Below, in pieces: positions 1 through 35,657 of a stretch of DNA of 35,657 bases. The notes beneath the pieces are model-generated. The model had not been told where the DNA came from and searched no databases. It saw only the letters and a list, made by a program, of their open reading frames with translations. The stretch's first letter is position 1. Each line of letters starts with the position of its first letter. The DNA is from Anaerolineales bacterium (GTDB lineage Bacteria; Chloroflexota; Anaerolineae; Anaerolineales; UBA6668): NCBI GenBank assembly GCA_020630175.1, contig JAHDBW010000002.1, positions 15,607-51,263 of the forward strand, in the 5' to 3' direction. The position numbers were made by a program, and so were the translations under genes.

Positions 1-38
1 CTTGATCTAAGATAAAGTCCGCCTCGACACAAGGTCAC

Positions 39-2906
39 ATGCCAACTTCACAACTTAAGATTCAGCTTTTTGGTCCACCCACCATTTACCTAAATGGTGT
101 TGAGATTCAGCAAGCACTACCGATCAAAGCTAGTGCAACCCTGTATTACCTTGCAGCAACACGCCGCACGCACCACCGCAGTCATCTAGCGGGCTTGTTG
201 TGGGCTGCGATGCCAGAAGCCCGCGCCCGCAACAACCTCAGTATTGTGCGTAACCGCTGGAAACAAGCCGGTATTTTGCCGCTAATGCACCTGACGAAAC
301 GCGAAATTGGGTTTGCAACTCCCCCAGAGACAGATTTACAGCGCTTTGAAGCCATCGCATTACGCCCTAGTGCTTACACCCTTGCAGATATTGAGGGCGT
401 TATTCAACACTATCGCGGGCTGTTTTTAGACGGCTTTATTTTGGATGATCCAGAGAATACTGAATTGTTTACAGAATGGCTCTACCCTCAACGCGAGCAT
501 TGGCGTCAGCAAGCCTTGAAACTTTTTAGCTATCTAGTCGAACAGCAGCTTGCCCAAAAAAGATCAAAGGCCGCACTTATAACTGCACGCAAGATTATTT
601 CTATTGAACCAGCGCAAGAAACAGCGCATCGCACAGCAATACGAATCTTAATGAGCAGTGGTCAACGCGAAGCCGCACGCAACCAATATGAGCAGTGTGT
701 ATCTATATTGGAGACCCAACTTGGCTTACTACCCAGCCCAGAAACGGTTGCACTCCACAAGCAAATCACAAGCGCAACATCCTTTTCGATTCCAGAAACA
801 GGGCTATTGGCTAAAAAACATGCCCCATTTCAAGCACCTCTTATTCCGACGCATTTTGTGGGGCGCCAGCAGACGATTGAGGCGCTGGTTGCTACACTCA
901 GCAGTCGGTCAACTACAGCAACAGCACTAGTTGGTATGGGTGGTATCGGGAAATCTACCCTTGCTGCTGCTGTTGCACATGCGGTGCGCGATAGGTTCCC
1001 TGATGGTGTCCTCTGGGCACATGCCTATCAGCAAGACCTTGCATCCATTTTGACAGACTGGGCAAAATTGTTTGACGTCGATTTACAACATCTAAATAGT
1101 TTGCAGAATCGGGCAGCCGCCTTTCTAGAGCTTATCTCTACAAAACAAGTTTTGCTCGTGTTGGATAACGTTGTTGCTGCCGATGATGTGCGTATAGTTT
1201 TGCCAAAAAGCCCCAATGTGCAGCTTTTGATTACAACACGTAATACCGATGTTGCTTACGCCCTTGGCGCCGAGCTTTTTCAGGTAGCGGTGTTAGCAAA
1301 TGGCATCCCTTTGCTAGAAAAGCTGATCGGGACAAAACGAATTCGTGCTGAAATAAAAGCGGCAACTGAACTCACAGAATTACTGGCACAGCTGCCGCTT
1401 GCACTAGAAATCGTCGGAAGACGGCTGCAATCTCGCGCAAGACTAAAAATTCAATTATTTGTTAATCAACTCAAACAACAACAATCGAGACTTGAGCCAC
1501 TAACACTTAGTAATTGGGCTGTACGCTCATCATTTCAAATAAGCTGGGATGCCCTTAACGACGAACTCAAGCATGTTTTTTGCGCATTGTCTGTGTTTCA
1601 GGGGCAGCCATTTCAAGCAGCAGCGGTTGCAGCGACAACCAACACTGATCTTGATAGTGCTGAGCTGAAATTAGATGACCTAGCAGCAATGTCTTTAGTC
1701 TCTGAAAAAGATGGGCTGCACTATCAGCAACATGCCCTGCTAGCAGAATTTGCAAAAGAACAAGCCAAAGCTTTTGAAATTTGGGATTCTTTACGCAATC
1801 GTTTTATTGCGTTCTACACGTTAGCTATTGAAAAAGAGCAAGTCGAAGTTGTACGAGAGGAATGGCATAGTTTTCACCTTGCAATTCGCCATGCGTATGA
1901 TTTGCATGCGTATCATATGCTCGTGACATTGGTGCAAAAGTTAATTCCAATATATTTTGCACAAGGCCTATATTCGCAAGCACGCGAATCCATCTCTATT
2001 GCGGTAGAAGCTGCAGAAAGCTTAGTAGATAGCGCTGCTCATGCAGTGCTGCTTTATCACTGGGGGGAGGCTTGTGTCGAACAAACTGATTACGCTGAAG
2101 CAAAGAACAAGCTACAAATGTGTCTGCAACTTATGGAGGCCAACCTTGACAGGCAAATAAGATCTGATGTGCAGCTATTACTGGGAAGAATTGCACAAGA
2201 AGAAGGCAATACAAAACTAGCAGAACAACTTCTGTTTCAGTGCAAAGCAGAAAAGAAACTACTCGCTGACGAATTTGGCATTGCCAAGGTAGATGAGCAT
2301 TTAGCTCGCTGGGCATTTCAGATTGGAGACTTCAAAAGTTCTCAACGGTTTGCAGAAAACGCCATTGCACGTTTCAGCGGTGTAAACAGCGTTTGGAAAG
2401 TCTGGGCGATGTTGCGCCTCGTTAGTTTAAGAATATATCAACGCGACTATCAGGGGGCTAGCCAGCTAAGTATTCAAGCCCTAAAAGAAGCGAACCTCAC
2501 AGATAATTATCCAGTGAAGGCAGAGGCTTTATATTTAGCATTAGTTTGTGCGGTCCGCATGAAGGCGAGTGGGGCTGCCACGCAATATGCTAACCGGTGT
2601 AGAACACTGTTTCAACAGATGGGGGCAAAAAAATATCAGGGCTTTATCCACCATGAAATGAGTGTCCTCTCTGCTAATTTAGGAAATCATCTAGAGGCTA
2701 TCCAATACGCCGCACAAGCCGAGGCCATTTTTAGATCACTTGACGCAACTTATGAACTTGTCACTGTTCTTGTCCAACAAGCACGATCTAAGCAAAAAAC
2801 ACGCGACTTTGCTTCAGCGAGGGCTTGCCTCACTGAAGCAAAATTGTTAGGGATTGCAACACAACATACGCAGTTAGAGGAAATAGAACAACTCTTGACA
2901 GCTTAA
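39..2906 (+). CDS. BTAD / NB-ARC / TPR transcriptional regulator (SARP-like STAND protein)
   Basis: This is a 955-residue cytoplasmic regulator of the AfsR/SARP-like STAND class. Residues 1-95 look like an OmpR-type winged helix (opening KIQLFGPPTIYLNG), and about 100-245 form the bacterial transcriptional activator domain. An NTPase module follows: Walker A GMGGIGKST at 299-307, Walker B VLLVLDN at 371-377, an ITTR sensor near 396-400 and an LPLAL motif near 453. From about 600 to the end are helical TPR-like repeats. In the family, signal binding to the repeats is thought to release nucleotide-dependent oligomerisation and DNA binding. The ATG start gives an intact N-terminal domain; only a weak AAGG lies upstream. 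It converges with the metallopeptidase gene 25 bp away, so the two are not an operon. Its target is unknown. Family assignment is firm; the role is inferred. Confidence 0.88.
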   Translation: MPTSQLKIQLFGPPTIYLNGVEIQQALPIKASATLYYLAATRRTHHRSHLAGLLWAAMPEARARNNLSIVRNRWKQAGILPLMHLTKREIGFATPPETDLQRFEAIALRPSAYTLADIEGVIQHYRGLFLDGFILDDPENTELFTEWLYPQREHWRQQALKLFSYLVEQQLAQKRSKAALITARKIISIEPAQETAHRTAIRILMSSGQREAARNQYEQCVSILETQLGLLPSPETVALHKQITSATSFSIPETGLLAKKHAPFQAPLIPTHFVGRQQTIEALVATLSSRSTTATALVGMGGIGKSTLAAAVAHAVRDRFPDGVLWAHAYQQDLASILTDWAKLFDVDLQHLNSLQNRAAAFLELISTKQVLLVLDNVVAADDVRIVLPKSPNVQLLITTRNTDVAYALGAELFQVAVLANGIPLLEKLIGTKRIRAEIKAATELTELLAQLPLALEIVGRRLQSRARLKIQLFVNQLKQQQSRLEPLTLSNWAVRSSFQISWDALNDELKHVFCALSVFQGQPFQAAAVAATTNTDLDSAELKLDDLAAMSLVSEKDGLHYQQHALLAEFAKEQAKAFEIWDSLRNRFIAFYTLAIEKEQVEVVREEWHSFHLAIRHAYDLHAYHMLVTLVQKLIPIYFAQGLYSQARESISIAVEAAESLVDSAAHAVLLYHWGEACVEQTDYAEAKNKLQMCLQLMEANLDRQIRSDVQLLLGRIAQEEGNTKLAEQLLFQCKAEKKLLADEFGIAKVDEHLARWAFQIGDFKSSQRFAENAIARFSGVNSVWKVWAMLRLVSLRIYQRDYQGASQLSIQALKEANLTDNYPVKAEALYLALVCAVRMKASGAATQYANRCRTLFQQMGAKKYQGFIHHEMSVLSANLGNHLEAIQYAAQAEAIFRSLDATYELVTVLVQQARSKQKTRDFASARACLTEAKLLGIATQHTQLEEIEQLLTA

Positions 2907-2931
2907 TGCTCTGCACTTGTTCTTTAGGTTT

Positions 2932-4830
2932 TTAGCCTGGATGAATAACACCGCCAGGGCCTTCTTTCGTCCAACCATCTGATTCAAATACTGGCAGCCA
3001 TAATGCAATTGGCACACTTTTCAGCGCACCGTCAGACCGGCTAGCAAGCTCGCGTTGTATCTCAACAACAACATCGTGCCATGAAAATTGTGTCACGCGG
3101 ACTTCTGGATATACTTGCGGCACTTCAAGTTCTGCCAACAATGCCCTGAAAAGTATTGAATGCGATTCGCCAACACGTGTACCAACATTAGCCGAATGCT
3201 TGAGAATTGATGGTAATCCGCGCAATATCTTCTGGTCAATTTCTCGTGCAATTTTTCGCAGATTCTTAGCGGCATCTCTAACTAGCGTGCGTTGCGAATC
3301 TGGTGTCTGATCACCAGTTAGTTCTCGTTGCTTGGCAGTTAAGAATTTACTGTCTGCAAAGTGACCTTTAAGGTCTGTATCTTCATTTTGCAACTCAGCT
3401 TCAGTCTTCCACAGGCTATCTAGAATTTGGGACCGAATAAGCGCTGGTGGATATGTACCATCATCTAAATCTAATTCTTTAGGCGCATGATGCGTATGAA
3501 TATCATTCAGCATTTGCTGATTCACACTGTGCGTCATATTTTCGGCAAACACATCAGCAAAGACTTCTTCCACCCAACCACGTAAATAGTCAGGATAAGT
3601 GTCAGAATTTCTGAATAGCTTACCCAGTTCGCCAATGAGACGTTTAGGTGCCCCACTTCTTCTGTCTGTGACAACACCTTTCCAGAAAACCTGATGTGCC
3701 ACTTCATGTGGAATTGCTAATAAGTCTCGAATGTTGTTGATTGCAGTGTACGGCACAGCAATGAGCGCAATATTGGCATACGGTACAACCCGAATAGATG
3801 CCCCTAAATCAAAATAGGTAATGGCAGCGATTTTGTCGCCTTTTGCAGCTTCTTCTGCAAACAACCCATTGTCGCGTGCTACATCCAAGATTTGCATGGC
3901 AAGCGCATCTGACTTTGTGAGCGTTCTAAGGATGTCAGAGCCTTGTAGCTGCTGTCGCTGATAAAAGATCTGTTCCAAGACACCTATATCTATTGCGATT
4001 TGATCTAAGACAGACCGCAGTACATATTCTGCAGGCAAGATATCAGAGCATTCTAATTTGATATGGTCTAGTGTGATCTCTGATGACGGTACTGGGCTTA
4101 GCTGGCCGAGCGCTTCTTCCAAAGTTTGCCTTAGGGCATCCGAATCCAAGTCTGTATCTGCGAGGGCTTCGCAGACATGTTTATAAATTTCAGTAGGAGA
4201 CGCGGCCAATGCCTGACTATGACCTGCAGGCGTTGCATCTTCTTCGCTAATCAATCCACTTGCCCGATATTCTTGCAATAGCGTATGGAAGCTCTGTCGC
4301 GAGTGTTCACTTGAATCGTTTTGCAAAGTCGTATGCAGTTGGCGAATATGGCGTTGCAAGCGGCGGTTGGTAGCCTTTGGTCTTACAAAAGAAAAGTCCC
4401 TGTCCTTATTCGTTTGGTAGATTTCATTTACATACAGTTGGAACGCTGGTGATAATTTGGAAAAGCCTGCTGTTTTTTCATCTTTATCAGTATCGAGGAT
4501 CTTTAGCTTTGCCATGTACGTTAATGGCGTATCGTTGAATTTCCTAATTGCTGGATACCCAAGACGTCTAAACTCTTCCGCAACCTTCCGCATATCAATG
4601 GCTTGTTCAGAGTCAAAAACAGCATAATCATTACCCTTTATACAATCTGAGAAACCATTGTAAAAAAAGAAAAACTGTTTAGCACCAAACTTCAACAGCG
4701 CTTCTGTTGTCGTTTGCAACGCCTGACTTTCTTTAATATCTGAATTGCGCATAGCAGTCGCTAGCGACTTCATTCGTACTTCAAGCGCATTCCAACGTTT
4801 TTTCCAAACTTTCATTTCAGACTTTTTCAT
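2932..4830 (-). CDS. Putative zinc metallopeptidase with HEVAH motif, unknown family
   Basis: I do not recognise the family of this 632-residue protein. The visible signature is HEVAH at residues 375-379 (HExxH), inside a hydrophobic stretch, followed about 43 residues later by WVEEVFADVFA. There Glu421 or Glu422 is well placed as the third zinc ligand of a gluzincin-type site, and the EVFAD pattern resembles the glutamate helix of several metallopeptidase families. The first 150 residues are basic and rich in aromatics. Residues 160-300 are helical and acidic. No signal peptide or membrane segment is seen, so it should be cytoplasmic. A weak AGGGA lies 11 nt before the ATG; a second ATG five codons later is possible. 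The gene stands alone between a convergent STAND regulator and a terminator. Peptidase activity is inferred from the motif only; substrate unknown. Confidence 0.7.
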   Translation of the reverse strand: MKKSEMKVWKKRWNALEVRMKSLATAMRNSDIKESQALQTTTEALLKFGAKQFFFFYNGFSDCIKGNDYAVFDSEQAIDMRKVAEEFRRLGYPAIRKFNDTPLTYMAKLKILDTDKDEKTAGFSKLSPAFQLYVNEIYQTNKDRDFSFVRPKATNRRLQRHIRQLHTTLQNDSSEHSRQSFHTLLQEYRASGLISEEDATPAGHSQALAASPTEIYKHVCEALADTDLDSDALRQTLEEALGQLSPVPSSEITLDHIKLECSDILPAEYVLRSVLDQIAIDIGVLEQIFYQRQQLQGSDILRTLTKSDALAMQILDVARDNGLFAEEAAKGDKIAAITYFDLGASIRVVPYANIALIAVPYTAINNIRDLLAIPHEVAHQVFWKGVVTDRRSGAPKRLIGELGKLFRNSDTYPDYLRGWVEEVFADVFAENMTHSVNQQMLNDIHTHHAPKELDLDDGTYPPALIRSQILDSLWKTEAELQNEDTDLKGHFADSKFLTAKQRELTGDQTPDSQRTLVRDAAKNLRKIAREIDQKILRGLPSILKHSANVGTRVGESHSILFRALLAELEVPQVYPEVRVTQFSWHDVVVEIQRELASRSDGALKSVPIALWLPVFESDGWTKEGPGGVIHPG

Positions 4831-4956
4831 TTCAATATTGTCCCTATTACTAACTGCAATGTCTTATGCATTACAAAACTAAGATGTTGCATTGACTATA
4901 TATAGCTAGTCTTGATTGACTCTTGACAGAGCTTTCCCAACTTTTACCCTTAACGT

Positions 4957-4990
4957 AAAAAAGAGCACCTTTTCAGGTGCTCTTTCATTC
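4957..4990 (-). terminator. Rho-independent terminator of the APH-like kinase gene
   Basis: A perfect 8-bp stem, GAGCACCT/AGGTGCTC (4963-4970 with 4975-4982) and a 4-nt loop, is followed on the minus strand by six T residues (4962-4957). It lies about 30 bp beyond the stop codon of the kinase gene. Confidence 0.85.
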
Positions 4991-5019
4991 AAATTCAATA
5001 ATTGACTTAGTTGTATTGT

Positions 5020-6069
5020 TTACGTCAGTTGGCGCTCAATAGCTTCCATTAGTGGATCTAGCCAAACGGTAACAAGGCGCTCTTTACGATCTTCAAGTAG
5101 CGTTTGCGGAGAGTTCGCGAGACGTCCTAGCCACTCTGTCATAAATTGCCACATAATAGCGCAGTCCAGTTCACGCAGGCTTTCTGTTTGATCAACAGTG
5201 TAACCAGTGAGACGTTGAATTTCGCGGCGGTAGGTTTTGACAAGCGTCACCGGATGCACTGGAAAAACTTCACGTTCCCAGCGGCTTTTTTGAATTAGAT
5301 TAACTACATCCAAAATTCCGGGCGCAATACCTGCCAACTGCCAGTCATACAACACATGGTCGCCATTCGCATCGATGCTAATATTCCCGGGCCAGTAGTC
5401 GCCGTGAATAAACGTTTGCGGTGATTTGCTCAGCAGCCCGGCAATCTTTTCAGCATTGTTCAGCATCAGGATCAGGCGGCTCAGGTGTTCATCTGAAGAG
5501 ACTAACCCACGGGCTAGAAATTTATCAAACGAGGTGCGCGCAGACTTGATGAAGACATCCGTATCCAGATGGAACGGGCGTGACATCCACTTGTAGAGGT
5601 TGAGATCTGACTCCAATTGCCAGAACCGATGATGCATCTTCGCAAGGTTATAGACCGCATCTAAGTAATGCTCACCCTGCCAATATTCCAAGGTTAGCCC
5701 AATTGGCAATGCGTCTAAGACCATCCAGTGGCCTATTTTATCGGCGGCAATTACAGAGGGGGTTGCAACGGGCAGCGTGTCTGTCATCCAGCGGTAGACG
5801 CCAACTTCACGGCGGCCCACGCCAGCAAGGCCAGCTTTGGTGCTATCGTAAGGCTCTTTTAGAACCACTAACTTGCCTGTCAGCACGCTTTCACTGATGT
5901 ATTCCACCATCATGCCACGAATCCGCCCTTGGCTAGGGCGTGCAAAAAGCACCTCTTCCCAAATGTCTGTGACAACTAAATCTGGTTTATTGAGGTGTTT
6001 GCGCAAGCCGGCTGTAATTTCGCCTCGAAAAAACGGCCACTTGGAGTCGTGAAGATCGGAACTAAGCAT
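5020..6069 (-). CDS. APH-fold phosphotransferase family protein
   Basis: This is a 349-residue protein of the aminoglycoside phosphotransferase / choline kinase-like fold. It carries the Brenner motif HGDYWPGN at residues 222-229 (catalytic Asp224, metal-binding Asn229) and the downstream YDWQ with Asp242, which replaces the DFG aspartate. The family uses ATP or GTP to phosphorylate small hydroxyl or amino compounds, including sugars, choline and antibiotics. Nothing here fixes the substrate, and resistance should not be assumed. I chose the ATG at 6069: the open frame reaches a TTG at 6132 and an ATG at 6096, but the intervening DNA contains a promoter-like TAGACA-16-TATAGT ending 10 nt before 6069. 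The gene has its own terminator and is probably monocistronic. Fold confidence is high, function open. Confidence 0.8.
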   Translation of the reverse strand: MLSSDLHDSKWPFFRGEITAGLRKHLNKPDLVVTDIWEEVLFARPSQGRIRGMMVEYISESVLTGKLVVLKEPYDSTKAGLAGVGRREVGVYRWMTDTLPVATPSVIAADKIGHWMVLDALPIGLTLEYWQGEHYLDAVYNLAKMHHRFWQLESDLNLYKWMSRPFHLDTDVFIKSARTSFDKFLARGLVSSDEHLSRLILMLNNAEKIAGLLSKSPQTFIHGDYWPGNISIDANGDHVLYDWQLAGIAPGILDVVNLIQKSRWEREVFPVHPVTLVKTYRREIQRLTGYTVDQTESLRELDCAIMWQFMTEWLGRLANSPQTLLEDRKERLVTVWLDPLMEAIERQLT

Positions 6070-6079
6070 AGACGGTACT

Positions 6080-6107
6080 ACTATACAGCCCCACATGGTG
6101 CTGTCTA
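6080..6107 (-). promoter_or_regulatory. Probable promoter of the APH-like kinase gene (leaderless layout)
   Basis: On the minus strand TAGACA (6107-6102), 16 bp, then TATAGT (6085-6080), 10 nt before the ATG at 6069. Transcription would begin within a few bases of the start codon, and no Shine-Dalgarno sequence is present. Inference from consensus only. Confidence 0.5.
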
Positions 6108-6176
6108 CGTAAAGAGTGTAACCGATCAACAACCACTAAGTAAATAGAGGTTTAATTAAGGTTGATCAGGTTAGCA

Positions 6177-6488
6177 TTACGCATCTTCAACATCCCACTC
6201 GCGTTGATAATTGACATCAAGCTTCGCTAGCACGGCTGTTTCTAAGTCAATATCTGTGATTGAGGCTAACTGAATCAGGTAGAGCGCCACATCGGCCAAT
6301 TCACTGGCAAACTCAGCCTTGTTTTGCACGGTGTCCTGCCATTGAAAATGCTCTAACACCTCACTCGCCTCTAACACCAAAGAAGTGGCTATATTGCGCG
6401 GCGTTTGGGGCCGTTTACTGTCTGCGGCATACCAGCCTTTGTCGCCAACAAAGCGATGCATGTGGTCAGTGAGCGTCTTGATATCCAT
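6177..6488 (-). CDS. MazG-like nucleotide pyrophosphohydrolase
   Basis: This is a 103-residue all-alpha NTP pyrophosphatase of the MazG/RS21-C6 type, which hydrolyses (d)NTPs to monophosphate and pyrophosphate in nucleotide-pool sanitation. The metal-binding pattern is visible: Glu40 and Glu43 in LEASEVLE, then Glu63 and Asp66 in ELADVALYL, with the family's KxxxNxxR tail at Lys89, Asn93 and Arg96. The start is the ATG at 6488; a longer frame to 6596 runs into AT-rich non-coding-looking DNA. No clear Shine-Dalgarno sequence precedes the ATG. The size fits single-domain members of the family. The gene is divergent from maeB, so the two share the 142-bp region 6489-6630. The preferred nucleotide cannot be read from the sequence. 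Confidence 0.85.
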   Translation of the reverse strand: MDIKTLTDHMHRFVGDKGWYAADSKRPQTPRNIATSLVLEASEVLEHFQWQDTVQNKAEFASELADVALYLIQLASITDIDLETAVLAKLDVNYQREWDVEDA

Positions 6489-6565
6489 TACTTGAATTGT
6501 AAGTGAAACTTGATAGAAATTGATTGTATTTGCAAGAGATTTCAACCCAATCCCATGCAAAACAG

Positions 6566-6578
6566 TGTAAAGTTTACA
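6566..6578. promoter_or_regulatory. Perfect 13-bp palindrome between mazG-like gene and maeB
   Basis: TGTAAAGTTTACA has two perfect 6-bp arms around one central base and lies in the divergent intergenic region, 52 bp before the maeB ATG. Its right arm TTTACA could double as a -35 element for maeB. It has the size of a repressor or activator site; the protein is unknown. Confidence 0.4.
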
Positions 6579-6630
6579 GAAATCATAAACGAACAACTTA
6601 TTACAAGAAAATCCACCTAAAGGAATCTCT

Positions 6631-8886
6631 ATGTCAATTACAAAACAAGATGCGTTGGATTACCATACGATTGGCGGGCGTCCGGGAAAAATTACCGTTG
6701 AAGCCACAAAACCACTCGAGACCCAACGGGATCTCTCACTCGCATATTCTCCAGGGGTAGGCGATGTTGTGACGCAAATTGCTGAACAACCTGCCGATGT
6801 TTTCAAATACACAGCTAAAGGCAACCTTGTTGCTGTTATTTCCAATGGAACCGCTATTTTGGGCCTTGGCAACCTTGGCGCTCTGGCAAGTAAGCCAGTG
6901 ATGGAAGGGAAAGGCGTCTTGTTCAAGAAATTCGCCGATATCGACGTGTTTGATATTGAAGTTGACGCAGAAGACGCGGAACATCTCATTAGCGTCTGTA
7001 AAGCCATTGCGCCAACATTTGGCGGGATCAATCTGGAAGACATCAAAGCGCCTGAAGCATTTGAAGTGGAACGCCGCCTCAAGGCCGAACTAGACATTCC
7101 GGTTTTTCATGATGATCAGCATGGGACTGCAATTATTTCTGGCGCGGGCCTAATCAACGCGCTTGAGATTGTGGGCAAAGCCCGTGAAGATGTAAAAATT
7201 GTTGTCTCTGGTGCTGGTGCTAGCGCGATTGCCACAACCACGTTTTATGTGTCTTTAGGCGTCAAGCGTGAAAATATCATCATGAGTGACATTCATGGTG
7301 TGATTTACAAAGGCCGCACTGTTGATATGTTCCCTGAAAAAGAGGCCTTTGCAACAGAAAGCACAGCCCGCACGCTGGCCGAGGCAATTGTTGGAGCAGA
7401 TGTTTTCTTAGGACTTTCCGTTGCCAATGTGCTCACCGCAGACATGGTCAAGACCATGGCACCGAACCCTATTATTTTTGCGCTGGCGAACCCTAGTCCA
7501 GAAATCCCATATGAGGTTGCCCGGGCAGCGCGCCCCGATGCCATCATTGCCACAGGCCGCAGTGACTACCCAAACCAAGTCAACAATGTACTGGGCTTCC
7601 CGTTTTTATTTCGCGGTGCACTAGACGTCAATGCGACCTCTATCAATGAACCGATGAAAATTGCTGCAGCCCATGCGCTGGCAGCATTAGCCAAAGAAGA
7701 TGTGCCGGACAGCGTGCTGGATGCCTATGGCGTGAAGTCGCTGAAGTTTGGCCGTGAATACATTATCCCGACACCATTTGACCCACGAGTCATTATTTGG
7801 GAATGTGTAGCGGTTGCCAAAGCGGCAATGGAAAGCGGCGTCGCCCGCCGTAACATCGATCTTGATGAATATCGCCTGTCGCTTGGGCGCCGGATGGGCG
7901 GCCGTGGTAGCGAAGTCAAACAACGCATTCTTAATAAGGCAATGCTCTCGCCAAAACGGATTGTTTTTGCGGAAGGGGAAGAGCCAAAGATCATTCGCGC
8001 CGCCGCCCGTATTGAAGCCGAGAAATTTGGTGAGACGATTTTATTAGGTCGGCCACGGGTGGTTGAAGACGCAATTGAAAAACTCGGCTTAGACTTTGCG
8101 CCAACGGTTATCAATCCGAAGAAATCTGAACATGCAGCAGCCTACGCCGAAACCCTTTTCAATATTCGTCAACGTAATGGCATGACCATGAAAATGGCGC
8201 TGGAGCGCATCAACAACCGTAACAACTACTATGGATTGATGATGGTAAAAGAAGGCGCTGCTGATGTGTTCTTATCTGGCCTAACAGCCAAATATCCAGA
8301 CGTATTGCGCCCAGCCTTGAAAATGTTTGGCACTAGCCCAGATGTCAGCAAGGCCATTGGTCTGTACATCATGATTGTGAATGATCGCGTGTACTTCCTG
8401 ACGGATACCACGGTCAACATCAAACAGTCAGCAGAAACGCTGGCCGAAGCCGCTATTCTGACCGCAGACTTTGCCCGCAAGTTAGAGATTGAACCGCAAG
8501 TTGCGATGGTCAGTTTCTCTAACTTTGGCAGTGTGCCGCATGAATACACGCGGAAAGTGCGCGAGGCTGTCACCTTAGTCAACGACAAACGCCCTGACAT
8601 TCAAATCGATGGTGAGATGCAAGCCGACGTTGCGCTCAACCCAGAATTGATGCAAGAGCTCTATCCGTTTAGCAACATCAAAGAAGCGAACGTGCTGGTG
8701 TTCTCTAACCTCGACACGGCCAACGCCGCGTACAAGCTACTGCACCAAATTGGTAACGCAGAAAAAATCGGCCCGATCCTACTTGGGATTGACGCGCCGG
8801 TCCACGTTTTGCAAGAGGCAGATGCCGTTGCCGATATTGTCAGCATGGCGTCTGTGGCCGTGATGGACGCCAACACGAGAAAGTAA
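6631..8886 (+). CDS. maeB: NADP-dependent malic enzyme with C-terminal phosphotransacetylase-like domain
   Basis: This 751-residue protein matches the MaeB architecture in domain order and length (about 760 residues is usual). It decarboxylates malate to pyruvate with reduction of NAD(P)+. The N-terminal malic enzyme domain shows LAYSPGVG with Tyr39, FHDDQHGTAI as the metal and nucleotide region, and the Rossmann loop GAGASA at 194-199. From about residue 430 a phosphate acetyltransferase-like domain follows; in this family it is usually regulatory, binding acetyl-CoA, and not catalytic. A clear AAAGGA Shine-Dalgarno sequence lies 7 nt before the ATG. A bidirectional terminator follows the stop, where the gene converges with metK. 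Overlapping open frames are shadows of this long gene. Confidence 0.95.
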   Translation: MSITKQDALDYHTIGGRPGKITVEATKPLETQRDLSLAYSPGVGDVVTQIAEQPADVFKYTAKGNLVAVISNGTAILGLGNLGALASKPVMEGKGVLFKKFADIDVFDIEVDAEDAEHLISVCKAIAPTFGGINLEDIKAPEAFEVERRLKAELDIPVFHDDQHGTAIISGAGLINALEIVGKAREDVKIVVSGAGASAIATTTFYVSLGVKRENIIMSDIHGVIYKGRTVDMFPEKEAFATESTARTLAEAIVGADVFLGLSVANVLTADMVKTMAPNPIIFALANPSPEIPYEVARAARPDAIIATGRSDYPNQVNNVLGFPFLFRGALDVNATSINEPMKIAAAHALAALAKEDVPDSVLDAYGVKSLKFGREYIIPTPFDPRVIIWECVAVAKAAMESGVARRNIDLDEYRLSLGRRMGGRGSEVKQRILNKAMLSPKRIVFAEGEEPKIIRAAARIEAEKFGETILLGRPRVVEDAIEKLGLDFAPTVINPKKSEHAAAYAETLFNIRQRNGMTMKMALERINNRNNYYGLMMVKEGAADVFLSGLTAKYPDVLRPALKMFGTSPDVSKAIGLYIMIVNDRVYFLTDTTVNIKQSAETLAEAAILTADFARKLEIEPQVAMVSFSNFGSVPHEYTRKVREAVTLVNDKRPDIQIDGEMQADVALNPELMQELYPFSNIKEANVLVFSNLDTANAAYKLLHQIGNAEKIGPILLGIDAPVHVLQEADAVADIVSMASVAVMDANTRK

Positions 8887-8913
8887 GCAGCCCAAAATCA
8901 CCCCAACTTAAAC

Positions 8914-8945
8914 AAAAAATGCCGCACAATGTGCGGCATTTTTAT
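8914..8945. terminator. Bidirectional terminator shared by maeB and metK
   Basis: TGCCGCAC-AAT-GTGCGGCA forms a perfect 8-bp stem (8920-8938), flanked by A6 on the left and T5 on the right, so it has the form of an intrinsic terminator on both strands. It sits between convergent maeB and metK. Confidence 0.9.
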
Positions 8946-8965
8946 TTCTTCTAAACCAGTGGGGC

Positions 8966-10177
8966 TTACAGGCCAGCAGCAGCGGTAAGCGCAGCAGCTT
9001 TGCTTGTGTTTTCCCATGGTAGGTCAATGTCGGTGCGACCGAAGTGACCGTAGGCAGCCGTTTGGCGGTAGATTGGGCGGCGCAGATCCAATTCATGGAT
9101 GATCGCACCTGGGCGGAGGTCAAAGTGTTCGTCGACCAATGCGGCAATTTTTTCGTCAGCAATTTTGCCGGTGCCAAAGGTTTCAACGTTGATGCTCAAT
9201 GGCTTTGCAACGCCAATCGCGTATGCAAGTTGCACTTCACAGCGGTCTGCCAAACCAGCAGCTACCACGTTCTTTGCAACCCAGCGTGATGCGTAAGCCG
9301 CACTGCGGTCTACCTTGGTGCAGTCTTTCCCGCTGAATGCGCCACCACCGTGACGGCCCATGCCACCATAGGTGTCTACAATGATCTTGCGGCCAGTCAG
9401 ACCTGCATCACCCATAGGGCCACCAATCACAAAGCGACCGGTTGGGTTGGTGAAAATCTTGAGGTTATCGTCAACCAAATCGGCAGGCAAGGTTGGCATA
9501 ATGACGTGTTCAATCAAGTTGGTGCGGATATCTTCTTGACTAATTTCTGGCGCGTGTTGGGTACTGATCAACACGGTGTCGATGCGAGCTGGTTTCCCTT
9601 CACAGTATTCCACGGTGACTTGGCTTTTGCCGTCTGGGCGCAACCAAGGCAAGGTGCCGTCTTTACGTACTTGTGACAAGCGCAATGCCAACTTGTGTGA
9701 CAGAGCGATTGGTAGTGGCATCAATTCTGGGGTTTCGTTACAAGCGTAACCAAACATCATGCCTTGGTCACCAGCACCAACGGCGTCAATTTCTGCGTCG
9801 GTTGGGCCGTCTGTGCGGGTTTCTAGTGCAGCATCAACACCTTGGGCAATGTCTGGGCTTTGTGCAGCAACTGCAACTTGAACGCCACAGCTACTACCGT
9901 CAAAGCCTTTTTCGCTGGCGTCATAGCCAATTTCATTGACAACTTTACGTACTAGCGCGTCATAATTGATGACAGCTTTCGTGGTAATTTCACCGAGCAA
10001 CATCACAAAACCGGTCTTGATCGCGGTTTCACAAGCAACGCGTGACATTGGGTCTTGTTCAAAGCAAGCGTCCAATACAGCATCACTGATTTGGTCACAC
10101 ATTTTATCTGGGTGCCCTTCTGTCACTGATTCTGACGTGAAGAATAGGCTTTTTGAGGTCATAAAAGTAGAGCTCAT
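8966..10177 (-). CDS. metK: S-adenosylmethionine synthetase
   Basis: This 403-residue protein makes S-adenosylmethionine from methionine and ATP, releasing phosphate and pyrophosphate. Family signatures are complete: [16 protein letters not shown] near the N-terminus (methionine/ATP site), the hexapeptide GAGDQG (Mg/K binding), and [19 protein letters not shown], the glycine-rich signature with the catalytic Lys. Length is normal for bacterial MetK. The ATG at 10177 is preceded by GGAG about 10 nt away; an in-frame ATG five codons downstream is a weaker alternative. The leader carries a SAM-I riboswitch with its own terminator, so expression should fall when SAM is abundant. It appears monocistronic. 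Confidence 0.97.
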
Positions 10178-10195
10178 TTTGATTTTCTCCTGAAA

Positions 10196-10219
10196 TAAAA
10201 AATCCCTTCATTAGAAGGG
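10196..10219 (-). terminator. Riboswitch-controlled terminator of metK
   Basis: On the minus strand CCCTTC-TAAT-GAAGGG followed by A and six T residues, ending just before the metK Shine-Dalgarno sequence. Its 5' arm CCTTCT (10218-10213) is the exact complement of AGAAGG (10249-10244), which overlaps the 3' strand of riboswitch helix P1. This gives the mutually exclusive antiterminator. Confidence 0.88.
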
Positions 10220-10245
10220 ACATGGTTTACTTAGTATTTGTCGCC

Positions 10246-10342
<97 letters not shown>

Positions 10343-10367
10343 TGTTTAGTTTTTTCAGTCGGGCGAG

Positions 10368-10396
10368 ACTATACCATAGGATAAAGTCTGCCTCAA
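10368..10396 (-). promoter_or_regulatory. Probable sigma70-type promoter of the metK leader
   Basis: TTGAGG (10396-10391), a 17-bp spacer, and TATAGT (10373-10368) on the minus strand. Transcription would start near 10361, about 20 nt before riboswitch helix P1. Confidence 0.6.
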
Positions 10397-10441
10397 TAGT
10401 GTAAATGTCAATTCGCGCCAGCGGCACTTAGTCGTATAGCA

Positions 10442-11851
10442 TCAATAGCCTTGGCCGGTTACAGCCTGAACTGCGGTGCGCACGCAAATTTTGATATCCA
10501 GCCACAGCGACCAATGTTCAATGTACCAAAGATCGTACTTGGTACGCTCTTCGATTGATGAATCACCACGCAAGCCATTCACCTGCGCCCAGCCGGTTAG
10601 GCCTGCTTTTTCACGGTGCCGTTCCATATAGCGCGGAATGCTTTGGCGAAATTCTTGTACATACCGCTCTTGCTCTGGACGCGGCCCGACGAGGCTCATT
10701 TCACCCAGCAAGACATTTACAAACTGCGGCAGTTCATCCAATGAATACTTCCGGATGAAGGTGCCAATGCGCGTCCGACGTGGATCGTCTTTGACTGTCC
10801 AGGTGGAGAGCGCCTCAGCATCCGCCCGCATCGAGCGAAACTTGAGCACGCGGAACGGTTCGCCATCTAAGCCGACCCGCTCTTGAATGAACAGCGCCGG
10901 GCCAGGCGATTCAAGCTTGATCAGAATACCTAACAGCACCATGATGGGCGCCGTGAGGAACAGGCCAAACGCTGAGCCAAGAATATCGAAGCCGCGCTTG
11001 AGCGAAAGCCGCCAACCGCGCAAGGCAATGTCGCGCACGCTTAGCAATGGCAAACCACCAAGGTCAGCAACAGAGACTTCCCCAGCCATAATTTCAAACA
11101 CGTCTGGCAAGACCCGCACGCTTACCCGTCCACGGTGGCAATCTGCAATCAAATTCAACAGTTCTAAGCGCGTTGCTTGCGGCAGGGCGATAATCACTTC
11201 ATCAATTTCATTGGCATCGAGCAATTCGATGATATCTACCGTTGCGCCAATGACAGGTGCGCCTAGCATTTCTGGCGGATGCTCGCCGTTGTTGGCCACA
11301 ATCCCGATTAGGTCATAGCCTAAATTAGGGGACCATTGCAATTTTTGCACAACCACTTGCGAGACTTCATTGGTACCCACAACTAGCACGCGTTCGCGGC
11401 CAATGCCACGTTTTAGTAAGCGTTGGCGGATGCGCTGGTGAATGAAGCGCCCAATCGCGACGAATAAAATTGTGCTGAGCCAGGCGTAAATCAATAGCGC
11501 GCGTGGCAAGTTGGCCTCAAATGGCGTGTTCTGATAGCCCAGCGTGTTAAACGCCACCGCTAGCAACGTGCCGCCAGAGGCCGACAACAAGACTAACGAA
11601 AATTCATCAACCCGCGCAGAGGCACGCACTTGGTGATACATCCGATTGAGATACATCAACAAAATCACGGCGAGCACTTGTAAGGGCACAAAGCGCAACA
11701 GCGCCGCAAAAGAAGGTGAGTCTGCTAAGACTTCAGGGATTGGAATAGAGCGCCGCAACAGGAATGCAAAAAGCACAGCCAATGCAATCATTGCTGCGTC
11801 TAATGCTATTAGCGTTGCTCTTACCGTAAAGTCGTACCGTTCGCGGGACAT
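10442..11851 (-). CDS. Polyprenyl-phosphate sugar-1-phosphate transferase (exopolysaccharide initiating enzyme)
   Basis: This 469-residue membrane protein starts assembly of a surface polysaccharide by moving a sugar-1-phosphate from a nucleotide sugar to undecaprenyl phosphate (WcaJ/PglC superfamily). The N-terminal third has about four or five membrane segments. A soluble Rossmann-like region follows (ERVLVVGTNEVSQ onward). The C-terminal catalytic domain opens at KRGFDILGSAFGLF, then a membrane-associated hairpin with Pro, the signature FRVLKFRSMRADAE and LDELPQFVNVLLGEMSLVGP. Those motifs are diagnostic of the transferase. It lies 56 bp downstream of murE on the same strand and could be co-transcribed, or use a TATCCT box 10 nt before its ATG. 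Which sugar is used cannot be told. Confidence 0.9.
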   Translation of the reverse strand: MSRERYDFTVRATLIALDAAMIALAVLFAFLLRRSIPIPEVLADSPSFAALLRFVPLQVLAVILLMYLNRMYHQVRASARVDEFSLVLLSASGGTLLAVAFNTLGYQNTPFEANLPRALLIYAWLSTILFVAIGRFIHQRIRQRLLKRGIGRERVLVVGTNEVSQVVVQKLQWSPNLGYDLIGIVANNGEHPPEMLGAPVIGATVDIIELLDANEIDEVIIALPQATRLELLNLIADCHRGRVSVRVLPDVFEIMAGEVSVADLGGLPLLSVRDIALRGWRLSLKRGFDILGSAFGLFLTAPIMVLLGILIKLESPGPALFIQERVGLDGEPFRVLKFRSMRADAEALSTWTVKDDPRRTRIGTFIRKYSLDELPQFVNVLLGEMSLVGPRPEQERYVQEFRQSIPRYMERHREKAGLTGWAQVNGLRGDSSIEERTKYDLWYIEHWSLWLDIKICVRTAVQAVTGQGY

Positions 11852-11907
11852 TTTTATAGAAAGGATACAGAGACTGACCGCTATGCGAGCAGCTCAAACC
11901 GTTACAT

Positions 11908-13467
11908 TTATTTACTTGTTGGTAGCTTGGGAACCGCAGGTGCGGGCTTGTTCATGCGTGCCGCTAAAGCAGCTTGCATCGCAATGCGATCATCCCAAGG
12001 ATATTCTGTCGTGCCGAAGCACATCGATTGTTCGTGCGCTTTTCCGCAAGCGAGGACTACATCACCGGGCTGTGCTTTTTGCACGGCAAACCGAATTGCG
12101 CTTTCCCGATCTGGAACACGCCAGAAGGTCTCGTTTTCGCGGCCTCCCATTTTAGTACATCCTGCGGCCATTTCCGAAAGAATTTCGGTTAGGGATTCTG
12201 TTCGTGGATCTTCAGCCGTTAGGATTGTGTAGTCGGCATGCTGCGCCGCAACTTCGGCCATCCAACGTCGCTTTTCAACATCACGCAGGCCAGCGGAGCC
12301 AAATGTCACAATTACTTTTCCATCTGTAAGCGCTTGCGCCGTTTTAAGAATGGCCTCTAATGATTTGGGCGTGTGCGCAAAGTCAACAATTGCAATGAAG
12401 TCTTGGCCTGCGTCAAAGAGCTGCATCCGTCCGGCAACGCCCGCTAACGCAGCAACGCCTTGCTGAATCGTTTCGACTGGCAAGCGCTGCGCCAGCCCAA
12501 CCCCAATGGCGGCCAAACTGTTTGAAACGTTAAATAAGCCAATTAGCTGCGTTTTGAAAGATCGCCAAGCACCATTTAGCGTGACATCAAATGTGGTGCC
12601 AGATGCTGAGAATTTTGCGTTACACCCATGCAACCGCGCCACTTGTGAAAGCCCGTAGCCAATCACTTCAACATCCGTCCGGTCGCGCAACTCGGTGTAG
12701 CTACTGTCATCACGATTGAGCAGCGCTAGCTTACGAACGCCCGGCTTGCGGTAACTTGAAGCAAGGCCTTCAAACAAAAGCGCCTTGGCATCAAAATACG
12801 CCTCACGCGAGCCATGATAGTCTAAATGTTCATGCGTGATGTTTGTCACAACGCCGACATCAAATTCACAGGCCGTGACCCGATGTTGCGCTAAGCCGTG
12901 CGAGGTTACTTCTAATACGCAGTGGGTTAGCCCAGCGGCAACCATTTGCGCTAAATACGCTTGTATCTCATGCGCATCTGGCGTGGTTACATGCAGTCCA
13001 GTATCTTGTTGCGTGTCGCCGATCACGGCATTCACGGTGCTAATCAGGCCCGTTTTGAGGCCGCCAGTATGCAGCACGCTATAAATCAGATTACAGGTTG
13101 TGGTTTTACCATCAGTGCCCGTTACGCCGATCATGACCAACTGACGCGCCGGAAAGTTATGCAAGGCTGCGGCTAGCCAAGCGAGGGCGGGTTTGGCATC
13201 TGCAATTTGCAAGTATGGAATGTCCAGCGAAGTTTCTAACTCTGCATACGGCTGTTCACCGACAACTGCCGCAGCGCCGGCTGCCACAGCATTGGCAATA
13301 AAACGATGTCCATCAACGCTTTCGCCTTTACGCGCTACAAACAACGTGCCTGCAGCCACCTGACGCGAATCATGGGTGACGCTTGCAATCTCTGGGTCAG
13401 CGGTGCTTGCGCTGCTGTTGAAGGTAACTTGTTCTGCAACTGCCTGTAACAGGTCTGATAATTTCAT
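11908..13467 (-). CDS. murE: MurE-type UDP-N-acetylmuramoyl-tripeptide synthetase
   Basis: This Mur ligase of about 519 residues adds the third residue of the peptidoglycan stem peptide to UDP-MurNAc-L-Ala-D-Glu, using ATP. The P-loop GTDGKTTT is at 117-124. HVTTPDAHEIQ and the HEHLDYHG motif, followed by the lysine usually carbamylated (FDAKALLF), are present. The position that reads DNPR in diaminopimelate-adding enzymes reads E419-D-P-R422 here, so the added amino acid is uncertain: Arg is kept, the Asn is not. I chose the ATG at 13467 over an upstream TTG at 13473. No Shine-Dalgarno sequence is seen; TATACA lies 9 nt before the ATG, which suggests a leaderless message. The sugar-phosphate transferase follows on the same strand. 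Confidence 0.9.
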   Translation of the reverse strand: MKLSDLLQAVAEQVTFNSSASTADPEIASVTHDSRQVAAGTLFVARKGESVDGHRFIANAVAAGAAAVVGEQPYAELETSLDIPYLQIADAKPALAWLAAALHNFPARQLVMIGVTGTDGKTTTCNLIYSVLHTGGLKTGLISTVNAVIGDTQQDTGLHVTTPDAHEIQAYLAQMVAAGLTHCVLEVTSHGLAQHRVTACEFDVGVVTNITHEHLDYHGSREAYFDAKALLFEGLASSYRKPGVRKLALLNRDDSSYTELRDRTDVEVIGYGLSQVARLHGCNAKFSASGTTFDVTLNGAWRSFKTQLIGLFNVSNSLAAIGVGLAQRLPVETIQQGVAALAGVAGRMQLFDAGQDFIAIVDFAHTPKSLEAILKTAQALTDGKVIVTFGSAGLRDVEKRRWMAEVAAQHADYTILTAEDPRTESLTEILSEMAAGCTKMGGRENETFWRVPDRESAIRFAVQKAQPGDVVLACGKAHEQSMCFGTTEYPWDDRIAMQAALAARMNKPAPAVPKLPTSK

Positions 13468-13525
13468 AGTCAACAGTGTATAGCGTCCCTGCGCTTACAA
13501 CAAGGTTTTATAGGCGTTCATTAAC

Positions 13526-13561
13526 AAAAAAGCCCCTGACACGCTAGGCGTATCAGGGGCT
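13526..13561 (-). terminator. Terminator of the F0 operon
   Basis: AGCCCCTGA (13553-13561 complement) pairs perfectly with TCAGGGGCT (13531-13539 complement) and is followed by six T on the minus strand. It lies 30 bp beyond the b-delta gene, so the operon ends here without any F1 gene. Confidence 0.88.
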
Positions 13562-13590
13562 CTTATTGTTACGAAACGTAAGTGTCGCGT

Positions 13591-14301
13591 TTAGCCAAGG
13601 CTACCAGCGAGGCTGTCCATTTTACGTTTTACTGAACCGTCGATTTCGCGGTCCCCTGAACGTACAACTAGACCGCCAAGCAGGCTTGGATCCACTTTGA
13701 ATGACACTGCATCAGCTTTCATACCAAGTTCTTTAGCAACTTTGCCTTGTTCTTTGGCACTAAGCGGTAATGCACTTACAACTTCAGCAGCTTCTGCACC
13801 TTCCAGTGCTGCAACGCCGCCTTCTACGCTTGAGAAGAAGTCGTCGATGAGTGCTTGTTGTTGTTTCTTGTCTAAGCTTGCGCCAACAACTTTGTTAGCA
13901 GCAGCCATAGCCAATGCGCTGATGTGAGGGCGGACGTCGTTCAACACGTTGTTACGTGCTTCTTCTAGGCCAGCTTCAGCAGCTGATTTGATATCAGCAG
14001 CTTCTTGTTCAGCAGCAGCTTTTAGATCAACACGAACTTTGTCAGCTTGTGCATTTGCTTCAGCGACAATCTTTGCGCGCTCTGCTTGAGCGTCAGCAAC
14101 GATTTTGCCTGCTTCTTTCTCGGCATTTGCGCGTGCTTCTTGTGCAACACGAGCATCTTCCAAGCCATCAGCGATGGTTTTCTTGCGCTTTTCCAACGCT
14201 TCTGTCAGTGGCTTCCAAGCAAGTGACAACACGAATGCAGCCAAGAGGAAGTTCAACAACTGAACCGTTAAGAAGCCAAGATTAATTCCTAATGCTTCCA
14301 T
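13591..14301 (-). CDS. atpF: ATP synthase b subunit fused to a delta-like C-terminal domain
   Basis: This 236-residue protein is the peripheral stalk of the F-type ATP synthase. Residues 5-28 form the single N-terminal membrane helix. Residues 30-150 are a long charged, alanine/glutamate-rich helix typical of the b dimer. From about 174 the sequence changes to the C-terminal domain of the delta (OSCP) subunit: VDPSLLGGLVVRSGDREIDG at 203-222 is the delta signature. The delta N-terminal six-helix bundle is absent, or replaced by the short helix at 155-170. An independent b is about 160 residues and delta about 180, so this is a compact fusion. A strong AAGGAG precedes the ATG. It is the last gene of the F0 operon; no separate atpH is in the window. 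Confidence 0.9.
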   Translation of the reverse strand: MEALGINLGFLTVQLLNFLLAAFVLSLAWKPLTEALEKRKKTIADGLEDARVAQEARANAEKEAGKIVADAQAERAKIVAEANAQADKVRVDLKAAAEQEAADIKSAAEAGLEEARNNVLNDVRPHISALAMAAANKVVGASLDKKQQQALIDDFFSSVEGGVAALEGAEAAEVVSALPLSAKEQGKVAKELGMKADAVSFKVDPSLLGGLVVRSGDREIDGSVKRKMDSLAGSLG

Positions 14302-14349
14302 TTGATAATTCTCCTTAGTGAATTTTCACTATGTCTTTGTGTTAGTTTA

Positions 14350-14586
14350 CTAAGCAGCAAAGATGAGAATGAGTGAGGTCGCGAGTGCGTAAATAGCTAC
14401 AGCTTCAGCAAACGCAATTGCAAGAATCATGTTTTGTTGAATTAGTGGTGCTGCATCTGGGTTACGACCAATTGCTTGTACAGCGCCGCTACCGAGGATA
14501 CCAATCCCCAAGCCTGCACCGATAGCACTAACCATTGATAGACCTGCGCCTACAAATTTGAGACCTTCAGCGATGTTACCTTCCAT
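14350..14586 (-). CDS. atpE: ATP synthase c subunit (proteolipid ring)
   Basis: The 78-residue hairpin protein forms the rotor ring of F0. Two membrane helices flank the polar loop RNPD (Arg41-Pro43). The ion-carrying carboxylate is Glu61 in AIAFAEAVAIYA. The Na+-binding companions Gln (helix 1) and Ser-Thr after the Glu are not present, so a proton-coupled ring is expected. The start is the ATG at 14586 with GGAGGA 8 nt upstream; the frame extends further upstream but without coding character. It sits between atpB and the b-delta gene, on the same strand. Confidence 0.96.
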   Translation of the reverse strand: MEGNIAEGLKFVGAGLSMVSAIGAGLGIGILGSGAVQAIGRNPDAAPLIQQNMILAIAFAEAVAIYALATSLILIFAA

Positions 14587-14683
14587 TTTGAGTGTCCTCC
14601 AGGAATTATTTGAGTAAGTTTTTTTGTTTTTTAATATTGATCTGGGCGCGTACAACACCCAGATCAGGAATTTTCAATTTCAA

Positions 14684-15772
14684 TTAGTGGTGTGCGTGAG
14701 TGGCTTGCGCCATGAACACCAACGTTAGAATTGCGAATACGTAAGCTTGGATTGAACCAACAAATGTTTCGAGCAAGAAGATACCGCCCGGCAAAATGAC
14801 TGGAACAAGCACACCGATAATCGCGAGTAGCAAACCACCCGCAAAGATATTACCGAATAGACGGAAGCTAAATGACAAGATCTTTGAGACTTCCGAGACG
14901 ATTTCGAGCAGGCCGACCGCAAAGTCGATTTTGCCCATGCCTGGTGAGCTAAGTGCTGGGATATTGATGAACTTTTGGAAGTAACCAATCCCTAGCGCTT
15001 GCACCCCAATCACTTGCACCATCACCATGACAACAATTGCCAGAGCGAACGTGAAGTTCATGTCAGTTGCAAGACCACGGAACCATGGGATAACTTCACA
15101 CAGGTGCTCACAGATTTTGCCAGTGTCTTCAGCAAGTACTGCACTCGCCAAAACGCCACCGGTTTCAACTGCACCATGATCATCGCCATGGTATAGCATA
15201 TCGTCTGTAACGCGAATGCCTTCACCATCGAGAGCATACACATTGCCAAACAAGTTTTGCGCATCGTACCCAGTTAGGCCCGCTTTGTGAACTTCTACAA
15301 AGTTCCCAATTGCTTCATAGCCTGGCACCAATTTACTCATGTTGGCGAACCAAACAACGAAGAAAATAGCGATAACCCAGTAGAAGATTTTCTTGGTGTA
15401 TTTCCCACCAACTTCGCTGGTTTGGTTCCACCAATATTCAATGATTGCTTCCCAAGCGTTGTACCAACCTGAGGGAGCGCTGGTTGCTGCAGTCTTCGCG
15501 CCGCGACGAATGGTAAGCACTAACATCACGATCAAAAGATCAACAATGATCATAGCCGTGTGTGTATTTACCAATGGCACGCCAAAAAATGACTTGATAC
15601 CAAAGATGTTGATTTTTTCAGCTGGCAGAATAACCGCTGGACTGCGTGGTGCCCATATACCACCAATCACAACTGCGGCAACCCCCAGTAGAATCAACGC
15701 AAGCATGGCAATAGTTCTACCATTGCCGCCTGATGATTGATCTGTTGTGGACGTATGACTGTGATCACTCAC
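14684..15772 (-). CDS. atpB: ATP synthase a subunit
   Basis: This is the stator channel of F0, where protons reach the c ring. The essential arginine is Arg304 in ILSFSFRLFGNIFAGG, followed by the last two helices. The protein has 362 residues, well above the roughly 250-270 of many bacteria. The excess is an N-terminal extension of about 20 polar residues and a soluble loop at about 151-230 between helices 2 and 3, rich in acidic residues and His, with two Cys (221, 225). It starts with GTG at 15772, behind GGAGGA. Its start overlaps the end of the atpI-like gene by 8 bp, indicating translational coupling. Confidence 0.95.
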   Translation of the reverse strand: MSDHSHTSTTDQSSGGNGRTIAMLALILLGVAAVVIGGIWAPRSPAVILPAEKINIFGIKSFFGVPLVNTHTAMIIVDLLIVMLVLTIRRGAKTAATSAPSGWYNAWEAIIEYWWNQTSEVGGKYTKKIFYWVIAIFFVVWFANMSKLVPGYEAIGNFVEVHKAGLTGYDAQNLFGNVYALDGEGIRVTDDMLYHGDDHGAVETGGVLASAVLAEDTGKICEHLCEVIPWFRGLATDMNFTFALAIVVMVMVQVIGVQALGIGYFQKFINIPALSSPGMGKIDFAVGLLEIVSEVSKILSFSFRLFGNIFAGGLLLAIIGVLVPVILPGGIFLLETFVGSIQAYVFAILTLVFMAQATHAHH

Positions 15773-16088
15773 TTAGAGTGTCCTCCTGATCTGAATTTAA
15801 ATTTGTTTGATTTTGTTTTTTTTGATTGACCGCAATTTGCGTTACTGCGCGCATTGCAATCTTATATACCAACCACATATGTAGTGGTAGAGATATCAAT
15901 ATACCAGCCAATGTAAACATTGGCTTTGTGCCGAGTGTGCGATCGAGAATAATCCCTAACGCCAAGCCCGCACCAATAATGATGACAGACATCCCAGCAA
16001 TTTGCCCCATCACACCAGTTACTTCAGGCCCAATAAGTAGGCCTTGCATGTAACTATTTTCTGGTTGATTAGGTTTTTCTTCGCTCAT
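15765..16088 (-). CDS. AtpI/AtpZ-like F0 accessory membrane protein
   Basis: This 107-residue protein is the first gene of the F0 operon. It has two membrane helices, about 30-52 and 60-80, separated by a short loop (DRTLGTKP), and a polar Gln/Asn-rich C-terminus. Size, topology and place ahead of atpB match the AtpI or AtpZ assembly/Mg-transport accessory proteins of ATP synthase operons, which help c-ring assembly. I could not decide between the two from sequence alone. The start is the ATG at 16088 (MSEEKPNQ); the frame is open to 16214 but overlaps the promoter and the end of nuoN. The stop overlaps the atpB GTG. Confidence 0.75.
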   Translation of the reverse strand: MSEEKPNQPENSYMQGLLIGPEVTGVMGQIAGMSVIIIGAGLALGIILDRTLGTKPMFTLAGILISLPLHMWLVYKIAMRAVTQIAVNQKKQNQTNLNSDQEDTLSE

Positions 16089-16113
16089 TTTTAGACTCTG
16101 CTGGCGATTGCGG

Positions 16114-16144
16114 ATTATATCACAATCAACTATACCAACTTCAA
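16114..16144 (-). promoter_or_regulatory. Extended -10 promoter of the F0 operon
   Basis: On the minus strand TGATATAAT (16122-16114) is a perfect TATAAT with an upstream TG, 25 nt before the atpI-like ATG. TTGAAG lies 19 bp upstream (16144-16139), a long spacer that the extended -10 could tolerate. The F0 genes can therefore be transcribed independently of nuoN, which ends at 16147. Confidence 0.6.
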
Positions 16145-16146
16145 AT

Positions 16147-17616
16147 TTAGAACAAACTTGAAGCGCCAGCGATGGCCCAGTTATACCAAGGTGTTGCCGC
16201 AGTCCCCAGAACAATTACGCTGATGGTCAATGCCACCATTGCAATTTGATATGGGCGGGTAATGCTGATTTTGCTAGCGCCTTCTGGTGCTGGATCAACA
16301 TAAACAACTTTCATCACAATCAGATAGTAGTACAACGCCACAAGCGCATTGATTGCACCCACAATTGCTAACCAGTAAAGGCCCGCATCTACAACAACTT
16401 TGAAGATGAAGAACTTCCCTAAGAAGCCAGCCAATGGTGGAATACCTGCCAGTGAGAGGAAGGCAACGAGCATCATGTGTGCCAGGTAAGGTGAGCGGCG
16501 GCTCATGCCCGCATAGTCTTTGATTTCATCAGACCCAGCTGCGCGGGCAAATACGATAATGATCGCAAATGCAAGCAGGTTGGTCGCGATGTAGGTCATC
16601 AGGTAGAACGTTGCAGCCGAAACACTTTGTTCAGGTTGGCTTTCAAATGCGACAAATGCCATCAGGGTATACCCTGCGTGAGCAATTGAAGAGTAGGCCA
16701 GCAAACGTTTGATGTTTGTTTGGGCTAGCGCAACCAAGTTACCAATAGTAGTTGTGACTGCGGCAATTGCCATCATCAATGGCAGCCAGCCCGCAACGCC
16801 ACTATTAGTGGAAAGCGCAATGATAAAGACCCGGATTAGAACGATGAACCCGGCAGTCTTTGATGCCGTTGAGACAAACGCTGTAATTGGCGTTGGTGCC
16901 CCTTCGTATACATCTGGTGTCCAGAAATGGAATGGGAAGGCAGAGATTTTGAAGCCAATCCCGACCAAGATCATCACCGCGATACCAATTAGCGTTACAA
17001 ATGGAACATTGCCAGCGCCTAGGGCTTCTGCAATGCCGTACAAGTTTGTGTGACCAGTGAAACCGTAAAGCAGGCTAAACCCAAACAGCATGACCGTTGA
17101 GGTGACTGCGCCAAACAAGAAGTATTTCAGACCAGATTCTGCTGAACGATCACTGTTGAGCAAGAAGCCCGTGAGTGCGTATGCAGAGATACTTGTCGTT
17201 TCAATTGCCAAGTACAGCATGATCAGGTCAGAGGCAATTGCCATGAAGTTCATGCCAATTACTGCTGCGATCAATACCGCGTAGAAATCACCACGTTTGC
17301 CCAAGCCTTTGACATCCATTGTGATCAGGGCTGTAATTGCACCTGCAACCAAGAACATCATGCGGAAAACAAACCCTAGCATGTCGTGGCGGATGGTCCC
17401 ACCAAACAGTAGTTTAGGGTCGCCCATAGGCAGTGAAAAACCAATTCCAATGAACATCGCAGCCATCAAACCGATAGCAGTGACATAGCCCATCATGCGG
17501 CGGCTTTCGCCTTTCTGCACCACGTCCATAAACATGACGAGCGCAGCAACTGCGATGAGTACTATCTCAGGCAGGATGGCTAGGAAATGCGCAGCTTCGA
17601 AAGTTGTAAAATCCAC
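16147..17616 (-). CDS. nuoN: NADH-quinone oxidoreductase subunit N
   Basis: This 489-residue antiporter-like membrane subunit of complex I carries a proton channel. It shows about 14 membrane segments. The conserved channel residues lie in YLAIETTSISAYAL (Glu), FPFHFWTPDVYEGAPTP and the following STASKTAGF (Lys), and LAQTNIKRLLAYSSIAHAG. It starts with GTG; GGAG, which lies within the last codons of the upstream nuoM, is about 8 nt away. It is the last complex I gene, 3 bp after the second nuoM, and is followed by the F0 operon with its own promoter. Confidence 0.95.
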   Translation of the reverse strand: MDFTTFEAAHFLAILPEIVLIAVAALVMFMDVVQKGESRRMMGYVTAIGLMAAMFIGIGFSLPMGDPKLLFGGTIRHDMLGFVFRMMFLVAGAITALITMDVKGLGKRGDFYAVLIAAVIGMNFMAIASDLIMLYLAIETTSISAYALTGFLLNSDRSAESGLKYFLFGAVTSTVMLFGFSLLYGFTGHTNLYGIAEALGAGNVPFVTLIGIAVMILVGIGFKISAFPFHFWTPDVYEGAPTPITAFVSTASKTAGFIVLIRVFIIALSTNSGVAGWLPLMMAIAAVTTTIGNLVALAQTNIKRLLAYSSIAHAGYTLMAFVAFESQPEQSVSAATFYLMTYIATNLLAFAIIIVFARAAGSDEIKDYAGMSRRSPYLAHMMLVAFLSLAGIPPLAGFLGKFFIFKVVVDAGLYWLAIVGAINALVALYYYLIVMKVVYVDPAPEGASKISITRPYQIAMVALTISVIVLGTAATPWYNWAIAGASSLF

Positions 17617-17619
17617 AGC

Positions 17620-19125
17620 TTATGCTCCAAGGACCGCCATTACGCTGTCAACACCAGTCTTGATTACGGTATCCATCCAAGCAGGATAGAAGCCCAAGGC
17701 TAGCAATGACACCAGTAGGATGACGATTGCAGTTCGATCTTGCCAACGGATTGGCGTGAGTTCGTGTTCAATTTTTTCTGGGATCGGGCCGAAGAAGACC
17801 GCGCTAACAGCACGGATAATGTAAGCCGCTGTAATCACAATTGCGAGTGCAGAAATGATCGCGATCCAAGCGTAGTAATTTGCGATAAAGTCTGGGCCTT
17901 GCACACCTGCGCGCCAAGCACCCATAAAGATTGGTAATTCAGCAACGAAGCCAGAGAACAATGGCATCCCCATTGAAACCAAACCACCAATGATGAAGGC
18001 AACCCCAACCATTGGGAGTTTCTTCATTACACCACCCAGCTCTGGGATCATGCGGGTGTGAGCGCGGTCATAAACCATCCCGATACATGAGAAGAAGAGC
18101 GCCGTCATTGCCCCGTGAGAGAACATTTGCAGCCCAGCACCGGTCAGACCAATTTCGTTCATGGTTGCGATACCAAGTACCACCAACCCCATGTGCGAAA
18201 CAGAAGAGTAACCAATCATGTACTTCAAGTCTTTACGCGTCATTGCGATGAGTGACCCGTAAACAACGTTTACGAAGGCCAGTACCACCACATAAGGTAG
18301 CCAGAACTTTGCACCTTCAGGCAGGAGTACAACCCCAACCCGCAGTGCAGCGTAAGCACCCAGCTTCATCAATACCCCAGCATGGAACATAGACACTGCC
18401 GTCGGCGCTGCCACGTGACCAACCGGGCTCCAGTTGTGGAACGGGAACATCCCCGCCAACACAATGAAACCGATAAAGACAAATGGGAACCAAGTAATTT
18501 GGAATTCGCGGGTAAATTCGGCTTGCTCTTGAATAATGAACATGTCGAATGTGCCAAGACCAGATGCTGAATACATTGCCAGCGCACCAATCAGTGCGAA
18601 GAGCGACCCCACCACAAGGAAGAGGGTCAGCTTCATGGCTGCGTATTCGCGGGTCTTTTTCCAACCCCACATGGCAATCATGAGGTACATTGGGAACACT
18701 GCCACTTCATAGAAGAAGAACAGTGTGAACATATCTTGTGCAACGAACACACCCCACACACCCATCGCTAAGAAGAAGAGTAGTGCAAAGAATTCGCGTG
18801 GACGGTCTTCAATGCCCCAACTGATGAGCACACCGGTAACCATCACAATCCCGGTCAACAACACCATTGGCAGGCTTAGCCCATCAACAGCAACGATGTA
18901 GCTAATGCCGACAGCTGGGATCCAGTCAAAGCGATCTTCAAATTGGTACCCGCCAAGCTCGATGTCATAGCTGAAATACACAATGATAGAAAGCACCATA
19001 CAGACAATCGCCGCAATTAGCGAGGTCCAGCGGATGAGTTCTTTTTTATCTTCTGGGAAGGCTAGCAACGCTAAGCCAACAACGCCCGGAAGAAAAGTAA
19101 TTACTGAAAGAATTGGGAAGTCCAT
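17620..19125 (-). CDS. nuoM: NADH-quinone oxidoreductase subunit M, divergent second copy
   Basis: This is a 501-residue antiporter-like subunit of complex I. Glu140 in the FFFYEVAVFPMY helix and the Lys in GVLMKLGAYAALR fit the proton-channel pattern, as does RKDLKYMIGYSSVSHMG. However, the motif that normally reads HTWLPDAHTEAPT is NWSPVGHVAAPTAVS here, losing the Asp/Glu pair. It differs enough from the adjacent nuoM to be an old duplicate and not a recent copy. It lies 6 bp downstream of the first nuoM and 3 bp upstream of nuoN. It could be a fourth pumping subunit placed next to the other M in the membrane arm; that is inference. Confidence 0.92.
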   Translation of the reverse strand: MDFPILSVITFLPGVVGLALLAFPEDKKELIRWTSLIAAIVCMVLSIIVYFSYDIELGGYQFEDRFDWIPAVGISYIVAVDGLSLPMVLLTGIVMVTGVLISWGIEDRPREFFALLFFLAMGVWGVFVAQDMFTLFFFYEVAVFPMYLMIAMWGWKKTREYAAMKLTLFLVVGSLFALIGALAMYSASGLGTFDMFIIQEQAEFTREFQITWFPFVFIGFIVLAGMFPFHNWSPVGHVAAPTAVSMFHAGVLMKLGAYAALRVGVVLLPEGAKFWLPYVVVLAFVNVVYGSLIAMTRKDLKYMIGYSSVSHMGLVVLGIATMNEIGLTGAGLQMFSHGAMTALFFSCIGMVYDRAHTRMIPELGGVMKKLPMVGVAFIIGGLVSMGMPLFSGFVAELPIFMGAWRAGVQGPDFIANYYAWIAIISALAIVITAAYIIRAVSAVFFGPIPEKIEHELTPIRWQDRTAIVILLVSLLALGFYPAWMDTVIKTGVDSVMAVLGA

Positions 19126-19131
19126 TAAAGC

Positions 19132-20694
19132 CTATCCAAAAAGGTGCACAATTGCGTAATTGATCATATTCGCGATACTCGCTGGCCAGACACCGATCAA
19201 CAGCATCAGAACTAGCAAGGGCGCCATTACCGCAATTTCGCGCACGTTCATTTCCATGTTGTGATCAGCCCAATGCGGATTGATTGGACCGTGCAAGACT
19301 TTACGAATACCTTTCAATACGTAAGCACCAGTCATAAACAAACCGATCATGCTTAGCGCGGTATAGAAAGTAAAGATTGGCCAAGATCCACGGACAATTG
19401 CGAATTCGCCAACGAAGCCGTTCAGACCTGGCAACCCAAGTGATGCCATTGAAGAGAAGATCAGCATCCCACCGTAAATCGGTGCGTATTGCCAGATCCC
19501 ACCGCCAAGTTCATCAAGGTTGCGCGTGTGGGCACGTTCATACACCACACCAACTAAGAAGAACATTGCCGCAGCTGAAAGGCCGTGGTTGAACATTTGA
19601 ATAACTGCACCCGCGCCAGCCAAGGCCAACGTGGTTGGGTCAACAGCGTTTCCGGCAGCCCAAGCAACAACCGCCAACCCAAGAACAACAAAGCCCATGT
19701 GATTGACTGAAGAATATGCAACCAAGCGCTTGAAGTCTGTTTGACCGTAAGCAGAGTACGCCGCCAAGATGATTGAAAGCATCCCGAGCAGGGCGATGAT
19801 TGGCGCAGCGGCCGCCGATTGTTCTGGGAACAATGGGATAACCAAGCGTAGGAACCCGTAAGCACCCAGCTTCAGCAAAACGCCAGCCAAGATCATTGAT
19901 CCGGCGGTTGGTGCTTCAGTGTGTGCATCTGGTAGCCATGTATGGAACGGGAAGAGCGGCACTTTGATTGCGAACGCAACAAAGAAGGCCCAGAAGGCAA
20001 CCGTCTTGACTGTGCTTGCAGACGCAAAGTTCAAGAATGTTTCATTTGACGTTGGCCACGTTGCGTACAACGTTGGCAGGTCAAAGGTGCCTTGGGTAAT
20101 CCCAATAAGCTGAATGGCGAGCAACAAGCCCAAGCCAGCAGCCATGGTGTAGATCATAAATTTGAAAGACGCGTATTCGCGGGCTGGAACAATCCGACCG
20201 CGGCTAAGTTCGCGTTTGCCTTTCGGGCTACCCCATTGATTGATGAGGAAGTACATCGGCACCAAACCAACTTCGTAGAATGCGAAGAAGAGCAACAAGT
20301 CCAATGAAAGGAACACGCCCAGCGTACCCACTTGCAAAATGAAGAACAAGGCCATGAAGCCGCGAATGCGATCAACATTGAAAGAAGCCAGAATACACAA
20401 TGGCACTAGCAAGTTTGCCAGCAAGACCATTGGCACGCTCAGGCCGTCTACGCCAAGGTGGAAGCCTGCGTTTACAGACGGATACCAGCGTGCGTTGACT
20501 TCAAATTGGAAGCCGCCAGCAACAAAGTCGTAGTTTGCCCACAAATAGAGGGTAAGCAACAACGGAATGAGGCTAAATGCAAACGCAATGCGTGCAATTG
20601 TGCCTTTATTGTTAGGAGCCAACATCACCGCTGTCATGCCAAGTAATGGCGTGAACAGGATGAGCATCAGCAAGTTATTGTTGATAAATTCCAT
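19132..20694 (-). CDS. nuoM: NADH-quinone oxidoreductase subunit M, canonical copy
   Basis: This is a 520-residue antiporter-like subunit of complex I with about 14 membrane helices. Glu141 in FFAFYEVGLVPMYF, the HTWLPDAHTEAPTAGS motif, the Lys in GVLLKLGAYGFLR, and DFKRLVAYSSVNHMG are all canonical. I prefer the ATG at 20694 with AGGG upstream; a TTG three codons earlier at 20703 adjoins the nuoL stop and is possible. An inserted polar loop (SPKGKRELSRGRIVPAREYA) follows the Glu helix. It sits between nuoL and the divergent second nuoM. Confidence 0.95.
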   Translation of the reverse strand: MEFINNNLLMLILFTPLLGMTAVMLAPNNKGTIARIAFAFSLIPLLLTLYLWANYDFVAGGFQFEVNARWYPSVNAGFHLGVDGLSVPMVLLANLLVPLCILASFNVDRIRGFMALFFILQVGTLGVFLSLDLLLFFAFYEVGLVPMYFLINQWGSPKGKRELSRGRIVPAREYASFKFMIYTMAAGLGLLLAIQLIGITQGTFDLPTLYATWPTSNETFLNFASASTVKTVAFWAFFVAFAIKVPLFPFHTWLPDAHTEAPTAGSMILAGVLLKLGAYGFLRLVIPLFPEQSAAAAPIIALLGMLSIILAAYSAYGQTDFKRLVAYSSVNHMGFVVLGLAVVAWAAGNAVDPTTLALAGAGAVIQMFNHGLSAAAMFFLVGVVYERAHTRNLDELGGGIWQYAPIYGGMLIFSSMASLGLPGLNGFVGEFAIVRGSWPIFTFYTALSMIGLFMTGAYVLKGIRKVLHGPINPHWADHNMEMNVREIAVMAPLLVLMLLIGVWPASIANMINYAIVHLFG

Positions 20695-20703
20695 AATCGT
20701 CAA

Positions 20704-22872
20704 CTACCCTGCAACCAAGAACCCGAACAACACACCGATGAGTGCAATTGCAATCACGGTATACATCAGATAGTTTTGAATGCGGCCAGTTTGAATGTAC
20801 TTCATTGCATCGCCTGTCCAGCGGACACCGTCAGCCATGCGATCTGGTGGCGCATCAACTGCGACTTGTTCGACAGCAGCAGAGCCAACGCCTGCCTTCC
20901 AGAAGAAACTAGCCACAAAGTGGATAATGCCATCGATAATGCCGCGATCAATAATTTTGAACGTCAACGTTTCGCCAATCCAGTGGGCTGGTTTGACAAA
21001 CGCGGCGTAGTAGAACTCGTCCACGTAGTATTTGTTTTCCAACATGGTCCACAATGGGCCGAGTAATTTTTTGACAGGGTCAACTTGATCAGCTGATTTG
21101 AGTGGGTTGCGGCCATAGACCAAGTACCCAACTAACAAACCGCCCAGCGCAACCGCAATTGACATAATGACCGGGAACCAAGTAAAGGTAAATGGCTTCG
21201 GTTGCATGTCTTTTGGTAGCGCACCAACTAACCAGTGTTCAAATGGATTGTTACCGAAGAGTTGACCCAGAACTGGGAACTCGCCGTGAACACCAATGAA
21301 ACCAGCGAAGATTGCAAAGAAAGACAGCACAACAAGCGGCAAGGTCATTGTCCAGTTGTTTTCGTGTGCGTGCTCTGCACTCTTTGTGCGTGGTTCGCCG
21401 TAGAACGTGAGTGAAATTTGGCGCATGGTGTAGTAAGCCGTTAGGAAGGCTGCAATACACAATACGGTAAATACAATGTAGTGATGGTGCGCCCAAGCGT
21501 CACCAAGAATTTCATCTTTCGACCAGAAGCCAGCGGTTACAAATGGGAACCCAGAAAGCGCCAGACCACCAATCAGGAATGTCCAGTAGGTAATTGGCAT
21601 GCGGCTTTTGAGACCACCCATGTTGCGCATGTCTTGCGGATCGATGTGTTCGTGCACATCGTGCATGCCGTGTTCAACACCGTGAATGATTGAGCCTGAG
21701 CCCATGAACAGCAACGCTTTGAAGAAGGCGTGCGTCATCAGGTGGAATGTAGCGGCGACATAAGCGCCCATGCCCAGCGCTGCGACCATAAAGCCGAGCT
21801 GAGAAATGGTTGAGTAAGCCAATACGCGTTTGACATCGTATTGCGCAATTGCAATTGTGGCCCCGAACAATGCAGTGAAAGCACCAATAAAGGTGATGAT
21901 TTCCATTGTTGGGTTTGGCCCGTGCGATCCGCCTGCAGAAATAATTGGGAACATGCGGATGATCATGTAGATCCCCGCTGAAACCATTGCAGCTGCGTGG
22001 ATCATTGCAGACACTGGCGTAGGCCCTTCCATTGCGTCTGGCAGCCAGACATGGAGTGGGAACTGCGCTGATTTACCGACTGTACCGATAAAGAGCAACA
22101 AGCCAATGAGGTTAGCAACGGTAAAGCCAGCAATCATTGACGGGTTGTGCGTCAAGTCATACATCAGCTCTTCATTGAAGAAAATATCGTGGAAGTTGAG
22201 CGTGCCAGCCTGTGAGTACAAGTAAGCAATCCCCAGCAACATCATTACATCAGCAACACGCGTTGTTAGGAACGCTTTGATTGCTGCAATGCGTGGTGGC
22301 GTTGCTTTTGGATCGTCGTATTCGCGGCCGTACCAGAAGCCAATCAGCAAGTATGAGCATAACCCCATCACTTCCCAACCAACAAAGAGTAGCAACAAGT
22401 TGTCTGCAACGGTCAGGGTGAGCATTGCGCCAGCGAACAATGACAAGAAGGCAAAGAACCGTGAATATAACGGATCAACACCATGATGTGGCGGTGTACC
22501 CGGCAGGTCATGGTCGTGTACAGGCTTCCCAAAGTTAGAGTAGCCAATGCTGTAAAGGAAAATCGCAACGATACAAAGCGGAACGAAGAACAACAGAATT
22601 GAATTCAAGTTGTCAACAGCCACACCCATGTCGAGATACGTAGTCCCCGTTGGCAGCCAGTGAATATAGCTGTGGAAAGGATTCTCTCCATAGTAATATC
22701 CCTTTGCAAACGCAGAAAACACCACGATCCAGCTCATGATCCAAGACATGATCACTGAAGTTAGTGCAATAGAGTGGCTCAGCGCTTTAGTACGATTTGC
22801 AAATAAAACAATCAGCAAAAACGAGATTAGCGGCGGAACCGGAATTAGCCAAATAAGAAGAGTTGTGTTCAT
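20704..22872 (-). CDS. nuoL: NADH-quinone oxidoreductase subunit L
   Basis: This 722-residue subunit is the distal proton channel of complex I and supplies the lateral helix that braces the membrane arm. Canonical motifs: VGWEVMGLCSYLLIGFWY (Glu), FPLHVWLPDAMEGPTPVSAM, AAMVSAGIYMI, and YDVKRVLAYSTISQLGFM. The E. coli protein is about 613 residues. Much of the excess is near the C-terminus, where the lateral-helix region from KYYVDEFY (about 614) to QTGR (about 697) contains a segment at about 663-693 that looks like an insertion. This may match the presence of a second NuoM. It starts at the ATG at 22872, 49 bp after nuoK, without a clear Shine-Dalgarno sequence. Confidence 0.96.
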   Translation of the reverse strand: MNTTLLIWLIPVPPLISFLLIVLFANRTKALSHSIALTSVIMSWIMSWIVVFSAFAKGYYYGENPFHSYIHWLPTGTTYLDMGVAVDNLNSILLFFVPLCIVAIFLYSIGYSNFGKPVHDHDLPGTPPHHGVDPLYSRFFAFLSLFAGAMLTLTVADNLLLLFVGWEVMGLCSYLLIGFWYGREYDDPKATPPRIAAIKAFLTTRVADVMMLLGIAYLYSQAGTLNFHDIFFNEELMYDLTHNPSMIAGFTVANLIGLLLFIGTVGKSAQFPLHVWLPDAMEGPTPVSAMIHAAAMVSAGIYMIIRMFPIISAGGSHGPNPTMEIITFIGAFTALFGATIAIAQYDVKRVLAYSTISQLGFMVAALGMGAYVAATFHLMTHAFFKALLFMGSGSIIHGVEHGMHDVHEHIDPQDMRNMGGLKSRMPITYWTFLIGGLALSGFPFVTAGFWSKDEILGDAWAHHHYIVFTVLCIAAFLTAYYTMRQISLTFYGEPRTKSAEHAHENNWTMTLPLVVLSFFAIFAGFIGVHGEFPVLGQLFGNNPFEHWLVGALPKDMQPKPFTFTWFPVIMSIAVALGGLLVGYLVYGRNPLKSADQVDPVKKLLGPLWTMLENKYYVDEFYYAAFVKPAHWIGETLTFKIIDRGIIDGIIHFVASFFWKAGVGSAAVEQVAVDAPPDRMADGVRWTGDAMKYIQTGRIQNYLMYTVIAIALIGVLFGFLVAG

Positions 22873-22921
22873 ATGAATTAGGTAGTCAGTTAGCGCACTA
22901 TCAAATGCACCACCTCACTCA

Positions 22922-23230
22922 TTACCATTTCAATAGATTGAGATCGTTTGCAACAACCGTATCGCGGTTGCGATAAATCGAAATTGCAAGTGCCAACCCA
23001 ACGGTTGCTTCAGCTGCTGCTACCGCAAACACGATAACCGCAAACACTTGACCAGACAGGTTCGCAACGTTGCCATAACGCCAGAACGCAACTAAATTGA
23101 TGGTGATTGAGGTCATCATCAATTCCAAGCACATCATGATTGCAATTGCGTTGCGGCGTGCTAGCACACCATACAGACCAACGCAAAACAGCACTGATGA
23201 CAGGATTAGATACCATTCTAATGGGATCAT
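22922..23230 (-). CDS. nuoK: NADH-quinone oxidoreductase subunit K
   Basis: This is a 102-residue, three-helix membrane subunit of complex I. The two conserved helix glutamates are visible in MMCLELMMTSITINLVAF and AVAAAEATVGLALAI, which form part of the proton path between NuoH and NuoN. Length is normal. The ATG follows the nuoJ stop directly (TAA ATG), a tight coupling. Confidence 0.96.
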   Translation of the reverse strand: MIPLEWYLILSSVLFCVGLYGVLARRNAIAIMMCLELMMTSITINLVAFWRYGNVANLSGQVFAVIVFAVAAAEATVGLALAISIYRNRDTVVANDLNLLKW

Positions 23231-23740
23231 TTAGCCTTCCTCTTCTCGCGGCATTGCGATTGCAATCCCACCAATCAACGCCGCAATCAGTAAGACTGAC
23301 GCAACTTCAAACGGTAAAATAAATTGGTTAGGGCTCACAAATGCGTTCCCCAAATCAACAATTTGATTTGATACGTCGCTGGCTGGGCGGGCTGGCAAGC
23401 TAACGCCGCTTACCATAAAGACCATGCCTACAAAGATCACAACCGACACAATCACCGCCATCCACCAATTGTCATTGGTTTGGGGTTCTGTATCGTTCAT
23501 CACTTTGCGCGTCAACATGACGGCGAACAAGATCAAAATCGCGATTGCACCGATGTAAACCACAATTTGGACAACTGCCATAAAGCCAGCGTCCAAGGTT
23601 GTGAAGACAGCCGCAACCATAAACAATGTCATTACAAGCCATAGCGCAGAACGCACTAAGTTACGACCTGTAACAACCATCAACGCCGAATAAACTGTCA
23701 ACGCTGAAATAATTAGAAAAGCAATTTGAGAACCAGACAT
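23231..23740 (-). CDS. nuoJ: NADH-quinone oxidoreductase subunit J
   Basis: This is a 169-residue, five-helix membrane subunit of complex I. The conserved segment VYIGAIAILILFAVMLTRK, containing the family's helix 3 pi-bulge region, is clear. It is 26 bp downstream of nuoH; the NuoI ferredoxin-like gene that normally lies between H and J is missing. Confidence 0.95.
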   Translation of the reverse strand: MSGSQIAFLIISALTVYSALMVVTGRNLVRSALWLVMTLFMVAAVFTTLDAGFMAVVQIVVYIGAIAILILFAVMLTRKVMNDTEPQTNDNWWMAVIVSVVIFVGMVFMVSGVSLPARPASDVSNQIVDLGNAFVSPNQFILPFEVASVLLIAALIGGIAIAMPREEEG

Positions 23741-23766
23741 AAGCCTCTTTCTATCCGTACTCTAGA

Positions 23767-24966
23767 CTAGTCTGCTGCTGCAGCCTTTAGACGCTGATCA
23801 ACATCAGCTTGTTCACGTCGAGACCAACGCACCAGAATGCCCATTGTTACTAGGCCCAGTGCCAAGTTAGCGCCCAACAGGACTAACGCTTGCAACCAAG
23901 AATTTGGTTCAAACGGCAATTTCGCAACGATTGCGGTCACAATCAAGACTGCCAATGAAAGTGGCACCAAGAATTTCCAGTTGAAGTCATTCATTTGGTC
24001 AATGCGCAAGCGTGGCAATGTCAGACGGATCCACATGACAACGAAGTACATCAAGAATGATTTGAGTGTGAAGTAGAAGAACCCAAGAATTGGGAATGCT
24101 TCAGCACCAGGGCCGCGCCAGCCACCAAGGAACATAACGACGAACAAAGCGCCGATTGTGAAGGCGTGGGCAAATTCAGCCAAGAAGATCATGGCGAACA
24201 GTGAACCACTGTATTCAACGTGGAACCCAGCCACAATTTCACTTTCAGCTTCGACAGTATCAAAAGGAGCGCGACCAATTTCAGCGATGTTCGACACCAT
24301 AAAGATGAAGGCTGCAATTGGAGCGGCGAGGATGTAACCCGGAACAACCGTTTGTGCGTAGACAATGTCTTGCAAGCTCATTGAACCAGCCAACAGCACT
24401 GGCACCATGCCAGAAATGATGAGTGGCACTTCATATGAAACGAGTTGAGATGCTGCACGGAACGAACCGAGTAGTGCGTATTTGTTGTTACTTGCCCAGC
24501 CCATCATAATGACAGCCAAGGTACCGATGCCGCTCACTGCAATTACATATAAGAAGCCGGCGTCCATATCAAAGCCAATCATTGTTGACCCGAATGGCAT
24601 AACCGCCCAAATTGCGACTACAGACATCACCATTACTAATGGAGACATCCAGAAGATCGCTTTATCTGCACCGTCTGGCACAATAACTTCTTTTGTGAAG
24701 AGCTTCAGCGCATCTGCCACGGTCTGGAGCAGACCAAACGGCCCCACGCGGTTAGGACCGAGACGATCCTGCATGCGACCTGCGACTTTACGTTCCAACC
24801 AAATGTTGAACGCGGTAATAACAAGAACAAAGTTAGACGCAGCCAACGCAGCGATGATGTGACGCACAAGCATCACTACACCTTCTGGCGTCCCTGAGCT
24901 GCGCAACTGATGAAGAATAACTTCCATCAGCCAAACGGCAATGTTCCCTAATTCAAATTCCGGCAT
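23767..24966 (-). CDS. nuoH: NADH-quinone oxidoreductase subunit H
   Basis: This 399-residue subunit links the quinone site to the membrane arm. Diagnostic segments: FNIWLERKVAGRMQDRLGPN, RVGPFGLLQTVADALKLFTKE, and APFDTVEAESEIVAGFHVEY. The N-terminus is longer than usual by about 40 residues, and the C-terminus ends in a charged tail. The start is the ATG at 24966 with AGGGA about 10 nt upstream. Between this gene and nuoA only 87 bp remain, containing a terminator; NuoB, C, D, E, F and G are absent. Confidence 0.96.
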   Translation of the reverse strand: MPEFELGNIAVWLMEVILHQLRSSGTPEGVVMLVRHIIAALAASNFVLVITAFNIWLERKVAGRMQDRLGPNRVGPFGLLQTVADALKLFTKEVIVPDGADKAIFWMSPLVMVMSVVAIWAVMPFGSTMIGFDMDAGFLYVIAVSGIGTLAVIMMGWASNNKYALLGSFRAASQLVSYEVPLIISGMVPVLLAGSMSLQDIVYAQTVVPGYILAAPIAAFIFMVSNIAEIGRAPFDTVEAESEIVAGFHVEYSGSLFAMIFLAEFAHAFTIGALFVVMFLGGWRGPGAEAFPILGFFYFTLKSFLMYFVVMWIRLTLPRLRIDQMNDFNWKFLVPLSLAVLIVTAIVAKLPFEPNSWLQALVLLGANLALGLVTMGILVRWSRREQADVDQRLKAAAAD

Positions 24967-25005
24967 GTTGAAAAATCCCTGTAAAAACGGAAATAACGAT
25001 CAACG

Positions 25006-25035
25006 CAAAAAACTGCTAGTTATAAAACTAGCAGT
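25006..25035 (-). terminator. Intrinsic terminator between nuoA and nuoH
   Basis: On the minus strand ACTGCTAGTT-TTAT-AACTAGCAGT forms a perfect 10-bp stem (25035-25026 with 25021-25012), followed by T5 (25011-25007). It lies 19 bp beyond the nuoA stop and 40 bp before the nuoH start, so nuoA transcription should end or be attenuated here. Confidence 0.85.
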
Positions 25036-25053
25036 CACTTATTAGCTATCTGA

Positions 25054-25410
25054 CTAAACCCACTCGAGGTCGCCTTTCTTCCATACATAGAAGAGACCAC
25101 CCGTCAGGATTAGAATAAAGATAATCCCTTCAACCACTGCGAACATCCCCAGCTTGTTATAAGCCACTGCCCACGGGAAGAGGAAAACACTTTCAACATC
25201 GAATACAACGAACATCAGCGCAAAAATATAGTATTGCACCTTGAACTGCACCCAAGTTTCACCAACGGTTTCTACACCGCACTCGTATGTAGCATTCTTG
25301 ATCGCATTTGGCTTACGCGGCCCCAAGAAAAGAGACGCAACAACCGGCGCACCAGGTAGTGCTACCGCAAAGACGAGAAAAATGAGAATGAAAAGCCAGT
25401 TGGTATCCAT
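25054..25410 (-). CDS. nuoA: NADH-quinone oxidoreductase subunit A
   Basis: This is a 118-residue, three-helix membrane subunit of complex I, next to the quinone site. The signature NATYECGVETVGETW and the following FKVQYYIFALMFVVFDVES are canonical. The ATG at 25410 follows a run of eight T residues and has no Shine-Dalgarno sequence. It is separated from nuoH by a strong terminator, so it may be a one-gene unit with partial readthrough. Its 426-bp upstream region holds a good promoter and a CRP/Rex-like palindrome. Confidence 0.96.
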   Translation of the reverse strand: MDTNWLFILIFLVFAVALPGAPVVASLFLGPRKPNAIKNATYECGVETVGETWVQFKVQYYIFALMFVVFDVESVFLFPWAVAYNKLGMFAVVEGIIFILILTGGLFYVWKKGDLEWV

Positions 25411-25493
25411 AAAAAAAAGCGTATATCTAGTGATTTTAGGCTCGAGGTTTTGTCACTAACGAATCGTTAATTTACGACTGACAAACGTCGCAA

Positions 25494-25522
25494 ATCATAC
25501 CAGCACTACTATAGTGAGTCAA
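25494..25522 (-). promoter_or_regulatory. Probable sigma70-type promoter of nuoA
   Basis: TTGACT (25522-25517), a 17-bp spacer, and TATGAT (25499-25494) on the minus strand: five of six matches in both boxes with optimal spacing. It would give a leader of about 77 nt. Confidence 0.65.
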
Positions 25523-25603
25523 CGAGCATACGGTTGCACAACGCACCTACTATGCCTTATATACGGCACGAAACGACGTGCGTTGGCATCACGTCTATTA
25601 CGA

Positions 25604-25621
25604 TTGTGAATATTATCACAT
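25604..25621. promoter_or_regulatory. CRP/Rex-like operator upstream of nuoA
   Basis: TTGTGAATATTATCACAT contains TGTGA-N6-TCACA, the exact half-site spacing of CRP-family sites, and differs at two positions from the Rex consensus TTGTGAA-N4-TTCACAA. Rex (an NADH/NAD+ sensor) and CRP/FNR proteins are known regulators of respiratory genes. Which of the two binds is not decidable here. Confidence 0.5.
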
Positions 25622-25720
25622 AGTCTAAAAAAGGCGAGTCATTCGTTGCAGTTGGCGACAACTAAATGCTAATCAGAAAGAATCAGCACCGAACTCTATT
25701 AGATGAAGTATAACAATGCA

Positions 25721-25768
25721 AAAAGACAGCGTCATTAGCAATATTCGCTGCCTGCAACGCTGTCTTTT
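25721..25768 (-). terminator. Probable terminator of the class I methyltransferase gene
   Basis: A 12-bp stem, AAAAGACAGCGT with ACGCTGTCTTTT, encloses a 24-nt loop that can itself fold. A short T-run follows on the minus strand. It lies about 70 bp beyond the methyltransferase stop. The large loop makes it weaker than the other terminators. Confidence 0.6.
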
Positions 25769-25836
25769 ACATTGTGAGAATCAGTAGGATTTGGGACGCG
25801 TTCAGTGCACTTTTGCCACCCAAAGTGACGCAGATA

Positions 25837-26577
25837 TTACACAACTGCGGTAAGTGCATAAAGCGCCCAGCCAATGTATTCGCGTTGATAGCGAAAATAT
25901 TTGTTTTGCGAGGTTTGCAAGTGGTTCAAGACATCATTGCGTTCTGGATGCTGTGGATTTTCTTTTAGCCATGCAATTAGGCCGCGCCAGTTAGCAGATT
26001 GATACGCATCCCATTCATCCTGACTAGACGTAATCACGTCTGTTAGCGTAAACCCAGCCGTGCGCCAGATCCGCATCAGGTCGTATTCGGTATTTATTGC
26101 GCTCTCCCGCTGCGCATAGACTGGCGGCACCCGATCTGTTTTCCAATATTGCTCACCAATTGCGATGCGGCCATCTTTTGCATCAATTGCGCGCGCTAAC
26201 GCTTGCAACGTTGGCGCAACACCACCCCAGATAAACGTCGCGCCTAAGCAAACGGCAACATCAAATTCGCCATCTGCGAATGCATAGTCAGACCCGCTAC
26301 TACACACAATTTCAATTTGCTTCTCTAGCCCACGCGCCTGAATACGCGCATTCGCCCGGTCACAAGCGTATTGTCGAATATCGACCCCAACGCCGGAAAT
26401 GCCAAAATGTTCTACCCACAGCGTGAGTACTTCGCCAAACCCACAGCCAAAATCGATAACGTGCTGCCCCGGGCGCAAGCCAAGCTGCGCGCCAAGCTGA
26501 ATTATTTTTGCCGGCGTAGTGGGGTTAATGAGCGTCATCTCACGCTCAGCAATATTCACAAGATCAAAGAAGTTCAT
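25837..26577 (-). CDS. SAM-dependent class I methyltransferase
   Basis: This is a 246-residue protein with a Rossmann methyltransferase fold. Motif I is VIDFGCGFGEVLTLW (about 39-53), and the acidic residue ending strand 2 is in GVGVDIRQYACDRAN. The motif IV region is FDVAVCLGATFIWGG. It resembles the ubiE/cyclopropane synthase-like group of small-molecule methyltransferases, but the substrate is not readable. The C-terminal 80 residues are rich in Trp, Tyr and Arg (YFRYQREYIGWALYAL). The start is the ATG at 26577, with no clear Shine-Dalgarno sequence. It is divergent from the SDR gene, with 88 bp between the starts. Confidence 0.85.
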   Translation of the reverse strand: MNFFDLVNIAEREMTLINPTTPAKIIQLGAQLGLRPGQHVIDFGCGFGEVLTLWVEHFGISGVGVDIRQYACDRANARIQARGLEKQIEIVCSSGSDYAFADGEFDVAVCLGATFIWGGVAPTLQALARAIDAKDGRIAIGEQYWKTDRVPPVYAQRESAINTEYDLMRIWRTAGFTLTDVITSSQDEWDAYQSANWRGLIAWLKENPQHPERNDVLNHLQTSQNKYFRYQREYIGWALYALTAVV

Positions 26578-26652
26578 AGTATTTGAGTAGACACAGCCGC
26601 CAACAGATTTGTAACACGCGCAAGGCCGCTACTGCTCGCAGTTGATATTCGT

Positions 26653-26658
26653 TATACT
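26653..26658 (+). promoter_or_regulatory. -10 box of the SDR gene (leaderless layout)
   Basis: TATACT ends 7 nt before the ATG at 26666, which places the expected transcription start at the start codon itself. No Shine-Dalgarno sequence is present, and the -35 region is poor. Confidence 0.4.
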
Positions 26659-26665
26659 TTTAGCC

Positions 26666-27421
26666 ATGAAACGCTTAGCCAACAAAACGATTATCTTAGC
26701 TGGGGTTGGCCCCGGTATGGGCCGCGCCATGGCGCTCTTATTTGCCCAACATGGGGCGCAGGTCGCACTGATTGCCCGCAAACCTGCTGTCATTGCACCA
26801 ACTGTGGCCACCATCAACGCGGCTGGCGGCACCGCACTGGCAATCGACGCTGATCTTACCAATGAGGCACAAGTTGAAGCCGCCATCACCCAAGCCGTCA
26901 CGCACTTTGGCAAGCTCGATGCCTACTGTGCCTTAGCAGGTGGGTTTTATAAGCACCTCAAAGATCAGACTGAAATTGAGCCAGACTTCTTTGAACTAGT
27001 TTTGCGCAACCACCTGCAGACCTTGTTTTGGGGCACGCGGCATGCGACCCCGCATCTCAAAGCCAACGGGGGCGGCGCGATCTTAACTGTTGCCGCCGCT
27101 TACAAAACGCTGCGCGAAGCCAACATCGCCTACAGTACCGCAAAATCTGGGGTGATTGGGTTCTCACGCACGTTAGCCCGTGAATTGCATCCGCATAACG
27201 TTCGCGTCAACAGTATTTGTCCGGGGCTGATTCGCATCCCGTCAACTGCGACAACCATTGGCGCACCAACGCAGTCACTCCAACGGTTGGGGCAGCCCGA
27301 AGATATCGCGCACGCAGCGCTTTACTTGGTGAGTGATGAAAGTGCTTGGGTTACCGGCCAAACGTTAGATATTGACGGCGGTGACGGCATCTACGGCGGA
27401 CAAGACTGGGATATGCGCTAA
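26666..27421 (+). CDS. Short-chain dehydrogenase/reductase family protein, atypical active site
   Basis: This is a 251-residue classical-type SDR. The nucleotide-binding glycine motif is GVGPGMG near residue 12, followed by VALIARKP, where Arg favours NADP(H). The central Asn is in LRNHLQTLF. The catalytic YxxxK is YSTAK. The C-terminal VTGQTLDIDGGDG is typical of the family. The position 13 residues before the catalytic Tyr, normally the catalytic Ser, is Ala (TVAAAYK), so activity may be reduced or altered. I chose the ATG at 26666 over a TTG at 26642. The gene is divergent from a methyltransferase gene and ends at a bidirectional terminator. Substrate unknown. Confidence 0.88.
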   Translation: MKRLANKTIILAGVGPGMGRAMALLFAQHGAQVALIARKPAVIAPTVATINAAGGTALAIDADLTNEAQVEAAITQAVTHFGKLDAYCALAGGFYKHLKDQTEIEPDFFELVLRNHLQTLFWGTRHATPHLKANGGGAILTVAAAYKTLREANIAYSTAKSGVIGFSRTLARELHPHNVRVNSICPGLIRIPSTATTIGAPTQSLQRLGQPEDIAHAALYLVSDESAWVTGQTLDIDGGDGIYGGQDWDMR

Positions 27422-27442
27422 GCAACCCACACTCTTAAAAAG

Positions 27443-27477
27443 AAAAAGCGCCAATGAACAGTCAAAGGCGCTTTTTT
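27443..27477. terminator. Bidirectional terminator between the SDR and GT2 genes
   Basis: AAAAAGCGCC (27443-27452) pairs with GGCGCTTTTTT (27467-27477) around a 14-nt loop. A-rich and T-rich flanks allow termination on both strands of these convergent genes. Confidence 0.85.
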
Positions 27478-27494
27478 ATTTAACCGTTGTGCAA

Positions 27495-28508
27495 TTAGTT
27501 AATCAGCATTTCAACCGGTTCATTTGCTGAAAGCGGTCCAGTGCGCGTACGTGGGGGTAAGTCCATGGTGAGTTCATCAAAGCCAAGCTTTTCAGAAACA
27601 ATGTACAGCGGACGGCGTTTTACTTCGTTATAAATGCGGCCTAGGTATTCTCCAATAATGCCTAAGAAAATCAGCTGAATGCCACCGAGGAACATCACAC
27701 TGGCAAAGGTACTAGCTTGGCCCAGAAATGCAGTTTCCCAGTATAAACGCGCCAAAATAATCGCCGGAATACTTAGAAACGCCAGAATAGCAAAAATAAA
27801 CCCTAACGTGGTTGCCATTTGCAACGGCACATAAGAGAAGCTAGTAATGCCATCCTTGGCAAAGCGCAGCATTTTCTTGAGTGGGTATTTCGTTTCACCG
27901 GCGTAACGTTCGTGCCGAACATACTTCACTTCAGATTGTTTGAAGCCCACCCAAACAGATAGCCCACGCATAAAACGATGGTGTTCCCGCACTTGCTTCA
28001 GTGCGTTCACAACCTTGCGATCCATCAAGCGAAAATCGCCAGTATCAACTGGGATCTTGAGTTCTGTCATGCCATCAATCACACGGTAGAACATTGAGGC
28101 CGTAAACTTCTTGAACCAAGTTTCACCCAGACGCTTGGCCCGCACAGCCAGCACAACTTCAGCGCCACGCTCCCATTCTTCAATGAGTTCTAAAATGACC
28201 TCGGGCGGATCTTGCAGGTCAGCATCGATCACGGTGACCGTATCTCCCTGCGCATAATCAATCCCAGCCGTAATTGCCATTTGATGCCCAAAATTCCGTG
28301 AAAAACTCAGAACTTTGACGCGGCTATCTTGCTGTTGCAAGCGGCGCATAATTGGCAGTGATTCATCTGTGCTGCCATCGTTAACTAAGATCAGCTCTGT
28401 CTCACCATTGATGCGATCCATCACGGCAGACATACGCTTATACAGCTCCGGCAGCACCTCTTCTTCAAAATATATGGGTACAACAATGGAGTGGAAAGGA
28501 TTATTCAT
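27495..28508 (-). CDS. Family 2 glycosyltransferase, GtrB/DPM1-like, membrane-anchored
   Basis: This 337-residue enzyme moves a sugar from a nucleotide sugar to a polyprenyl phosphate at the inner face of the membrane. The GT-A domain opens with [17 protein letters not shown], then [11 protein letters not shown], the nucleotide/metal motif [12 protein letters not shown], and [13 protein letters not shown]. Two membrane helices follow at about 230-255 and 265-290, the arrangement of GtrB, ArnC-type and bactoprenol glucosyltransferases. The ATG at 28508 has no clear Shine-Dalgarno sequence. It lies 100 bp downstream of the flippase-like gene on the same strand, a pairing consistent with envelope glycan or glycolipid export. 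The sugar is not known. Confidence 0.92.
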
Positions 28509-28608
28509 AATAAAAATTTGGGTTAGACAATAAGTATGTGTGTGATTTCAGTATAAACCTATTTTTATTGCAATTTTCTTGTGAATTTGTTGAGAAGGGG
28601 TTTCAACA

Positions 28609-29565
28609 TCATTGCAATGGGTTACGGTTTACAAACACACCAACACAAATCAGCCCAATTATCGCTAGGGTTATGTCTCGCGCCCGAATTAGCGTGGCCG
28701 CAGCTAAGCCAATTGTTGGCGCAATCCCAAGTTGCTGCATGACCCAGATCTGCCCAGCCTCTAAGGTGCCTAACGCGCCCGGCATTGGCAGCAAAAACGC
28801 GACCCGTACAGCAGCCAACGCTGTAAACAAGTCTTGCCAGGCTAGCGTTGCGCCTAACAAATGCAGCATCAGCCAGTATTCCCCAATCTGCGCTAGCCAA
28901 GTGAGTAGTGTAACCAGTGTTGCCAGCCGCACAACCCGCTGATTATGACGCTGCAACGCTTGCAACTGCGCTTCACTTTCTGCAGCGGTTTTCACCCAAC
29001 GCCAGTGTGGCCGCTTGGACTGTACCCAATGTAACGGCTGATAGCCACGCAACAGCAGCATTAAGTAAAGCAGCGGCCCAATCAGCAGCACGGTCAGCCA
29101 GCCTGCATTTGCAATTTGAATAGAAAACCCGGTTGCGAGCGCGATCCCAAAGCTGAGGATCAGAATAAGTAAGCTCGCGGTCAGGTCATAAATCCGGTCT
29201 AAAACAAGGGCGGTTAGCGCGGCAGTTTTTGAGGCGTGACGCTGGCTTAACACGAGTTGTAGCGGTTCGCCGCCAAACTGCGGCCCCGGCGTCAGATAGC
29301 TAATGCTGTAGCCAGCAAGCCGATAGAGCGTGACGCGCAGAATGCCAATGCTCGCGCCCAGTGCTTGCAGAAACAGCCACCAACGCGTTGCCATCAATAC
29401 AATAATGATGACGTTCACCAACGCAAGAGATATAAATCCCCACCCGCCCACAGCCTGCAAACTCTGCCAAGCCGCGCGATACGAAACGCGTTGCGCCAGC
29501 CACCAAAGCAGAACAACGCCGCAGCCCAAGAACAAGGCAAACAGCCAATTTGTTCGTTTATGCAC
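28609..29565 (-). CDS. Flippase-like / lysylphosphatidylglycerol synthase TM-domain protein
   Basis: This 318-residue integral membrane protein has about eight helices and belongs to the AglD/MprF N-terminal-like family. The conserved loop SYLTPGPQFGGEPLQLVLSQ, then the LVLDRIYDL motif, and the later FLLPMPGALGTLEAG segment are characteristic. Members are linked to movement or synthesis of lipid-linked molecules across the membrane and often sit next to polyprenyl-phosphate glycosyltransferases, as here. The start is a GTG at 29565; no in-frame ATG appears for about 55 codons. It begins 12 bp after the stop of a doubtful small ORF, with which it might be translationally coupled. Confidence 0.82.
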   Translation of the reverse strand: MHKRTNWLFALFLGCGVVLLWWLAQRVSYRAAWQSLQAVGGWGFISLALVNVIIIVLMATRWWLFLQALGASIGILRVTLYRLAGYSISYLTPGPQFGGEPLQLVLSQRHASKTAALTALVLDRIYDLTASLLILILSFGIALATGFSIQIANAGWLTVLLIGPLLYLMLLLRGYQPLHWVQSKRPHWRWVKTAAESEAQLQALQRHNQRVVRLATLVTLLTWLAQIGEYWLMLHLLGATLAWQDLFTALAAVRVAFLLPMPGALGTLEAGQIWVMQQLGIAPTIGLAAATLIRARDITLAIIGLICVGVFVNRNPLQ

Positions 29566-29577
29566 AGTGTCTCGTGA

Positions 29578-29763
29578 TCACTTGCTAAAAAAAGCCGCTA
29601 TTGCTTCCGCTAAGTTAGGGTTGTAAACGACTTTTTTCAAAATAGGAAATTTAGTAGACACATACTGTTCATCATTGACGACATAACTCTTTATTAACCT
29701 CTCAGATATAACAATACAACATGCTTTAGTACAGCAACGCTTCAAATCGCTAATTTCCTGCAT
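29578..29763 (-). CDS. Doubtful small ORF, AT-rich, unknown
   Basis: This is a 61-residue frame from the ATG at 29763 (an upstream GTG at 29793 would add ten residues). AAAGAG lies about 6 nt before the ATG, and the stop is 12 bp before the flippase-like GTG. The product has two Cys pairs (RCC, ACC) and a YNPNLAEAIAAFF tail. Codon use (AGG, ATA, many AT-ending codons) differs from the neighbours, so it could be a transferred or decayed fragment, a real short gene, or chance. No family recognised. Confidence 0.3.
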   Translation of the reverse strand: MQEISDLKRCCTKACCIVISERLIKSYVVNDEQYVSTKFPILKKVVYNPNLAEAIAAFFSK

Positions 29764-29942
29764 GTTGCGCTCTTTATGTAGCTTGCGCTGCACTGAATTA
29801 TTTGTGTATTATGAAAGTCGGGCAGTCAGCTTTTTTGTCAGAATTTTCCAATGTATTTATTCCAAACGCGAAATTTTTCGCACACTGACATTTTAGGCAC
29901 CGTTATTGCTGCCAATAGATGCGATAACAAATAGCAAATTAG

Positions 29943-31043
29943 ATGACTGAACAGTTAAACAACGTCCAAGAAAGTATATCGCTCGCATTTTCTGCACTCG
30001 CTGCAGAGCGTGCAGCCGTTGCTGCAACCAACGCCAACGGAGCAGCACCGCATATTCCCGCGCAACTATTTCCACGGTTAGGCACTTATCTATTGCGCAA
30101 CGGCATGGTAACGCGAGAGCAGCTAGACCATGCGTTAGCGTATCAAAAAGCGCAAAAAGCCGAAGGCAAAGACGTCCGTCTAGGCCAAACGCTTGTCGAT
30201 TTAGAACTCGTGACCCGCACCGATCTCGATCGTGTCATCATGGAGCAAATGATCGAACTGCAAAACGCACTCCAACAAAGCAACCGCGTGTTGGAACACC
30301 GCGTTGCTGAGCGTACCGCAGAATTACAAGAAGCACTCACCAAGTTGATGGAGCTAAATCAGCACAAAATCAACTTTATCTCCAACATCTCACATGAGTT
30401 ATTGACTCCGCTGGCAAAGATCAAAGGCTTTAGCATAATGCTTGCCGATCAAGCCCTCGGTGACATCAACGAAGATCAGCACAAAGCATTACACACCGTC
30501 AATCGGTCTGTGCTTTCGCTAGAACAACTCATCAAGGATCTAATCCGCTTTGCCAGCACGGCGCGCGGTGAGATCAAAGTCGATCTGCGACCAACCGACT
30601 TGCAAAAAGTCTACAAAGAGCTCTATCAAGACTTTGTCGCGAAGGCCCAACGTGAGCAACTCACGCTCTCGCTAGACCTTTCACCAGACTTCCCAGCCAT
30701 CAAGGCCGACGCGGAAAAACTCAATTGGGCGCTCCACCAGTTTCTAGACAACGCCATTAAGTTCACCAAACCCAATGGCCGCGTCATTCTAGGCGGACGT
30801 ACTAACGGCACGCACGCCCTGCTGTATGTAGAAGATACCGGCATTGGCATCCCAGACGATCGAATTTCCGAATTATTTGTCCCATTCCATCAGCTAGATG
30901 GATCGTCCACCCGCCACTTTGGCGGCACAGGACTAGGCTTGGCATTTGCGAAACGGCTCGTGCAAGCGCACAACTCGGACATTGAGCTTGAATCCAAGGT
31001 TGATGTCGGCACACGCTTCAGTTTCTTATTGCCACTGGCCTAA
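29943..31043 (+). CDS. Soluble histidine kinase with N-terminal MshEN-like domain
   Basis: This 366-residue sensor kinase has no membrane segment. Residues 45-68 and 79-102 each fit the 24-residue MshEN/GspE N-terminal pattern RLGxxLxxxxxVxxxxLxxxLxxQ, starting RLGTYLL and RLGQTLV and ending in Gln68 and Gln102. A coiled coil (about 103-140) leads to the dimerisation helix with phosphoacceptor His151 in SNISHELLTPL. The ATPase domain has the N box (FLDNAIKFT), G1 DTGIGIPD and G2 GGTGLGL. In MshE-type ATPases this pattern binds c-di-GMP, so the kinase may read c-di-GMP; that is inference. No response regulator is adjacent. The ATG lacks a Shine-Dalgarno sequence. An intrinsic terminator follows. 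Confidence 0.9.
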   Translation: MTEQLNNVQESISLAFSALAAERAAVAATNANGAAPHIPAQLFPRLGTYLLRNGMVTREQLDHALAYQKAQKAEGKDVRLGQTLVDLELVTRTDLDRVIMEQMIELQNALQQSNRVLEHRVAERTAELQEALTKLMELNQHKINFISNISHELLTPLAKIKGFSIMLADQALGDINEDQHKALHTVNRSVLSLEQLIKDLIRFASTARGEIKVDLRPTDLQKVYKELYQDFVAKAQREQLTLSLDLSPDFPAIKADAEKLNWALHQFLDNAIKFTKPNGRVILGGRTNGTHALLYVEDTGIGIPDDRISELFVPFHQLDGSSTRHFGGTGLGLAFAKRLVQAHNSDIELESKVDVGTRFSFLLPLA

Positions 31044-31065
31044 GCTCTTCCCCCGCAAACACATT

Positions 31066-31094
31066 AAAAGCCTCGCTATTGCGGGGCTTTTTTA
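31066..31094 (+). terminator. Terminator of the MshEN-like kinase gene
   Basis: AAAAGCCTCGC and GCGGGGCTTTT form an 11-bp stem (one T-G pair) with a TATT loop, followed by a T-run, 23 bp after the stop codon. Confidence 0.88.
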
Positions 31095-31134
31095 GTTAAA
31101 TTACACAGCTATTCCTCAAAACACCCAAAATCCA

Positions 31135-31164
31135 CACACAAATAGACACAAATTCACACAAACT
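31135..31164 (+). repeat. Three tandem 10-bp iterons upstream of the second histidine kinase
   Basis: Three consecutive 10-bp units, CACACAAATA, GACACAAATT and CACACAAACT, share the core ACACAAA at exact 10-bp steps (31136, 31146, 31156), that is, once per helical turn. They lie about 50 bp before a TATAAA box (31214-31219) and 90 bp before the ATG. Such phased direct repeats are typical of cooperative binding by response regulators. Confidence 0.5.
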
Positions 31165-31252
31165 TAAGCATTTCTATAGACATCTATCAACTTCTGAATA
31201 CCAAATCCGATACTATAAAGTGGGGATAGTTTTCAGGAGAGCGATTTGTAGA

Positions 31253-32983
31253 ATGCACTCAGAGCCAATCGAAACATTAACCGACATTCGGCACGCGTAT
31301 ACCCAAAAAATCATCAAGTATTGCGCCGCTATATTTTTGCCTGTGCTGATTTATGCCAGCGTCATGGCCGTTCGGCGTGACATTGCGTACATTGTCCCAA
31401 TTTATGCCGCCCTTTATGCCATCGTACTCTTGCTCGCATTGGACAAGAAGTACATCTCCACCCCTGTCAAGGCCGGCCTGATTACAGCGCTCCCATTCAT
31501 TGTTTGCAGTTATGAATTCTTCTTATTTGGGTTAGCTGGTAGCGCCACAATTTACTTGCCGTTACTGGTCTTCATTAGCATCGCAACCCTGAATCAGCGC
31601 GCCGCACTACTTAGTCTAGCCGCTTCAATTGTTGTGATGGGGATTGCCGGTTATTTCATTTTGACGATCCCAGGCTTCCTGCCAACAGACCGCCTGCAAA
31701 CTTCGCTATCCCCTGCATCTTGGATCATCCGTGGCGTCGAACTCATTGCCTTTTGTGGCGTGATGGCGACCGGCATGCAATACATCTTCAAGCGCATGAC
31801 AGCATCGCTAGACACGGCCCAACGGTTGAGCATCTCACTGGCTGAAAAACAAGAACACCTAGAAAAAATTATGGGCTCTGTACCAGGTGCAGTGCTCATG
31901 GTCGATCTTGACCACGTTGGGCAAATTCGCTGGAGCAACGCCGCCGCAACAACCATGTTTGACTGCGCTGAGCACACGCTCCATGCGCAATCGCTCACGG
32001 CTCTGCTCAAAGACAAAAGTGAATACACAACCCTAAAAAACGCCTTGCTCTCTAAGCAAGGGTTTTCTGGCGATGAATTACTCTTTACCGCGTGTTACAA
32101 AGGCCGTAGCTTTTGGGGGCAGGTCAGCGGGAGCATGCTAAACACTGAAGACGCACCCTCTGCCTTATTGATCATTCTCGATGTTGATGAACGCACGCGC
32201 GCCAAGCAGGCTATCAATCAAGCACAAAAGATGGAATCGCTTGGGCTAATGGCCAGTGGCATTGCACACGATTTCCGCAACATTCTTACCACTGTCAAAG
32301 CGCACACCGATATCGCCATTCGCGGCTTAGAGGATGGCGCTAAATCACACCAGCAACTCATCAAAGCCCAAAACGCGATTGACGCCGCCACAAGCCTCAC
32401 GTCATCACTGCTTACGTATGCCAGCAAAGAAGCGCCTTCAATTGCCGAATTAGACATTAACAACCTTGTTGGCGATATTGAAGAGCTGATTTCAATCAGC
32501 ATTCCACGGCAAATCGAGGTCAAACGCCAACTGTGTCATGAAGCGCCCGCAATTCTGGGGGACAAAAACCAGATGCAGCAAGTGGTTTTGAATCTGATGA
32601 TCAATGCCGCCGAAGCAATTGGCAATCGCCCCGGTTACATTACGCTTGTGACCGATGAAATTGAACTCCAGACGTGGCAAGCGCAGCAGTGGCAAATCGG
32701 CAATGATGAATTGCAAGGTGGGGCCTACCTGCTGCTAGAAATTTCAGACAGCGGCAGCGGCATGGACACCGCCACGCTCCAATCCATCTTTGACCCCTTT
32801 TTCACCACAAAAGAGTCCGGTACAGGCCTCGGTCTAGCCACCGTGTTTGGCATTATTCGCGCCCACTCTGGCGGCCTGCAAGTGGTCTCGCATCCGGGCA
32901 ATGGCACAACGTTCCGGCTCATTTTCCCAGTTGTCAACACGCCTGTTTTACATAACCTAACCGAAATCATCGCCGACGTTTAG
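31253..32983 (+). CDS. Membrane-bound PAS sensor histidine kinase (NtrB-like core)
   Basis: This is a 576-residue two-component sensor. Residues 20-180 hold about five to six membrane helices with very short loops, so the signal may come from within the membrane. A PAS domain follows at about 195-310 (PGAVLMVDLDHVGQIRWSNA). The H box is GIAHDFRNIL with His339, the H-D type seen in NtrB-like and hybrid kinases. The N box is VLNLMINAAEAI; G1 is DSGSGM; G2 is GTGLGLATV. The start is the ATG at 31253, with AGGAG 13 nt upstream, a long spacing; a GTG at 31220 is in frame but lies on the promoter-like TATAAAG. No response regulator gene adjoins it. Confidence 0.9.
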   Translation: MHSEPIETLTDIRHAYTQKIIKYCAAIFLPVLIYASVMAVRRDIAYIVPIYAALYAIVLLLALDKKYISTPVKAGLITALPFIVCSYEFFLFGLAGSATIYLPLLVFISIATLNQRAALLSLAASIVVMGIAGYFILTIPGFLPTDRLQTSLSPASWIIRGVELIAFCGVMATGMQYIFKRMTASLDTAQRLSISLAEKQEHLEKIMGSVPGAVLMVDLDHVGQIRWSNAAATTMFDCAEHTLHAQSLTALLKDKSEYTTLKNALLSKQGFSGDELLFTACYKGRSFWGQVSGSMLNTEDAPSALLIILDVDERTRAKQAINQAQKMESLGLMASGIAHDFRNILTTVKAHTDIAIRGLEDGAKSHQQLIKAQNAIDAATSLTSSLLTYASKEAPSIAELDINNLVGDIEELISISIPRQIEVKRQLCHEAPAILGDKNQMQQVVLNLMINAAEAIGNRPGYITLVTDEIELQTWQAQQWQIGNDELQGGAYLLLEISDSGSGMDTATLQSIFDPFFTTKESGTGLGLATVFGIIRAHSGGLQVVSHPGNGTTFRLIFPVVNTPVLHNLTEIIADV

Positions 32984-33049
32984 GCCATCCAAACAAATTC
33001 CTTACGAAATCGATATATATTCACCCCGTTCTTTAGGTACGATGGATAT

Positions 33050-33853
33050 ATGTTTGATGCTTTGCGCGAGACCGACTCGCTAGACTATGAATATTATGGC
33101 CTGATGGCCGCCACGTGGGATTTATTACGCGGCGATACGTCCAACTGGCCCGACCGCGCTTACTTCCGCGATCTTATCCGCATGTGCGGCACACCCGCCT
33201 TGATTGTTGGCTCTGGTACTGGCCGTTTGTTGCTAGACTATCTAGAATTTGGCTTAGACGTAGAAGGTGTCGATTGCTCGCCAGAAATGCTAGCCGTTTG
33301 CCACAAGAAAGCCACCGCACTTGGCTTAACGCCAACTGTCTACACGCAAGACGTCCAAACACTCAACCTGCCACAGCGTTACAACACGATTGTTGTGCCA
33401 TCGCAAAACTTTCAGCTGCTCACCCAACGTGATGACGCCCTAGAAGCCATGCGCAAACTCTATGCGCACCTCCAGCCGGGGGGCACGCTTGCCATTACGT
33501 TCATGAATAACAGCCCAGACGATCATCCTTCAATGGTCTACACCACAGAATGGGACCTGATCGGCGAAGCACTGCAACCTGACGGCACAATTGTCCGGCG
33601 CTGGTCGCGCTCCATGTTCGATAACATCCAACAGCTTGAACATACCGAAGACCGCTATGAAATCCTAGACGCGGGCGAAATCATCTATACCGAAGACCAT
33701 CGTCAATCGCCCGGCGCACGTTGGTACACCCCACACCAAGCTGAGGCACTCTTCAACGCGCTCGGCCTGCGTGATATTCGCGTACAGCGCAAGTTCTCCT
33801 TTGAATTTGTAGACGATGATGCGTGGCTCTTCACCGTGACTGGCCGCCGCTAA
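33050..33853 (+). CDS. SAM-dependent class I methyltransferase
   Basis: This is a 267-residue class I methyltransferase. It opens with LDYEYYGLMAATWDLLRGD, a helix common in small-molecule methyltransferases. SAM motif I is ALIVGSGTGRLLLDYL, the ribose-binding acid is in VEGVDCSPEMLAVCHKKA, and the motif IV region is YNTIVVPSQNFQLLT. GGTLAITFMNNS is the post-motif strand. The C-terminal half has a beta-rich insert (about 165-230). The substrate is unknown. The ATG at 33050 has no good Shine-Dalgarno sequence; a TACGAT box ends 6 nt before it. It follows the second kinase by 66 bp with no terminator between, so readthrough is possible. Confidence 0.87.
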   Translation: MFDALRETDSLDYEYYGLMAATWDLLRGDTSNWPDRAYFRDLIRMCGTPALIVGSGTGRLLLDYLEFGLDVEGVDCSPEMLAVCHKKATALGLTPTVYTQDVQTLNLPQRYNTIVVPSQNFQLLTQRDDALEAMRKLYAHLQPGGTLAITFMNNSPDDHPSMVYTTEWDLIGEALQPDGTIVRRWSRSMFDNIQQLEHTEDRYEILDAGEIIYTEDHRQSPGARWYTPHQAEALFNALGLRDIRVQRKFSFEFVDDDAWLFTVTGRR

Positions 33854-33981
33854 CCACCCAGTTTTCCACCGTCCAACCGCATAATCAAAACAAGGTGTTG
33901 ACGCCGTTTTAACTGTCAGGCACAATCGGGGCGCACACGCTTGCTGTGCCCTAACGCGCATCTGTTTAAAACACCATCACT

Positions 33982-34803
33982 ATGTATCAACCAGACAACC
34001 CCAATCACGATTCAGACTTTCCACCAACGATGACCGGCTTCATGGTCAATAGCCACGGCGCTAATCTCAATGCGATTTGCTACCTGGCAAACGGCGCAGG
34101 GCCACACCCAACCGTCGTGCTATTACACGGCTATCCCGGCAATGAAAAGAACTTAGATCTGGCCCAAGCCATTCGGCGTGCTGGCTGGAATGTGATCTTT
34201 TTCCACTATCGAGGCGCTTGGGGTAGCGATGGTGAGTTCACAATCAAGCACTGCATGGAAGATATTCACACCGTGCTAGATCAGATCCAAACGCCAGACT
34301 GGCAAACCCGCATGCGCATTGATCCCACCCGCGTGGCCTTGATTGGGCACAGTATGGGCGCATATTTATCAGTAATGGTCGGTCAACAACGGACAGATGT
34401 GCAGCACGTTTGCTCTCTTGCTGGCGCGAATATGGTCAATTTTGTGAAGTGGGCGCTAGAAACAGACGCAAACCATCACGCACTAGAAGCAGACCTCAGC
34501 ACGGGCACCGCGCTCGGTGGCAAAACTGCTGCTGATCTCGTGACCGAAATTGGCCCGGCACTGGCTACTTATGACTGGCACACCAACATAGCCGGGCTAA
34601 GCGGCAAGCGCGTTCTCTTAGTGGGCGGCGCACTAGATACCACCGTTCGCAATGAAGATCATCTCCTCCCATTACAAGCAGACCTAAACACCGTTGAGAA
34701 CGTATCCCCTGATGTTGTTATTCTTGATGCTGACCACGCCTTCTCAACGCATCGCCTAGCCTTAGCAGATATTGTGTGTACTTGGCTAAACGAAACGACA
34801 TAG
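33982..34803 (+). CDS. Alpha/beta hydrolase family protein
   Basis: This is a 273-residue hydrolase with the complete triad: Ser124 in the nucleophile elbow GHSMG, Asp219 in GGALDTTVR and His252 in DADHAFSTHR. The oxyanion-hole region is VVLLHGYPGNEKN. It resembles the esterase and dipeptidyl-peptidase-like serine hydrolases; there is no signal peptide, so it is cytoplasmic. The ATG has no Shine-Dalgarno sequence, and TTTAAA lies 11 nt upstream with TTGCTG 18 bp further. It ends at a bidirectional terminator. The substrate cannot be inferred. Confidence 0.88.
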   Translation: MYQPDNPNHDSDFPPTMTGFMVNSHGANLNAICYLANGAGPHPTVVLLHGYPGNEKNLDLAQAIRRAGWNVIFFHYRGAWGSDGEFTIKHCMEDIHTVLDQIQTPDWQTRMRIDPTRVALIGHSMGAYLSVMVGQQRTDVQHVCSLAGANMVNFVKWALETDANHHALEADLSTGTALGGKTAADLVTEIGPALATYDWHTNIAGLSGKRVLLVGGALDTTVRNEDHLLPLQADLNTVENVSPDVVILDADHAFSTHRLALADIVCTWLNETT

Positions 34804-34873
34804 CGCTGGCACCTCTACTACTGACGATTGTCGTGCTGGGCCCGCAGCTAGCGAAACCACTGCAATTGGCAAT

Positions 34874-34909
34874 AAAAAAGGCCAACATCTGATCGATGTT
34901 GGCTTTTTT
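34874..34909. terminator. Bidirectional terminator after the hydrolase gene
   Basis: GCCAACATC-TGATC-GATGTTGGC is a perfect 9-bp stem (34881-34903) with A6 before and T6 after. It serves the hydrolase gene and would also serve the small minus-strand ORF at 34927-35034. Confidence 0.9.
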
Positions 34910-34926
34910 ATTGTCGATGGTTCCAC

Positions 34927-35034
34927 TTACGCGCCTGTGTGACCAAAACCGCGCAAATCTTTAAGGCGATGTAGACAAATGCCTACAAAACCGGCAACAC
35001 ACAACCAAAGTACTTCTATAAAATTACTAAGCAT
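34927..35034 (-). CDS. Possible 35-residue single-helix membrane protein
   Basis: The frame starts at the ATG at 35034 and ends at TAA 34927. The product MLSNFIEVLWLCVAGFVGIC continues with HRLKDLRGFGHTGA: one hydrophobic helix at about 5-21 followed by a basic tail, a plausible small membrane protein. The bidirectional terminator lies 18 bp beyond its stop. Against it: no clear Shine-Dalgarno sequence, a 35-codon frame can arise by chance, and it would fill the promoter space of the divergent gene that starts 42 bp away. Confidence 0.3.
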   Translation of the reverse strand: MLSNFIEVLWLCVAGFVGICLHRLKDLRGFGHTGA

Positions 35035-35075
35035 TCTGATTTTCTAAAATGCGCCTAATAGGAGATACCACCCCA

Positions 35076-35657
35076 ATGATTATTAAGAAAAAATTTGCGT
35101 TTATAACCATTTTTTTGGCATTAGCAGTGATGCTGCCGTTAACTGTATTTGCGCAAGGCAATGCGAATCTCGTTATTCAAAATAAAACTTCACAAGGCTT
35201 GTTAGTTGTAGTTTCAGGCCCCGCAAGCGAAACAGCGAATGTTGAAGCTGGTTCAACAGCAACCATTTCGTTGCCAACCGGAACTTACAAAGTTGAGATT
35301 AATGGCCCTAATGGGCGTGCTGTCTGGGAAGGTTTATCAGTGTCACCAGACACCTTGATCGACATTGTTGAAACAAGCACCTCAGGTTACTTCAACGCAA
35401 GACTAGACGTCTATAGCATTGCACCAAATAGCGCATCTACAGCCACAGATGCAGCTGCGGAAGCCGCTGCTGCTGAACGAGCCGCCAATAATGCGCTAGC
35501 CGCCCAAGCCGCCGCAGATGCGTTAGCCGCCCTGCAAGGCGCAACCGTCTCGGCAACTAGTGGTGGCGGAACGTCTACTACAGCCGCAACTACTGATACC
35601 GCCGCCGCTGAAGCTGCTGCTGCCGAACAAGCTGCTGCGGATGCTGCCGCTGCTGAA
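35076..35657 (+). CDS. Secreted alanine-rich repeat protein, N-terminal part (cut by window end)
   Basis: The frame is open from the ATG at 35076, with AGGAG about 9 nt upstream, to the end of the window: 194 codons with no stop. Residues 1-26 are a signal peptide (three Lys, a hydrophobic core, cleavage after VFA). Residues 31-98 form a small beta-rich, PEGA-like or collar-like domain (NLVIQNKTSQGLLVVVSGP to about LIDIVE), with the ISLPTGTYKVEI turn typical of that group. From about 123 the chain becomes low-complexity Ala/Glu/Gln/Asp, with near-repeats such as AAAEAAAAE, interrupted by a Gly/Ser/Thr linker. It is probably an exported, wall-associated or coiled-coil protein. Function unknown. 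Confidence 0.85.
   Translation, partial: MIIKKKFAFITIFLALAVMLPLTVFAQGNANLVIQNKTSQGLLVVVSGPASETANVEAGSTATISLPTGTYKVEINGPNGRAVWEGLSVSPDTLIDIVETSTSGYFNARLDVYSIAPNSASTATDAAAEAAAAERAANNALAAQAAADALAALQGATVSATSGGGTSTTAATTDTAAAEAAAAEQAAADAAAAE

Follow-up and report, generated by a model that had tools for sequence, protein, structure and literature searches.

An N-terminal MshEN module on a soluble histidine kinase of Anaerolineales as a probable c-di-GMP receptor

Residues 45-68 and 79-102 of a histidine kinase from an Anaerolineales bacterium (Chloroflexota, UBA6668; GCA_020630175.1, JAHDBW010000002.1) form a tandem MshEN N-subdomain and are not a chance motif. The gene lies in the 35,657-nt stretch of DNA analysed here, referred to as the window. 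With a probability of roughly 0.7, this kinase is a cytoplasmic receptor for c-di-GMP in which the MshEN bundle gates the DHp via helix alpha4; ligand binding, the sign of its effect and the output are the parts that we infer. A sequence-only reading of this DNA had proposed two 24-residue MshEN motifs joined directly to a HisKA/HATPase core, and both proposals were borne out, the motifs falling exactly at 30075-30248 and the connection appearing as a continuous helix in the AlphaFold2 (AF2) model. The features of the locus are as follows.

29943..31043, + strand: MshEN_N, signalling helix, HisKA and HATPase_c histidine kinase, 366 aa (ORF, Pfam and AF2)
29943..30068, + strand: N-terminal tail, residues 1-42, a low-confidence helix (AF2 pLDDT <50 over most of 1-42)
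30075..30146, + strand: predicted c-di-GMP half-site motif I, residues 45-68, RLGTYLLRNGMVTREQLDHALAYQ, helices alpha1-alpha2
30147..30176, + strand: spacer of 10 residues (69-78), extension of alpha2 plus loop (AF2; 6-11 residues in orthologues)
30177..30248, + strand: predicted c-di-GMP half-site motif II, residues 79-102, RLGQTLVDLELVTRTDLDRVIMEQ, helices alpha3-alpha4
30216..30446, + strand: one unbroken predicted helix, residues 92-168, comprising MshEN alpha4, signalling helix and DHp helix 1 (AF2)
30366..30557, + strand: HisKA, residues 142-205, with phospho-acceptor H151 in NISHELLTP (PF00512, E 5.7e-14)
30708..31037, + strand: HATPase_c, residues 256-365, with N, G1 and G2 boxes intact (DNAIKF, DTGIGIP, GGTGLGL; PF02518, E 5.5e-24)
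31066..31094, + strand: intrinsic-terminator-like hairpin, AAAGCCTCGC TATT GCGGGGCTTTTTT (fold of 31056-31100, -17.6 kcal/mol)
31220..32983, + strand: neighbouring membrane histidine kinase, MASE11-PAS-HisKA-HATPase_c (Pfam)

The kinase is soluble, and its Pfam matches are HisKA and HATPase_c only, an NCBIfam search also returning matches to the kinase core only. It has the makings of a HisKA kinase, with the H-box and the N, G1 and G2 boxes intact and kept across an alignment of relatives (A1), in which H151 is unchanged in 20 orthologues and the tail equivalent to residues 1-42 is missing or swapped for a zinc-ribbon-like segment. The hairpin at 31066..31094, which was not picked up by a consensus terminator scan, suggests that the kinase transcript may end there. 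No adjacent regulator was seen within the window for the MASE11-PAS-HisKA-HATPase kinase at 31220-32983, and no evidence places that membrane kinase in the pathway of the MshEN kinase.

The MshEN half-site has been described by the 24-residue consensus RLGxx(LVI)(LVI)xxG(LVI)(LVI)xxxxLxxxLxxQ (PMC5013675). Motif I departs from it solely by M for L/V/I at position 11, and motif II by E for the turn G at position 10 and I for L at position 21; despite these deviations (M11, E10 and I21), the tandem arrangement of RLG start, hydrophobic core, Leu17/Leu21 and Gln24 is present, and in the window protein the Arg, Gly and Gln of each motif are in place, as are the six Leu/Ile triad positions. When the relaxed search motif of PMC5013675 is applied, motif I passes and motif II fails at one position (E versus [GAS], position 10); in that study the relaxed motif served as a search aid, and position 10 is a turn residue, not a ligand contact. 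The spacer has 10 residues as against 5 in MshE, and the kinase domain is therefore filed as an MshEN variant, not as a canonical MshEN.

Homology was supported by several searches. A profile built from non-kinase MshENs only scored the kinase ORF at 38.5 bits (E 1.1e-11, 268 window ORFs), all other window ORFs reaching at most 5.3 bits, and the N-domain scored 45.2 bits, whereas the best of 20,000 shuffles reached 18.2 bits. The MshEN-glycosyltransferase L036, a bona fide MshEN that itself matches MshE and PilF in the PDB, retrieved the kinase in its genome as a query (E 6.4e-6, 44% identity across both motifs). The paralogue L002 was considered as a further MshEN kinase of this genome and rejected, being a REC-HisKA protein in which the match falls on the coiled coil. 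Alignment of 15 kinase domains with nine MshENs by hhalign gave a probability of 99% (E 3.5e-18, 55 columns), and hmmsearch with the kinase-domain profile retrieved MshE 5htl at E 1.3e-9 together with the c-di-GMP-binding PilF domains, so that homology to solved MshENs is statistically significant by both methods.

The sequence-only reading had named an MshEN profile search as its own check, and the outcome was divided: PF05157 gave no match, whereas profiles built from the motif region match strongly. PF05157 found nothing in the kinase protein or elsewhere in its genome, and a C-terminal alpha/beta subdomain, which this model represents, is accordingly not detected in the kinase. On the bona fide MshEN of L036 (1-1713, - strand), PF05157 aligns to residues 71-157 and the c-di-GMP motifs lie at 18-70. 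The model was therefore rejected as a test of the MshEN claim; its silence is uninformative because it describes only the C-subdomain, downstream of both binding motifs. This subdomain is dispensable for binding, since VcMshEN 1-62 binds c-di-GMP at 0.35 uM (PMC5013675). A weak match of DUF4388 (PF14332) to the MshEN half-motif was also observed, in a setting where PF05157 misses N-subdomain-only proteins.

Structure prediction agreed with the profiles. In the full-length AF2 model, built with 20 orthologues (mean pLDDT 74.8; pTM 0.52, which leaves the inter-domain geometry uncertain), helices span residues 44-52, 58-73 and 80-86, followed by the single helix 92-168, and a structure search returned only kinases among the best 50 matches listed. 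The domain-only model (pLDDT 83) is a four-helix bundle, and its best 15 PDB matches by Foldseek were all MshE, PilF or PilB N-domains. The best of these was 5htl_A, MshE with c-di-GMP (1.1 A rmsd, 62 columns, probability 1.00), with a Foldseek E of only 0.028, as expected of so small a domain. The added spacer residues are accommodated in the model by a longer alpha2 and loop, with the bundle undisturbed.

Conservation of the contact residues was examined in 33 sequences including the window protein, nearly all from the same order. In motif I, position 1 is R in 30 and K in 3, G3, L21 and Q24 are found in 33/33 and position 17 is L or I; this invariance is partly by construction, the table having been gathered with a motif I pattern requiring R/K, G and Q, but G47, L61, L65 and Q68 are likewise invariant in alignment A1, which was built without that pattern. 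Motif II, collected with a looser pattern, has L (25), R (5), M (2) or V (1) at position 1, G3 and L17 in every sequence, V or I at position 21 and Q24 in 29/33. Leucine in place of the motif II arginine in most orthologues was at first taken as lost binding, a reading withdrawn since the same residue occurs in a 6 nM binder, the GSPII-B domain of PilF, which has K and L at position 1 of its motifs and led to an extended (R/K/L) consensus (PMC11731258). Both half-sites satisfy this extended consensus in 26 of the 33 sequences, the window protein included. Substituting Ile for Leu in motif II did not alter the ligand-induced behaviour of a reconstructed PilF GSPII-A, in which the Gln positions were needed for binding (PMC12002112). 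The second Gln is lost in four orthologues (L029, L030, L031 and L032; the replacements are H twice, M and L), which may be unable to bind c-di-GMP, so that not every orthologue need be a binder. Compared with L014, the window gene has 36 synonymous and five nonsynonymous codon differences in the MshEN domain, a pattern indicating that purifying selection acts on the domain. Relatives of 89-90% identity are labelled Anaerolineales.

Related proteins of other layouts were encountered in the same survey. The divergent orthologues L030, L032 and L098 carry an N-terminal CxxC...CxxC zinc-ribbon-like segment ahead of the MshEN module. Stand-alone MshEN_N-like proteins of about 72 residues, with two motifs and a 10-residue spacer, are encoded in other genomes of the class (L034:1486-1701 and L038:1480-1692); other families of the phylum have an ORF of 189 aa in which an FHA-like N-terminus precedes MshEN_N-like motifs (L099, G615:C50:5314-5493) and proteins of about 250 aa with two MshEN_N-like units, e.g. 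G430:C2:700407-700799.

The genome is equipped to make the ligand. Absence of diguanylate cyclases, which would have told against c-di-GMP sensing, does not apply, the genome having nine GGDEF matches, seven of them with GG(D/E)EF, intact A-sites and RxxD I-sites, and one HD-GYP domain. EAL, PilZ and PF05157 were not detected in this assembly, which is 91% complete in 500 contigs and makes such absences provisional. Among genomes of the order in which both kinase and GGDEF were searched for, all outside families f138-f147, 12 have both, with 5-17 GGDEF matches each (G000, G027, G061, G089, G111, G130, G148, G164, G202, G271, G289 and G582), and five have neither (G243, G253, G263, G555 and G575). 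Family f3 divides in the same way, two of its genera having both the kinase and GGDEF proteins and three having neither. This co-occurrence supports a link to c-di-GMP and is not independent proof, the losses being few and all in f3. Several near-complete genomes of the order are without any GGDEF domain (f3, genera g8, g9 and g188; f147), suggesting that c-di-GMP signalling may have been lost there.

The strongest competitor to the proposed reading, which we nevertheless hold to be unlikely, is that the MshEN fold has been kept and c-di-GMP binding lost, the domain serving for dimerisation or protein docking, as in XpsE or the first GSPII of PilF. Such non-binding MshEN-fold domains exist (PMC5013675; PMC12002112), and the spacer and motif II deviations of the window protein, together with the second Gln missing from 4/33 orthologues, fit this explanation. 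It sits poorly with the retention in the window protein of both Arg, Gly and Gln pairs and of the six triad positions, with motif I contact positions showing almost no variation across the order, in contrast to non-contact positions, and with the absence of the kinase where GGDEF proteins are absent.

The possibility of direct c-di-GMP sensing, raised by the sequence-only reading, thus gains support from contact-residue conservation, fold and co-occurrence, with binding and gating deduced. In the proposed mechanism, the two 24-residue half-sites would build an MshEN-type four-helix bundle holding one c-di-GMP, each guanine being sandwiched by a Leu triad and Arg and the ribose-phosphates held by the closing Gln residues Q68 and Q102. 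Q102 is predicted to lie on alpha4, which would continue unbroken into the signalling helix and the DHp helix 1 bearing H151, so that a ligand-driven change in alpha4, by ordering or rotation, would switch autokinase or phosphatase activity. Such ordering or rotation is a plausible switch because the isolated N-subdomain of a re-engineered PilF GSPII-A folds upon ligand (PMC12002112).

It is also conceivable, if rather improbable, that c-di-GMP binds and sets the location or partner choice of the kinase instead of its catalysis. SgmT offers a precedent, its degenerate GGDEF sequestering the kinase with phosphorylation unaffected (PMC3509222); the solubility of the kinase studied here fits this reading, as does the localisation-type REC-MinD (TadZ-like) protein encoded in most sister operons. 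However, the sensor is directly N-terminal to the DHp and shares one predicted helix with it, and the kinase has no other sensor domain for gating, whereas SgmT has a separate GAF for that. That the physiological ligand is a different cyclic dinucleotide, for instance 3',3'-cGAMP, is very improbable: VcMshEN does bind cGAMP weakly (KD 3.3e-4 M; PMC5013675), but c-di-GMP is bound far more tightly by the known fold, and seven canonical diguanylate cyclases are encoded in the genome. That an ordinary coiled-coil kinase merely resembles MshEN in these motifs through chance or low complexity, as the lack of a Pfam MshEN domain might suggest, has a negligible probability, being already refuted by the profile, shuffle and structure tests, and the Pfam model misses the motifs.

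Regarding the output of a c-di-GMP-gated kinase, relatives are informative. At all 15 f2/f3 loci, the gene order is amidohydrolase, MshEN kinase, GAF kinase and OmpR-type regulator, most of these operons lying downstream of ParA/ParB; a REC-MinD (TadZ-like) gene and a TadA-like ATPase are each found in 12/15, the latter scoring 329.6 bits against TIGR03819, under the cut-off of 373. The operon at L064:5603-13680 and its equivalents at L052-L068, near ParA/ParB, comprise amidohydrolase, MshEN kinase, GAF kinase, OmpR-type regulator, REC-MinD, DUF6812, TadA-like ATPase, XRE and TPR genes, and the regulator is highly conserved across them (65-91% identity). In a third family (G582, f61), the zinc-ribbon form of the kinase stands directly before a TadA-like ATPase (sequence read against L064). 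Among relatives, the kinase hence appears to be tied to a pilus- or secretion-type motor and to a circuit of two kinases and one regulator. In the sister families, the output is likely the adjacent OmpR-type regulator, which would be common to the GAF kinase and linked to the TadZ/TadA-like genes.

In the window's genus, the kinase gene is unlinked from the genes of the sister-family operon and its neighbours in the window do not match that operon; an LPG-synthase-like gene alone is in common between the window flank and the L014 flank. A TadA homologue was not found in the window's genome, in a search without a positive control, and a TadA-linked operon in this genome was rejected on that ground and on its different neighbours. 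An orthologous OmpR regulator was likewise rejected, the best candidate having 48% identity and unrelated neighbours. With TadA not found and no close sister-type regulator, the output is not transferable from the sister families to this genome.

MshEN domains are known from V. cholerae MshE (PDB 5HTL) and T. thermophilus PilF GSPII-B, to which the kinase domain is alike in its tandem 24-residue motifs, four-helix bundle and Arg, Leu triad and Gln contacts. It differs from these in having the N-subdomain only and a 10-residue spacer, and in its fusion partner, a histidine kinase where the known domains have a secretion or pilus ATPase or a glycosyltransferase. Fusions of MshEN to CheA, REC, HD-GYP and other domains were listed in 2016 by Wang et al. 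(PMC5013675). These fusions likewise place MshEN at the input of signalling proteins, a chemotaxis kinase among them, but the dimerisation and phosphotransfer layout of CheA differs from that of a HisKA kinase. The term 'histidine kinase' has no occurrence in the main text of that paper, and a literature search found no paper pairing 'MshEN' and 'HisKA', the 2016 supplementary tables lying outside the scope of both statements.

Histidine kinases that respond to c-di-GMP by other means have been reported. SgmT of Myxococcus xanthus is likewise a c-di-GMP receptor, but binds the nucleotide at the I-site of a C-terminal degenerate GGDEF domain, with GAF gating the kinase and the ligand affecting localisation, not phosphorylation (PMC3509222). 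Direct c-di-GMP control has also been described for RavS of Xanthomonas campestris, which binds via R656 in the catalytic (CA) region (PMC6707612), and for Caulobacter CckA (PMC4853435), neither being known to contain an MshEN module. PdtaS is cited among c-di-GMP-binding histidine kinases in PMC10519070, and none of SgmT, RavS, CckA and PdtaS uses MshEN as far as the cited texts indicate. Both c-di-GMP-binding histidine kinases and MshEN-CheA fusions are thus already known, and the pairing of MshEN with a HisKA kinase appears to be new as an architecture. Judged from the sequences, the novelty lies in an MshEN N-subdomain that stands alone, has a longer spacer, is joined directly to a HisKA kinase and is conserved in an order of Chloroflexota.

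Annotation based on PF05157 overlooks proteins that have only the c-di-GMP-binding half of MshEN, and receptors may hence be missed in lineages thought to be without them, as in the present genome, with its seven cyclases and PilZ, EAL and canonical MshEN undetected. A tentative and rather doubtful extension is that c-di-GMP in this Anaerolineales-related lineage has the MshEN kinase as its main and possibly sole protein receptor, the whole network of many cyclases, with PilZ and EAL undetected, feeding into one phosphorelay whose gate is a ligand-ordered helix common to sensor and DHp. If the proposed reading is true, the architecture would lend itself to structural work on the switching of a kinase by a nucleotide, and the coupling of c-di-GMP to two-component signalling would be very simple, a single small soluble protein having the receptor bundle in frame with the signalling helix.
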